Assembly (NCBI GenBank): GCA_027533105.1
Contig: JAPZTW010000006.1
Coordinates: 62,001-126,000 of the forward strand
DNA: 64,000 nucleotides
Direction of reading: 5' to 3'
From: Sphingomonadaceae bacterium
GTDB lineage: Bacteria; Pseudomonadota; Alphaproteobacteria; Sphingomonadales; Sphingomonadaceae
Part shown: positions 1-64,000 of the stretch, piece by piece
How the letters are laid out: each line of letters opens with the position of its first letter
Numbering within the stretch: the first letter of the stretch is position 1
Notes under the pieces: generated by a model
What the model was told of the DNA's origin: nothing
Database searches by the model: none
Seen by the model: the letters and a program-made list of their open reading frames with translations, nothing else
Made by a program: the position numbers and the translations under genes

Positions 1-249
1 GATTGCCAGTGGTCCGGGCCACTGTTGTTCAGCCCGGGGACCAGCAGGACCAGAGGCTCGGGGGCGGAAGTGGCATGTCGTGAGTGGGCCATGCGGCGTC
101 TCCTGAGTGTGAGGGGAAGCCGGTCGACTCTGTATACGTCCCGGTGAGCCGCGATTTATAATCTACCAATTCAGTAGACAAAGAAGATTTCCTGCCCCGG
201 TGCTGAATTTTTTCTTTGTGATTCCCTCTGACCACACCCACCACATATT

Positions 250-373
250 GAGTCCGCAGCGAATCCCGGGACTCTAGATGCTGTGTCGGACTCGCTCTGT
301 TCCGCCTCTGACTCAGCCCGAATCACAAGGATTCCTGCGGAGTCGCCCCTTGACGCGGGACTCCGGATGACTC
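250..373. promoter_or_regulatory. Array of 10 GANTC (CcrM) sites at ~10-bp multiples upstream of ccrM
   Basis: Direct reading: GANTC starts at 250, 261, 270, 289, 310, 320, 330, 340, 359, 369; additional sites at 126 and 220. Confidence 0.9.
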
Positions 374-377
374 ACCC

Positions 378-386
378 TGTGGATAA
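378..386 (-). promoter_or_regulatory. Perfect DnaA-box-like 9-mer (TTATCCACA on minus strand)
   Basis: tgtggataa on + strand, 24 bp before the ccrM ATG. Confidence 0.6.
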
Positions 387-1544
<1,158 letters not shown>

Positions 1545-1730
1545 TCCGGCGCGTACTGTCCTACTGCGGCTGAGCGGGCTAGAAGTGGCGGCCATGACTG
1601 CACTCCGCCCCGTCTGCCGCCACTTTCTCGGGCCAATGGGCAGCTACGGTTTTTTTGCTCCTGAACAGTGGTCCATGTGGTCCACGCCTGCGGGGTCGGG
1701 GCCGGAAATGGGGCCGGAAAGAGGGTAACG

Positions 1731-2831
1731 ATGACCAGCACTTTCTACCTCCGCCCGATTGCCCTCGCCGATTCGCCGCAGAGCGAGGATGGCGAGGCGG
1801 TGCGGCTGGCGGGCGGGCTGACCTATGCCAGCCGCTTTGCCGTGATCGAACGCGCCGGTGGCCGGGTGATCGGGCGCGAACGCTATTCGGCGGCCGAGCT
1901 GCGGGCCACGCTGGGCGATCTGCCGCAGGCCGTGCAGGAACAGTTCGCCAACCTGCAACGCGTCCACGCCCCGCTGCAATGCGGTGCGCGCACCCTGCGG
2001 CTTGACCAGCCCCAGGTCATGGGCATCCTCAACATCACGCCGGACAGCTTTTCAGACGGCGGGCAGTTCATGGACGATCCCGAGATCGCCGGGGCCCACG
2101 CCGCTGCCATGCTGGAAGCGGGCGCGGCGATCATCGACATTGGCGGGGAAAGCACGCGGCCTGGGGCTGCGGCGGTCTGGGAAGGCGATGAGCTGAAGCG
2201 CGTGGTGCCGATGGTCGAGCGGCTGGCGGCGATGGGTGCCGCGATCTCGATCGACAGCCGCCGCGCCGGGGTGATGGAGGCCGCACTGGCCGCGGGCGCG
2301 CACGTGATCAACGACGTCTCCGCGCTGCGCCACGATCCGCGCAGTCTGGACCTGGCCGCGCGTTCTGCCGCGCCGGTGGTGCTGATGCACGCCCCCGGCG
2401 ATGGCGACGATCTGCACAGCGGGGGCGGCTATGCCGACGTGGTGCTCGACGTGTTCGACTGGCTGGCGGCGCGGCGCGATGCGGCGGTCGCGGCGGGCAT
2501 CGCGCGCGAGAAGATCCTGCTCGATCCGGGCATCGGCTTTGGCAAGTCGGTGGCGGACAACCTGGCGTTGCTCAATGCCTTGCCGCTGTTCCACGCGCTC
2601 GGCCAGCCGCTCCTGCTGGGGGCCAGCCGCAAGCGGATGATCGGGGCGCTGTCGGCCGAGGCCCCGGCGCACCAGCGGCTCGGCGGTTCGCTGATGCTCG
2701 CCGCCAAGGCGCTGGAGGCCGGGGTGCAGGTGCTGCGGGTCCACGACGTGCCGGAAACCGTGCAGGCCGCGCGGGTCTGGCGCGGGCTGCGCGATGCGGC
2801 ACTGACCGACTTCAGCCAGCTAGCCGGGTGA
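1731..2831 (+). CDS. folP: Dihydropteroate synthase
   Basis: [35 protein letters not shown] motifs; ATG at 1731 within the longer ORF. Confidence 0.95.
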
Positions 2832-3599
2832 AGCGGCGGACCCGGCCAGCAGGCCGCCGTCAATGTTGAACTCGGCCCCGGTGATGTAACCGGCCTCATC
2901 AGAAGCCAGCATCACCGCCACGGCCGCCACTTCCTCCACCGTGCCGAAGCGGCGCAGCGGGGTGTCGGCCACAAAGGCGGCCAGTCGCTCCGCCCGGTCG
3001 GGACCATCGCCCAGCATGGCGTCCCACATCTCGGTCAGGATCGCGGCGGGGTGGATCGAATTGCAGCGGATCTGCCAGCCCTGCTGCGCGCAATAGAGCG
3101 CGACCGACTTGGTATGGTTGCGCACCGCCGCCTTGCTGCTGGCATAGGCCGCCGCCCCGGGAATGCCGACCAGGCCCGAACGCGAGGAGATGTTGATGAT
3201 CGAGCCAGCCCCCCGCCCCTTCATCGCGGCGATGGCATACCGGCACCCCAGGAACGTGCCATCGAGGTTGGTGGCATGAACCGCGCGCCAATCGGCCAGG
3301 CTGGCATGTTCGGGATCGTGCGGGCCGGGCGAAGCCTCGAACCCGGTGATCCCGGCGTTGTTGACCAGCACGTCGCAGGTCGGGACAGCGGCGGCAAGCG
3401 CCGCCCAGTCCGCCTCCTCGCGCACGTCGAGCGGGTGGAAGGTGCAACCGACCGCAGCCGCTGCAGCCGTGCCGCCAGCGTCATCGAGATCGGTGAGGAT
3501 GACAGTGGCCCCTTCGCGCTGGAAGGCGGCCGCGATGGCGCGGCCAATGCCGCGCGCCGCGCCGGTGACGACGCAGGTCTTACCCGTAAGTCTGGGCAT
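2820..3599 (-). CDS. SDR family oxidoreductase
   Basis: [25 protein letters not shown] motifs; 3' end overlaps the folP 3' end by 12 bp. Confidence 0.9.
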
Positions 3600-3845
3600 G
3601 GAGATATCCTTGAACATGTGAACGGCAGCGCGGCGCCGACGGGCCCCGCGATCTGGTTGGAAGTTGTTCCGCCTCAGCGGTGCCGCTTGTTCACTGCAGG
3701 TCTCCTGGAAGTGCGGCCCGTTTACCGCGCACCGGTCGGAAAGGCAAATCGCCCCCGGCGTGATCGTCGTCACGGTGAAGATTCCCGGCCTATGTCATTG
3801 ACTTGTATGCAGGCAGGAAGACCTGCCAGATCTCAGGGGAAAACG

Positions 3846-4739
3846 ATGCGCAACACGATCATCGCGGCCGCACTGGCCCTTTCGCTGGCTCCGGTTACCG
3901 CCGCAGCCCAGACCGCGCCCGACCAGGACGCCGACCGCGCCGCCGACCGGCTCGACCGGACGATTGATCGCGCCTTGTCGGACCGGCGGGCTGGCCGCGG
4001 CCCCGCCGCACTCGAAAGTGCGAAGAAACCGACCTGGACCATCGAGTTCTCCACTCCGCTGGCCTTCAATTCGAACATCGGCAACGAAAGCACCGGCGCG
4101 AAGAGCTCAAGCTATGTCGACCCCACCTTCAAGCTGACCGGCCGTTGGGAAGTGGACGGCATGGCGATCACCGCCGAGGCCGGTACCAATACCCAGGCGT
4201 TCAGCAGCAATTCGAGCTATGACAATGCCACGGTCTATGGCCGCTTTGCCGTGGCCAAGCAGGACAACAAGGTTTCGGGCCAGTTCCTGCCCTATGCCGA
4301 ATACCGGGTGCTCTCGATCTACGATGGCATCTATGACCAGCATTCGATCACCCTGCACCAGTTCAGCGCCGGGGTGCGGACCACCTTCAACCTGGGCGGC
4401 AGCGAGACCGACAAGCTGAAGCTCAACCTCGCCGCCGCGCGCCGCGAGGCCAGCGTGGCCACTGCCGAGCAATGGCGCTACACCGCCTCGGCCACTTACC
4501 TGAACGGGTCGGGGCTGAGCATTTCCGCCCAGTTCCGCTTCGCCGACTTCTCGGGCGGGACCAATGCCGGCCGGATCGACAAGAACCTGCAACTCGGGAT
4601 CGGCTATGAGGTCGAGCTTGACCCCGAACTGACCCTGACGCTGGGCACGACCTTCGAACGCAACTGGTCCAATCGCGCCAACCGCGATTACACGACCTGG
4701 GACCTGGGCCCGGCGATCAGCCTGACCCGGTCGTTCTAG
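3846..4739 (+). CDS. Secreted/outer-membrane beta-barrel-like protein of unknown function
   Basis: Signal peptide MRNTIIAAALALSLAPVTAAAQ; alternating beta-rich body; C-terminal Phe. Confidence 0.7.
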   Translation: MRNTIIAAALALSLAPVTAAAQTAPDQDADRAADRLDRTIDRALSDRRAGRGPAALESAKKPTWTIEFSTPLAFNSNIGNESTGAKSSSYVDPTFKLTGRWEVDGMAITAEAGTNTQAFSSNSSYDNATVYGRFAVAKQDNKVSGQFLPYAEYRVLSIYDGIYDQHSITLHQFSAGVRTTFNLGGSETDKLKLNLAAARREASVATAEQWRYTASATYLNGSGLSISAQFRFADFSGGTNAGRIDKNLQLGIGYEVELDPELTLTLGTTFERNWSNRANRDYTTWDLGPAISLTRSF

Positions 4740-4741
4740 GC

Positions 4742-7027
4742 CTAGAACTTGTTGTCGCGCGGGAAGCCGTTGGGCGGTAGTCGTCCAGCCGCCCCGCGCG
4801 CCACCTTCCACAGCCGCATGTCGCTTTCTGTGCGGGTGCGGCCGCTCTCGCCGCCCATCTTCCAGCTGAGGCCTTCCTCCAGCTTGAGCGTGGTCGCATC
4901 GGACAGGCCGCCGTCGCGGAAGCGTTGCAGGGTCACCCCCTGCCCCTTGGCGAGGACCGGCAGCTCTTCGAGGCTGAAGATCACCAGCTTGCGGTTGTCG
5001 CCCACCACGGCGACGTGATCGTGCTCGGGCGGGATTTCGCGCACCACGGCCAGCTTCACGCCCGGCTTGGTGGTCATCACCCCGCGGCCCTTGCGGGTTT
5101 CGGCGAGCAGTTCGTCTGCCTCGGCCGCGAAGCCGCGCCCGGCATTGCTGGCCAGCAGCAGCTGCGCCTTGGGCCGATAGACCAGCAGGCCGACGATTTC
5201 CGCCCCGGCATCGATGTCAATCATCGTCCGGATCGGTTCGCCAAACCCGCGCGCCGAAGGCAGCTTGTCGCACCCCAGGGTATAGAACCGGCCGTTGTCG
5301 CAGGCCACCAGCAGCTTGTCGGTGGTCTGGGCGTGGAGCGCGAAGGCCGGGCCATCGCCCTCCTTGAACTTGAATTCCTTGTCGAGCGGCTCGTGGCCCG
5401 AAGCGCCCCGGATCCAGCCCTTGGCCGAGAGGATCACCGTGACCGGGGCCTTCTCGATCATCGCGTCCATGCTGAATTCGACCGTCGGGGCGGCTTCGGC
5501 AATGGTGGTGCGGCGGCGGCCGAGCGCGGTATCCTCGGCATAGTCCTTGCGCAGGTTGGCCATGTCGCGCTTCAGCCGGGTACGCTGGCGGGCCGGACTT
5601 TCGAGCAGCTTTTCGAGCTCGTCCTTTTCGGCCAGCAGATCGTCGCGCTCGCGCCGGAGCTCCATTTCCTCAAGCTTGCGCAAGCTGCGCAGCCGCATGT
5701 TGAGGATTGCCTCGGCCTGGCGCTCGGTCAGGCCGAACTCGGCCATCATCACCGGTTTCGGTTCGTCCTCGGTGCGGATGATCTCGATGATCCGGTCGAG
5801 ATTGAGATAGGCGATGATATAGCCGTCGAGCAGCTCCAGCCGGTCGGCAATCTTTGCCAGGCGGTGCTGGCTGCGGCGGACCAGGATGTCGATCTGGCTC
5901 TTGATCCATTCCTGCAGCACCAGCTTCAGGCTGAGCACGCCCGGCGTGCGGCTGGCATCGAGGACATTCAGGTTGAGGCCGAACCGCGTTTCGAGGTCCG
6001 TCAGCTTGAACAGCGATTCCTTGAGCAGTTCGGGATCGACGTTGCGGCTCTTCGGCACGAAGATCAGCCGGATCTGCTCGTCCGATTCATCGCGGACGTC
6101 TTCCAGGATCGGCAGCTTCTTGTCAGCGATCAGCTGGGCGACCTGCTCGATCAGCTTGCCCTTGGGCAGCTGATAGGGGATTTCAGAGATGACCAGCTGC
6201 CAGGCGCCGCCGCCCAGTTTCTCGATCCCCGTGTCTTCCCAGGTGCCATCGGGATTGCGCCCGGTCGAGAAGCGGCCGCGCACGCGCAGCGCGCCGCGGC
6301 CGGTTTCATAAGCGCGGGAAATCACCTCGCGGCTTTCGGCCACGATCCCGCCGGTCGGGAAGTCCGGCCCCTGGAACAGCTCCATCAGCTGGGAATGCTC
6401 GGCGTGCGGATTGTCGATCAGCAGCAGGGTGGCGTCGATGATCTCGGCCACGTTGTGGCTGGGGATGTTGGTGGCCATCCCCACCGCGATCCCGCTGGAG
6501 CCATTGGCCAGCAGGTTCGGGAACAGGCCGGGGAAGATTTCCGGCTCTTCCTCTTCGCCGTTGTAGGTCGGGATAAAGTTGACCGTGCCTTCGTCCAGCC
6601 CCGCCATCAGCTGAATCGCGGTCTTGGTCAGGCGGGCTTCGGTGTAACGATAGGCGGCGGCGTTATCGCCGTCGATATTGCCGAAGTTGCCCTGCCCCTC
6701 GACCAGCGGATAGCGCAGGCTGAAATCCTGGGCGAGGCGGACCATCGCGTCATAGACCGAGGCATCGCCGTGCGGGTGATACTTGCCGATCACGTCGCCC
6801 ACCACGCGCGCCGACTTCTTGAAGGCGTCGTTGGGATTGAGCTTCAGCTGCCGCATCGCCCAGAGCAGGCGGCGGTGGACCGGCTTCAGCCCGTCGCGCA
6901 GATCGGGGAGCGAGCGCGCGGTGATCGTGGACAGGGCATAAACGAGGTAGCGTTCGCTGAGCGCGGCATCGAACGGCGCGTCAACGATGGCGTCAAAGGG
7001 ATCGGGTTCGGTGGTGTCGGTGGCCAT
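4742..7027 (-). CDS. parC: DNA topoisomerase IV subunit A
   Basis: [45 protein letters not shown]; GyrA/ParC family. Confidence 0.93.
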
Positions 7028-7069
7028 GGGATTTGCGCCCTAGCAGGCCGGGATTCCGCTCGCCAAGGG

Positions 7070-7402
7070 TCAGCGGCGCTGCATGTCGTGGCTTTCCCCC
7101 GGAATCCGCACCTCGAGCCCATCGAGCGCTTCGCTCAGGGTGATCTGGCAGGCGAGACGACTGGTGCGGCTGACCCCCGCGGCTAGGTCCAGCATGTCTT
7201 CCTCGTCCTCGCTGGCGCGCGGCAGGCGGGCGAACCAGTCGGGCGATACGATCACGTGACAGGTGGAACAGGCCATCTGCCCCTCGCAGGTGCCTTCCAG
7301 CGGCATGTCGGCGTTCTGGGCCACTTCCAGCAGGCAATCGCCCGCCTTGGCCTCTGCCGCAACGCGCTTGCCCTGGGCGGTGATGAAGTGAACGGCGACC
7401 AT
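7070..7402 (-). CDS. 2Fe-2S ferredoxin (adrenodoxin type)
   Basis: CEGQMACSTCHVIV plus downstream Cys (RLACQI). Confidence 0.88.
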   Translation of the reverse strand: MVAVHFITAQGKRVAAEAKAGDCLLEVAQNADMPLEGTCEGQMACSTCHVIVSPDWFARLPRASEDEEDMLDLAAGVSRTSRLACQITLSEALDGLEVRIPGESHDMQRR

Positions 7403-7404
7403 GT

Positions 7405-8496
7405 TCAAACTCCCTGGGCCTGGGCGGCGACTTCGATCGCGCGGCAGGCCGTCTCGACTTCCTCGATCGTGGTATAGCGGCCAAAGCCGAGGCGGATCGA
7501 ATTGCGCGCCTCCTTTGGCTCCAGCCCGATCGCGCTGAGCACCCGGCTTGGCGCGCCGGTGCCGCTGCCACAGGCCGACCCGGCAGAAAAGGCAATATCG
7601 CGGCAATCGCTGAGCAGGCGCGGGAAGTTCAGCCCCGCCAGCCGCAGGTTGAGGTTGCCCGGCCAGCGGGCCGCCTCGCTGCCGTTGATCGTCCAGCGCG
7701 ACAGGATCGCCCGCGCCGCGCTGGCGAGACCCGACAGGTGCTGGAAATCGGCATCCATGCGCGCCTTCGCCAGGGCTGCTGCCGCGCCGAACCCGGCACA
7801 GAGCGCGGGGGACAGCGTGCCAGAGCGCAGGCCGCTTTCCTGTCCGCCTCCCGCGATCAACGGGCCGATCTTGACCCCGTCGCGCACCCACAGCGCGCCG
7901 ATCCCCTTGGGACCATAGAGCTTGTGCGCGGTAATCGCGATCAGGTCGGCGTTCTCGGGCGAGGCCACCTTGCCCGCCCCCTGAACCGCATCGCACAGGA
8001 ACAGCGCCCCCGCTTCGTGCGCCCGTTCGGCCAGGCGTTCGACCGGCTGGATCGTGCCGATCTCGTTGTTTACCTGCATTACCGCAACCAGACCCAAGCC
8101 TTTCGGCAGGGGAACCTCTGGATCGACCAGCCCGGCCGGGCTGACCGGCAATTCGTGCAGTTCGGCCCCGCTCGCCACGGCGGCGTTGACCACGGCCGAA
8201 TGTTCGATCGCGGAATAGGCAATCCTGCCATGGTCACGGGTGCGGATCGCCTGGTTGAGCGCCTCGGTCGCCCCGCTGGTGAAGATCACCCGGCCACCCT
8301 TCGGAAGGAGTTCGGCAACCTGTTCGCGCGCCACTTCCACGGCTGCTGCTGCCGCCCGGCCAGCGCGGTGCATCGAGTGCGGATTGGCAAAGCCCATAGT
8401 CTCCGGGCCAGCGAGCCACGGCAGCATCGCCTGCAGCGCCTCGGGCGCCAGCGGCGTCGTCGCCTGGTGGTCAAGATAGATCGGCTGGGAGGGCAT
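7405..8496 (-). CDS. Cysteine desulfurase (NifS/IscS-like aminotransferase class V)
   Basis: YLDHQATTPLAPEAL, AITAHKLYGPKGIGAL, FSAGSACGSGT. Confidence 0.92.
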   Translation of the reverse strand: MPSQPIYLDHQATTPLAPEALQAMLPWLAGPETMGFANPHSMHRAGRAAAAAVEVAREQVAELLPKGGRVIFTSGATEALNQAIRTRDHGRIAYSAIEHSAVVNAAVASGAELHELPVSPAGLVDPEVPLPKGLGLVAVMQVNNEIGTIQPVERLAERAHEAGALFLCDAVQGAGKVASPENADLIAITAHKLYGPKGIGALWVRDGVKIGPLIAGGGQESGLRSGTLSPALCAGFGAAAALAKARMDADFQHLSGLASAARAILSRWTINGSEAARWPGNLNLRLAGLNFPRLLSDCRDIAFSAGSACGSGTGAPSRVLSAIGLEPKEARNSIRLGFGRYTTIEEVETACRAIEVAAQAQGV

Positions 8497-8629
8497 GATC
8501 GCTTGTCGTTGCTTTTCGGACAGTCGTTTCTATATAGCGCCTCTCTCCCGTTCATAGCCCTATCCGGCCCGGCAGGCCATTTTCCGGCCGCCGCGGATCG
8601 GGCGTCAGTCGAAAGCAGGTACCAAGCCG

Positions 8630-9286
8630 ATGCCGTCAGTCATCTTCCCCGGTCCCGAAGGTCGCCTCGAAGGGCGTTTCCAGCCCGCCTCGCGTCCGCG
8701 CGCGCCGGTCGCCATGATCCTGCACCCGCACCCCCAGGCGGGCGGGACAATGAACGATCGCATCACCATGGCGATGTACAAGACCTTCCAGGCGCGCGGC
8801 TTTGCCACCCTGCGGTTCAATTTCCGCGGCGTCGGTCGCAGCCAGGGCAGCTTTGACAACGGCATTGGCGAACTGTCCGATGCCGCCGCCGCGCTCGACT
8901 GGGTGCAGTCGATCCACCCCGAAGCCAGCACGACCTGGATCGCGGGCTACAGCTTTGGCGCGCTGATCGGCATGCAGCTGCTGATGCGCCGCCCGGAAAT
9001 CCGCGGCTTCATCTCGGTCGCCCCGCCGGCGAACATGTACGATTTCAGCTTCCTCGCCCCCTGCCCGGCCTCGGGCATCATCATCCAGGGCGCGGCCGAT
9101 ACGGTGGTGACGCCCGGCGCGGTGCAGAAGCTGGTCGACAAGCTGCGTACGCAGAAGCACATCACGATCCACCATGACGAAGTGCCGCGCGCCAACCACT
9201 TCTTCGAGAACGAGCTGGATGACATGATGCGGGCGGTCGACAATTACCTCGACATGCGCCTCGCGCCGGATTGCCCGATCCGGTAA
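8630..9286 (+). CDS. Alpha/beta hydrolase (COG2945-type)
   Basis: LHPHPQAGGTMNDRI, RGVGRSQGSFDNG, AGYSFGALIG. Confidence 0.88.
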   Translation: MPSVIFPGPEGRLEGRFQPASRPRAPVAMILHPHPQAGGTMNDRITMAMYKTFQARGFATLRFNFRGVGRSQGSFDNGIGELSDAAAALDWVQSIHPEASTTWIAGYSFGALIGMQLLMRRPEIRGFISVAPPANMYDFSFLAPCPASGIIIQGAADTVVTPGAVQKLVDKLRTQKHITIHHDEVPRANHFFENELDDMMRAVDNYLDMRLAPDCPIR

Positions 9287-9302
9287 CTGGCCAGACCGCT
9301 GA

Positions 9303-9509
9303 TCAGGTCGGCGTTTCAGCCGCCTTGGTAACCGGCGCCTCGCCCGAGGCGTCGGGGATCGTCCAGATTCCGACATTGAGTGCTGCCACCAGCGCCAGGA
9401 TCACCAGTAGCATGGCCTTGCGCCGGTCTCCGCGCCGCCATTGCAGCACGGCCCCGGCGCCCAGCACCAGAACGGCCAGCATCAACAGGGCCAGTACGGT
9501 CTCGATCAT
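9303..9509 (-). CDS. Small membrane protein, hypothetical
   Basis: 68 aa, one to two hydrophobic helices; abuts the next gene. Confidence 0.6.
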   Translation of the reverse strand: MIETVLALLMLAVLVLGAGAVLQWRRGDRRKAMLLVILALVAALNVGIWTIPDASGEAPVTKAAETPT

Positions 9510-10066
9510 CTGAACAGCTTGCCCGCCATATCGATGATATCGTCCAGCGGATTGCCATCGCCGTCAAGGTCGAGCATCCCGGCCAGCCCGCCGCCCGGCC
9601 CGCTCGCGAGAATCTCGCTCACCCCGCCCAGCTGGCCGCTGCCCATGGCGCGGGCCGAAAGGTAACCGCCCACCAGCATCGCCAGCCGCGGCAGCATCTG
9701 CTTGAGCGTGGCCGGATCGATTCCCGTGCGCGCCGCAACATCGGCGGCCAGAGTGCGGCTGACATCGGCTGAGCCGAAAATCTCGCCGAGCACGCCATTG
9801 CCCCGCGCGACATCGGTCGGCTCGGGCCCCATGACATTGGCGGCCAGCGCCCCACCACCGTGGCGACCGAGCATCTCGATCATCCCGGCCAGCCCGGTTT
9901 CCCCGCCACCGGCTGCTTCGGTCTGCTTGCGAAAGCCGCCCAGGATCGCGGGCAGCATGGCCTCGGCTCCGGCGATTGCCGTTGCGGGCGCAATGCCAAG
10001 ATCTCTGGATACAGCCTCAAGACCACCGCTACGCCGCAGCGTGTCGAGCAGCACCTGCTCACTCAT
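9506..10066 (-). CDS. DUF937 / YidB-like protein
   Basis: Gly/Ala-rich DUF937-like composition, GNPLDDIIDMAGKLF C-terminus; start at MSEQVLLDTLR. Confidence 0.65.
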   Translation of the reverse strand: MSEQVLLDTLRRSGGLEAVSRDLGIAPATAIAGAEAMLPAILGGFRKQTEAAGGGETGLAGMIEMLGRHGGGALAANVMGPEPTDVARGNGVLGEIFGSADVSRTLAADVAARTGIDPATLKQMLPRLAMLVGGYLSARAMGSGQLGGVSEILASGPGGGLAGMLDLDGDGNPLDDIIDMAGKLFR

Positions 10067-10227
10067 CGGGGACTCCATTGCGACGTTTTTTCGTTTTGAC
10101 CCGGCTGCGACCCCGTGGCCATCAGGGTTAACCCGATTATCGCTCTGTTTTCTAGCCGTATCTGCAACTAGGTACATTGCGCAGTGCGAATTTGACACAA
10201 TTGCGTGCAATCCGCACGATGCAAGGC

Positions 10228-12063
10228 ATGGATACCGCTTCGCTTTCCCGCCGCCATGCCCTCGCCCTGCTGGGGGCCGGCACCGCTTCGCTCGTCCTGC
10301 CCGGTTGTGCCGGGCGGGGCCTGGCCGAGGGCAGCGCCCCCGTCGATGCGGCCAGCTTCCTTGATTCGCTGGCCTGGTCACTGATCGCCCAGAACCCGGA
10401 ATCGGCCTCGTCGCTGGGGATTGATACCGGGGCCCATGCCCACCTGCGCGGTCAGTTGGGAGACCGCTCGGCCGCCGGACCGGCGGCAACGGCAGACCTG
10501 CTTCGCCGCGCGCTCAAGCAGGCCGAGGCGATCGACGCCGCCACGCTCGAACCCACCCTGCGCACCAGCCTGGCCGTGGTGCGCAGCGCCTTTGGCGTGG
10601 CGTTAGACGGCTTTGCCCTGCCCTATGGCGATGTCGCGGTGGGTGGCTGGCGCAATACGCCCTACGTGGTGATCCAGAATGTCGGCGGCTATCTGGACGT
10701 GCCGCGCTTCCTCGACAGCGATCACCCGGTCCGCAATGCCGCCGATGCCGAGGCCTATCTCAGCCGCCTCAACCAGTTTCCCGCGCTGCTCGATGGCGAG
10801 CTGGAGCGCATCAAGGCCGCCCGCGCGCAAGGCCTGGTGCCGCCCGCCTTCCTGCTCGACAAGGCAATCCGCCAGATGGAATCCCAGTTGGCCGCCACCC
10901 GCACCGGCGGCGATCTGGTCCAGTCGCTGGTTCGCCGCACCGCCACCATTCCCGGCGATTGGGAAGCCCGCGCCCGGGCGATCGTGACCGGCCCGGTCGT
11001 GGCAGCACTATCCCGCCAGCTTGACGAACTGAAGCAGCAGCGCGCGCTGGCAACCAACGATGCCGGGCTATGGGCGCGGCCGCGCGGGGACGAATGGTAT
11101 GCCTGGGGCCTGCGGGCCAGCACCACCACCCGCCACTCGCCCGATGAAGTCCACCGCATCGGCCAGGAGCAGCTGGCCCTGCTGCATGGCCGGATGGACC
11201 CGATCCTGCGCGGTCTTGGCTACACCAGCGGCACGGTGGGCGAACGGATGACCGCGCTGGGCAAGGACCCGCGATTTGCCTTCCCCAATACCGATGCCGG
11301 CCGGGCGGAAATCATCGCGCTGATGCAATCCAAGGTCGATTTCATGCGCGCCCAGGCCCCCCGCGCTTTCCGCAACCCGGTCCGGGGCAACCTCGAGATC
11401 CGCCGTCTGCCCCCGGCCGAGGAGGCCGGCGCGCCCGGTGCCTATGGCGGGGCTGGCTCGATCGACGGTTCGATCCCCGGCAAGATCTGGCTCAACCTCA
11501 GCAATACCGAGCTGCACAGCCGCTACTCGATCCCCACCCTGGGCTTCCACGAAGGCATTTTCGGCCATGTCTGGCAGGGCGAATATGCCAATCGCCTGCC
11601 GCTGATCCGCACGCTGCTCGCCTTCAACGCCTATTCCGAGGGCTGGGCGCTGTATGCCGAGACGCTGGGCGACGAACTGGGGGCCTATGATGGCGATCCG
11701 GTCGGCCAGCTCGGCTACCTGCAATCCATCGCCTTCCGCGCCTGCCGCCTGGTGGTCGATACCGGCCTGCACGCCAAGCGCTGGACCCGCGAACAGGCGA
11801 TTGACTGGTTTGCCACCACCAACGGTTCGGGCCGCGCCGAAGTGACCAGCGAGGTTGACCGGTACTGTTCGTGGCCGGGACAGGCCTGCGGCTACAAGAT
11901 CGGCCACAGCGAAATCCTGAGCCAGCGCGACCGCGCCAAGGCGGAGCTGGGCACGAAGTATGACCTGCGCGATTACAACGATGCCGTGGTCGGTGGTGGC
12001 AATGTGCCGCTCGACGTGCTGGCCGGTCAGGTCGATCGCTACATCGCCGCGACCAAGGGCTGA
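10228..12063 (+). CDS. DUF885 family lipoprotein (putative metallopeptidase-like), Tat/lipobox leader
   Basis: SRRHALALLGAGTASLVLPGCAG leader; GFHEGIFGHVWQ and YSEGWALYAE motifs. Confidence 0.85.
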   Translation: MDTASLSRRHALALLGAGTASLVLPGCAGRGLAEGSAPVDAASFLDSLAWSLIAQNPESASSLGIDTGAHAHLRGQLGDRSAAGPAATADLLRRALKQAEAIDAATLEPTLRTSLAVVRSAFGVALDGFALPYGDVAVGGWRNTPYVVIQNVGGYLDVPRFLDSDHPVRNAADAEAYLSRLNQFPALLDGELERIKAARAQGLVPPAFLLDKAIRQMESQLAATRTGGDLVQSLVRRTATIPGDWEARARAIVTGPVVAALSRQLDELKQQRALATNDAGLWARPRGDEWYAWGLRASTTTRHSPDEVHRIGQEQLALLHGRMDPILRGLGYTSGTVGERMTALGKDPRFAFPNTDAGRAEIIALMQSKVDFMRAQAPRAFRNPVRGNLEIRRLPPAEEAGAPGAYGGAGSIDGSIPGKIWLNLSNTELHSRYSIPTLGFHEGIFGHVWQGEYANRLPLIRTLLAFNAYSEGWALYAETLGDELGAYDGDPVGQLGYLQSIAFRACRLVVDTGLHAKRWTREQAIDWFATTNGSGRAEVTSEVDRYCSWPGQACGYKIGHSEILSQRDRAKAELGTKYDLRDYNDAVVGGGNVPLDVLAGQVDRYIAATKG

Positions 12064-12064
12064 A

Positions 12065-12105
12065 CGGCCCGGCTCCGGGTCAATCGCTGACCCGGAGCCG
12101 GGCCG
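12065..12105. terminator. Perfect 18-bp stem / 5-nt loop hairpin between convergent genes
   Basis: cggcccggctccgggtca-atcgc-tgacccggagccgggccg; no U-tract. Confidence 0.75.
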
Positions 12106-12111
12106 ATCGGA

Positions 12112-13767
<1,656 letters not shown>

Positions 13768-13944
13768 ACGAATGCAGGGATTCGAAAGCGCGCATAGCGG
13801 GGCGGCTGGCGGGCGTCAAACCATTGGCGGCAGGCCGTGGACAAGCAGTTCTTGTGCTACCGGTGGACAAGCTTTCAAGGCACCATGGCCGGGCATTTGC
13901 CTCACTGCCGCGAAGGCTGTAACCCTTGGCCCGCAGAGCTGCCG

Positions 13945-14691
13945 ATGGAACCCACTTCGCCCCCCCTTTCCCAAGCGCCCGCCCCTCAGACGATTGCGCT
14001 GGTCGACGATGATCGCAACATCCTGACCAGCGTTTCGATCGGGCTGCAGGCCGAAGGGTTTGTCACCCGGGTCTATTCCGATGGCGAGGCGGCGCTGAAG
14101 GCCCTGCTCGACAATCCGCCAGACCTGGCCGTCTGCGACGTGAAGATGCCCCGGCTCGACGGGTTCGAACTGCTCCGCCGCCTGCGCGAGAAATCGGCCC
14201 TGCCGGTGATCTTCCTGACCAGCAAGGATGAGGAGCAGGACGAAGCGCAGGGGCTTTCGCTGGGGGCGGACGACTATATCACCAAGCCGTTCAGCCAGCG
14301 GCTGCTGGTCGCCCGGATCCGCGCGATCCTGCGCCGGACCGAGCTGGTCCGGGGTGAGGCCGAAACCGCCGAACCGCCACCCCAGGGCGAAACGATCCGG
14401 CGCGGACGGCTGGAAATGGACCCGGCCCGCCACCGCGTCAGCTGGGATGGCCAGCCGGTTTCGCTGACCGTCACCGAATTCCTGATCCTCGAAGCGCTGG
14501 CGCAACGCCCCGGCGTGATCAAGAGCCGCAACCAGCTGATGGACGCCGCCTACAGCGAGGACGTTTTCGTCGACGACCGGACGATCGACAGCCATATCAA
14601 GCGCCTGCGCCGCAAGTTCCGCGCCGTCGATCCCGAATTCGCCGCGGTCGAGACGCTTTATGGCGCGGGCTACTCCTTCACCGATGGCTGA
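13945..14691 (+). CDS. chvI: OmpR-family response regulator ChvI
   Basis: [48 protein letters not shown]-terminal winged helix; adjacent to a chvG-like kinase. Confidence 0.9.
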
Positions 14692-16270
14692 CCCCGCCGC
14701 CACCCGCCCGGTCCGCGCCTGGAACCGTCGCGACTGGACCCGGCGCACCTCGCTGACGGCGCGCATCCTCGCGGTCAACATCATCGCGTTGGGCCTTATG
14801 GCGGGCAGCCTCTTCTACCTCGATTCCTATCGCAAGCAGCTCCTGGCCGAGCGGTTCCGGCTGGCCCAGGCCGAAGTGGCCATCGCGGCCGAAGGGCTGG
14901 CGGCGGCGGCCCCAGCCCGGCGCGAAGTCCTGCTAACCGATATCGGCCGGCATCAGGAGCTGCGGCTGCGCTTTTATGCCGCCGATGGCCGCCTGCTGGC
15001 GGACAGTTTTGCCGCTGGCCCGACCTTCACTCTCGCCGATCCGGAAGCGCAGGGGATATTGCTGAAAGCGGCGCGATGGATCGATGCGGCGATGAACTGG
15101 GCGCTCGGCTCTGACCCGATCCCGGCCTATGCCGACCCGGCGCTGGACCGGGCCGAGGCCTGGCCCGAGCTGGCCGAAGCGCGTCGGCTGGGCGCCAGCG
15201 TGATCCGCCTGCGCGCCGCGCCCGATGAAACCCCGATGATCAACGCCGCCGCCCCGGTCGGCCGCGATGGCAGCACCCTCCTTGCCACCCGCAATGCGCC
15301 CGACATTACCCAGGCGGTGCGCGATGCCCGCGGCACCCTGGCGATCGTGCTGGCGGTGACCCTGCTGATCTCGATCCAGCTTTCGCTATTCCTGGCGCGC
15401 ACGATCGTCCAGCCGCTGCGGATGCTGGTGCGCGCCGCGATCCGGGTGCGTTTGGGGCGCGAGCGCGAGGTCGTCGTGCCGCGCCTGCCCGACCGGCGCG
15501 ACGAGATCGGCCTGCTGGCCCGCGCCATTTCGGACATGTCGTCCGCCCTGCGCCACCGGATCGATGCGGGCGAGCGGTTTGCCGCCGATGTCGCGCACGA
15601 GATCAAGAACCCGCTCGCCTCGCTCCGCTCCGCGCTCGAATCGCTCGGCAAGGTGGAGGACGAGGCCCTGCGCCGCCAGCTGACCGAGATTGCCGCGCAC
15701 GACGTGCGGCGGATCGACCGGCTGGTGACCGAAATCGCCGAGATCAGCCGGATCGACGCCCAGTTGACCCGCAGCCGCTTCGTTGCAGTCAACCTGTTGG
15801 CCCTTGCCCGCTCGCTGGTGGCCGAGCGCGAGGAACGCGGCAGCGACGGGCGCTGCACCCTCGCTGTCATCGCGGTCGGCAATGGCCCGTGGGACGCGCC
15901 GGGCGATGCGGCGCAGCTGGAACGGGTGCTCGAAAACCTGCTCGACAATGCGATCTCGTTCTCGCCGCCCGGCGGCGACGTGGTGGTGACGCTGGAGCGC
16001 CAGCACGACCGGCTGGAACTGGCGGTGACCGACGAAGGACCGGGCATCCCGCTCGAAGCGCGCGAGAAGGTGTTCGAACGGTTCCACTCGCTGCGCCCGC
16101 AGGGTGAGGATTTCGGCAGCCATTCGGGCCTGGGCCTGGCCATCGCCCGGACCATTGCCGAAGCCCACGACGGCAGCCTGTTCGCCTCCGACCGGGCCGA
16201 TGGCAAGCGCGGCGCGCGGCTGGTGCTGCACCTGCCGCTGGTCGATGAAGCGCCGGAGGATGGCGAATGA
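14684..16270 (+). CDS. chvG: Sensor histidine kinase ChvG
   Basis: [19 protein letters not shown]-box, [27 protein letters not shown]; 8-nt overlap with chvI. Confidence 0.9.
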
Positions 16271-16722
16271 GCCGCACCATCCAGGCTGGCTGCGTGGCGA
16301 TCGACGGTCGCGCCGTGCTGATCCTGGGCGAGCCAGGCCTCGGCAAGTCCAGCCTCGCGCTGGCCCTGATCGATCGCGGCGGCGTGCTGGTCGGCGATGA
16401 CGGGGTGACGCTCGCAGCGCAGGACGGTCGCCTCATTGCCAGCCCGCCGCCCAACATCGCGGGGCTGATCGAGGTCCGCAATGTCGGTCTGATCACCCTG
16501 CCCACCGCCAGCGGTGTGCCGGTCGCGCTGGCGCTGATGCTCGACCCGGCGGCGGAGCGCTTGGCTGAGGCGGCGGAAGTGTTCGAACTGGACGGGGCTT
16601 CAGTCCCCATGCTGCGGCTCTGGCCAGGCAGTCCGGTGCTGGCGCTGCGAGCCGAAGCGGCCTTGCGGCGCTGGGGGCTTTCCTTTGCCGCGCCCGCACC
16701 CCACATGGGGGCCACGCCATGA
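16267..16722 (+). CDS. hprK: HPr kinase/phosphorylase, short (catalytic domain only)
   Basis: GEPGLGKSSLALALIDRGGVLVGDDG Walker A and following motif; 151 aa; neighbours are RapZ, EIIA-Man and HPr. Confidence 0.85.
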   Translation: MSRTIQAGCVAIDGRAVLILGEPGLGKSSLALALIDRGGVLVGDDGVTLAAQDGRLIASPPPNIAGLIEVRNVGLITLPTASGVPVALALMLDPAAERLAEAAEVFELDGASVPMLRLWPGSPVLALRAEAALRRWGLSFAAPAPHMGATP

Positions 16723-17639
16723 CCGATCCCGCCACTGCCCCCGCCCGCCAACGCGTCCTGCTGGTCACCGGCCTGCTGGGCGCGGGCAAGACCACGGCGC
16801 TCAAGGTGCTGGAAGACCTGGGCTGGGAAACCATCGACAACTTCCCGATCCGCCTGCTCGACCGGATGATCGACAGCCCCGATGCCCCGCCGGCCGAATT
16901 GCGCCCACCGCTGGCGATCGGCTTCGATGCGCGGACCCGCGGCTTCGATGCCAGCAAGGTGATCGACCGGGTGAAGAAGCTGGTCGAACGCCCGGACCTG
17001 GAGCTGACCACCCTGTTCCTCGATTGCGCCGGGGCCGAGCTGGAGCGGCGCTACAACGAGACCCGCCGCCGCCATCCGCTGGCACAGGACCTGCCCGTCC
17101 CCGCCGGGATCGCCGCCGAGCGCGAGCTGCTGGAGCCGCTGCGGCGCTGGGCCGACCTGGTCATGAGCACCACGCAGTTCAGCACGAATGACCTGCAGCA
17201 GGCCCTGCGCGAACGGTTCCTGTCCAGCGCGCCGCAGGGGACCACCATCACCGTCACCAGCTTCGGCTTTTCGCGCGGGATGCCGCCGGTGGCCGATCTG
17301 GTGTTCGACATGCGCTTCCTCGATAACCCGCACTGGGACGAAACCCTGCGCCCGCTGACCGGGCAGGACGCGGCCGTGGGCGCCCACATCCAGAAGGATC
17401 CGGCCTGGGCCGAGGCCTTTGCGCGGATCCGCGATCTCGTGCTGTTGCTGGTCCCGCGCTATGCCGCGCAGGGCAAGGCCTATGTCAACATTGCCTTCGG
17501 CTGCACCGGCGGGCGGCACCGCTCGGTCTTTTCCGCCGAACAGCTGGCCGAAGCCCTGCGCGAGGCCGGATTTTCCCCCACCGTGATCCACCGCAACCTG
17601 GGCTCGCGGGCGGCCGATCTGGTCGAAGGTAGGCATTGA
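16719..17639 (+). CDS. rapZ: RNase adapter protein RapZ
   Basis: VTGLLGAGKTTALKVLEDLGWETIDNFP, GCTGGRHRSV. Confidence 0.94.
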   Translation: MTDPATAPARQRVLLVTGLLGAGKTTALKVLEDLGWETIDNFPIRLLDRMIDSPDAPPAELRPPLAIGFDARTRGFDASKVIDRVKKLVERPDLELTTLFLDCAGAELERRYNETRRRHPLAQDLPVPAGIAAERELLEPLRRWADLVMSTTQFSTNDLQQALRERFLSSAPQGTTITVTSFGFSRGMPPVADLVFDMRFLDNPHWDETLRPLTGQDAAVGAHIQKDPAWAEAFARIRDLVLLLVPRYAAQGKAYVNIAFGCTGGRHRSVFSAEQLAEALREAGFSPTVIHRNLGSRAADLVEGRH

Positions 17640-17721
17640 CCGTGTGCGGATTCGGCGGCATGGCCCTGCCCCTCTCCCCGGCGGGAATCGCTGGTCCAGG
17701 ATTTCGGAGCATCTCCCCCGC

Positions 17722-18126
17722 ATGATCGGCCTGATCCTTGTAACCCACGGCAAGCTGGCCGATGAGTTCGTCAACGCGATGCAGCACGTCGTTGGGCGGC
17801 AGGACGCCGTGGCGACCGTGTGCATCGGCCCGAACGACGACATGGAGGCCCGCCGCCAGGAAATCGCTGAAGCGGTCGATCGGGTGAACAGCGGCGCGGG
17901 CGTGATCATCCTGACCGACCTGTTCGGCGGCACGCCGTCAAACCTCGCGATCTCGCTGATGAAGCAGGGCAAGGTCGAGGTGATCGCCGGGATCAACCTG
18001 CCGATGCTGATCCGCCTCGCCAAGGCCCGCACCTGCATGAGCCTGCCCAAGGCGACCGAAGCGGCGCGCGATGCCGGGCGCAATTACATCACCATCGCAT
18101 CGGAGTTCCTGGGGCAGGACGCCTGA
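17722..18126 (+). CDS. PTS sugar transporter subunit IIA (mannose family)
   Basis: MIGLILVTHGKLADEFVNAM, LTDLFGGTPSNLA. Confidence 0.92.
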   Translation: MIGLILVTHGKLADEFVNAMQHVVGRQDAVATVCIGPNDDMEARRQEIAEAVDRVNSGAGVIILTDLFGGTPSNLAISLMKQGKVEVIAGINLPMLIRLAKARTCMSLPKATEAARDAGRNYITIASEFLGQDA

Positions 18127-18160
18127 GCGAAAAGCATATCCTGGGGGGGATTAGAGAGCC

Positions 18161-18439
18161 ATGACCGAAGTCCGTGAAACGGTCGAGATCGTCAATAACC
18201 GGGGGCTTCATGCCCGGGCCAGCGCCAAGTTCGTCAACGCCGTCACCCAGCTGTGCAGCGGGCTGAGCGTGCGCGTGGAAAAGGATGGCAACGAAGCCGC
18301 CGGGGCATCGATCCTGGGCCTGATGATGCTCGGCGCGGCCAAGGGCGATACGGTGGAGATCATCGTCAGCGGCGAAGGCAGCGAACAGGCGCTGCTCAAG
18401 CTGGTCGGCCTCGTCAAGGACGGCTTCGGCGAGGATTGA
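18161..18439 (+). CDS. HPr family phosphocarrier protein
   Basis: NNRGLHARASAKFVN (His active site), ASILGLMMLGAAKGDTVEI. Confidence 0.94.
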   Translation: MTEVRETVEIVNNRGLHARASAKFVNAVTQLCSGLSVRVEKDGNEAAGASILGLMMLGAAKGDTVEIIVSGEGSEQALLKLVGLVKDGFGED

Positions 18440-18443
18440 GCAT

Positions 18444-19247
18444 TTGACCCGCCGCCAGATCACCGGCTTTTCCAACCCCACGGTCAAGGCGCTGCGGGCG
18501 CTGCGCGAAAAGAAGCATCGCAAGGCCGCGGGCAAGTTCCTGGCCGAAGGACTGCGGCTGCTGACCGACGCGCGCGAAAGCGGCCACCTGCCCGAAGTGC
18601 TGGTCATGGCCGAAGGCCGCGATCCGCACCCCTTGCTGGCCGCGCTGGAGGCCGATGTCCTTAGCGCCGGCGGCGAAGTGATCGAGACCAGCGCGGAGAT
18701 CCTGGGCAAGATCACCGGCAAGGACAATCCGCAGGCGGTCTGCGGCGTCTTTGCCGAATTCGATACCAGCCTCGCCGCGCTTGACCGTTCGCGCGCGAAG
18801 ATCTGGCTGGTCGCCCAGGCGCTGCGCGATCCGGGCAACCTTGGCACCATGCTGCGCACCGGTGACGCGGTCGGCGCGGGCGGGCTGATCCTGCTCGACG
18901 ATTGCGCCGATCCCTTTTCCGCCGAGGCCGTGCGGGCCAGCATGGGCGCGGTGTTCACCCAAGCGATCGCCCTCGCCCGGTGGGACGAATTCCTGCCCTG
19001 GCTGCGCAGCGGCGACAGGCAACTCGTCGCCGCCTCCCTCCGCGATGCCGTGCCTTATCGCGGCGCGCCCTATGCAGCGCCGTGTTTCATCATGGTCGGC
19101 AACGAGAGCCGCGGCCTGCCCGAGGAATACGAGGCGGCCTGCGACCTGCGCGTCACCATGCCGATGAAGGGCCGCGCCGACAGCCTCAACGCCGCGGTCG
19201 CCGGGGCGGTGCTGGCCTATGAAGTGCTGGATGCGCTGGGCGGATAA
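18444..19247 (+). CDS. TrmH/SpoU family RNA methyltransferase
   Basis: ALRDPGNLGTMLRTGDAVGAGGLILL, IMVGNESRGLPEE; TTG start. Confidence 0.92.
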   Translation: MTRRQITGFSNPTVKALRALREKKHRKAAGKFLAEGLRLLTDARESGHLPEVLVMAEGRDPHPLLAALEADVLSAGGEVIETSAEILGKITGKDNPQAVCGVFAEFDTSLAALDRSRAKIWLVAQALRDPGNLGTMLRTGDAVGAGGLILLDDCADPFSAEAVRASMGAVFTQAIALARWDEFLPWLRSGDRQLVAASLRDAVPYRGAPYAAPCFIMVGNESRGLPEEYEAACDLRVTMPMKGRADSLNAAVAGAVLAYEVLDALGG

Positions 19248-19291
19248 GTCGTTCAGCCATCGATCAGGCAGGATTGCCGATAGCGCAAATC

Positions 19292-19705
19292 ATGATCCGC
19301 CAAACCTTGCTCATCGCCCTGCCCTTTCTTGCTGCCTGCGCCACGCCCCAGGCGGGTGCCGATACCGGCCCCGAGGCCAGGCCAGACATGCCGCTGACCA
19401 GCTGGACCTTCGTTTCGATCGACGGACAGAAGCCGGTCTCCGAACGGGCTGAGCTCAGGATCTACGAAAAGCGCATCGCCGCCACGGTCGGCTGCAATGG
19501 TCTGGGTGGCGATCTTCAGATCGTCGCCGACCAGCTCAAGGTCGGGCCGATCATTTCGACCCAGATGTATTGCGATGGGCTGATGGAACAGGAACGCGCC
19601 GTGGCCGAACTGCTCGGTGCCTCGCCAGCATTCTTCGTCGAGAACGGCCATATGGGGATCCGTTCCGAAAAGCATGTCGCCGAACTGGTCCGCAAGGTGG
19701 TCTAG
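19292..19705 (+). CDS. META domain-containing lipoprotein
   Basis: Lipobox LIALPFLAAC; GCNGLGGDLQI META-like motif. Confidence 0.78.
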   Translation: MIRQTLLIALPFLAACATPQAGADTGPEARPDMPLTSWTFVSIDGQKPVSERAELRIYEKRIAATVGCNGLGGDLQIVADQLKVGPIISTQMYCDGLMEQERAVAELLGASPAFFVENGHMGIRSEKHVAELVRKVV

Positions 19706-21042
19706 TCCTCGCCAGCCTCCGTCTTGTCCGGCGCTTCGGTGCCGCTGTAACGCGGCGCTGCCTCGATCAGCGGCACGTCCTCGATCTCGCGCTTGCCGAT
19801 TTCGATGCCCTTGTCGCGCAGGCGCTTGCCCGATGAGAGCACGTTGCGTTCAAAGCTGCCGACGAAATCGTTATACTTGCGCACCGCCCGGTCCAGCCCG
19901 ACGCCGACGCCCTTGAGGTGATCGGCCGCCACGGCCAGCCGGTCATAGAGTTCCGCCCCGGCCTTGCCGATTTCCACCGCCTCGCGCGCCAGCTGGTCCT
20001 GCTTCCAGACCATCGCCACGGTCCGGGCAATCGCCACCAGATTGGTAGGAGTGGCCAGCAGGACCTTGTTCTGGAACGCAAAGTCCCAAAGTTCCGGGTC
20101 GTGTTCCAGCGCGGCGGCGACAAAGTGCTCACCCGGCACGAACATCACCACGTAATCCGGCGCATCGTCGAACTGGCTCTGATAGGCCTTGGTGCCCAGC
20201 GTCTGGACATGGCCGCGCATCGCCCGCGCGTGTAGATCGAGATGGCGCTTGCGCTCGGCATCGTCAGTCGCCTCGAACGCGGCCTGATAGGCATTGAGCG
20301 AGACCTTGGCGTCGATCACCAGCTTCTTCTGGCCCGGCACATGGACGATCGCATCGGGCCGCAGCCGTCCCTCATCAGTGTCGAGTGAATGCTCCAGCAC
20401 GAAATCGGTGTGCTGCGACAGGCCGCACTGTTCCAGCACGTTCTGCAAGGCCCGCTCGCCCCAGCGCCCGCGCGCCTTGGGGGCATTGGTCAGCGAATTG
20501 CCGAGCCGCGCCGCCTCGCGCTTGACCTCTTCCTGGCCCTTGCGGACTTCCTCGATCACCCCGGCCAGCTGGCCGAAGGCATCGACGCGCTGCTGCTCCA
20601 GCTTGGCGACCTGTTCCTCATAGCTTTTCAGCCGCTGATCGACCGGTGCAAGCAGGGCCTTGAGCCGCTCGGCGCTCTTTTCCTCGGACTGGGTCAGCCG
20701 TTCCTGCGCGCGGTTGAGCAGGGCTTCCTGCGCCTGGTGCAGGATCTTCGCCCCAGCGGCCTCGAATTCCTTCTTCAGCGCCTCCTGCGCTGCAAGCAGC
20801 CCGGCCTTCTGTTCGGCAAAGCTGGCGGCGTTGGCCTTCAGCGTGGCATTCTCGATCGAGGCTTCGCCCAGTTCCTTCACCGCCTGGCGGAACCGTTCGT
20901 CGAGTTCCCTGGTGGCGGTCTCGGCTTCCGTCAGCCGCGCGCGCAGGTCAGCCGCCGGGCGCGAGCCGAAAAACCAGCCGAGCGCGGTACCTGCGGCAAG
21001 GCCCAGAACGAGAGTGACAATTGCGATCAGCGAGGAGTCCAT
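19702..21042 (-). CDS. rmuC: DNA recombination protein RmuC
   Basis: N-terminal TM, coiled coil, GRWGERALQNVLEQCGL, VIDAKVSLNAY, FQNKVLLATPTNLVAI. Confidence 0.93.
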   Translation of the reverse strand: MDSSLIAIVTLVLGLAAGTALGWFFGSRPAADLRARLTEAETATRELDERFRQAVKELGEASIENATLKANAASFAEQKAGLLAAQEALKKEFEAAGAKILHQAQEALLNRAQERLTQSEEKSAERLKALLAPVDQRLKSYEEQVAKLEQQRVDAFGQLAGVIEEVRKGQEEVKREAARLGNSLTNAPKARGRWGERALQNVLEQCGLSQHTDFVLEHSLDTDEGRLRPDAIVHVPGQKKLVIDAKVSLNAYQAAFEATDDAERKRHLDLHARAMRGHVQTLGTKAYQSQFDDAPDYVVMFVPGEHFVAAALEHDPELWDFAFQNKVLLATPTNLVAIARTVAMVWKQDQLAREAVEIGKAGAELYDRLAVAADHLKGVGVGLDRAVRKYNDFVGSFERNVLSSGKRLRDKGIEIGKREIEDVPLIEAAPRYSGTEAPDKTEAGED

Positions 21043-21083
21043 GCCCCCACGCTAGACGGAACGGAGCAAGAACGCCAGAGGGA

Positions 21084-21653
21084 TCAGGCGACCTTGCGCA
21101 GCTTTTCCAGCTTCTTCAGCGCCATCTGCCGCTTGAGGCGGCTCAGGTGGTCGATGAACAGGATGCCTTCGAGGTGGTCCATCTCATGCTGGAGGCAGGT
21201 GGCCATCAGGCCGTCCATTTCCTCTTCATGGACATTGCCATCCAGATCCTGCCAGCGGGCGCGGATCCGGGCCGGGCGTTCGACCTCGGCATAGATCTCG
21301 GGCACCGAGAGGCAGCCCTCGGAATAGAGCGAATGCTCGTCCGAGGGATCGAGGATTTCGGGGTTGATGAAGATCCGCGGCTCTTTCTTGAGCGGCTGAT
21401 GCGTATGGGCGTGGCCACCATGCGCGGTGCAGACTTCGGGTTCGGCATCCGGGTCTTCGGGCTGCAGGTCGATCACCAGCACGCGCAGCGGCACGCCCAC
21501 CTGGATCGCGGCGAGGCCGATGCCGGGGGCATCGTACATGGTCTCGAACATGTCCGCGACGAGGGTTTTCAGCTCGTCATCGAACTTCGTGACGGGCTGG
21601 GATACCACCTTGAGGCGGGGATCGGGGACTTCGATGATTTCGCGGATAGCCAT
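21084..21653 (-). CDS. def: Peptide deformylase with Cys/His-rich insertion
   Basis: [29 protein letters not shown]; extra [27 protein letters not shown] segment. Confidence 0.94.
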
Positions 21654-21703
21654 GACGTGCAGATAAGGCGCAAGCCCGCGAATCGCAAGGCGGCTGCGGC
21701 GAT

Positions 21704-21752
21704 CAGACTAATCGGTCAGACCGACTGGCAGACTAATCGGCTAACCGACCGG
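21704..21752. repeat. Imperfect ~25-bp tandem duplication overlapping the recR stop codon
   Basis: CAGACTAATCGGtCAGACCGACtGG / CAGACTAATCGGcTAACCGACcGG. Confidence 0.7.
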
Positions 21753-22337
21753 CCGCCGCGCGCGCAGGGCCTGGGCCAGGGTGCCCTCGTCCAGATAGTC
21801 GAGCTCTCCCCCCACCGGCAGGCCGTGGGCCAGCTGGGTGATCCTCACCGGATAGCCCTCCAGCCGCTCGGCAATGTAATGCGCGGTGGTCTGCCCTTCG
21901 AGCGTGGCGTTCATGGCGAGGACCACCTCGTCGATCCCGCCGGCTGCAACCCGCTCGATCAGCGCAGCAATGGCCAGGTCCTCGGGCCGCACGCCTTCCA
22001 GCGCGGAGAGCCGCCCGCCCAGCACGTGATAGCGCCCGGTGAACAGCCGCGCCCGGTCAAGCGCCCACAGGTCCGCCACGTCCTCCACCACGCAGAGGCT
22101 GCGCTGGTCGCGGCGAGGATCCGCGCAGATGCCGCAAGGGTCGGTCGTATCGACGTTGCCGCAGGTCCGGCATTCGACCAGCCGCTCGGCCACGCCTTCC
22201 AGTGCGGCAAGCAGCTGTACCAGTGAAGTCTCGCGCCGCTTGATCAGCCACAGCACCGCGCGCCGGGCCGACCGGGGCCCAAGGCCCGGCAGGCGCGACA
22301 GGGCCTGGGTCAGTGCTTCGATTTCCGACGACGCCAT
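21741..22337 (-). CDS. recR: Recombination mediator protein RecR
   Basis: [16 protein letters not shown], CxxC zinc motif, TOPRIM region, THAIL-like ends. Confidence 0.94.
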
Positions 22338-22350
22338 GGCTTCCCCTTAA

Positions 22351-22439
22351 CCGCTCGCCCTGGGCTTGTCGAAGGGCTGTCCTTTTCTTTTCCGGCGCTG
22401 AAAGTAAGGACGGTCCTTCGACAGGCTCAGGACGAACGG
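22351..22439. repeat. REP/REPIN-like long inverted repeat (arms 22351-22382 and 22408-22439)
   Basis: 32-nt arms, 26/32 identity as inverted repeat; core tgtcgaagg/ccttcgaca. Confidence 0.8.
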
Positions 22440-22449
22440 ATTTTTGGCT

Positions 22450-23355
22450 GTGCGCATCATCTTCATGGGTACCCCGGACTTTGCCGTACCGGCGCTGCAG
22501 GCGCTGGTCGCGGCCGGGCACCAGGTGGTCGCCGCCTATACCCAGCCGCCCCGTCCAGGCGGCCGGCGCGGCAAGGAACTGACCCCCACCCCGGTCCACC
22601 GCAAGGCCGAGGAACTGGGGATCGCAGTGCGCCATCCGGCCAGCCTGAAGGGTGCGGAGGAACAGGCCGCCTTTGCCGCCCTTGGCGCAGACATTGCCGT
22701 GGTCGCCGCCTATGGCCTGATCCTGCCGCAGGCGGTGCTGGACGCGCCTAAGTACGGCTGCCTCAACCTCCATGGCTCGCTCCTGCCGCGCTGGCGCGGG
22801 GCGGCGCCGATCCAGCGGGCGATCCTGGCGGGGGATGCGGAGACCGGGGTCGACATCATGCGGATGGAGGCCGGCCTTGATACCGGACCGGTCCTGCTGG
22901 AGGGGCGCACGCCGATTAACCGCAAGACCGCGGGCGAGCTGACCGGGGAACTCGCGCAGATCGGCGCGGACTTGATCGTGCGGGTGCTGGCCGACCTCGC
23001 CGCCTATCCCGAAGTGCCGCAACCGGATGACGGCGTCACTTACGCGAAGAAGATCGACAAGGCCGAAACCCGGCTCGATTTCGCGCAGGATGCAGCGCAG
23101 GTCGAACGCCAGGTCCGCGCTTTCGCCCCCGCGCCCGGCGCCTGGTTCGAATACCAGGGCGAACGCTGCAAGGTGCTGGCGGCGGACGTGGTTGAAGGCA
23201 GCGGCGCGCCGGGCGAAGTGCTGGACGATGCGCTGACCATCGCCTGCGCCAGCGGCGCGCTCCGCCCCACGCTGGTCCAGCGGGCCGGGCGGCCAGCGAT
23301 GGCGACGGCGGACCTGCTGCGCGGCTGGGCGATTGCGGCGGGGGCAAAACTGTAG
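22450..23355 (+). CDS. fmt: Methionyl-tRNA formyltransferase
   Basis: [42 protein letters not shown] or upstream TTG start. Confidence 0.95.
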
Positions 23356-23750
23356 TGACCCGTCTCAGCCAATACGCCACAATCGCCCTGTCCATCGCCG
23401 CGGCCGTGCTGGCGTTCCAGCTTGCCGAGTGGCTTGATGCGGGCGAGGAATCGGGCGGCATGCTGACCGGTCCGATGATCCTGGCCTGTCTCCTCTCGGC
23501 CCCCGTGCTGGTCGCGAGCGTGGTCGGAGGGCTGCGTAGTCACCGGCTTGGCCTAGCTCTGTCGATCGCGGGTAGCGTTCTGGCTGCCCCGCTGGCCACC
23601 TGGCGCCTGGCACCAGGCCTGTGGGGCATGATCAGTCCCTGGCCGACCAAGGATGAACTCCCGCTGTTCCGGTTCGATTGGCTCAGCATCGCCCTCCTCT
23701 CTTGCCTGTTCGCTGCGCTCGCCATGCAGAGTCGGATAGCCCGGAAATGA
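23355..23750 (+). CDS. Hypothetical membrane protein
   Basis: Several hydrophobic segments; ATGA-coupled to truA. Confidence 0.6.
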
Positions 23751-24493
23751 CCCGCTTCGCCCTCACCCTTGAATTCGATGGCACCCCGTTCTTCGGGCTG
23801 CAGCGACAGGCGCACGGGCCGAGTGTGCAGCAGGCGGTCGAGGAAGCGGTACACGCCACCACGGGCGAGACGGTGACGCTCCATGCCGCCGGTCGGACCG
23901 ATGCCGGGGTCCATGCCCTCGCCATGCGCGCCCATGTCGAGATCGAGAAGCGGATCGAGCCATTCCGGCTGATGGAGGCGCTGAATTACCACCTCCGCCC
24001 CCACCCCATCGCCGTGCTGGCCTGCGAGGCCAAGCCCGATGACTGGCACGCCCGCTTTTCCTGCATTGGCCGCGAGTACCGTTACCGCATCGCCAACCGC
24101 CGCGCGCCCTTGACGCTGGATGCCAACCGCGCCTGGCAAGTGCCGCAGACGCTCGATGCGGAAGCCATGCACCGCGCGGCCCAGGCGCTGGTCGGGCGAC
24201 ATGACTTCACCACCTTCCGCTCGGTCCATTGCCAGGCGCAAAGCCCGGAGAAAACGCTCGACCTGCTCAGCGTCGAACGCGTGGGCGAGGAAGTCCACAT
24301 CCGCGCCGCCGCGCGCAGCTTCCTGCATCACCAGGTCCGCTCGATGGTCGGCTGCCTGGCGCTGGTCGGCATGGGCCGCTGGCGCGAGGAACAGGTGGGC
24401 GAGGCCCTCGCCGCGCGCGATCGGCAGGCGCTGGGCCTCAACGCGCCCAGCGAAGGGCTCTATTTCGTGCGGGCGCTTTACCCTGACGATTGA
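23747..24493 (+). CDS. truA: tRNA pseudouridine synthase A
   Basis: [44 protein letters not shown]. Confidence 0.95.
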
Positions 24494-24537
24494 ACGACTA
24501 GGTTGCATCCTGAAACCAGAGAATCGGGAGACAACCA

Positions 24538-25650
24538 ATGGCCTTCACCGGCAAGCAACTCACCACCCAGCTCGATGCCGATGGCACGCTGACCATCCAG
24601 CTCAACGACAAGACCTGGGACGCGCCCAAGGGCACTCAGGTGCTGGTGCAGGTTGAGGCATCGCCGATCAACCCGTCGGACCTCGGCCTGCTGTTCGCCA
24701 GCGCCGATACCGACAATGCCCAGTACACCCCCGGCAAGGTCGTGGCGAAGATGCCCGATGCCGCCACCCGCGCCTTCAAGGCCCGCCACGGCATGGCCAT
24801 GCCGGCCGGCAACGAATGCGCCGGGATCGTGGTCGCCGCGGGCGAGGATCCGGCCGCGCAAGCCCTGCTCGGCAAGCGTTATGCCTGCGTGCCGGGCAGC
24901 GCCTATGCGACCTATGCCTATGCCGATGCCAACATGGGCTTTGCCGTGGATGACAGCGTGACCGCCGAACAGGCCGCCAGCTCCTTCGTCAACCCGATGA
25001 CCGCGCTGGGCTTTGTCGAGACGATGAAGCTGGAAGGCTTCACCGGCATCGTCCACGCTGCCGCCGCTTCGAACCTGGGGCAGATGCTGGTCAAGATCTG
25101 CCTTGAGGACAACATTCCGCTGGTCAACGTGGTTCGTTCGGATGCGCAGGTGAAGCTGCTGAAGGATCTTGGCGCGACCCACGTGCTCAACATGACCGAC
25201 GCCGATTACATGCCCAAGCTGATCGACGCGATTGCCGAAACCAAGGCCATGCTGGGCTTCGATCCGATCGGCGGCGGCACGGTGGCCAGCCAGTTCCTCA
25301 GCGCGATGGAAGCCGCCGCCAGCCGCGGTGCCGCCTTCAGCCGCTATGGCTCGAGCGAACCGAAGAAGGTCTACATCTACGGCGCGCTCGATCTGGGGCC
25401 GACGATCCTCAACCGCGCCTTCGGCCTGACCTGGGACCTCGCTGGCTGGCTGCTGACCCCCTTCATGATGAAGGCCGGGCCGGAAGTGACCGGGCGGATG
25501 CGCGCGCGGGTGATGAAGGACCTGACCACCACCTTCGCCAGCCACTATGCGAAGAAGGGCAACCTTGAGGACATGCTGACCCGCGAAGCGGTGGCCATGT
25601 ACAACGCCCGCCGCACTGGCGAGAAGTACCTGGTCACGCCGGGGGCCTGA
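24538..25650 (+). CDS. Zinc-binding-type alcohol dehydrogenase / quinone oxidoreductase family
   Basis: MDR architecture, VEASPINPSDLGLLF, GNECAGIVVAAG, AAASNLGQMLVK. Confidence 0.82.
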   Translation: MAFTGKQLTTQLDADGTLTIQLNDKTWDAPKGTQVLVQVEASPINPSDLGLLFASADTDNAQYTPGKVVAKMPDAATRAFKARHGMAMPAGNECAGIVVAAGEDPAAQALLGKRYACVPGSAYATYAYADANMGFAVDDSVTAEQAASSFVNPMTALGFVETMKLEGFTGIVHAAAASNLGQMLVKICLEDNIPLVNVVRSDAQVKLLKDLGATHVLNMTDADYMPKLIDAIAETKAMLGFDPIGGGTVASQFLSAMEAAASRGAAFSRYGSSEPKKVYIYGALDLGPTILNRAFGLTWDLAGWLLTPFMMKAGPEVTGRMRARVMKDLTTTFASHYAKKGNLEDMLTREAVAMYNARRTGEKYLVTPGA

Positions 25651-25750
25651 GCCGCTCGTCCCCTCGGCCAAGTCGTTCGCCGAACCGATGATTGACAGTG
25701 CTGGCTCCGGGCGGAACACCCCGGGGCCAGACTGGGGGAGTTTATCACCG

Positions 25751-28700
25751 ATGATGCCGTTTGCCCGCACCGCTTCGCGCCTGGCCCTTGCCCTGGGCCT
25801 GGCCACCACCCTGCCCGCCGCTGCCCTGGCGCAGGATGCCAAGGATGCGCCCAAATGGGACGTAGCGGCACCGCCGGGCGTCAAGATTCGCGAAGTGCCG
25901 ATCCAGGTCGAGGAAGGCTCGTGGATGAACCTCGATGTCAGCCCGGACGGGCAAACCATCGCCTTCGACCTGCTGGGCGATATCTACACCATGCCGATCA
26001 CCGGCGGCACGCCCACGCGGATTTCCGAAGGGCTGCCTTATGAAACCCAGCCGCGCTTCTCGCCCGATGGCAAGCGCATTGCTTTCACCTCCGACCGGGG
26101 CGGTGGCGACAACATCTGGATCATGAACCGCGATGGCAGCGACAAGCGCCAGCTGACCAACGAAAGCTTCCGGCTGATGAACCAGCCGAGCTGGAGCCCG
26201 GACGGCAAGTACATCGTCGCCAAGAAGCACTTCACCACCCAGCGCTCGCTCGGCACGGGCGAGGTGTGGCTCTATCACGTTTCCGGCGGTGACGGGGTGC
26301 TGCTGGTCAAGCGGCCCAGCGAAGCGCACCAGAAGGAACTGGGCGAACCGATCTTCGCGCCCGATGGCAAGTCGATCTATTTCACCCGCAACACCACGCC
26401 GGGGCCGATCTTCGAATATGCCCAGAACTCCAACCAGCAGATCTTCGCGATCGAACGCTATGAGCTGGAAACCGGCCATGTTGAAAGCGTGATCGGCGGC
26501 GAAGGCGGCGCGGTGCGCCCCACGCCATCGCCCGATGGCAAGAAGATGGCCTATGTCCGCCGCGAGGCGACGCAGTCGAAGCTCTATGTCCGCGACCTCG
26601 CGACCGGCGAGGATCGCAAGGTGTTCGATGCACTCGACATGGATTCGCAGGAAACCTGGGCCGTCACCGGCGTCTATCCCAACATGGCCTGGACCCCGGA
26701 TTCGGCCAGCGTCATCGTCTGGGCGCAGGGCAAGCTCAACCGGGTCGACCTGGCCTCGGGCAAGAGCACGGTGATCCCCTTCCGGATCAGCGACAGCCGC
26801 GGCGTGATCGATCCGCCCCGGCCGCCCGTCGCTATCGCGCCCGACAGCTTCGAAACGAAGATGCCGCGCGGCGCGACCGTTTCGCCCGATGGCAAGAGCG
26901 TGGTGTTCGAAACGCTGGGCAAGCTGTGGGTCAAGCCGATGGCCGGGGGCGAACCGCGCCGCCTGACCAGCGATGAAACCGCGATGGAAGCCTATCCGGC
27001 CTGGTCGGCCGACGGCAAGCGGATCACCTATATCCGCTGGACCGATGCGGACCTGGGCGAAGTGCGCGTGATCGGCGCGACCGGTGGCAAGGCGACGACG
27101 CTCGCCACGGCCGGGCATTACAAGCGCCCGGTCTTCTCCCCCGATGGCAAGACCGTGGTCTTCGAAAAGGATGCCGGCGGCTACCTGTCCAGCCCGCGCG
27201 GCTCGGTCGAGCCGGGCATCTACCGCGTGGCCAGCAGCGGCGGCGCGGCGGTGCGGATCACCGAGAACGGCAATCGCCCGCAGTTCGGCGCCAGCAATGA
27301 TCGCGTCTTTGTGATGGAAGGCGATGCCAAGGAAAGCCGCCTGGTCAGCCTCGACCTCAACGGCGAGGCGCGCCGCGTCCATGCCAAGGGCGAACTGGTC
27401 AATGACTATCGCGTCTCGCCCGATGGCCAGTACCTGGCCTTCCGCCAGAACTACCAGGCTTTCGTCGTGCCGCTGCTGCCGGGCACGCAGGAAGTCAGCC
27501 TTTCTCCCAAGGGCGGCGCCCTGCCGGTGACCAAGGCCAGCGGCGACGGGGCCGACTGGATTCACTGGAGCGAAGGCGGGCGCAAGCTCAACTGGTCGCT
27601 CGGGCCCACGGTGTTCAGTGCCGATCGCGCGGCCATGTTCGCCGATGCGCCCGCCGCGAAGGGCGCCAAGCCGGCGAAGTTCGAACCGCCCAAGACCGGC
27701 GTCTCGCTGTCGATGAAGGTGACGGCCGAAAAGCCGAAGGGACGCGTCGCCATCGTCGGCGCGCGGGTCCTGACCATGAAGGGCGCCGATGGCGGCGCGA
27801 TCGACAATGCGGTGATCCTGATCGAGGGCAACCGCATCGCGGCGGTCGGCCCGGCGGCGGCCGTGACGATCCCGGCGGGAACGCCCACGCTGGACGCCAC
27901 CGGCAAGACCATCATCCCCGGCCTGATCGATGCCCACGCGCACGGCCCTTATGGGATCGACGAGGTGACGCCGCAGGCCAACTGGGTGGAGATGACCAAC
28001 CTGGCGCTGGGCGTTACCACCCGCCACGATCCCTCCAGCAGCGCGCGCACCGTCTTCCCGGCGCTGGAAATGGTCCAGGCGGGCAAGATTGTCGGCCCGC
28101 GCAGCTTCTCCACGGCCGAGATCGTCTATGGCGCGAAGTCAGCCGGGGTCTATGCCCAGATCGACAGCTATGACGATGCCCTCGCCCATGTCCGCCGCCT
28201 GAAGGCGCAGGGCGCGCACAGCCTCAAGAACTATAACCAGCCGCGCCGCGACCAGCGCCAGCAGGTGGCAATCGCCGCTATCAACGAAGGACTGCGCTCG
28301 GTGGCCGAAGGCGGTTCGCTGTTCGGCATGGACATGACCATCGTCGCCGATGGCAACACCACGCTGGAACACAATATCCCGCTGGGCGTGTTCTATGAGG
28401 ACGTGCTGCAGTTCTACAGCGGCTCGAAGGTGGGTTACACGCCCACCCTGGTCGTGACTTACGGTGGCCCGGCGGGCGATCCCTACTGGCGCTCTCATAC
28501 CGAGGTGTGGAAGCATCCGCTGCTGCAAAAGCACCAGCCCGCGGCGATCCTGACCGCCGCCAATGCCCGCCGCGAAATCGCCCCCGAAGGCGATTACAAG
28601 GACGATGACAGCGCCCGCGAAGCCGCCAAGCTCGCCCGCCGCGGCGTGCCGGTGGCAATCGGCGCGCATGGGCAGGAACCGGGCATCGCGGCGCACTGGG

Positions 28701-29053
28701 AACTGTGGTCCTTCGTGCGGGGCGGGATGACCCCGGTCGAGGCGCTGCGCGCCGGGACCATCGAGGCCGCCCGCTCGCTCGGTTATGATGCCGATGTCGG
28801 CAGCATCGAGCCCGGCAAGCTCGCTGACCTGGTCGTGCTGGATGCCGACCCGACCAAGGACATCCGCAATTCGGACAAGATCAGCAAGGTGATGATCAAT
28901 GGCCGCCTGCTCGATGCCGCGACGCTCAACGAGGAGCTGACCGGCACCCGCAAGCGTCCCACCTATTGGTGGGAAGGCAAGGACGGCGCGACCGGCTATA
29001 CCGGCCCGGCCGGCGGCGGGACCATGGCCCACGCCGACCAGGATGATGGGTAA
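25751..29053 (+). CDS. Secreted two-domain TolB-like beta-propeller + amidohydrolase protein
   Basis: Signal peptide; repeated FSPDGK.I.F motifs; C-terminal IIPGLIDAHAHGPYG amidohydrolase and GSIEPGKLADLVVLDADP. Confidence 0.88.
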   Translation: MMPFARTASRLALALGLATTLPAAALAQDAKDAPKWDVAAPPGVKIREVPIQVEEGSWMNLDVSPDGQTIAFDLLGDIYTMPITGGTPTRISEGLPYETQPRFSPDGKRIAFTSDRGGGDNIWIMNRDGSDKRQLTNESFRLMNQPSWSPDGKYIVAKKHFTTQRSLGTGEVWLYHVSGGDGVLLVKRPSEAHQKELGEPIFAPDGKSIYFTRNTTPGPIFEYAQNSNQQIFAIERYELETGHVESVIGGEGGAVRPTPSPDGKKMAYVRREATQSKLYVRDLATGEDRKVFDALDMDSQETWAVTGVYPNMAWTPDSASVIVWAQGKLNRVDLASGKSTVIPFRISDSRGVIDPPRPPVAIAPDSFETKMPRGATVSPDGKSVVFETLGKLWVKPMAGGEPRRLTSDETAMEAYPAWSADGKRITYIRWTDADLGEVRVIGATGGKATTLATAGHYKRPVFSPDGKTVVFEKDAGGYLSSPRGSVEPGIYRVASSGGAAVRITENGNRPQFGASNDRVFVMEGDAKESRLVSLDLNGEARRVHAKGELVNDYRVSPDGQYLAFRQNYQAFVVPLLPGTQEVSLSPKGGALPVTKASGDGADWIHWSEGGRKLNWSLGPTVFSADRAAMFADAPAAKGAKPAKFEPPKTGVSLSMKVTAEKPKGRVAIVGARVLTMKGADGGAIDNAVILIEGNRIAAVGPAAAVTIPAGTPTLDATGKTIIPGLIDAHAHGPYGIDEVTPQANWVEMTNLALGVTTRHDPSSSARTVFPALEMVQAGKIVGPRSFSTAEIVYGAKSAGVYAQIDSYDDALAHVRRLKAQGAHSLKNYNQPRRDQRQQVAIAAINEGLRSVAEGGSLFGMDMTIVADGNTTLEHNIPLGVFYEDVLQFYSGSKVGYTPTLVVTYGGPAGDPYWRSHTEVWKHPLLQKHQPAAILTAANARREIAPEGDYKDDDSAREAAKLARRGVPVAIGAHGQEPGIAAHWELWSFVRGGMTPVEALRAGTIEAARSLGYDADVGSIEPGKLADLVVLDADPTKDIRNSDKISKVMINGRLLDAATLNEELTGTRKRPTYWWEGKDGATGYTGPAGGGTMAHADQDDG

Positions 29054-29060
29054 AAATCCC

Positions 29061-29184
29061 TCTCTCCCCTTCAGGGGAGAGATACGCAGGCTTGGCGGCT
29101 TGCCCGCCTAGCCGGAGTAGAGTGGGGCGCGAGGCAGCGCAGCCCTTCCCCCACTCCCAACCCTCTCCCCTGAAGGGGAGAGGG
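29061..29184. repeat. REP-like doublet of palindromes (29061-29082 and 29161-29184), also likely bidirectional terminator
   Basis: tctctcccct-tc-aggggagaga and ccctctcccct-ga-aggggagaggg, inverse to each other. Confidence 0.8.
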
Positions 29185-29192
29185 CTTTGGCT

Positions 29193-29729
29193 CTAAGGTT
29201 TGAGCCGCCTGAACCAGTCGAGGATCGCCGCATCGCCCCGGCTGTGGGCGTTGCGCCAGGACAGCGCATCCTTGCGCTTGTTGCGCAGGGCGCCATCCGG
29301 GCCGACCACGAACATGGCGGGCGTGCCCTTCAGGTCCTTGACCTTGAACCGCGCCAGCAACTCGAGGTTGCGGCCATTGCCGGTCTGCGGCACGCCGACG
29401 TCGATGAAGGTGACGGAATAGCCCCCACCGAATTCGGCCTTGAACGCCTCGGAAGTCAGCAGCTTCGCGAGGGCAACGCTGTCATGGCACCAGTCCCCAC
29501 CGAAGACGAGCACGGCGGAGCGGCCAGTCCGGGCAGCATCGGCCAATGCCGCATCCATCGCCGCGCGGGCATCGGCGCTCTTGTCGTAAAACCCGCTGGT
29601 GGGCTTGGCCGCGATGGGTGGCTTTTCCGGCAGGCTGGCCTTGCACCCGGTTTCCGCCGGCGCGGTGGCCGAAGCAGTCTGGGCCAGCAGCAGCGGGGCA
29701 AGGCAGGTGGCCAGGATCGACATAAGCAC
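29193..29729 (-). CDS. Thioredoxin-family secreted protein
   Basis: Signal peptide; VLVFGGDWCHDSVALAKLL thioredoxin-like CxxS-like site. Confidence 0.75.
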   Translation of the reverse strand: MLMSILATCLAPLLLAQTASATAPAETGCKASLPEKPPIAAKPTSGFYDKSADARAAMDAALADAARTGRSAVLVFGGDWCHDSVALAKLLTSEAFKAEFGGGYSVTFIDVGVPQTGNGRNLELLARFKVKDLKGTPAMFVVGPDGALRNKRKDALSWRNAHSRGDAAILDWFRRLKP

Positions 29730-29746
29730 CCTTTCAAAAGCTGGAG

Positions 29747-30631
29747 TCAGGGCCGGAAGGTCGTGCTGGTCACCGCGGTGACCGCGCCCTGGACCCAGAA
29801 ATCAACCGATTGCCGCGGAAAGTCGGTCTTGAACTCGAAGCGGAACGCGCCTTCTTTCGTCAGCGCGGGCGTGACCAGCAATGTGGCGCCCAACAGGTCG
29901 AAAGTCTGCTGCGCGGCGCCCTTCGCGACCTCCAGATGAACCTTCTGCCTGGCGAGGTTATCCGGCGTGCCGGAACTGAGGCTGACCAGCGGCAGATCGA
30001 CCCCGGCGATGCGGTAATAGGCCTTGATCGTGCCCCCGCCGCGCCGGTCCCCGGAATACCTGAACCGCAGCGCCGTTTGGGTGACGACATCGTTTTCGAA
30101 GGCATAGGCCAGCGGCCTGATCGGCTTGATCCCGCGATCCTCCGCCCAGCGCGCGCCGACCGCCAGGGCGGCTTCGAACTGGCCGTCGAGATCGCTGTCC
30201 AGCAGGCAGAGCGATTGCTCCTTATCGTAGCGCTTGCCGCGCGCGTCCGCCGGATTGTCCGCGCCGGTCGGCCTGGCGAACTGGGCGCAGGCCAGCCGCC
30301 GTGACCCGCTTGCCTCAAGGATGCGGAAGCCCGGAATGGGCGTATCCGGCCGGACCACGCGGCGCACTCCGCCGATCTCCAGCGCCTCGACCCGCGCGAC
30401 ACGGGCCGACCAGTCGAGCCGCAAGGGAATTTCGGCGATGACTCCGTCGCTGGGCAGCACCTGCGGTCCGGCAACGCGATCCTGGCTCAGCACCACCAGC
30501 GGATAGCGGCCGACGGTGAGAGCGGGCGACGCTTCGGCGGCGACGGCTGTTTCCGCTTGCGCCGGTTCGGGGGCGATCGCGCCCACTGCTGCCGGAACCA
30601 GCATTAGCAAGGTAGCCAGCGCACGGCTCAC
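29747..30631 (-). CDS. Hypothetical exported protein
   Basis: Signal-peptide-like SRALATLLMLVPAAVGA; GTG start overlapping the upstream TGA. Confidence 0.65.
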   Translation of the reverse strand: MSRALATLLMLVPAAVGAIAPEPAQAETAVAAEASPALTVGRYPLVVLSQDRVAGPQVLPSDGVIAEIPLRLDWSARVARVEALEIGGVRRVVRPDTPIPGFRILEASGSRRLACAQFARPTGADNPADARGKRYDKEQSLCLLDSDLDGQFEAALAVGARWAEDRGIKPIRPLAYAFENDVVTQTALRFRYSGDRRGGGTIKAYYRIAGVDLPLVSLSSGTPDNLARQKVHLEVAKGAAQQTFDLLGATLLVTPALTKEGAFRFEFKTDFPRQSVDFWVQGAVTAVTSTTFRP

Positions 30632-32415
30632 TGAAAGGCCAGCCCGTCGAACTTTCCGTCGTTTCGCCAACCGTCGATATAGGCAAAATAGGCGACCGCG
30701 CCCCACGGATAACCGCGACCGAGACCGGCACCGGCTTCTTCCCAGCCCTTGCCCTCGTTGTTGTAATAGCCCGGCGTGCAATCGACCGAACCAAGCATCG
30801 GGCCTGGCCCGGAATCGAGCAGTTGCAGCCAGGCCGCTTCCGCCTCCGCCGTGACTTCGACCCGGCTCAGCCCCTCAGCCTGCATGTGGGCCAGGATGCG
30901 GGCAAAGGTCTTCGCGCTGTCAACGATGTTGTGCGGCACGTTGGAAATCAGGTTCGCGCCCTGCTGTGGCTGAACGATGAACAGGTTCGGAAAGCCGTGA
31001 ACGTGGATTCCGTGCTTGCTCCGCATCCCGTCGGCCCAGGCTTCGGAAAGCAGCCGCCCGTCGCGGCCGGCTACGTCGAACCCGCAGCGGCGGCGATAGT
31101 CGGTCCCGACCTCGAAGCCGGAGGCATAGACGATGCAATCGACCGGATATTCCTGCCCGCCGACCACAATGCCGTTTTCGGTGATTTCCTCCACGCCCTT
31201 GCCATCGGTATCGAGCAGCACGGTATTGGGGTTGTTGAACGATTGCAGATAGGAATCGTGGAAGCACGGCCGCTTGCACAGCTGGCGGTACCAGGCCTTG
31301 AGCTTGTCGGCCGTTTCCTTGTCCTTGACCACCGCATCGGTGCGGGCGCGGATCTGCTCCATCTTTTCGTGATCGGCGTCCTCGAACGATGCGAACATCG
31401 CCTCGGGCGTACGCTGGTCGAGCGGGATCGCGGCCATCTTGGCGCGCATCATCTTGGCCAGATCGGTCCAGCCGTCCTGCACCAGGTCCACCTCGGGCAT
31501 GACCATCCCGGTCTGCCAGGCGGCGAAATTGTCCAGCCACTTGTACTGCCAGCCCGGCTCGGCAATCGAGGCGAACCATTCGGGATCGATCGGCGCATTG
31601 GCCCGCACATCAACTGAACTGGGCGTGCGCTGGCAGACATAGAGCGTGCCGGCGCTGGCCGAAAGGTGCGGCACCACTTGCACGGCCGTGGCCCCGGTAC
31701 CGATAATCGCCACCCGCTTGTCCGCCAGCTTGCTGAGCGGCGCGCCTTCGGGCGATCCGCCGGTATAGTCATAGTCCCAGCGGCTGGTGTGGAAGCTGTG
31801 CCCCTTGAAGCGTTCGATGCCCGGAATGCCGGGTAGCTTGGCCACGTGCAGCGGACCGGTGCCCAGCCCGACATGCCGGGTGGTGAAGCGGTCGCCCCGG
31901 TCGGTGCTGACGATCCAGACACCAGCCTCGTCATCCCATTCAAGACCGGTCACCGCGGTGTGGAACAGCGCATGCTCATAGAGCCCGAAGGTCCGCCCGA
32001 TCCGCCGGCTGTGCTCGAGAATCTCGGGCGCATGGGCGTATTTCTCGCTCGGCATGTGCCCGGTTTCCTCGAGCAACGGCAGATAGATCATCGAGGCGGT
32101 ATCGCACTGCGCGCCGGGATAGCGGTTCCAGTACCAGTTGCCGCCGAAATCGCCGGCCTTGTCGATAATCCGGATCTTGCCGATCCCGGCCTCGGTCAGC
32201 TTGGCACCGACGACCAGTCCGGCAAAGCCACCGCCGATGAAGGTGAAATCGACATGATCGGTCACCCCGTCGCGGGGGATGACCGGCATGTAGGGATCAT
32301 CCTTCAGGTGGGCGAACTTGCCGGTCAGTTCCCGATACTGCCCGTTGCCCTCCGCCCGAATTCGCTTGTCACGCTCTTCGGCATATTTCGCGCGGATGGC
32401 GACAGTATCGAGCAT
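30628..32415 (-). CDS. Flavin-containing NAD(P)-dependent (Baeyer-Villiger-type) monooxygenase
   Basis: GGGFAGL, DKAGDFGGNWYWNRYPGAQCD, BVMO fingerprint FKGHSFHTSRWDYDY, IGTGATAVQ. Confidence 0.9.
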   Translation of the reverse strand: MLDTVAIRAKYAEERDKRIRAEGNGQYRELTGKFAHLKDDPYMPVIPRDGVTDHVDFTFIGGGFAGLVVGAKLTEAGIGKIRIIDKAGDFGGNWYWNRYPGAQCDTASMIYLPLLEETGHMPSEKYAHAPEILEHSRRIGRTFGLYEHALFHTAVTGLEWDDEAGVWIVSTDRGDRFTTRHVGLGTGPLHVAKLPGIPGIERFKGHSFHTSRWDYDYTGGSPEGAPLSKLADKRVAIIGTGATAVQVVPHLSASAGTLYVCQRTPSSVDVRANAPIDPEWFASIAEPGWQYKWLDNFAAWQTGMVMPEVDLVQDGWTDLAKMMRAKMAAIPLDQRTPEAMFASFEDADHEKMEQIRARTDAVVKDKETADKLKAWYRQLCKRPCFHDSYLQSFNNPNTVLLDTDGKGVEEITENGIVVGGQEYPVDCIVYASGFEVGTDYRRRCGFDVAGRDGRLLSEAWADGMRSKHGIHVHGFPNLFIVQPQQGANLISNVPHNIVDSAKTFARILAHMQAEGLSRVEVTAEAEAAWLQLLDSGPGPMLGSVDCTPGYYNNEGKGWEEAGAGLGRGYPWGAVAYFAYIDGWRNDGKFDGLAFQ

Positions 32416-32419
32416 CGGA

Positions 32420-33415
32420 TCAGGTTCCCTTGGCTACAACGCTTTCCGGAAGGTCGGTGCCAAACACCCGCTGGTAATATTCGGCCACCAGCATCCGCTC
32501 GGTCTCGTCGCACTTGTTGAGGAACGAGAGGCGGAAGGCGAAGCCCGGATCCTTGAAGATCGTGGTGTTCTGCGCCCAGGTGATCACGGTACGCGGGCTC
32601 ATCACGGTCGAGATATCGCCGCCGATGAAACCCTGGCGGGTGAGGTCCGCCACCTTGACCATCTTGTCGACCGTATCGTCCGGCACGCCGGCGACCTTCT
32701 TCAGCACGATCTCGCTTTCCACCGCAGCGGGGAGATAGTTCAGGCCGACCACGATGTTCCAGCGGTCCATCTGGCCCTGGTTGATCGCCTGGGTGCCGTG
32801 ATAGAGGCCCGAGGTATCGCCCAGGCCCACGGTGTTGGCCGTGGCGAACAGGCGGAAATGCTTGTTCGGGCGGATCACCCGGTTCTGGTCGAGCAAGGTC
32901 AGCTTGCCCTCGGTTTCGAGTACGCGCTGAATCACGAACATCACGTCCGGCCGGCCAGCGTCATACTCGTCGAACACCAGCGCCACCGGGTGCTGCAGCG
33001 CCCAGGGCAGCAGGCCTTCGCGGAATTCGGTAACCTGCAGGCCGTCGCGCAGCACGATCGCATCCCGGCCGATCAGGTCGATACGGCTGATATGGGCATC
33101 GAGGTTGATGCGGATGCACGGCCATTTGAGGCGGGCGGCGACCTGTTCGATGTGGGTCGACTTGCCGGTGCCGTGATAGCCCTGCACCATCACGCGGCGG
33201 TTGAAGGCAAAGCCGGCCAGGATCGCCAGCGTGGTGTCCGGATCGAACACATAGCTGTCATCGCGATCGGGCACGCGTTCATCGGCCACCGAGAAGGCCG
33301 GAACCTTCATGTCGATATCGATCCCGAAGGTCTCGCGCACGTCGAGTTCGATGTCGGGCGCAGGCAGGATCGTGTTGCCGCTGGTGTCGAGCTGGATGTT
33401 GGGAATATCGGTCAT
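32420..33415 (-). CDS. cobS: Aerobic cobaltochelatase subunit CobS
   Basis: [48 protein letters not shown]. Confidence 0.93.
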
Positions 33416-33516
33416 GACGGGCCATCGCCTATACGCGCCGCGCCCGCCCTGCAATAAGGAATCCGTTGCAAATCACGACTCGATGTCCGCCAGTTCGAAA
33501 GCAGGAGCGCATACCC

Positions 33517-34158
33517 ATGAAAGTCTATGGCTTCCCCATCTCGCCCTTTGTCCGCAAGGTTCACGTGGTGGCGGCGGAAAAGGGCATTCCGGTGGAGCTG
33601 GCCATGAGCAACCCCGCAGCCCCGGCCGAGGAATTCCTGGCCGCCAGCCCGTTCCGCAAGATTCCGGCCTTGGTCGATGGCGATTTCACCTGCGCGGATT
33701 CGACCGCGATCGTGACCTATCTCGATGCGCTCCAGCCCGATCCGCCGATGGTCCCCGGCACGCCGCAGCAAAAGGCCCGCGCGATCTGGTTCGAGGAATT
33801 CGCCGATACCATCCTGGTCGCAGCCGGGGGCAAGGTGCTATTCAACCGCTTCGTCGCGCCCAAGCTGATGGGCAAGCCCGGTGACGAGGCTGCGGCCGAA
33901 CAGGGGCTGAAGGAACTGGAGCCGGTGCTGGCCTATCTTGAAAGCCAGTGCGGCGATGGCTGGCTGGCCGGCGGCGATTTCAGCGTGGGCGATGTCGCCG
34001 TGGCGGCCGTGCTGCGCTCGCTCGGCTATGTCGGGTTGGAGCCCGATCCCGCCACCCACCCGCGCACCGCCGCCTGGTATGCCCGGGTTACGGCGCGGCC
34101 GAGCTGGCAGCACTTCGCCGCGATCGAGGACAAGATTGTCGGTCGCGCGCTGGCCTGA
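33517..34158 (+). CDS. Glutathione S-transferase family protein
   Basis: KVYGFPISPFVRKV, FRKIPALVDGDFTCADSTAI. Confidence 0.9.
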   Translation: MKVYGFPISPFVRKVHVVAAEKGIPVELAMSNPAAPAEEFLAASPFRKIPALVDGDFTCADSTAIVTYLDALQPDPPMVPGTPQQKARAIWFEEFADTILVAAGGKVLFNRFVAPKLMGKPGDEAAAEQGLKELEPVLAYLESQCGDGWLAGGDFSVGDVAVAAVLRSLGYVGLEPDPATHPRTAAWYARVTARPSWQHFAAIEDKIVGRALA

Positions 34159-34178
34159 TCCGACCGGCGCCTGATTGC

Positions 34179-34769
34179 TTAGGCAAAGGCCGCCGCCTTG
34201 CGCAGCAGCTGATAGGCTTCGACCACCGCCTGCAGCTTCGCCTCGAAGCTGCGATCCCCGCCGTTGCGATCGGGGTGATAGCGCCGCACCAGGTCGGAAT
34301 AGCGGCTGCGCAGGTCGTGGCGCGTGGCATCGAGCGCCAGCCCCATGGTGTCGAGCGCGCGGCGTTCCTCGGCCGTCACCGGGCGGCCATCCTGGCGCTC
34401 GGCCGGTTTCCGCGCCCGGGCGCGGGCAGAGATCGCTTCCAGCGGATCGCTGAAATCGGCCCAGCGCGGCGCGGCATCGATTCCCGCCGTGGGGGAAAAG
34501 GCGCGGGTCTGCCGATCCCAGCCGTGGACCGGGTGCTGCGCGGCCAGGATTTCCTCCGGCGTCATCCCGGCGAACCAGTCGTAGCCGGCGTTGAATTCGC
34601 GCACGTGATCGAGGCAGAACCAGCGGTAATCGCCCGGCCCGTCAAAGCTGGACCCGCGCGGACCGGGCGCGCGGAATTCCCCGGCCTGGTCGCAGCCGGG
34701 CCAATCGCAGGGGCGCTGCGTTCCCCGCACCCGGCCATGAAATCGATCGTGCTTCACGGGCTTCCCCAT
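34179..34769 (-). CDS. DnaJ-domain protein (J domain at C-terminus)
   Basis: RRYHPDRNGGD HPD motif at C-terminus; Cys-rich N-terminal CDWPGC...CLDH. Confidence 0.88.
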   Translation of the reverse strand: MGKPVKHDRFHGRVRGTQRPCDWPGCDQAGEFRAPGPRGSSFDGPGDYRWFCLDHVREFNAGYDWFAGMTPEEILAAQHPVHGWDRQTRAFSPTAGIDAAPRWADFSDPLEAISARARARKPAERQDGRPVTAEERRALDTMGLALDATRHDLRSRYSDLVRRYHPDRNGGDRSFEAKLQAVVEAYQLLRKAAAFA

Positions 34770-34796
34770 GCCGCCAGTTCGGCTAGAAGGAAAGGC

Positions 34797-35075
34797 ATGA
34801 CCGGTACCATTGCAGCAGAAATCGAAGCCCTTCTCACCACCGCCTTCGCCCCGACGCGGCTGGCGGTGATCAACGACAGCGCGCAGCACAGCGGCCACAT
34901 GGGCGATGACGGTTCGGGCGAATCGCACTTCACCGTCGAGATCGAAAGCGCCGCCTTTGCTGGCGTCTCGCGGCTGCAGCGCCAGCGGCTGGTCAACGCC
35001 GCGCTGGGCGACATTCCCGGCCAGCGGGTCCACGCCCTGGCGATCAAGGCCAAGGCGCCCGGCGAAGGAAACTAG
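34797..35075 (+). CDS. BolA family protein
   Basis: ESHFTVEIESAAFAGVSRLQRQRLVNAALGD...VHALAIKAKAPGE. Confidence 0.93.
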   Translation: MTGTIAAEIEALLTTAFAPTRLAVINDSAQHSGHMGDDGSGESHFTVEIESAAFAGVSRLQRQRLVNAALGDIPGQRVHALAIKAKAPGEGN

Positions 35076-35080
35076 GGCGA

Positions 35081-35968
35081 ATGAGCATCCTGACCACGAT
35101 CCAGCCGGTCACGCATGATCTGGGCGCCTTCCAGGTGCGCCGGGTCCTGCCCAGCCCGCGCCGGGTCATGGTTGGCCCCTTCGTCTTCGTCGACCAGTTC
35201 GGTCCGGCGATCGTGCCGCCCGGCGCGGCGATGGACGTGCGCCCGCATCCGCATATCGGCATCGCCACGGTCACCTGGCTGTTCGAGGGCGCAATCGACC
35301 ACCGCGACAGCCTGGGCACCTTTGCCACGATCCGCCCCGGCCAGGTCAACCTGATGACCGCCGGGCGCGGGATCGTCCATTCCGAGCGCGGGCTTCCCGC
35401 CGAGCGCGATCTGCCAAAGCCGATCTATGGCATGCAGACCTGGCTGGCCCTGCCCGATGGCAAGGAGGAAATCGCCCCGGCCTTCGAAGCGCAGACCGGC
35501 CTGCCGCTGGTCGAGGACACCTGTGTATCCGCCCGCGTGATCATGGGCAGCCTGTGGGGCCGCACCGCCCCCACCACCCAGCATTCGCCCACCATCTATG
35601 CCGAGATCGTCCTCGCCCCCGGCGGCGCGATCCCGCTCGACAGTGAGGCCGAGGAACGCGCGGTCATGCTGGTCGGCGGCGAGGCGAGCGTCGCTGGCGT
35701 GGCGCTGGGGCTCTATGAACTGGCCGTGCTCGCGCCCGGCCAGGCGATGACGCTGGCCAGCGAGCGCGGCGGACGGGTGATGCTGCTGGGCGGGGCGGCA
35801 ATCGGCAGCCCGCGTCACGTCTGGTGGAACTTCGTTTCCTCCAGCCGCGCGCGGATCGAGCAGGCCAAGGATGACTGGCGGCAAAGCCGCTTCCCCTCGG
35901 TGCCGGGGGACGAGGATGAATTCATCCCGATCCCGCAGGTACCGCTGACCAATAGCGACAGCGACTGA
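35081..35968 (+). CDS. Pirin family protein
   Basis: RRVLPSPRRVMVGPFVFVDQFGP, HPHIGIATVTWLFEG, MTAGRGIVHSER. Confidence 0.94.
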   Translation: MSILTTIQPVTHDLGAFQVRRVLPSPRRVMVGPFVFVDQFGPAIVPPGAAMDVRPHPHIGIATVTWLFEGAIDHRDSLGTFATIRPGQVNLMTAGRGIVHSERGLPAERDLPKPIYGMQTWLALPDGKEEIAPAFEAQTGLPLVEDTCVSARVIMGSLWGRTAPTTQHSPTIYAEIVLAPGGAIPLDSEAEERAVMLVGGEASVAGVALGLYELAVLAPGQAMTLASERGGRVMLLGGAAIGSPRHVWWNFVSSSRARIEQAKDDWRQSRFPSVPGDEDEFIPIPQVPLTNSDSD

Positions 35969-35991
35969 TTGAAGAGAACAGGGAGAGAGAG

Positions 35992-36816
35992 ATGAGCTTT
36001 GCAGGACAGACCGCCTGGATCACGGGCGCTTCATCGGGGATCGGCGCGGCCCTGGCCAAGGTGCTGGCCGACCAGGGCGCGCGGCTGGTGCTGTCGGGCC
36101 GCAAGGTCGATGCGCTGGAGGCCGTGGCGGCCGATTGCGGCGGCGACTGCCTGATCCTGCCGTTCGAGACCACCGATATCGCGGCCCTGGCCCCGGCCGT
36201 GGCCAAGGCCTGGGACTGGTCGGGCGCGGGGATCGACCTGCTGGTCAACAATGCCGGGATTTCGCAGCGCAGCCTGGCGGTGGAAACGGCCTATCCGGTC
36301 TATCAGCGGATCATCGATGTCGATTTGCTCGCGCCAATCGCGCTGACGCAGGAGATCCTGCCGCGCATGGCCGCGCGAAAGTCGGGCCGGCTGGCCTATA
36401 TCTCCTCGATCGCGGGCAAGGTCGGCGTGCCGATGCGTACCGCCTATTGCGCGGCGAAGTTCGGCCTGGCCGGTTATGCCGATGCGCTGCGGGGCGAAAC
36501 CTCGGTGCTGGGGCTGAAGGTCCACACAATCTACCCCGGATCGATCCGCACCGACGTTTCCCGCAATGCGCTCACTGCCGATGGCTCGGCCCGCGGGGCC
36601 AGCGATTCGGTGATCGACAACGGGATCGATCCGCTGGTTGCGGCCAAGTGGATGATCGATGCCATGCTGGCCGACGAGCGCGAGATCATCGTGGCCGAAG
36701 GCGGCGAAGCAAAGATGGGCGAGCTGCGCCGCACCCCCGATGCCCTGTTCGATCAGGTCGCGGCGATGATGGCAGCCGGCTATGCCGAGAAGATGAAGTC
36801 CGAGGCGCAGCAGTGA
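35992..36816 (+). CDS. SDR family NAD(P)-dependent oxidoreductase
   Basis: WITGASSGIGAALAK, NNAGISQRS, YCAAKFG. Confidence 0.92.
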   Translation: MSFAGQTAWITGASSGIGAALAKVLADQGARLVLSGRKVDALEAVAADCGGDCLILPFETTDIAALAPAVAKAWDWSGAGIDLLVNNAGISQRSLAVETAYPVYQRIIDVDLLAPIALTQEILPRMAARKSGRLAYISSIAGKVGVPMRTAYCAAKFGLAGYADALRGETSVLGLKVHTIYPGSIRTDVSRNALTADGSARGASDSVIDNGIDPLVAAKWMIDAMLADEREIIVAEGGEAKMGELRRTPDALFDQVAAMMAAGYAEKMKSEAQQ

Positions 36817-37721
36817 TGGAGCAGACCCGCGTTACCCTGGCCAACGGGATCGAACTGGACGTGGTCGATGTCGGCCCGCGCGATGGCCCGGTGCTGATCT
36901 TCCTCCACGGCTTTCCCGACAGCCACCGCACCTGGCGCCACCAGATCGCCCACCTGTCCGGCACCTATCGCTGCATCGCGCCGGACCAGCGCGGCTATCG
37001 CGGCTCGTCCAAGCCCAAGGGAGTGGAGAACTACACGCCCGACAAGCTGATTGGCGACGTGTTCCAGCTGGCCGATGCCCTGGGCGTGGGGCCGTTCACG
37101 ATTGTCGGGCACGACTGGGGCGGTGCAATTGCCTGGGGCGTGGCGATCATGGGGCAATTGAATGGCCGGGTGAGCCGGGCCGTGGTGATGAACGCCCCGC
37201 ATCCGGTGATCTTCCCCAAGCTGCTCTACACCAACCGCCAGCAGCGGCAGGCCAGCCAGTATTTCCGGGTGTTCCGCGATCCCGCGAGCGATGAACTGGT
37301 CGAACAGTTCGGCCTCGGCGGCGTGCTGCTCAAGGCCTTTGGCGAGGTGCGCGAGAACCCCAAGATGGACGCCGCAGAGCGCGCCGCGCTTATGGAGGAC
37401 TATGCCAACCGCGAAGCCGCCATCGCCATGCTCAACTGGTATCGCGCCAGCCCGATGGAAGTGCTGGACATGGACGCGCCTTATGAAATCCCCGCCGGCT
37501 GGCAGCCCCCGGCGCTGCCGAAGCTGACCATCCCGACGCTGGTGGTCTGGGCACTGGACGACATCGCCCTGCCCCCCGCCAATATCGAGGGGCTGGACGA
37601 GGTGATCGCCGACCTGACGCTGGTCACCGTGCCGGGTAGCGGCCACTTCGTGCAGTGGGAGGCCCCGGCCGAGGTCAACGCCGCGCTGGACGAATTCCTG
37701 ACCCGGACCGGACATGGCTGA
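36816..37721 (+). CDS. Alpha/beta hydrolase (epoxide-hydrolase-like)
   Basis: FLHGFPDSHRTWRHQ, APDQRGYRGSSKP, VGHDWGGAIAW. Confidence 0.9.
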   Translation: MEQTRVTLANGIELDVVDVGPRDGPVLIFLHGFPDSHRTWRHQIAHLSGTYRCIAPDQRGYRGSSKPKGVENYTPDKLIGDVFQLADALGVGPFTIVGHDWGGAIAWGVAIMGQLNGRVSRAVVMNAPHPVIFPKLLYTNRQQRQASQYFRVFRDPASDELVEQFGLGGVLLKAFGEVRENPKMDAAERAALMEDYANREAAIAMLNWYRASPMEVLDMDAPYEIPAGWQPPALPKLTIPTLVVWALDDIALPPANIEGLDEVIADLTLVTVPGSGHFVQWEAPAEVNAALDEFLTRTGHG

Positions 37722-38991
37722 GCCACGCCGGGGCGGGATCGGCGCGGCGCTGGCCGCGGCCGAGGCGAAGAGCCGCCGCTCGCTGCTGCGCAACCATGGC
37801 GGCGGCCACGCCCCGGTCAGTTTCCTCGAACTGTTCTTCGACCTGGTCTTCGTCTTCGCGATCACCCAGCTGTCGCACTTCCTCAAGGACCACCTGACCT
37901 GGCTGGGCTTTGCCCAGGCGCTGGTGCTGTTCCTGGCGGTGTGGTGGGCCTGGATGTACACCACCTGGGCCACCAACTGGGCCGATCCCGAACGGTTCGA
38001 AGTGCGGGTGATGCTGCTGGTGCTGATGGCGCTGAGCCTGCTGATGGCGGTGGCCCTGCCCTATGGCTTCAGCAAATATGCCGGGCTCTTCGCGCTGAGT
38101 TACGTCGCCCTGCAGATCGGGCGGACCGTGTTCATGACGCTGATCCTGCGTGCCGAAAGCCCGCGCAACAGCCGCAACATGTTGCGGATCGGGGCGTGGT
38201 TCTGCCTGTCTGCCCTGTTCTGGCTGATCGGCGTGCTGCGGCCGGAGGAAGAGCGGCTTGGCTGGTGGGGGCTGGCCGTGGCGATCGAGTACCTGGGGCC
38301 GATCACGCTGTTTCCCGTGCCGTTCCTGGGCCGCTCCAGCCCGGCCGACTGGGACATTTCCGGCAGCCACATGGCCGAACGCTGCGGGCTGTTCATCATC
38401 ATCGCGCTGGGTGAAGGGATCATTATCACCGGGGCAACCTTTGCCGATGCCGACAAGGCGCTGGGCCCGGCCCTCGCCTTCAGCCTCGCCTTCCTCTCGT
38501 CCGTGCTGATGTGGTGGCTCTATTTCGATCTGGGGCAAAAGCGCGGGTCGGAACATATCAGCAGCAATGCCGAGGTCGGCCGGGTGGCCCGCAGCGCCTA
38601 TACCTATCTGCACATGCCGATCGTGCTGGGCATCGTGGTCACCGCGGTGGCCGACGCCAAGCTGCTCGCCATGTGGGACCAGCCGGCCGATGGCAAGCTG
38701 GCGCTGGTGCTGTGCGGCGGGGCAATGCTGTTCCTGTGCGGGCTGGGCCTGTTCAAGCGCCATTCCAACCCGCTCGGCAATTTCCCGCTATCGCACGGGA
38801 TCGGCGCGATCCTGTTCCTGGCCCTGGGCTATGTCGCCTGGCAGGGCCAGCTCACCACCCTGCAGGTCGGCGGGCTGGGGGTGGCGGCGCTGGCGGTCGT
38901 TTCCGGGTGGGAGTGGGTCTCTTACCACGGCGGGTGGAAAGAACGGATCGACGATACCCTCGCCTGGATCAGGCTTGCCAGGCAATACTAG
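37714..38991 (+). CDS. ltrA: Low temperature requirement protein A (LtrA)
   Basis: VSFLELFFDLVFVFAITQLSH motif; multi-TM; 38969-38991 overlaps convergent gene. Confidence 0.9.
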   Translation: MAEPRRGGIGAALAAAEAKSRRSLLRNHGGGHAPVSFLELFFDLVFVFAITQLSHFLKDHLTWLGFAQALVLFLAVWWAWMYTTWATNWADPERFEVRVMLLVLMALSLLMAVALPYGFSKYAGLFALSYVALQIGRTVFMTLILRAESPRNSRNMLRIGAWFCLSALFWLIGVLRPEEERLGWWGLAVAIEYLGPITLFPVPFLGRSSPADWDISGSHMAERCGLFIIIALGEGIIITGATFADADKALGPALAFSLAFLSSVLMWWLYFDLGQKRGSEHISSNAEVGRVARSAYTYLHMPIVLGIVVTAVADAKLLAMWDQPADGKLALVLCGGAMLFLCGLGLFKRHSNPLGNFPLSHGIGAILFLALGYVAWQGQLTTLQVGGLGVAALAVVSGWEWVSYHGGWKERIDDTLAWIRLARQY

Positions 38992-40051
38992 CGCCATGCG
39001 GATGGGCGCGGGCCAGCATCACCGGCTCGCCGCCCCCCGGCCAGTAGCGCACCACAAGTTCGTGATTGTGGAGCACCCGGTTGGCCTCAAGCGCGATCCA
39101 GGCCAGCGGGCGTTCCGGCGTGGCGGCGGCCCCGGCGGCTTCCATCGCCGCGGTGACCCGCGCCCGCTGGTCCTCGGGCACGTACTGCCAGACGATCGAA
39201 TGCATCAGCACGCGGGTGGTCCCCGCCGCCTGCGGCTTCGCCAGTTCGGCCTCGACGAAATCGGCCGCGTTCATCGCCACCAGATCGGGCGGTGACTTGG
39301 CGGCTTCGGCAATCGCCGCCGCCATGCGTTCGAACCGCACGGTATGCTCGGGCCAGATATAGGCTTTCAGTCGCAGCGCCTCGTCTGGATCGGTCAGGTC
39401 AACCGGGGCCACGTCGCAGCCCCTGGTCGAGACGATCCCGATCGCCTGGCTGGGCGGCGGGTTGCCGGTCCATTCCGGCGCGAACCGCATCGCCCCCGGC
39501 TCCGGCCCGACCTGCACCCCGGCGAGGTCATAGTGATAGCGATCGAGCATCAGGTTGATCCCGGCGCTCGATCCGATCTCCAGGCACTGGAAGCGGGGTG
39601 GCAGGCCCCGGTCGGCCAGCCACAGCATGGCGGCGATGAAGTTGTTCGATCGGCCCGCCTCGTTGGTTTGCGGCGGGCCATCGAGCCAGGGCAGGAGCGC
39701 TGCCTCGTGCCGGTGCAGCGCGGTGGCCACGATGGCAGCGTCGTCCACCCCTTGTGTGCCATTGTAGATAGCCTTGAGTGCCGGTTCAGTGCCCTTGAGG
39801 TGCAACGCGTGGATACCTCCGGCCAGCCTCAGCGGCAGGGCATCGGCCAGCGGCGCGCCGGGCCAGGCCCGCACCGCATCGAGCACCGCCCCGCCCTCGC
39901 CCCGCTCCAGCAAGTCGCGCAAAGCCGCCACCACCCGCGCGGTGATCTCGGCCCCGGCCTGGGTGCAATAGGCGACCTGGTTGTCAAAGGCGGCGACCAC
40001 CATGCCCTCGCCCTTCGCGGCGATATCGGTAAACTGATAACCCTGGACCAT
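38969..40051 (-). CDS. DUF2332 family protein
   Basis: LEIGSSAGINLMLDRYHYD, HSIVWQYVPEDQR. Confidence 0.82.
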   Translation of the reverse strand: MVQGYQFTDIAAKGEGMVVAAFDNQVAYCTQAGAEITARVVAALRDLLERGEGGAVLDAVRAWPGAPLADALPLRLAGGIHALHLKGTEPALKAIYNGTQGVDDAAIVATALHRHEAALLPWLDGPPQTNEAGRSNNFIAAMLWLADRGLPPRFQCLEIGSSAGINLMLDRYHYDLAGVQVGPEPGAMRFAPEWTGNPPPSQAIGIVSTRGCDVAPVDLTDPDEALRLKAYIWPEHTVRFERMAAAIAEAAKSPPDLVAMNAADFVEAELAKPQAAGTTRVLMHSIVWQYVPEDQRARVTAAMEAAGAAATPERPLAWIALEANRVLHNHELVVRYWPGGGEPVMLARAHPHGASIAWQA

Positions 40052-40098
40052 AGGCGCTCCTTGCCCTTTCGCCCCGCCCCGCCTAAACGCGCGGCGCT

Positions 40099-40752
40099 AT
40101 GCTCAAGCCACTGACCTTCGCCGTGCCCAAGGGGCGCATCCTGGACGAGGCGCTGCCGCTGATGGCCCGCGCCGGTGTGGTGCCGGAGGCGGGCTTTCAT
40201 GACAAGGGCAACCGCGCCCTGTCCTTCGCCTGCGAAGCCAGCGACATGCGGGTGATCCGCGTCCGCGCCTTCGATGTCGCGACCTTCGTGGCCCACGGCG
40301 CGGCGCAGGTGGGGATCGTCGGTTCCGACGTGGTCGAGGAGTTCGCCTATCCCGATCTCTACGCCCCGGTCGATCTCGCCATCGGCCACTGCCGCCTGTC
40401 GGTGGCCGAGCCGGCGGACCAGATCGGCGCGGCCCTGACCAGCCACCTGCGCGTTGCCAGCAAGTACCCCAGCCTGACCCGCCGCCACTTCGAGCGAATG
40501 GGCGTCCAGGCCGAAGTGGTGAAGCTCAACGGCGCGATGGAGCTTGCCCCCGGACTCGGCCTTGCCAGCCGGATTGTTGACCTCGTTTCGACCGGTCGGA
40601 CGCTCAAGGACAATGGCCTGGTCGAAACCAGCACGATCCTGGAGGTTTCGGCCCGGCTGATCGTCAACCGCGCGGCGCTCAAGACCGATGCCCGCGTCGG
40701 CGCGCTGGTCGAGGCGTTCCGGGCCCTGGCCGCCCCGGCGGAGGCCGCCTGA
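40099..40752 (+). CDS. hisG: ATP phosphoribosyltransferase catalytic subunit (short form)
   Basis: [30 protein letters not shown], 217 aa. Confidence 0.93.
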
Positions 40753-42047
40753 TGCTGCGCCTCAATACCCGCGATCCCGGCTTTGACGCCGCTTTCCGCA
40801 AGCTGGTGGCCGACCGGCGCGAGAGCGACGAGAATGTCGCCCGCGACGTCCAGATCATTCTCGACGACGTTAAGAACCGGGGGGACGCCGCTCTCGCTGA
40901 ACTGACCCGCAAGTTCGACCAGCACGAGCTCGCCAGCGAGGCTGACTGGCGGATCGATGCCGAAACCTGCCGCGAGGCCTTCGACGACCTTCCGCCCGAC
41001 CTGCGCGCCGCGCTGGAACTGGCCGCTAAGCGCATCCGCGCCTTCCACCTGGGACAACTGCCCGCCAACCGCGACGAGACCGACAAGCACGGGGTGCGCA
41101 TGGGCGCGCGCTGGGGCGCGGTCGATGCCGCCGGGCTTTACGTGCCGGGTGGCCGGGCGGCCTATCCTTCCTCGCTGCTGATGAACGCGATCCCCGCCAA
41201 GGTGGCCGGGGTTGAACGGCTGGTGGTTGTGACCCCGACGCCCAAGGGGCAGGTCAACCCGCTGGTCCTCGCCGCCGCGCACCTTGCGGGCGTAAACGAA
41301 GTCTGGCGGATCGGCGGCGCCCAGGCCGTGGGCGCGCTGGCCTATGGCACCGAGCGGATCAGGCCGGTCGACGTGATCGTCGGGCCCGGCAACGCCTGGG
41401 TGGCCGAGGCCAAGCGCCAGCTTTACGGCGTCGTGGGGATCGACATGGTCGCCGGCCCAAGCGAGATCCTGCTGATCGCCGATGGCCAGAACTCGCCCGA
41501 ATGGACCGCCGCCGACCTGCTGAGCCAGGCCGAGCATGATCCTTCGGCCCAGTCGATCCTGATCACCGACGATCCAGTCTTCGCCGATACCGTGGCTGAC
41601 CGGATCGGGGTGGAACTGGCCATGCTACCGACCGCCCGCGTCGCCAGCGAAAGCTGGAACACCCACGGCACGATCATCGAGGTGGCCGATCTGCTGGCCG
41701 AAGCCCCGGCGCTGGCCAATGCCCTTGCCGCTGAGCATGTCCAGATCGCCACCGACGATCCGCAGGCGCTGTTTGATCGGATTCGCCACGCCGGCTCGGT
41801 TTTCCTCGGCCGGATGACGCCCGAGGCGGTCGGTGACTATGTCGCCGGGCCGAACCACGTGCTGCCCACCGGGCGGCGCGCACGGTTTTCATCGGGCCTG
41901 TCAGTGCTCGATTTCATGAAGCGCACCAGCTTCATCCAGCTCGATACCAAGGCGCTGAAGGCCATTGGCCCCGCCGCGATCGAGCTGGCCAATGCCGAAG
42001 GGCTGACCGCCCACGCGCGCTCGATCGAAGTGAGACTGGATATATGA
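40752..42047 (+). CDS. hisD: Histidinol dehydrogenase
   Basis: GLYVPGGRAAYPSSLLMNAIPAKVAG, IGGAQAVGALAYGT, VAGPSEIL. Confidence 0.96.
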   Translation: MLRLNTRDPGFDAAFRKLVADRRESDENVARDVQIILDDVKNRGDAALAELTRKFDQHELASEADWRIDAETCREAFDDLPPDLRAALELAAKRIRAFHLGQLPANRDETDKHGVRMGARWGAVDAAGLYVPGGRAAYPSSLLMNAIPAKVAGVERLVVVTPTPKGQVNPLVLAAAHLAGVNEVWRIGGAQAVGALAYGTERIRPVDVIVGPGNAWVAEAKRQLYGVVGIDMVAGPSEILLIADGQNSPEWTAADLLSQAEHDPSAQSILITDDPVFADTVADRIGVELAMLPTARVASESWNTHGTIIEVADLLAEAPALANALAAEHVQIATDDPQALFDRIRHAGSVFLGRMTPEAVGDYVAGPNHVLPTGRRARFSSGLSVLDFMKRTSFIQLDTKALKAIGPAAIELANAEGLTAHARSIEVRLDI

Positions 42048-42487
42048 GCAAGACCAAGGCGCGCGCCGCCGCCCGCCTCGCGGCGGTCCAGGCGTTGTAT
42101 CAGCATGCAATGGAAGGCACGCCGCTGGCCTCCTTGCTGGACGAATTCCACCGCCACCGGCTGGGTGCGGAGATCGAAGGCGACCAGTATGCCGCGGCCG
42201 AAGTCGCCTTCTTCGATGCCATCGTCCAGGGCGTGATCGCCCGCTACGAGGAAATCGACGCGCTGCTCTCCGCCCGCTTGGCCGAGGGCTGGAAGCTGGA
42301 ACGGCTGGACCGCACCATGTTGCAGATCCTGCGCGCCGGGGCCTGGGAACTGCTGGCCCGCGCCGATGTGCCGACCGGCACGGCGATCAGCGAATATGTC
42401 GACGTCGCCCACGCCTTCTTCGAGGCGCGCGAGGCGAAGTTCGTCAACGGCGTGCTCGATGCCGTAGCCAAGGACGTGCGCGGCTGA
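42044..42487 (+). CDS. nusB: Transcription antitermination factor NusB
   Basis: ARLAAVQALYQ, RTMLQILRAGAWELLAR, FVNGVLDAVAK. Confidence 0.94.
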   Translation: MSKTKARAAARLAAVQALYQHAMEGTPLASLLDEFHRHRLGAEIEGDQYAAAEVAFFDAIVQGVIARYEEIDALLSARLAEGWKLERLDRTMLQILRAGAWELLARADVPTGTAISEYVDVAHAFFEAREAKFVNGVLDAVAKDVRG

Positions 42488-43359
42488 GCCGCGAGGCGGC
42501 CTTTATCGATGCCTTGCGCGCCCTTGCCGCGCATCCCGCCGCGCGCGGGCTGGCGGATGATTGCGCGGTGCTGGATCTTGGTAGCGAAACGCTGATCCTG
42601 ACCCATGACGCCATGGCCGAGGGCGTCCATTTCCTTGGTAGTCAGGATCAGGCCGATGTGGCCTGGAAACTGGTTGCCACCAACCTGTCGGACCTTGCTG
42701 CCAAGGGGGCCGAACCGCTGGGCGTGCTGCTGGGCTACCGCTTCGGGCCGGACGCTGCGCGGTTCCTCGCTGGCCTGACCGAAGTGCTGGAGCAATACGG
42801 CGTACCGCTGCTGGGCGGCGACACCATTGGCGGCAGCGGCGCGCAGGTTCTGGGCCTCACCGCGCTGGGCCGCGCCACTCATCGACCGGTGCCATCGCGC
42901 AGCGGAGCGCAAGTCAATGACGGTCTATGGCTGACCGGCCCAGTCGGCGCAGCAATGCTCGGTTTCGAGGCACTGCGCGACGGCACCAATGCTGACAGCA
43001 CCGCCTATCGCCGCCCGCTGCCGTTACTGGCCCAGGGCCAAGCGCTGGCGCCGCACGTCACGGCAATGATGGACCTGTCCGACGGCCTGCTGCTCGATGC
43101 CAGCCGCATGGCCCGCGCTTCGGGCGTGAGCTTCGCGATCGATAGCCTGGCCGTGCCGCTGGCCGCGCCGGAAAGCCGCCGCGCGGATGCCCTGCGCTGG
43201 GGCGATGACTATCAGTTGCTGTTCACCCTGCCCGCCGCTGCCCGACCGCCGGTTCCCGCTCACCGCATTGGCACGGCGCTGACGCAAGGAATTTCCCCGA
43301 TTCTGCTCGACGGAACACCGCTGACTGAAACCAGCGGGCTCGGCTACGAGCACCGCTAG
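42484..43359 (+). CDS. thiL: Thiamine-phosphate kinase (start uncertain: CTG 42484 or TTG 42514)
   Basis: TLILTHDAMAEGVHF, GGDTIGGSG, MMDLSDGLLLDASRMA; N-terminal homology extends upstream of the first TTG. Confidence 0.9.
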   Translation: MSREAAFIDALRALAAHPAARGLADDCAVLDLGSETLILTHDAMAEGVHFLGSQDQADVAWKLVATNLSDLAAKGAEPLGVLLGYRFGPDAARFLAGLTEVLEQYGVPLLGGDTIGGSGAQVLGLTALGRATHRPVPSRSGAQVNDGLWLTGPVGAAMLGFEALRDGTNADSTAYRRPLPLLAQGQALAPHVTAMMDLSDGLLLDASRMARASGVSFAIDSLAVPLAAPESRRADALRWGDDYQLLFTLPAAARPPVPAHRIGTALTQGISPILLDGTPLTETSGLGYEHR

Positions 43360-44321
43360 AGCGGTGAAACGTCCACCCCGCGCGCCTTCAGGATCGGCTT
43401 GAGCGCGTAATAGGCTTCCTTGGTCCGGTGGTTGGGAATGCCGGGATAGAGGTGGTGGATCAGGTGATACTGCATTCCCATCGACAGGATATGGCCCACC
43501 CGGCTCTTGAAGATATTGGTGTTCTCGTACCGCCCGGTCTTGCCCTCACGCGGATGGTGCGGCGCCCAGGACAGGAAGAAGCGGATATAGCTGAGGCCAA
43601 TATGGCGCGGCAGCCACCAGATCAGCGCCGCCTCGATCGCATAGCCGTTCCAGGCCATGGTGAAGAGCGTGCCCATGAACACCAGCTGGAGGATCATCGT
43701 TTCCACCAGCGCACGCCGGGCCGCCGGGGTGCCCATTTCGGCCAGGATCCGCTTGTAGTGGTGGATCGAGCCATCGACGCCCGGCTGGCGGTTGTACCAG
43801 GTCTTGTACCAGGCGGCCCACATGTTGGGCGCTTCGTCGGTATAGTCCGGGTCCTTCAGCGGATCGTTGCAATGATAGTGATGCTCCAGATGCATCAGCC
43901 GCGCCATCGAGAACGGGAAGACGATCGGAATAGTCGAAACCGCGCCCACCGCCTCGTTCAGCCAGCGGGTCTTGCTGCCGGGCTGGCCGATGTTGGAGTG
44001 CATCGCCTCATGGCTGGTGACATAGCCGCCGACGCAGAAAAAGCATGACAGAACAAAGGCCAGCGGCAGATTGAGCATGCCCATGATCGCCAGCGGGAAG
44101 AACGAGAGCCAGACCGCGAAGCAGCCAAAGGCGGCGACAGCATAGGGCCACATCGTGCCGCCGTGGAACTGCCGGGCAATCGCGATCTCTTCCTTGCGCA
44201 GATCGCGCCGGGTGTAGCGATCGAGCCCGTCCGGGCCCAAGGGCATGGCCGGGCGATCGCTGGCTGGAACCGTGGTCTCGGTATCGGCACCGGTGCGCAG
44301 CAGCAGGTCGTTCTCACTCAC
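43356..44321 (-). CDS. Fatty acid desaturase family membrane protein
   Basis: HEAMHSN, HLEHHYHCND, YHLIHHLYPGIP histidine boxes; GTG start. Confidence 0.85.
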   Translation of the reverse strand: MSENDLLLRTGADTETTVPASDRPAMPLGPDGLDRYTRRDLRKEEIAIARQFHGGTMWPYAVAAFGCFAVWLSFFPLAIMGMLNLPLAFVLSCFFCVGGYVTSHEAMHSNIGQPGSKTRWLNEAVGAVSTIPIVFPFSMARLMHLEHHYHCNDPLKDPDYTDEAPNMWAAWYKTWYNRQPGVDGSIHHYKRILAEMGTPAARRALVETMILQLVFMGTLFTMAWNGYAIEAALIWWLPRHIGLSYIRFFLSWAPHHPREGKTGRYENTNIFKSRVGHILSMGMQYHLIHHLYPGIPNHRTKEAYYALKPILKARGVDVSPL

Positions 44322-44512
44322 AGCCAGCGCCCCCGGATATTGGCAATCAGGCCCCAGGTGCCACCGAAGACCAGTCCGAAGGCAATCGGGCTGAGCCCGA
44401 ACGGCGCCGGGATTTCCCAAAGCTGCATGAGCTGGGCGGTAAGGGGAGCGATGAACCCGATGCCGAAGAAGAACGGCATCCACGCGAGCACTTGTTTGAG
44501 AACTGCGGCCAT
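44318..44512 (-). CDS. Small membrane protein, hypothetical
   Basis: MAAVLKQVLAWMPFFFGIGFIAPL...; overlaps start of the desaturase by 4 nt. Confidence 0.65.
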   Translation of the reverse strand: MAAVLKQVLAWMPFFFGIGFIAPLTAQLMQLWEIPAPFGLSPIAFGLVFGGTWGLIANIRGRWL

Positions 44513-44733
44513 AGGCGTTAACTTCTCACAAACCATCGTGAGGCGCAAGAATCCTTGTTGTCACAATGCTGTGCCATTCGGAAACGGGGTCTGGATGCCC
44601 CCGGGTGACGCAGGGGAAAAGGGCGCTCGAAAGCGTTGCAAAGCCCGATTTGCGGCCTATACCTTTCGCCTGACAGCCCCGCATTCCCGCGGGGCTTGTG
44701 CTAACTATAATTCAACTTAGGGGGAGCGAACTC

Positions 44734-46842
44734 GTGGATCTCGTCACGCTCGCAATCATCCTGGGGCTGGTGGCCGTATTGTACGGTTTCATTACCAGTC
44801 GCCAGGTGCTCGGCGCATCCGCCGGGAATGCCAAAATGCAGGAAATCGCCGCCGCCATCCAGGAAGGGGCGCAGGCCTACCTGAAGCGGCAGTACACCAC
44901 CATTGCCGCAGTCGGTGTGATCGTCGCCGTGCTGGTCGCCTATTTCCTGGGCACCATCTCGGCTGCCGGCTTCATCATCGGGGCGGTGCTCTCGGGCGTC
45001 GCCGGGTTCATCGGCATGAACATTTCGGTTCGCGCCAACGTGCGCACGGCCGCCGCTGCGCAGACTGGTCTGCAGGCTGGCCTGACCATGGCGTTCCGCG
45101 CCGGGGCGATCACCGGCCTGCTCGTGGCCGGCCTCGCGCTGCTCGCGATCGCGGTGTTCTTCTGGTACCTGACCGGCCCGATGGCGCTGGCCGTTGACAG
45201 CCGCAAGGTGATCGACGGGCTGGTGGCGCTGGCCTTTGGCGCCTCGCTGATCTCGATCTTCGCGCGTCTTGGCGGCGGCATCTTCACCAAGGCTGCCGAC
45301 GTCGGCGCCGACCTCGTCGGCAAGGTCGAGGCGGGCATTCCCGAAGACGATCCGCGCAACCCGGCCGTGATTGCCGACAACGTGGGTGACAACGTGGGCG
45401 ACTGTGCCGGCATGGCTGCCGACCTCTTCGAAACCTATGTCGTGACCGTCGGCGCCACCATGGTGCTGACCGCCCTGCTGCTGTCGCAGGCACCGCAGCT
45501 GGCCAACCTGATGGCGCTGCCGCTGCTGATCGGCGGCGTCTGCATCGTCACCAGCATCATCGGCACCTTCTTCGTCCGCCTGGGTGGCGGCACGAACGTG
45601 ATGGGCGCGATGTACAAGGGCTTCCTGGTTTCGGCCGTGCTGGCCGTTCCGGCAATCTGGTGGGCCACCGATGTCGCCCTAGGCGGCATGACCACCGAAC
45701 TGACCGTCGGCACTCAGACCTTCAACGGGCGCGAACTGTTCTACTGCTCGCTGCTGGGCCTGGTCATCACCGGTCTGATCATCTGGATCACCGAGTACTA
45801 CACCGGCACCAAGTATCGCCCGGTGCGCTCAATCGCCAAGTCGTCGGAAACCGGTCACGGCACCAACGTGATCCAGGGCCTGGCGATCAGCCTTGAATCG
45901 ACTGCCCTGCCGACGATCGTGATCGTGGCCGGCATCATCATCGCTCACCAGCTCGCCGGCCTGATCGGCATCGCCTATGCCGCCACCGCCATGCTGGCGC
46001 TGGCCGGGATGGTCGTTGCGCTCGACGCTTACGGTCCGGTGACCGACAATGCTGGCGGGATCGCCGAAATGGCCGGTCTGGACGATAGCGTCCGCGAAAA
46101 GACCGACCTGCTCGACGCCGTGGGCAACACCACCAAGGCCGTGACCAAGGGTTACGCGATCGGTTCGGCGGGCCTCGCCGCGCTGGTGCTGTTCGCTGCC
46201 TATACCGAAGACCTGCGGTTCTTCTCGACGGGCCTTGGCCTGACGGGTGCCGTGAACTTCAGTCTCGAAAACCCCTATGTCATCGTCGGCCTGCTGCTCG
46301 GCGCGCTGCTGCCCTACCTGTTCGGGGCGATGGGGATGACCGCTGTCGGCCGCGCTGCGGGCGATGTGGTGGTCGACGTTCGTGACCAGTTCAAGAACAA
46401 CCCGGGCATCATGGCCGGCACGTCCAAGCCCGACTATGCCCGCACGGTCGACCTCGTCACCAAGGCGGCGATCAAGGAAATGATCATTCCTTCGCTGCTG
46501 CCGGTGCTGGCTCCCATCGTGGTCTACTTTGTGATCGCCGCCGTGGCCGGCCAGGAGAACGGCTTTGCCGCGCTCGGTGCCCTGCTGCTGGGCGTGATCG
46601 TGGGTGGCCTGTTCGTGGCCATCTCGATGACCTCGGGTGGCGGCGCGTGGGACAACGCGAAGAAGTACATCGAAGACGGCAACCACGGCGGCAAGGGCTC
46701 TGAAGCCCACAAGGCCGCGGTGACCGGCGATACCGTTGGCGATCCCTACAAGGATACCGCGGGTCCGGCCGTGAACCCGATGATCAAGATCACCAACATC
46801 GTCGCGCTGCTGCTGCTCGCGGCGCTGGCCGGGGGTCACTGA
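44734..46842 (+). CDS. hppA: Membrane-bound proton-translocating pyrophosphatase, K+-independent type
   Basis: [11 protein letters not shown]-type substrate loop ([39 protein letters not shown]), [16 protein letters not shown]. Confidence 0.95.
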
Positions 46843-46877
46843 GGCGGGTCACACCGCTTCAGCCCAGCCAGGGTGAA

Positions 46878-46914
46878 GGAAACCCCGTCCGGAGCGATCC
46901 GGGCGGGGTTTTCC
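46878..46914 (+). terminator. Intrinsic terminator downstream of hppA
   Basis: ggaaaccccgtccgga-gcga-tccgggcggggttttcc stem with T-run. Confidence 0.8.
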
Positions 46915-47014
46915 TTGTGAAACAGTACAAAGCCCCATTGCACCCGATGGGCGACTTGATAGACTTTCGCCCATTGGGGGTCGCACTGGTCGCGCCCTTT
47001 CGGAGGTATTGGAA

Positions 47015-49117
47015 GTGCTCGTGAAACACACTCTGCTCGGCGGAGCGCTGGCCGCTGTGCTGTCCCTCTCGCTGTCCTCGCCCCTCGCGGCTCAGGGCGC
47101 GCCGCAGGCCAAGCCCGAAATCGTGGTCAAGGGCATCAAGGGTCGGGTGCCGACCGAAGTATTCGGCAAGCGCCCCATGATGCGCGGTCCGCAGATTTCG
47201 CCCGATGGCACCAAGATTGCGGTGATGATGAGCCGCAACGGGATCGACAATCTTGGCATCATCGACCTGACCAAGCCCGGCAGCCCGCCGAAGTTCTTCG
47301 CCCGGGCCGAGGAGTTCCGCGAAGCCGGTGACCGCACGATCGGCACCTGGTCCTGGGTTGGCAACCGCACGGTGCTTTTCACCGTGCTCTCGCGCGAAAT
47401 CATCTTCGGTCAGCGTTCGGACCTGCGCCGCCTGGTGGCGTACGATCTGGAATCCGGTGCAATCACCCCGCTGGCCTGGGAAGGCACGACCGGCGATGGC
47501 GGCGTGATCCTGCACCGCGACCACGCGAAGGAAACGATCCTGCTGCAGCGTTCGTCCTTCCGTAACGAACAGAACGAGTTCCGGCCCGAAGTGATCTCGG
47601 TCGATGTGCGGACCGGCAAGTTTTCCACCGTGCAGCGTCCGAACGTCTTCGTCCGCAGCTGGGTGGCAGATGGCAATGGCGTGATCCGCGCCGGGGTGGG
47701 CAACAGCGATGACGGCAAGGTGCGCCTGATGTACCGCGCCAATGCCAGCGAACAGTTCCGCACGATTTCCAACGAGAAGGATGCCACCTTTACCGGCACC
47801 CAGGTCGTCCCGGATATCTTCACCAGCGATCCCAATGTTGCCTATGCCACCAGCAACCGCGACAACTATCGCAGGGTCTACCGGATCGATCTCAACACCC
47901 TGCAGCCGATCGGCAAGCCGATCTACGAAGTGCCCGGCCACGATGTCGATGATCTGATCCGCGACAAGAGCGGTTCGCGGCTCTTGGGTGTGCGCTACAC
48001 CACCAACAAGCCCTATGTCCGCTGGTACGATGAGCGTCTTCGCGCAATCCAGGGTTTCTTCGACGAGGATTTCGGCAAGGGTAACGCTCAGCTGATCTCG
48101 GCCAATGACGACTATACCAAGCTGGTGATGTTCATCGCCAAGCCGTCCGAACCGGGCACCTATTACGTCTATGACACCGAGAGCGGCAACCTGTCGGTCC
48201 TTGGGCATTTCCATCCCGAGCTCAAGGATGCCGACATGAACCCGACCGAGACCATCCGGTACAAGGCATCCGACGGGATGGAAATCCCGGCCGTGGTCAC
48301 CTATCCGCGCCACCGCCCGCATCGCAAGAACCTGCCGGTCATCGTCATGCCGCATGGCGGCCCCTTCGGCGTGCGCGACGAGGAAGGCTTCGGCTTCTTC
48401 CCCTGGCACCAGGCGATGGCCGAACTGGGCTATGTCGTGATCCAGCCAAACTACCGCGGGTCGGGCGGCTATGGCCGCGAATTCGTGATGGAAGGACGCA
48501 AGCCCAACGGTTACGGCCAGCGGATGCAGGACGATCTCAACGACGCCCTGACCTGGTTTGGCCAGACCGGGCTGATCGATCCCAAGCGCGCCTGCATCAT
48601 GGGCTGGTCCTATGGCGGCTATGCCACGGCCCGCGGCGCCCAGCGCGATCCGGGCCTGTGGAAATGCGCGATTGCCGGCGCCGGGGTCTATGATTTCCCG
48701 ATGATGAAGGCCTTTGACCAGAGTACCTTTGGCAGCTTCGGGGCCAGCTTCCAGGCCACGGCTGACAACCTGGTGGCGATCTCTTCGGCCCGCAACACCG
48801 ATGGCCCCTGGTCGCCGATCCTGATTGTTGCCGGCCTGCGCGACGCGCGTATCCCGATCGAACAGTCGCGCACGCTGGTCTCGCGCCTCAAGGGATCGGG
48901 CAAGAAGGAAGGCGTTGACTTCCGCTATGTCGAGCAGCCCAAGGGCACGCACAACCTGCCCTATGAAGACGTCCACATCGAATGGCTGGTCGAAGCCGAG
49001 CGCTGGGCCGAACGGTTCAATCCGGCCTTTGTCCCGACCGATGTCGACTATGCCAGGAAACCGGCTGTCGATCCGCGGTTCCAGACTGCCGCAGCAACCG
49101 CCCCGGCAGCGATGTAG
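47015..49117 (+). CDS. S9 family peptidase (prolyl oligopeptidase/acylaminoacyl-type), exported
   Basis: Signal peptide, propeller, GWSYGGYATA, PHGGPFGVRDE; GTG start after ggagg. Confidence 0.9.
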   Translation: MLVKHTLLGGALAAVLSLSLSSPLAAQGAPQAKPEIVVKGIKGRVPTEVFGKRPMMRGPQISPDGTKIAVMMSRNGIDNLGIIDLTKPGSPPKFFARAEEFREAGDRTIGTWSWVGNRTVLFTVLSREIIFGQRSDLRRLVAYDLESGAITPLAWEGTTGDGGVILHRDHAKETILLQRSSFRNEQNEFRPEVISVDVRTGKFSTVQRPNVFVRSWVADGNGVIRAGVGNSDDGKVRLMYRANASEQFRTISNEKDATFTGTQVVPDIFTSDPNVAYATSNRDNYRRVYRIDLNTLQPIGKPIYEVPGHDVDDLIRDKSGSRLLGVRYTTNKPYVRWYDERLRAIQGFFDEDFGKGNAQLISANDDYTKLVMFIAKPSEPGTYYVYDTESGNLSVLGHFHPELKDADMNPTETIRYKASDGMEIPAVVTYPRHRPHRKNLPVIVMPHGGPFGVRDEEGFGFFPWHQAMAELGYVVIQPNYRGSGGYGREFVMEGRKPNGYGQRMQDDLNDALTWFGQTGLIDPKRACIMGWSYGGYATARGAQRDPGLWKCAIAGAGVYDFPMMKAFDQSTFGSFGASFQATADNLVAISSARNTDGPWSPILIVAGLRDARIPIEQSRTLVSRLKGSGKKEGVDFRYVEQPKGTHNLPYEDVHIEWLVEAERWAERFNPAFVPTDVDYARKPAVDPRFQTAAATAPAAM

Positions 49118-49156
49118 GTTGGCGTTACGTTAGCCAATCCTTTGTAATTCAAGGTT

Positions 49157-49205
49157 AAACCCCCGGTTACGGCGATTTCCCGTCGCGCAAAACCGGGGGT
49201 TTTTC
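49157..49205 (+). terminator. Intrinsic terminator after the S9 peptidase gene
   Basis: aaacccccggtt ... aaccgggggttttt. Confidence 0.8.
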
Positions 49206-50380
49206 TTGACGAGCACGGCCGCACAGGTACCGCCTGCTGCATCACGGCCCGATGTCGTGCCTGTTGCCGTGCCCGGTACCCGGCTGATCGTAAGCGACTG
49301 GCGCAGCCTGGAGGCGCCCGAGTTGCGCCTCGCCTGGGATGGGCTGGCGCGCAGGGCGAGCGAGCCCAACCCGTTCTTCGAAAGCTGGTACCTGCTGCCC
49401 GCACTGCGGGCGTTCGATCCCGCCGGCGCGGTCAAGATCCTGCGATTCGAGCGCGATGGCGTACTGGCCGGCCTCGTTCCGCTGCATCGGGCTTCCCGCT
49501 ATTACGGTCGCCTGCTCCCGCATTGGAGCGTGTGGTTGCACGGCAACGCTTTCCTCGGCGCGCCGTTGGTCGAACAAGGCGCGGAACCAGGCTTCTGGAC
49601 CGCGCTGACGAAGTGGCTTGACCGGCAGGGCGGAACGGGCCTTTTCCTGCACTTGCCGCACCTGCCCACCAATGGCCCCTTGTGCCGCGCCCTGGCCGGG
49701 ATCGCGGCAGCACAAGACCGCCCGCTCGGCCTGGTCTATCGCGAGGAGCGTGCCATGCTGGCCTCTCCGCTTTCGCCCGACGCTCATCTGGAAGCCAGCC
49801 TCAGCGGCAAGAAGCGCAAGGAACTGCGCCGCCAGTTCAACCGCCTTAGCGAACTGGGCGAACTGAGGGTCGAGCGTCGTCGCGACGATCGCGACCTGTC
49901 CGGCTGGATCGACCAGTTCCTGGCGCTGGAACATTCGGGATGGAAGGGAGGGGCCGGATCGGCCCTCGCCTCGCACCAGGCCACCACGCATTTGTTCCGC
50001 GAGGCGCTGCATGGCGCCGCAGCGCGCGGACGGCTGGAACGACTGACCCTGTGGCTGGACGATGCGCCCATCGCCATGCTGGCCAGCTTCATCACGCCGC
50101 CGGGGGCGTTCTCCTACAAGACCGCCTTCGACGAGCGCTTTGCCCGCTTTCCCCCGGCGTCCTGCTGCAACGCGAGAACCTGTCACTGCTAGACGATCCG
50201 CAGGTAGACTGGTGCGACAGCTGTGCCGCCGCCGATCACCCCATGATCGACCATATCTGGCGCGAACGCCGCGCCATCGGCCGCTATTCGCTGGGCCTGG
50301 GTGGCCCGGTGCGGCGCGGCCTGTTCAGGGTCCTGCTTCGGTTGGAACGGGGCGAGATTGTGACGGGAGCGGAGCCATGA
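49206..50380 (+). pseudogene. CelD/BcsL-type GNAT N-acetyltransferase, interrupted by an apparent -1 frameshift near 50150
   Basis: Frame of 49206-50192 ends FARFPPASCCNARTCHC*; the other frame continues FARFPPGVLLQRENLSLLDDPQVDWCDSCAAADHPMIDHIWRERRAIGRYSLGLGG to 50380; break at a CCCCC tract. N-terminal start uncertain. Confidence 0.65.
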
Positions 50381-51216
50381 CCGTGTTCACCCAGGCCGCG
50401 CGGGCCACCTTTGCCGCGCATTACCCGGAAGTGGCGCACAAGCTGCCGCACACGCTCGGCCGCCACCCGCTGCTCGAGATCGAGGCGCTGGCGCAGCTGG
50501 CCGAAGCCCTGCCTCGCGCCTCGGTGGAATACAACCAGGCCGACCTGCCGATCGGGATCAGCGAAAAGCCCGATGTCCCCACGCTGTCGATCGGCGAGAC
50601 GATTCGCCGAATCGAGGAAAGCGGGAGCTGGGCGGCACTGAAGAACATCGAGCAGGTCCCCGCCTATGCCGCGCTGCTGGCTGATCTGCTGGCCGAAATC
50701 CAGCCGCAGATCGAAGCCAAGACCGGGCGAATGCTCAAGACCCAGGGCTTCATCTTCATCACCAGCCCCAACGGTGTCACGCCCTATCACTTCGATCCGG
50801 AACACAACATCCTGCTGCAGATCCGGGGCCGCAAGGTGATGACGCAGTTCCCCGCCGGGGACGCCAACTTCGCCCCTGACGAGGTCCACGAAACCTATCA
50901 CACCGGCGGCGGGCGCGAGCTGACCTGGCGCGATGAACTGTTGGCCGGGGGCACGGAGTTTCCGCTTGAGCCGGGCGAGGCCCTGTTCGTGCCGGTCATG
51001 GCTCCGCATTTCGTGCGGAACGGGCCGGAACCCTCGGTATCGCTGTCGATCACCTGGCGCTCGGAATGGTCCTTCGCCGAAGCCGATGCCCGGGCCTTCA
51101 ACAGCGTGCTGCGGCGCATCGGCATCCAGCCGCGCAGCACTGGGCGCTGGCCCCATGCCAACCGGGCCACGGCGCTGGGCTGGCGGGTGATCCGCAAACT
51201 GCGCGGCCAAGGGTAA
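50377..51216 (+). CDS. Cupin-like / JmjC-type Fe(II)-2OG-oxygenase-like protein
   Basis: PYHFDPEHNILLQIRGRK and APHFVRNG (HxD...H arrangement); ATGA overlap with upstream gene. Confidence 0.8.
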   Translation: MTVFTQAARATFAAHYPEVAHKLPHTLGRHPLLEIEALAQLAEALPRASVEYNQADLPIGISEKPDVPTLSIGETIRRIEESGSWAALKNIEQVPAYAALLADLLAEIQPQIEAKTGRMLKTQGFIFITSPNGVTPYHFDPEHNILLQIRGRKVMTQFPAGDANFAPDEVHETYHTGGGRELTWRDELLAGGTEFPLEPGEALFVPVMAPHFVRNGPEPSVSLSITWRSEWSFAEADARAFNSVLRRIGIQPRSTGRWPHANRATALGWRVIRKLRGQG

Positions 51217-51285
51217 GCGGCTGGGGTTAAGTGCGCATTTAAAACCGGATTGACGCCGCATCGCCTGCACCGCAAAGCGCGTGGC

Positions 51286-52179
51286 ATGGACGAACCCGAT
51301 ATCTCTCCCGAACGCCTCGTTTCCGGCCTGGTCCGGCTGCTGACCGTCGAACCCGATGGCGAAGACCACTTCTTCGGCCGCCGCAAGAAAGACGGCGTGG
51401 GTCGCGTGTTCGGCGGCGAAGTGATTGCCCAGGCCCTTAACGCAGCCCAGACCACCGTTGAGGATGACCGCGCGGCGCACTCGCTGCACGCCTATTTCCT
51501 GCGCGGCGGCAGCGAGGAACATCCCAGCGATTACCGGGTTGAGCGCGATTTCGATGGTGGTTCGTTTTCCAATCGCCGGGTCGTGGCCAGCCAGCAGGGC
51601 CGACCGATCCTGAACCTGACCGCCTCGTTCCAGAAGCACCAAGCCGGCCTGTCGCACCGCGATGCGCCAATGCCCGACGTGCCGCCGCCCGAGGAACTGG
51701 AACCGGAAGTCGATGTCCGCAGGCGCTATGCCGAACAGGCCCGGCCTGAGGCCCGCCACCATTTCCTTACCCCCCGGCCTGTCGAAATGCGCGCGGTCGA
51801 AGGGCGGCACTGGATGAACCCCCAGCCAGCCCCGCCGCGCTCGCATTCCTGGTTCAAGACCGTGGCCCCCCTGCCTGACGATCCGGCGATCCACCGCGCC
51901 ATCCTGGCCTATGCCAGCGACATGACCTTGCTGGGTACCTGTTCGCTACCTCACGGCCTGTCCTGGGCGCGCGGCGAAGTGGTCAGCGCGAGCCTCGACC
52001 ACGCGATCTGGTTCCACGACGATTTCCGCGCCGACGAGTGGCTGCTCTATGCCACCGACAGCCCGTGGAGCGATCGCGGGCGCGGCTTCAACCGGGGCCG
52101 GATCTTCACCCGCGACGGACGCCTGGTCGCCAGCGTGGCGCAGGAAGGGATGATCCGCAGGGTAACGCCGAAGCAATAG
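51286..52179 (+). CDS. Acyl-CoA thioesterase II (TesB family)
   Basis: RVFGGEVIAQALNAAQTTV, HSLHAYFLRGG, SLDHAIWFHDDFRADEWLLY. Confidence 0.93.
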   Translation: MDEPDISPERLVSGLVRLLTVEPDGEDHFFGRRKKDGVGRVFGGEVIAQALNAAQTTVEDDRAAHSLHAYFLRGGSEEHPSDYRVERDFDGGSFSNRRVVASQQGRPILNLTASFQKHQAGLSHRDAPMPDVPPPEELEPEVDVRRRYAEQARPEARHHFLTPRPVEMRAVEGRHWMNPQPAPPRSHSWFKTVAPLPDDPAIHRAILAYASDMTLLGTCSLPHGLSWARGEVVSASLDHAIWFHDDFRADEWLLYATDSPWSDRGRGFNRGRIFTRDGRLVASVAQEGMIRRVTPKQ

Positions 52180-52211
52180 CGACAAGGATCGGGAGAGGGA
52201 GAACAAGGCCA

Positions 52212-53414
52212 ATGCGCAAGCGGACGATCATTCTGGGGGCGCTCACCCTGGCCCTGGCAGGTACGGGGGGCTGGTATGCCAGCCTCGACAAGGAAACCCG
52301 CGGCCTGCTCGCCGCCTTGCCGACCGACCGCGACGTGCTGATGTGGTCAATCGGCCAGCGCGATGCCGCCTTCCGGGCGATGGACCGCCTGCCGGTTCTG
52401 GCCAAGGCCACCACCATGGCTCCGGCAGCAAAGCCACTGCCCCTGCCCACCGGCAAGCCTTTGGTGATCCCGGGGATCGATGAATACCTCGCCAAGCAGC
52501 GCGCAGCGGGGATCGTGATCCTGCAGGACGGCAAGGTGCGGCTCGAGCGCTATGGCCTCGATTTCGGCGCGACCGGGCGCTGGACCAGTTTCTCGGTCGC
52601 CAAGTCGTTCACTTCCACCCTTGTCGGGGCAGCAATCCAGGATGGCTATATCAAGAGCCTGGATGACAAGGTCAGCCAGTATATTCCGGGCCTGCGCGGC
52701 TCGGCTTACGACGATGTTTCGGTGCGCCAGCTGCTGACCATGAGCTCCGGCGTGAAGTGGAACGAGGATTACGAAGACCCGAATGCCGATGTGGCCAAGT
52801 TCAACAATGCGAAGCCCGAAGCCGGGCTGGATGCAACGGTCAGCTATATGCGCAAGCTGCCCCGCGCCCACCCGCCGGGGCAGGTCTGGCATTACAACAC
52901 CGGCGAAACCAACCTGATCGGCGTGCTGGTTTCCTCGGCCACCAAGAAGCCACTGGCCCAGTATCTTCAGGAAAAGGTCTGGCAGCCCGCGGGGATGGAA
53001 GCACCCGGAACCTGGCTGCTCGGCCAGAGCGGGCACGAGATCGCCGGATGCTGCATCCAGGCCGCCACCCGCGATTTCGCGCGCTTTGGCCTGTTCGTGC
53101 TGGCCAACGGCAAGGTGGGCGATCAGCAGATCGTTCCGGCCGACTGGTTCGCCCAGGCGACCACCAAGCAAAAGGACATCGGCGATCCGGGCAAGGGCTA
53201 CGGCTTCCAGTGGTGGACCTATGACGATGGCGCAGTCGCCGCCCAGGGCATCTTCGGCCAGGGCATCTTCATCGATCCCAAGCGCAAGCTGGTGATCGCC
53301 AGCAACGCCAACTGGACCCGCGCCAGCTTGGGCCCGGAACCGGAAGCGCGCGAGGCCTTTTACAAGCAGGTCCAGGCGCTGATCGATGCCGAGGCAGCGG
53401 CACCGGGGCGTTGA
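52212..53414 (+). CDS. Serine hydrolase, beta-lactamase class C family
   Basis: SFSVAKSFTSTLVG (SxxK), YNTGE, N-terminal TM. Confidence 0.9.
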   Translation: MRKRTIILGALTLALAGTGGWYASLDKETRGLLAALPTDRDVLMWSIGQRDAAFRAMDRLPVLAKATTMAPAAKPLPLPTGKPLVIPGIDEYLAKQRAAGIVILQDGKVRLERYGLDFGATGRWTSFSVAKSFTSTLVGAAIQDGYIKSLDDKVSQYIPGLRGSAYDDVSVRQLLTMSSGVKWNEDYEDPNADVAKFNNAKPEAGLDATVSYMRKLPRAHPPGQVWHYNTGETNLIGVLVSSATKKPLAQYLQEKVWQPAGMEAPGTWLLGQSGHEIAGCCIQAATRDFARFGLFVLANGKVGDQQIVPADWFAQATTKQKDIGDPGKGYGFQWWTYDDGAVAAQGIFGQGIFIDPKRKLVIASNANWTRASLGPEPEAREAFYKQVQALIDAEAAAPGR

Positions 53415-54145
53415 CCGCAACATACGATACCATCGGAATCGACTACGCGCGCCTGCGCCTGCCCGATCCGCGCATCGCCGCGCGGATCGAGGCGGCGCTG
53501 GGTGATGCGCGGACCGTCCTGAACGTTGGCGCGGGGACCGGGTCCTATGAGCCGGTGGACCGGGCGGTAACGGCGCTGGAGCCATCGGCGGAGATGATCC
53601 GCCAGCGCCCGGTCGGAACCGCTCCGGCGGTGCAGGGAGTGGCCGAGGCCCTGCCCTTCCCCGATCAGTCCTTTGACGCCGCAATGGCGGTGCTGACCGT
53701 TCATCACTGGACCGACCAGCGCCGGGGCCTGGCAGAATTGCGGCGGGTGGCGCGCGGTTCGATCGTGATCCTGACCTATGACCCGGCATTCCGGGGGTTC
53801 TGGCTGGCCGATGACTATCTCCCGGCGCTGACCGCGCTCGACGAGGCCAAGATGCCGTCCCTCACTCTCTACCGCGAAGTGTTGGGCGACGTCAGGATCG
53901 AACCCGTGCCGATCCCGCACGATTGCCGCGATGGCTTCCTCTGCGCCTACTGGCGGCGACCGGCGGCCTATCTCGATCCGCGGTTGCGCGCCGCCATGTC
54001 GTCGTTCCACCTGATCGGTGACGTTTCAGAGCCGATCGCGCGGCTGGAAGCCGATCTGGCCAGTGGCACCTGGCAGGCCCGGCACGGCCATTTGCTGGAT
54101 CGCGAAGAGCTCGACCTTGGCTATCGCCTGGTCGTGGCGGGCTGA
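53411..54145 (+). CDS. Class I SAM-dependent methyltransferase
   Basis: VLNVGAGTGSYEPVDR, ALEPSAEMIRQR, VLTVHHWTD; TTGA overlap start. Confidence 0.88.
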   Translation: MTATYDTIGIDYARLRLPDPRIAARIEAALGDARTVLNVGAGTGSYEPVDRAVTALEPSAEMIRQRPVGTAPAVQGVAEALPFPDQSFDAAMAVLTVHHWTDQRRGLAELRRVARGSIVILTYDPAFRGFWLADDYLPALTALDEAKMPSLTLYREVLGDVRIEPVPIPHDCRDGFLCAYWRRPAAYLDPRLRAAMSSFHLIGDVSEPIARLEADLASGTWQARHGHLLDREELDLGYRLVVAG

Positions 54146-56080
54146 CTAACCGCCTGGGTGGTAGAAGTCATAGACCGTTTGAGCCACCGCCGCGCTGACA
54201 CCCGGTGCCCGCTGCAGGTCCTCAAGGCTGGCCGCCCGCACCTTGCTGGCCGTGCCGAAGTGCAGCAGCAGCGCGCGCTTGCGGGTCGGGCCGATGCCGG
54301 GGATCTCGTCAAGCGGACTGGCGCTGATCGCGCGGCTGCGCTTCTCGCGGTGCGCACCGATGGCAAAGCGATGCACCTCGTCGCGCAGCCGCTGAAGGTG
54401 GAACAGCAGCGGCGAGTTGACCGGCAGCATCTTCTCCCGCCCGTCGGGGAAGTGGAACACTTCGCGCCCCTCGCGCCCGTGATGCGGCCCCTTGGCAATG
54501 GCGATCAGGGGCACGTCCTCGATCCCCAGCTCCTCCAGGGTATCGCGCGCGGCACTCATCTGGCCCTTGCCGCCATCGATCAGCACCAGGTCAGGCCACA
54601 TCCCGCTGTCGCGGTCGGGGTCCTCGTCCTGGGCGCGGGCGAAGCGGCGTTGGAACACCTCGCGCATCATGGCGAAGTCATCGTTCGTCTGGGCCGTCTT
54701 GATGTTCCACTTGCGGTACTGGCCCTTCACGAACCCGTCCGGCCCCGCGACGATCATCGCCCCCAGCGCCTGGGCGCCCTGGATATGGCTGTTGTCGTAA
54801 ACCTCGATCCGCTGTGGCGGCTCGGGCAGTTCGAGGAATTCGGCGAGATCGCGGTTGAGCCGGGCCTTCGTGCCGCTTTCTGCCTGCCGCCGGTCAAGCG
54901 CCTCGATCGCATTGCGGCTGGCCTGCTCCATCAACCGCCGCCGGTCGCCGCGCTGGGGCACGGAAATCTCGACTTTGCCACCCGCCGCACCGGCCAGGGC
55001 CTCTGCCAATAGCTCTCCCTCTGGCAGGGCACGGTCGACCAGGATGAGCCGCGGTGGCGGCACTTCCTCATAGAACTGGGCCAGGAAGGCGGTCAGCACC
55101 TCGGCCTCGTCCAGCCCTTCGGTGTGGCCGGGGAAGAACGCCCGGTGCCCCCAGTTCTGCCCGCCACGAATGAAGAAGGCTTGGATCGCGAAGTGCCCGC
55201 CCTTGCAGGCCACGGCGAAGACATCGGCATTGCCGACCCCTTCGGCATTGACCGCCTGGCTGCCCTGGATGAAGGTCGCTGCCCGCAACCGGTCGCGCAG
55301 CATCGCCGCCCGCTCGAAATCGAGCGCCTCTGCCGCCTCGGCCATCTGACCTTCGAGCTTGCGCTGGACCGCGCTGGACCTGCCACCGAGGAAATCCTTC
55401 GCCTCCCCCACCAGTTCGGCATAGCCAGCCGCGTCGATCCGGCCGACGCAGGGCGCCGAACAGCGCTTGATCTGGTACAGCAGGCAGGGTCGATCGCGGC
55501 GGCTAAAAAAGCTGTCGGTGCAGGACCTTAACAGGAATAGTTTCTGCAGCGCATTAATCGTGGTGTTGACTGATCCGGCGCTGGCGAAGGGACCGTAATA
55601 GTTGCCCTTGGCCCTGCGCGCCCCACGATGCTTCATGATCCGCGGAAAGTCGTGATCGGCGCGCAGCAGGATGAAGGGAAAGCTTTTGTCATCCCGCAGC
55701 AGCACATTGTACGGCGGGCGATAGCGCTTGATCAGCTGCGCTTCGAGCAGCAGGGCCTCGGCTTCGGAATTGGTGGTGACGATCACCATCGACCGGGTCT
55801 GCGCCACCATCCGCTTCAGTCGCAGCGGCAGGCGGTCGACCTGGATGTAGTTGGCCACGCGGTTCTTCAGCGCCCGCGCCTTGCCCACGTACAGCACGTC
55901 GCCGCGCGCATCGAGCATGCGATAGACGCCGGGCTTGGGCTTCAGCGTCGTCTGGACCTCGCGGATCGCGGCGATGCCGGCTTCCAGGTCTGGCTGGCTG
56001 CCCTTGACCACATAGGTCGCCCGCTCCTCGTTGAAGCGTTCGGCGGCATTCGGTTGGTCGGGGCGTCCGGCGCGGGCCAT
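54146..56080 (-). CDS. uvrC: Excinuclease ABC subunit C
   Basis: KPGVYRMLDARGDVLYVGKARALKNRVANY GIY-YIG domain, YDNSHIQGAQALGAMIV, C-terminal HhH. Confidence 0.96.
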   Translation of the reverse strand: MARAGRPDQPNAAERFNEERATYVVKGSQPDLEAGIAAIREVQTTLKPKPGVYRMLDARGDVLYVGKARALKNRVANYIQVDRLPLRLKRMVAQTRSMVIVTTNSEAEALLLEAQLIKRYRPPYNVLLRDDKSFPFILLRADHDFPRIMKHRGARRAKGNYYGPFASAGSVNTTINALQKLFLLRSCTDSFFSRRDRPCLLYQIKRCSAPCVGRIDAAGYAELVGEAKDFLGGRSSAVQRKLEGQMAEAAEALDFERAAMLRDRLRAATFIQGSQAVNAEGVGNADVFAVACKGGHFAIQAFFIRGGQNWGHRAFFPGHTEGLDEAEVLTAFLAQFYEEVPPPRLILVDRALPEGELLAEALAGAAGGKVEISVPQRGDRRRLMEQASRNAIEALDRRQAESGTKARLNRDLAEFLELPEPPQRIEVYDNSHIQGAQALGAMIVAGPDGFVKGQYRKWNIKTAQTNDDFAMMREVFQRRFARAQDEDPDRDSGMWPDLVLIDGGKGQMSAARDTLEELGIEDVPLIAIAKGPHHGREGREVFHFPDGREKMLPVNSPLLFHLQRLRDEVHRFAIGAHREKRSRAISASPLDEIPGIGPTRKRALLLHFGTASKVRAASLEDLQRAPGVSAAVAQTVYDFYHPGG

Positions 56081-56201
56081 GCGCCCCCAATAGGCACGAT
56101 GTGGGCAAGGCAAAAGGCCAATGTTGACGCAAGCCCTTGGTCTGTTAGGCTCCCCACCCAACGACAGGCCTATCTGGGCCGATTGCAGGAGGGGATCGGG
56201 T

Positions 56202-57797
56202 TTGCGTCAGCTCCAGGGTATGGATGCGTCGTTCGTGGCGCTTGAGACGCGCAATTCGCCGATGCACATCGGCTCGATCCTGATCTACAATCCCGCAACG
56301 GCGCCCGGCGGCTTCGTCCGCTTCAAGGATATCCTGCGCTTCATGGAAAGCCGGATGCAACTGTCGCGCACAATGCGGCAGCGGCTGGTGCGGGTGCCGT
56401 TTGACCTCGACTATCCCTATTGGATCGAAGACCCCGATTTCGACCTGGAGTACCACGTTCGCCACCTGGCCCTGCCCAAGCCGGGGGACTGGCGCCAGCT
56501 GTGCATCCAGGCCGCCCGGATCTTTGCCCGGCCGCTCGATCTGAACCGCCCACCGTGGGAGTTCACGGTGATCGAAGGGCTGGACAACATCCCTGGAGTG
56601 GCACCCGGCAGCTACGCCATGGTCACCAAGGTGCACCATGCCGCGATCGACGGGATGAGCGGGATCGACCTGATGGAGGCGCTCCATACGCTGATGCCCG
56701 ATGCGCCGCCGCCGTCCACTCCGGACGACTGGCAGCCCGAACAGGTTCCCAGCCCGGCCTCGCTGGTCGCGCGGTCGTGGCTCAATGCCGTGGCCAACCC
56801 GGTCCGCCAGCTGGAAGTTGCGGCCAAGGCCGTGCCTGGCCTGGCCCGCGCGGTGAAGGGCCTCGCGACCAAGGATTTCGCCCTGCATGGCGAAATGCTG
56901 GCCCCGCGCACGCGCTTCAACCAGGTGATTTCCGCCAACCGCGTGGTCGAGGGACGTTCGGTCCCGCTGGCCGCGGTCAAGGCCATCCGCGAGGCAGTAC
57001 CCGGCGCCAAGGTCAACGACGTGTTCCTGACGATCATCGGCGGGGCCATGCGCAAGTACCTTGCGGCCAAGGACGACCTGCCCGACAAGACGCTGACCGC
57101 CATGGCCCCGATCTCGGTTCGCGGGAAGGACGAGAAGGGCGACATGGGCAACCAGGTGGCCGCGATGATCGCGCCGCTCGGGACCCATATCGAAGACCCG
57201 CTGGAACGGCTGGAATACGTCTTCTCGCAGACCACCAATTCCAAGGCCATGACCGACGCGCTGGGTGCGCGCAACATGACCGAGATGAGCAAGGTCAGCC
57301 CGGCGCTGTTCCTGGCCCTCGCCGCCCAGGCCTATACCCGCCTTGGCCTGGCCAACCGGGTCGCCCTGCCCTTCACCACGGTGGTTACCAATGTGCCGGG
57401 GCCGCCGGTGCCGATCTATTCGGCCGGGGCGCGGCTGGAAAGCATGATGGGCCTCCTGTGCCTGACCGACGGGCTCGGCCTGGGCCACGTGGTGCAAAGC
57501 TATGTGAAGGAGGCGACGATCGCCTTCACCGCCTGCCGCAAGCTGCTGCCCGATCCCGAATTCTACGCCCAGTGCATCGAGGACAGCTTCAACGAGCTGC
57601 GCGAGGCCGCGGCAAATGCGCCGGAACACCGCGCTGCGCAGGCAAAGGCAGCACCTAAGCCCGCGCCAAAGGCAAAGCCCGCACCAAAGCCAGCCGCAAA
57701 GCCCGCAGCCCGGACCAAAGCCGCGGTTGCCAAGCCCAAGGCCACCGGCAAGACCAAGACAACAGCCAAACCAGCCGCCAAGGCCAAGAAACGTTAA
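56202..57797 (+). CDS. Wax ester synthase/diacylglycerol acyltransferase with AKP-rich C-terminal tail
   Basis: RQLQGMDASFVALE, HHAAIDGMSG (HHxxxDG), NVPGPPVPIYSAGARL; TTG start after aggagg. Confidence 0.92.
   Translation: MRQLQGMDASFVALETRNSPMHIGSILIYNPATAPGGFVRFKDILRFMESRMQLSRTMRQRLVRVPFDLDYPYWIEDPDFDLEYHVRHLALPKPGDWRQLCIQAARIFARPLDLNRPPWEFTVIEGLDNIPGVAPGSYAMVTKVHHAAIDGMSGIDLMEALHTLMPDAPPPSTPDDWQPEQVPSPASLVARSWLNAVANPVRQLEVAAKAVPGLARAVKGLATKDFALHGEMLAPRTRFNQVISANRVVEGRSVPLAAVKAIREAVPGAKVNDVFLTIIGGAMRKYLAAKDDLPDKTLTAMAPISVRGKDEKGDMGNQVAAMIAPLGTHIEDPLERLEYVFSQTTNSKAMTDALGARNMTEMSKVSPALFLALAAQAYTRLGLANRVALPFTTVVTNVPGPPVPIYSAGARLESMMGLLCLTDGLGLGHVVQSYVKEATIAFTACRKLLPDPEFYAQCIEDSFNELREAAANAPEHRAAQAKAAPKPAPKAKPAPKPAAKPAARTKAAVAKPKATGKTKTTAKPAAKAKKR
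57629..57794 (+). repeat. Low-complexity Ala/Lys/Pro-coding tract (histone-H1/PhaF-like tail)
   Basis: Translated AAQAKAAPKPAPKAKPAPKPAAKPAARTKAAVAKPKATGKTKTTAKPAAKAKKR. Confidence 0.85.
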
Positions 57798-57854
57798 TTC
57801 GCCAGACCGGCCACCAAGAAGCCGGCAGCAAGAACCGCAGAGGATCGCCACCCA

Positions 57855-58652
57855 ATGACCGCAGCAAGCGCCGCATTTCCGCAGCCGAGCCATGCCCGCC
57901 CACCCTCGCGTTTCCTCGCCTTTGCCGAACCGCGCGCCCTGCTGGAACTGGCGGCCTTCTATGCCGTGCGGCCCTATCTTTCCAACCTGCCCAAGGGCGA
58001 TGGCCACCCAGTACTGGTCCTGCCGGGGTTCCTAGCATCGGATTCCTCCACCGCGCCGCTGCGGCGCCTACTGAAGCAACTGGGCTTCGATGCGCGGGGT
58101 TGGGGCATGGGCCGCAACGTGCGGATCGATGCGCCCCGCGTGCACGAGATGGAATCGATGCTGCTGCGGATCTACCGGGAAACGGGCCGGAAGGTCTCGA
58201 TCGTGGGGTGGAGCCTGGGCGGTGTCTTTGCCCGCGAACTGGCCAAGGCCCATCCCGAGGCGGTGCGGCTGGTGATCTCGCTCGGCAGCCCAATCTCGGA
58301 TGATCGCCGCCATACCAATGCCGCGCGGCTGTTCGAATACCTCAACGGCAAGGATCCCGAACCGATCCGTCATGGCCGGTTCACCGATCTGCACCGTGCG
58401 CCGCCCGTCCCCACTACCTCGATCCTGACCAAGACCGATGGCGTGGTGCACTGGCGCGGCTCGGTGCAGCGGCGCGATCATCACCCCCACACCGAAAACA
58501 TCGAGGTGCTGGCCAGCCATTGCGGGCTTGGCTTCAACCCCAGCGCGGTGATCGCGATTGTCGACCGGCTGCTGCAGCCGGAGGGGGAATGGCAGCCTTT
58601 CGAACCGCGCCTGTCGCACCGCTGGATGTTCCCGAAGACCAGCCTGCAATAG
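57855..58652 (+). CDS. Alpha/beta hydrolase (lipase-like)
   Basis: PVLVLPGFLASD, VGWSLGGVFAREL, LGSPI. Confidence 0.88.
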   Translation: MTAASAAFPQPSHARPPSRFLAFAEPRALLELAAFYAVRPYLSNLPKGDGHPVLVLPGFLASDSSTAPLRRLLKQLGFDARGWGMGRNVRIDAPRVHEMESMLLRIYRETGRKVSIVGWSLGGVFARELAKAHPEAVRLVISLGSPISDDRRHTNAARLFEYLNGKDPEPIRHGRFTDLHRAPPVPTTSILTKTDGVVHWRGSVQRRDHHPHTENIEVLASHCGLGFNPSAVIAIVDRLLQPEGEWQPFEPRLSHRWMFPKTSLQ

Positions 58653-58659
58653 TCCTGTC

Positions 58660-59619
58660 ATGACCCGCCATCTTGTCGATCCCGAGCTACTGCCGCTGCT
58701 CGACCTGATGCCCGGCATCGATTTTGCGCAGGTTGACCTGCCCGAACTGCGCCAGGCCAGCAACGCGCGCTATGCCTTTCTCGGCAGTCCGCCGCTTACG
58801 CCCCGGATCGAGACGATCGCCGGGCCTGGCGGTCCGCTTGAGCTGTTCATTTACGATCCGGCGCCAGGCACCGGCAACCGTGCAGCGCTGCTGCATATCC
58901 ATGGCGGCGGCATGATCATGGGATCGGCCAAGGCGATGCAGCTTGGCCCGGCCAACATGGCCCGGTCGCTGGGCATTCCGGTGGTCTCGGTCGAATACCG
59001 GCTCGCGCCCGAGCACCCCTTCCCCGCCCCGCAGGAAGACTGTTACGCCGCGCTATGCTGGCTGGCGGACCATGCCGATGAACTGGGCGTGGACCGGCAG
59101 CGGATCGGCGTGACGGGGGAAAGCGCGGGTGGCGGGCTGGCTGCGGCAGTCGCGCTGATCGCGCGCGACCGCAAGGGGCCGCCCCTTGCCGGACAGTTCC
59201 TGACCTATCCGATGCTCGATCATCGCACTGGCGGGCCGGACTGCCCCTATGCCAATCCGGTGACGGGTGAATTCGTCTGGACGGCCGCGGCCAACCAGTT
59301 CGGCTGGGCCGCGCTGCGCGGGGATTACCGTGCGGACGATGCGCGCAAGGGCTGGTACTCCCCGGCCCTGGCCGAGGACCTCGCCGGATTACCGCCAACC
59401 TGGATCGGCACGGGCAGCCTCGACCTGTTCCTGGATGAGGACCTGGCCTATGCCCGCCGCCTGATCGCAGCGGGCGTTCCGGTTGAACTGCACGTCTATC
59501 CCGGCGCGATCCATGCCTTCAACGCCGTGGCGGAAAGCCGCCTGGCCAAAGCCTTTGGCCGCGACCTGATGAGCGCCATTGCCCTGGGACTGGGCGTTAC
59601 CAGCCAGGCGCAGGCTTAG
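58660..59619 (+). CDS. Alpha/beta hydrolase, hormone-sensitive-lipase family
   Basis: HIHGGGMIMG, GESAGGGLAA, GAIHAFN. Confidence 0.92.
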   Translation: MTRHLVDPELLPLLDLMPGIDFAQVDLPELRQASNARYAFLGSPPLTPRIETIAGPGGPLELFIYDPAPGTGNRAALLHIHGGGMIMGSAKAMQLGPANMARSLGIPVVSVEYRLAPEHPFPAPQEDCYAALCWLADHADELGVDRQRIGVTGESAGGGLAAAVALIARDRKGPPLAGQFLTYPMLDHRTGGPDCPYANPVTGEFVWTAAANQFGWAALRGDYRADDARKGWYSPALAEDLAGLPPTWIGTGSLDLFLDEDLAYARRLIAAGVPVELHVYPGAIHAFNAVAESRLAKAFGRDLMSAIALGLGVTSQAQA

Positions 59620-59625
59620 CCTCAG

Positions 59626-60135
59626 TCAGATCGCGCGGCCGTCGATATTGACGTTGCGGATCCGCCCGTCGCGGTCGATCGTGCAGCTGAAATTGCCCCG
59701 GCCAGTGGTGGTACCGCTGACACGCCAGCCATCGGCGTCACGATTGACGCTTTCGACCTCGCCAACCCGTTCGCGCCCGCGATTGACCTCGTCGATGCAG
59801 CGATTGACCGCCATGTCGATCCCGCTGCCCTCACGCCATTCCGGACGATCATCGCCGCGGCCATAGTCGTTGCGGTCCTCGCGATAGGAATCGTCCGGAT
59901 AGTCACGCGGCATTTGCTCGCGTTCCTTCTTCGCCTTGCTCGCGGCGCTGGCGATGGCGGCAATCCCGCCGATGATCAGGATCCCGGCCAGGATATCGCC
60001 GCCGTCGACCCGGTCGCGATGGCGATGATGGCCCCAGCCGTCACCCCACCCCCTGGCCAGCGCCGGGCTAGCCACCATCGAAAATGAAGCAACCAGCGCC
60101 AGGGCGGCGGCGCCACGCTTGAACTTGCCCGTCAT
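59626..60135 (-). CDS. Exported hypothetical protein, paralogous to the next gene
   Basis: Signal peptide; GGDILAGILIIGGIAAIASAASK segment; charged linker; C-terminal CxI-type domain. Confidence 0.75.
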   Translation of the reverse strand: MTGKFKRGAAALALVASFSMVASPALARGWGDGWGHHRHRDRVDGGDILAGILIIGGIAAIASAASKAKKEREQMPRDYPDDSYREDRNDYGRGDDRPEWREGSGIDMAVNRCIDEVNRGRERVGEVESVNRDADGWRVSGTTTGRGNFSCTIDRDGRIRNVNIDGRAI

Positions 60136-60240
60136 TGGCAGGAATCCCATCGCAAGGAACCCGAAGCGAGTCCCGATAATCAAGGCGTTAGGCGGCCCAG
60201 GCTTGCTCTCGCCTGAACCGCCCAAAGCGGGGAACCGGAC

Positions 60241-60858
60241 CTAGAGGCCGCGAATTCCGTTGTAGTCGAGATCGACCACCCGGCCGCGCTCGATCTTGCA
60301 CTTGAACGATCCGCTGTCGTAACCGCGCAGGCTGGCATTCCAGCCGCGATAGTCACCGCCCCAGCCCCGGCCGTAGTAGCCATCGCCCCGGCGCCAATCG
60401 CGGCCAAGCGAGTTCACGGCAATCCGGCCACGCACTTCGTAACCCCAGCGGGTTTCGCGGATATCCCGGATATCGGTCACATCGGCGCGGCCATAGGAAT
60501 AGCGGCTGGCATCGCGTTCAGCGGCATAGACGCACTGTTCGATTGCCCGGCGCGGGCTGCCCCGCCACGAACGGTCGCGATCATAGCCATAGCCACGATC
60601 ATAGCCGTAACCTGCCCGGCCATAACGGTAATCGCGATCATTGCGATAGTCGCGATCATAGCCATCGTCGCGGCTGGCCGCGGCAGCCACCGCGGCAATG
60701 CCACCGATCACCAGGGCCCCGGCGATGATGTCACCGGCGCTGACGCCATCGTTGTCGCGGCGATCGGCAAGGGCCGGGGTGGCCGAGGAAAGCGCCATCG
60801 CGCCAGCGGCAAGGCTGGCAATGGTACCCTTGGCCAGTGCTGTGGAGCGGGTCTGCAT
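60241..60858 (-). CDS. Exported RDY-rich hypothetical protein
   Basis: Signal peptide; SAGDIIAGALVIGGIAAVAAAASR; YDRDYRNDRDYRYGRAGYGYDRGYGYDRDR tract; alternative ATG at 60867. Confidence 0.78.
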   Translation of the reverse strand: MQTRSTALAKGTIASLAAGAMALSSATPALADRRDNDGVSAGDIIAGALVIGGIAAVAAAASRDDGYDRDYRNDRDYRYGRAGYGYDRGYGYDRDRSWRGSPRRAIEQCVYAAERDASRYSYGRADVTDIRDIRETRWGYEVRGRIAVNSLGRDWRRGDGYYGRGWGGDYRGWNASLRGYDSGSFKCKIERGRVVDLDYNGIRGL

Positions 60859-60865
60859 TGTCTTC

Positions 60866-60912
60866 ATCCTTCACTCTCGCCCGGCGGAATAGCCCGGCGT
60901 CGAGTGAAGGAT
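60866..60912 (-). promoter_or_regulatory. SD-sequestering hairpin in the 5' leader of the RDY-rich protein gene
   Basis: Minus-strand RNA AUCCUUCACUC...GAGUGAAGGAU, 11-bp perfect stem containing GAAGGA. Confidence 0.65.
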
Positions 60913-60968
60913 TAGCGATTCGACCGTGGCATGAAGCTGAACCCGTCGGTTAGCTTCCGTTCATAAAG

Positions 60969-63179
<2,211 letters not shown>

Positions 63180-63281
63180 GCGGTTCTCCGAAAAGAATAG
63201 AGCGCCCTCAACGAGAAAGGCGGCGGCGACCTTAACAGTCACCCCCGCCTTTTCAACCGGACCAAAGGTCGCGGATAAGAC

Positions 63282-63695
63282 TTATTCGGCGTCTTCGTCG
63301 ATCATCACCGGACCCGAATCCTGGCCCTTCGCGGCCGGATCACGGTCAACCAGTTCGATCACCGCGAGCGGGGCGGCGTCCGAAGCGCGGATGCCGGCCT
63401 TGAGCACGCGGGTGTAGCCGCCCTGACGGTCGGCGTAACGCGCGGCCAGGACTTCGAACAGCTTCTTTTCCTGGGCTTCGTCGAGCAGGCGGGCATGGGC
63501 CAGACGACGGTTCGACAGGCCGCCGCGCTTCGCCAGCGTGATCAGCTTTTCCAGGTAGGGACGCAGTTCGCGTGCCTTGGGCAGCGTGGTGGTGATCTGT
63601 TCGTGCTTGATCAGAGCCGCCGACATGTTGCGCAGCAGCGCCTTGCGGTGGCTGGAAGTGCGGTTGAGCTTACGCCCACCAAGCTTGTGACGCAT
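63282..63695 (-). CDS. rplQ: 50S ribosomal protein L17
   Basis: [34 protein letters not shown]. Confidence 0.97.
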
Positions 63696-63775
63696 GGGTC
63701 TTTCCTTCGTTCGTTAGGGGGCCGTGCCAGGTACCCCATAGCAGGCGGCAGTTCCGGTCGCCGCCGATCACCGGT

Positions 63776-63795
63776 GGGGCACCCGAAGGTGCCCC
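63776..63795. terminator. Hairpin between rpoA and rplQ
   Basis: ggggcacc-cgaa-ggtgcccc. Confidence 0.45.
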
Positions 63796-63803
63796 GAAAG
63801 CCA

Positions 63804-64000
63804 TTAGCCCAGCAGTTCCTGCTCGAGCTTCTTGGCCATTTCCTCGATGTTTTCCGGCGGCCAGCCAGGGATGTCCATGCCGAGGCGCAGGCCCATCGAG
63901 CTCAGGACTTCCTTGATCTCGTTGAGGCTCTTGCGGCCGAAGTTCGGCGTGCGGAGCATCTCGGCCTCGGTCTTCTGGACCAGGTCGCCGATGTAGATGA
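63804..64000 (-). CDS. rpoA: DNA-directed RNA polymerase alpha subunit, C-terminal part (truncated by window edge)
   Basis: Minus-strand translation [64 protein letters not shown]. Confidence 0.95.

Follow-up and report, generated by a model that had tools for sequence, protein, structure and literature searches.

The region upstream of the GANTC methyltransferase gene ccrM in the window, the 64,000-nucleotide stretch of DNA analysed here, is probably a composite control region, in which dATP-sensing control by NrdR would be combined with a methylation-sensitive core promoter that is itself probably GcrA-assisted. By its sequence, this region consists of a predicted tandem NrdR operator at 238-286, placed at whole helical turns from a core of the form TTGACG-N3-GACTC-N5-GACTCA, and of a triplet of GANTC sites that fills the gap before the -35 element. 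More broadly, we lean, if only slightly, towards a picture in which a dNTP sensor is wired to ccrM by a phased NrdR operator with built-in methylation sites; this link would be old in Alphaproteobacteria, would sometimes lie inside the rnhB reading frame, and would tie the supply of precursors to replication and to methylation of the genome. The timing of CcrM plays a central part in the cell cycle of Alphaproteobacteria, and the control of ccrM is hardly known outside Caulobacter and a few relatives.

Results

The gene downstream of the array (411-1544, + strand) encodes a protein with Pfam N6_N4_Mtase and RAMA domains, and its best NCBIfam match is CcrM with 600 bits, under the model cut-off of 830; this agrees with the identification of the gene as ccrM in an earlier, sequence-only reading of the same DNA. 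We detected ccrM in 116 of 120 relatives. Upstream of ccrM in this genome lie rnhB, which encodes RNase HII, and, inserted between rnhB and ccrM, a divergent gene on the - strand (1-92, starting at 92 and extending beyond the window), whose 227-aa product was judged by eye to be alpha/beta-hydrolase-like. In many relatives, rnhB is located directly upstream of ccrM without an intervening gene. Throughout, counts for the genus refer to Novosphingobium, to which the window genome belongs.

Ten GANTC sites, to which no strand is assigned, start at 250, 261, 270, 289, 310, 320, 330, 340, 359 and 369, with further ones at 220 and 126; the ten positions and the additional site at 220 had been read exactly. 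Elsewhere in the window 62 sites were counted, about 1 per kb, which corresponds to 0.12 expected per 124 bp, and the density of the array is ~80x the window background (Poisson P ~1.6e-16 for ten GANTC in 124 bp). The whole window holds 74 GANTC compared with 254 in shuffles; as GANTC is thus depleted, the random expectation of one site per 256 bp used in the earlier reading was right in its contrast but understated it. A search for a repeated unit with flanks revealed no tandem repeat in the array, in which all four GANTC variants occur with unrelated flanks. This result ruled out tandem duplication as the origin of the array. With P ~1e-16, no tandem repeat, retention of the array in the genus and depletion of GANTC elsewhere in the window, the probability that chance, composition or recent repeat expansion produced the array is negligible.

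The best period of the array is 9.9 bp (R = 0.95), a value that none of 20,000 random ten-site placements in the same span equalled. The steps of ~10 bp proposed from the sequence therefore stand, but the single helix face proposed for the whole array was ruled out: at the B-DNA repeat of 10.5 bp, R is only 0.28 over all ten sites and 0.64 over the proximal six. Adjacent sites thus lie on one face, whereas from end to end the array shifts by about half a turn. With pattern searches of the same genome as the background, 9 of 22 GANTC triplets fitting within ~70 bp and 4 of 13 ten-bp GANTC pairs were found to fall in the ccrM array. These searches found no GANTC cluster of equal density elsewhere in the genome; comparable clusters at unrelated loci did not occur, and the runner-up is a run of five sites at a proA-like gene (named by eye).

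Essentially every Novosphingobium locus examined has a GANTC cluster upstream of ccrM (~4-14 sites), as do most of the other Sphingomonadaceae (2-10 sites) and the other families of the order (4-9 sites); a wider Alphaproteobacteria sample carried fewer sites, with zero in some genomes. The array is thus found at the ccrM loci of close relatives, and its ten-bp steps recur throughout Novosphingobium and other Sphingomonadaceae. It belongs to ccrM, as had been claimed, it is conserved, and the searches of the genome revealed no denser cluster of GANTC. We then compared promoters anchored on the -35 element (50 from the class, 43 from the order, 49 from other Sphingomonadaceae and 120 from Novosphingobium); related genomes are not independent, and the conservation counts given here overstate independence. 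The distal layer contains a mean of 3.4-3.9 GANTC in Sphingomonadaceae versus 0.7-1.5 elsewhere, and the proximal layer (10, 20 and 30 bp 5' of -35) a mean of 2.34 in Novosphingobium versus 0.43 in other Sphingomonadaceae.

Retention among aligned Novosphingobium sequences differed from site to site. GAGTC at 250-254 is kept in 87%, GAATC at 261-265, between the two predicted NrdR boxes, in 21%, GACTC at 270-274 in 80%, and GACTC at 289-293, directly 3' of the second box, in 88%; GACTC at 310-314 is all but confined to this genome, with ~1% of aligned relatives having it. In the triplet at 320-344, comprising GAATC at 320, GATTC at 330 and GAGTC at 340 (30, 20 and 10 bp 5' of -35, respectively), the retention of 320 and 330 is ~47%, a figure limited by indels, and 340 falls, together with 369, within the 80-88% band; 359 is kept in 26%. 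As judged by these comparisons, the array comprises three layers and is no uniform device: a class-wide core, sites at the edges of the predicted NrdR operator, and the triplet 320/330/340, which is a genus-level addition in Novosphingobium.

The sequence-only reading had treated the ten sites together as a single device, either a cooperative sensor of methylation state or a sink for CcrM/GcrA, through which ccrM would depend on local hemimethylation. Such a device would account for the density and the 9.9-bp periodicity, for GANTC clustering being near-unique to ccrM, and for the G/A/T/C letters being better kept than their flanks in aligned Novosphingobium (0.71 versus 0.52), and methylation is thought to affect ccrM transcription in Caulobacter (PMC3973325). 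However, the sites differ in age and partners: 250 and 270 are edges of NrdR boxes, 359 and 369 belong to the class-wide core, 320-340 are genus-level, and 310 is near-private. Moreover, no face is shared across the array at 10.5 bp, and clusters in other families of the order lack the 10-bp step; of the gaps between adjacent sites, 80% in the genus and the family and 53% in the class fall on a multiple of ten to within 1 bp, but in these other families 26% do, versus 30% by chance. One uniform ten-site sensor does not agree with this composition, and we consider that explanation unlikely.

Two palindromes resembling NrdR boxes were first noticed in aligned ccrM upstream sequences. In the window, predicted box 1, CCACCACATATTGAGT (238-253, + strand), forms the GANTC at 250 with its right edge and the next C, and predicted box 2, ACTCTAGATGCTGTGT (271-286, + strand), forms the GANTC at 270 with its left edge and the preceding G; the boxes are 33 bp apart from start to start, with a 17-bp spacer. 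The seed consensus of the NrdR box is acaCwAtATaTwGwgt, and in a scan with this consensus 20 Markov nulls were outscored at 97% of the loci in the genus and at 94% of those in the family, mostly at the 33-bp spacing. Because circularity was to be limited, a matrix was derived from ribonucleotide reductase (RNR) promoters alone, using only the RNR upstream sequences of 30 Sphingomonadaceae, with boxes chosen by a literature seed and ccrM excluded. With this matrix, ccrM upstream sequences scored 24.4 in the genus and 19.9 in the family, compared with ~-2.4 for Markov nulls and with 1.8 and 0.5, respectively, for coding controls, and they were above the best of 20 nulls in 98% and 94% of cases; only 48% of the class sample beats the nulls, and NrdR boxes at ccrM are thus not universal. 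The 238/271 pair itself scored 29.6 (null mean -0.3, best of 20 nulls 9.8), making it the top tandem pair of the 64-kb window, in which the next independent pair scored 9.1.

NrdR recognition requires two boxes, with a spacer of normally 15-17 bp, which is the measured optimum (PMC12051234; also PMC2892513). The ccrM box spacings of 32-33 bp (16-17-bp spacers) are inside this optimum, the start-to-start distance at Novosphingobium loci being 33 bp in 121/146 and 32 bp in 24/146. NrdR is encoded in the same genome (TIGR00244, 166 bits, over cut-off) by a gene downstream of a glyA-like gene. Both inner box edges form GANTC in 107 of 140 genus loci and 31 of 45 family loci. A composite pattern of box edge, GAGTC, N14-15, GACTC and box edge was found in 58 of the 151 Sphingomonadaceae genomes, never at more than one place, and a reversed-pattern control gave 0 matches in the 151 genomes; in the 35 cases with known ccrM coordinates, the composite always lay upstream of the gene and no more than 300 bp away. 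Sites 250 and 270 are, on the evidence of these alignments and scores, the inner edges of a predicted tandem NrdR operator that occurs family-wide. Binding of NrdR at 238-286 is very likely, and regulation of ccrM by NrdR is nearly as likely. The boxes lie ~64-112 bp upstream of -35, farther than most known NrdR operators. The possibility that the operator is a property of the divergent hydrolase gene was disfavoured, since the boxes persist in relatives in which rnhB is directly upstream of ccrM.

In the families of the order other than Sphingomonadaceae, an NrdR-like pair is located in the reading frame of the rnhB 3' end, with the boxes 32 bp apart in 42 of 42 cases (loci L074-L116). Synonymous reshuffling with the codon usage of each gene yielded a mean of 2.5 versus 21.1 observed (p < 0.01 in 41/42), and codon coincidence was thereby ruled out for the boxes in 41 of the 42. 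The same control applied to Sphingomonadaceae rnhB gave no signal, as expected because their boxes are intergenic. The predicted operator is thus kept in two different sequence contexts, which argues for selection on ccrM control.

The upstream GANTC words could instead be part of the site of a sequence-specific regulator, with methylation being irrelevant there. The N is indeed conserved at 250, 270 and 340, and in the GAGTCG just 5' of -35 the middle G and the following G are each at 99%. However, the middle base at 320, 330 and 369 is more variable than G/A/T/C, and the positions fit GANTC better than a longer word; we regard this explanation as quite unlikely.

We found that strict helical phase is a property of the predicted NrdR operator with respect to -35. 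When -35 was located by a rule tied to the GANTC pattern of the core, box 2 lay 67, 78, 89 or 99 ±1 bp from it in 43/43 other Sphingomonadaceae promoters and in 106/110 Novosphingobium promoters, the remaining four being at 40 bp (three) and 80 bp (one); in the window this distance is 79 bp. The step between these classes, ~10.7 bp, matches B-DNA, and the CcrM tree displays ~29 changes between them. Off-phase distances of 95, 107, 137 and 140 bp on this tree were discarded, a downstream TTGAC having been wrongly taken as -35; this explains four of the five off-phase cases, and the fifth case has a distance of 80 bp. In other parts of the class, a weaker but similar quantisation was observed nearer the promoter, at ~31/42/53/62/74 bp (n = 15, p = 0.002). 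This stricter phasing between predicted operator and promoter lies behind the impression of a phased array in the earlier reading.

Rows of methyladenine spaced by 10 bp might also alter DNA curvature or flexibility and in this way tune communication between NrdR and the promoter without a reader protein, an idea in keeping with the strict 10-bp steps and the helical phasing of operator and promoter. Since the period is 9.9 and not 10.5 bp, however, bends would not add up over the array, and we hold this mechanism to be very improbable.

Regarding the core promoter, an unguided scan found no consensus promoter, and the -35 and -10 elements were assigned by conservation. The -35 element, TTGACG (350-355, + strand), is common to Alphaproteobacteria. 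Two class-wide GACTC sites follow it, one in the promoter spacer (359-363), 9 bp after the first T of -35, and one abutting -10 (369-373), 19 bp after this T and retained by 88% of Novosphingobium. The final C of the latter also serves as the first base of a weak -10-like hexamer, CACCCT (373-378, + strand), at a 17-bp spacer, and the consensus at -10 in class and order is GACTCAnnnT. Of the promoters compared, 38/50 in the class, 42/43 in the order, 40/49 in the family and 100/120 in the genus have a GANTC in the core spacer, 8-9 bp after the first T of TTGAC; in the same samples, 28, 31, 33 and 96 promoters, respectively, have both core GANTC. A two-site core promoter (359, 369) is, by this conservation, common to most Alphaproteobacteria. 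As the core GANTC sit in the promoter, methylation could plausibly alter the transcription of ccrM, and methylation probably affects the transcription of ccrM itself in Caulobacter (PMC3973325); that methylation of the core sites matters here is likely.

GcrA binds methylated GANTC and aids sigma-70 RNA polymerase in promoter opening (PMC3667746; PMC7403470), and it is encoded in the same genome (PF07750, over cut-off). Only 1 of 12 GANTC, that at 320, fits the Caulobacter GcrA consensus YGAKTCK, and the core sites do not; Brevundimonas is without a YGAKTCK-type preference (PMC7987155). Because the core sites miss YGAKTCK, we do not class the ccrM promoter as a GcrA promoter but only as working like one, and GcrA is a moderately probable reader of the core methylation.

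The CtrA half-site TTAACCAT is absent from the sequence at 287-350, and it occurs upstream of -35 in 22/49 other Sphingomonadaceae and 22/120 Novosphingobium promoters. Proximal GANTC and the CtrA half-site are anticorrelated (Fisher p = 1.4e-5, relatedness ignored), and a replacement of CtrA half-sites by GANTC is suggested; in Novosphingobium the triplet, which often sits where relatives have the half-site, may use methylation to stand in for input from CtrA. That the triplet 320/330/340 adds methylation-dependent output is conceivable, with some doubt. A perfect DnaA box, TTATCCACA (TGTGGATAA on the + strand), is located at 378-386 on the - strand and is the only TTWTNCACA in the 64-kb window. 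It overlaps the expected start region of the ccrM transcript and may add an initiation cue; a DnaA box is present at the ccrM promoter in 23 of 49 other Sphingomonadaceae. A 2010 survey counted GANTC 5' of cell-cycle genes and drew no conclusion from them, and it recorded DnaA motifs at ccrM in cases lacking CtrA sites (PMC2877005).

Two further observations were made around the promoter and elsewhere. The TTTYGTTC-like sequence GCTCTGTTCC at 294-303, 3' of box 2 and of the GANTC at 289, is conserved across Sphingomonadaceae, lies outside every explanation offered here, and could belong to a second promoter. GANTC clusters are also present upstream of hemE in two Novosphingobium genomes (L394 1455-1656, in C8 of the window genome, and L406 1306-1480), and no TTWTNCACA DnaA box was found at either. 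In Caulobacter, hemE borders the replication origin.

Discussion

Our analysis points to a mechanistic model in which NrdR and methylation would act on ccrM together. NrdR with ATP and dATP forms a tetramer that binds and bends DNA and represses RNR genes at high dATP (PMC9110341). At ccrM, NrdR loaded with ATP and dATP would likewise occupy both boxes at high dATP and lower transcription as it does for RNR, possibly by bending or looping the DNA in helical phase, or by stopping transcription that reads through from rnhB. As replication uses up dNTPs, NrdR would be released, and ccrM would be expressed alongside the DNA precursors; if NrdR does repress ccrM at high dATP, the methyltransferase and the precursors would thus be made together. 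Promoter strength would be set by whether the core sites are methylated, a state probably read by GcrA together with sigma-70; the core GANTC, one of which lies against the weak -10 (CACCCT), would make initiation methylation-dependent, and passage of the fork would thereby add a second cue. Since the operator edges carry GANTC, the binding of NrdR may also affect methylation there and be affected by it.

The predicted operator shares with the NrdR operators of RNR genes two palindromic boxes about three helical turns apart, recognition by the same matrix, and the presence of an NrdR gene. By contrast, its target is a DNA methyltransferase gene, the inner edges of its boxes have been turned into GANTC, and it is located 64-112 bp 5' of -35, whereas the RNR operators overlap the promoter. 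The CtrA-activated ccrM promoter of Caulobacter likewise carries GANTC at ccrM's own promoter; the promoter studied here differs in having many more GANTC, no TTAACCAT at 287-350, and, in addition, a predicted NrdR operator and a DnaA box. Methylated sigma-70 promoters activated by GcrA, such as those of Caulobacter mipZ and ctrA P1, also have GANTC in the core promoter in a genome encoding GcrA, but the ccrM core sites are off the YGAKTCK consensus. The GATC clusters of the E. coli Dam/SeqA system are similarly dense methylation sites that could report replication, although both the methyltransferase and the site are different.

In the literature searched, with subscription papers outside its scope, we found no description of NrdR acting at ccrM or of an array like this one. 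If true, an NrdR operator at ccrM would offer a simple and testable way for dNTP pools to act on DNA methylation, could explain ccrM timing where CtrA does not regulate ccrM, and would extend the reach of NrdR beyond RNR genes. The quantised, whole-turn operator distance constitutes an unusually clean natural helical-phasing experiment.

NrdR-like boxes and GANTC sites were also seen together at other loci. The RNR promoters of Sphingomonadaceae (C7:50433-50922 in the window genome; L361-L389) bear several GANTC, some of which overlap NrdR box edges (GATTCAGTATCTAGTGG). The reductase of the window genome is probably of class II. In one order-level genome (G075), nine GANTC and a tandem NrdR-like pair, ACACAAGATATCGATT and AGTCAACATATTGATT, with a distance of 31 bp, were found at L400 1262-1418; the pair is located between a gene of no assigned name and a flavin-reductase-like gene, and this locus is a possible second NrdR/GANTC target. 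At the end of the chromosome record of the same genome (L401 1738-1811), five GANTC occur with a single strong NrdR-like box, AATCAATATCTTGTGG.
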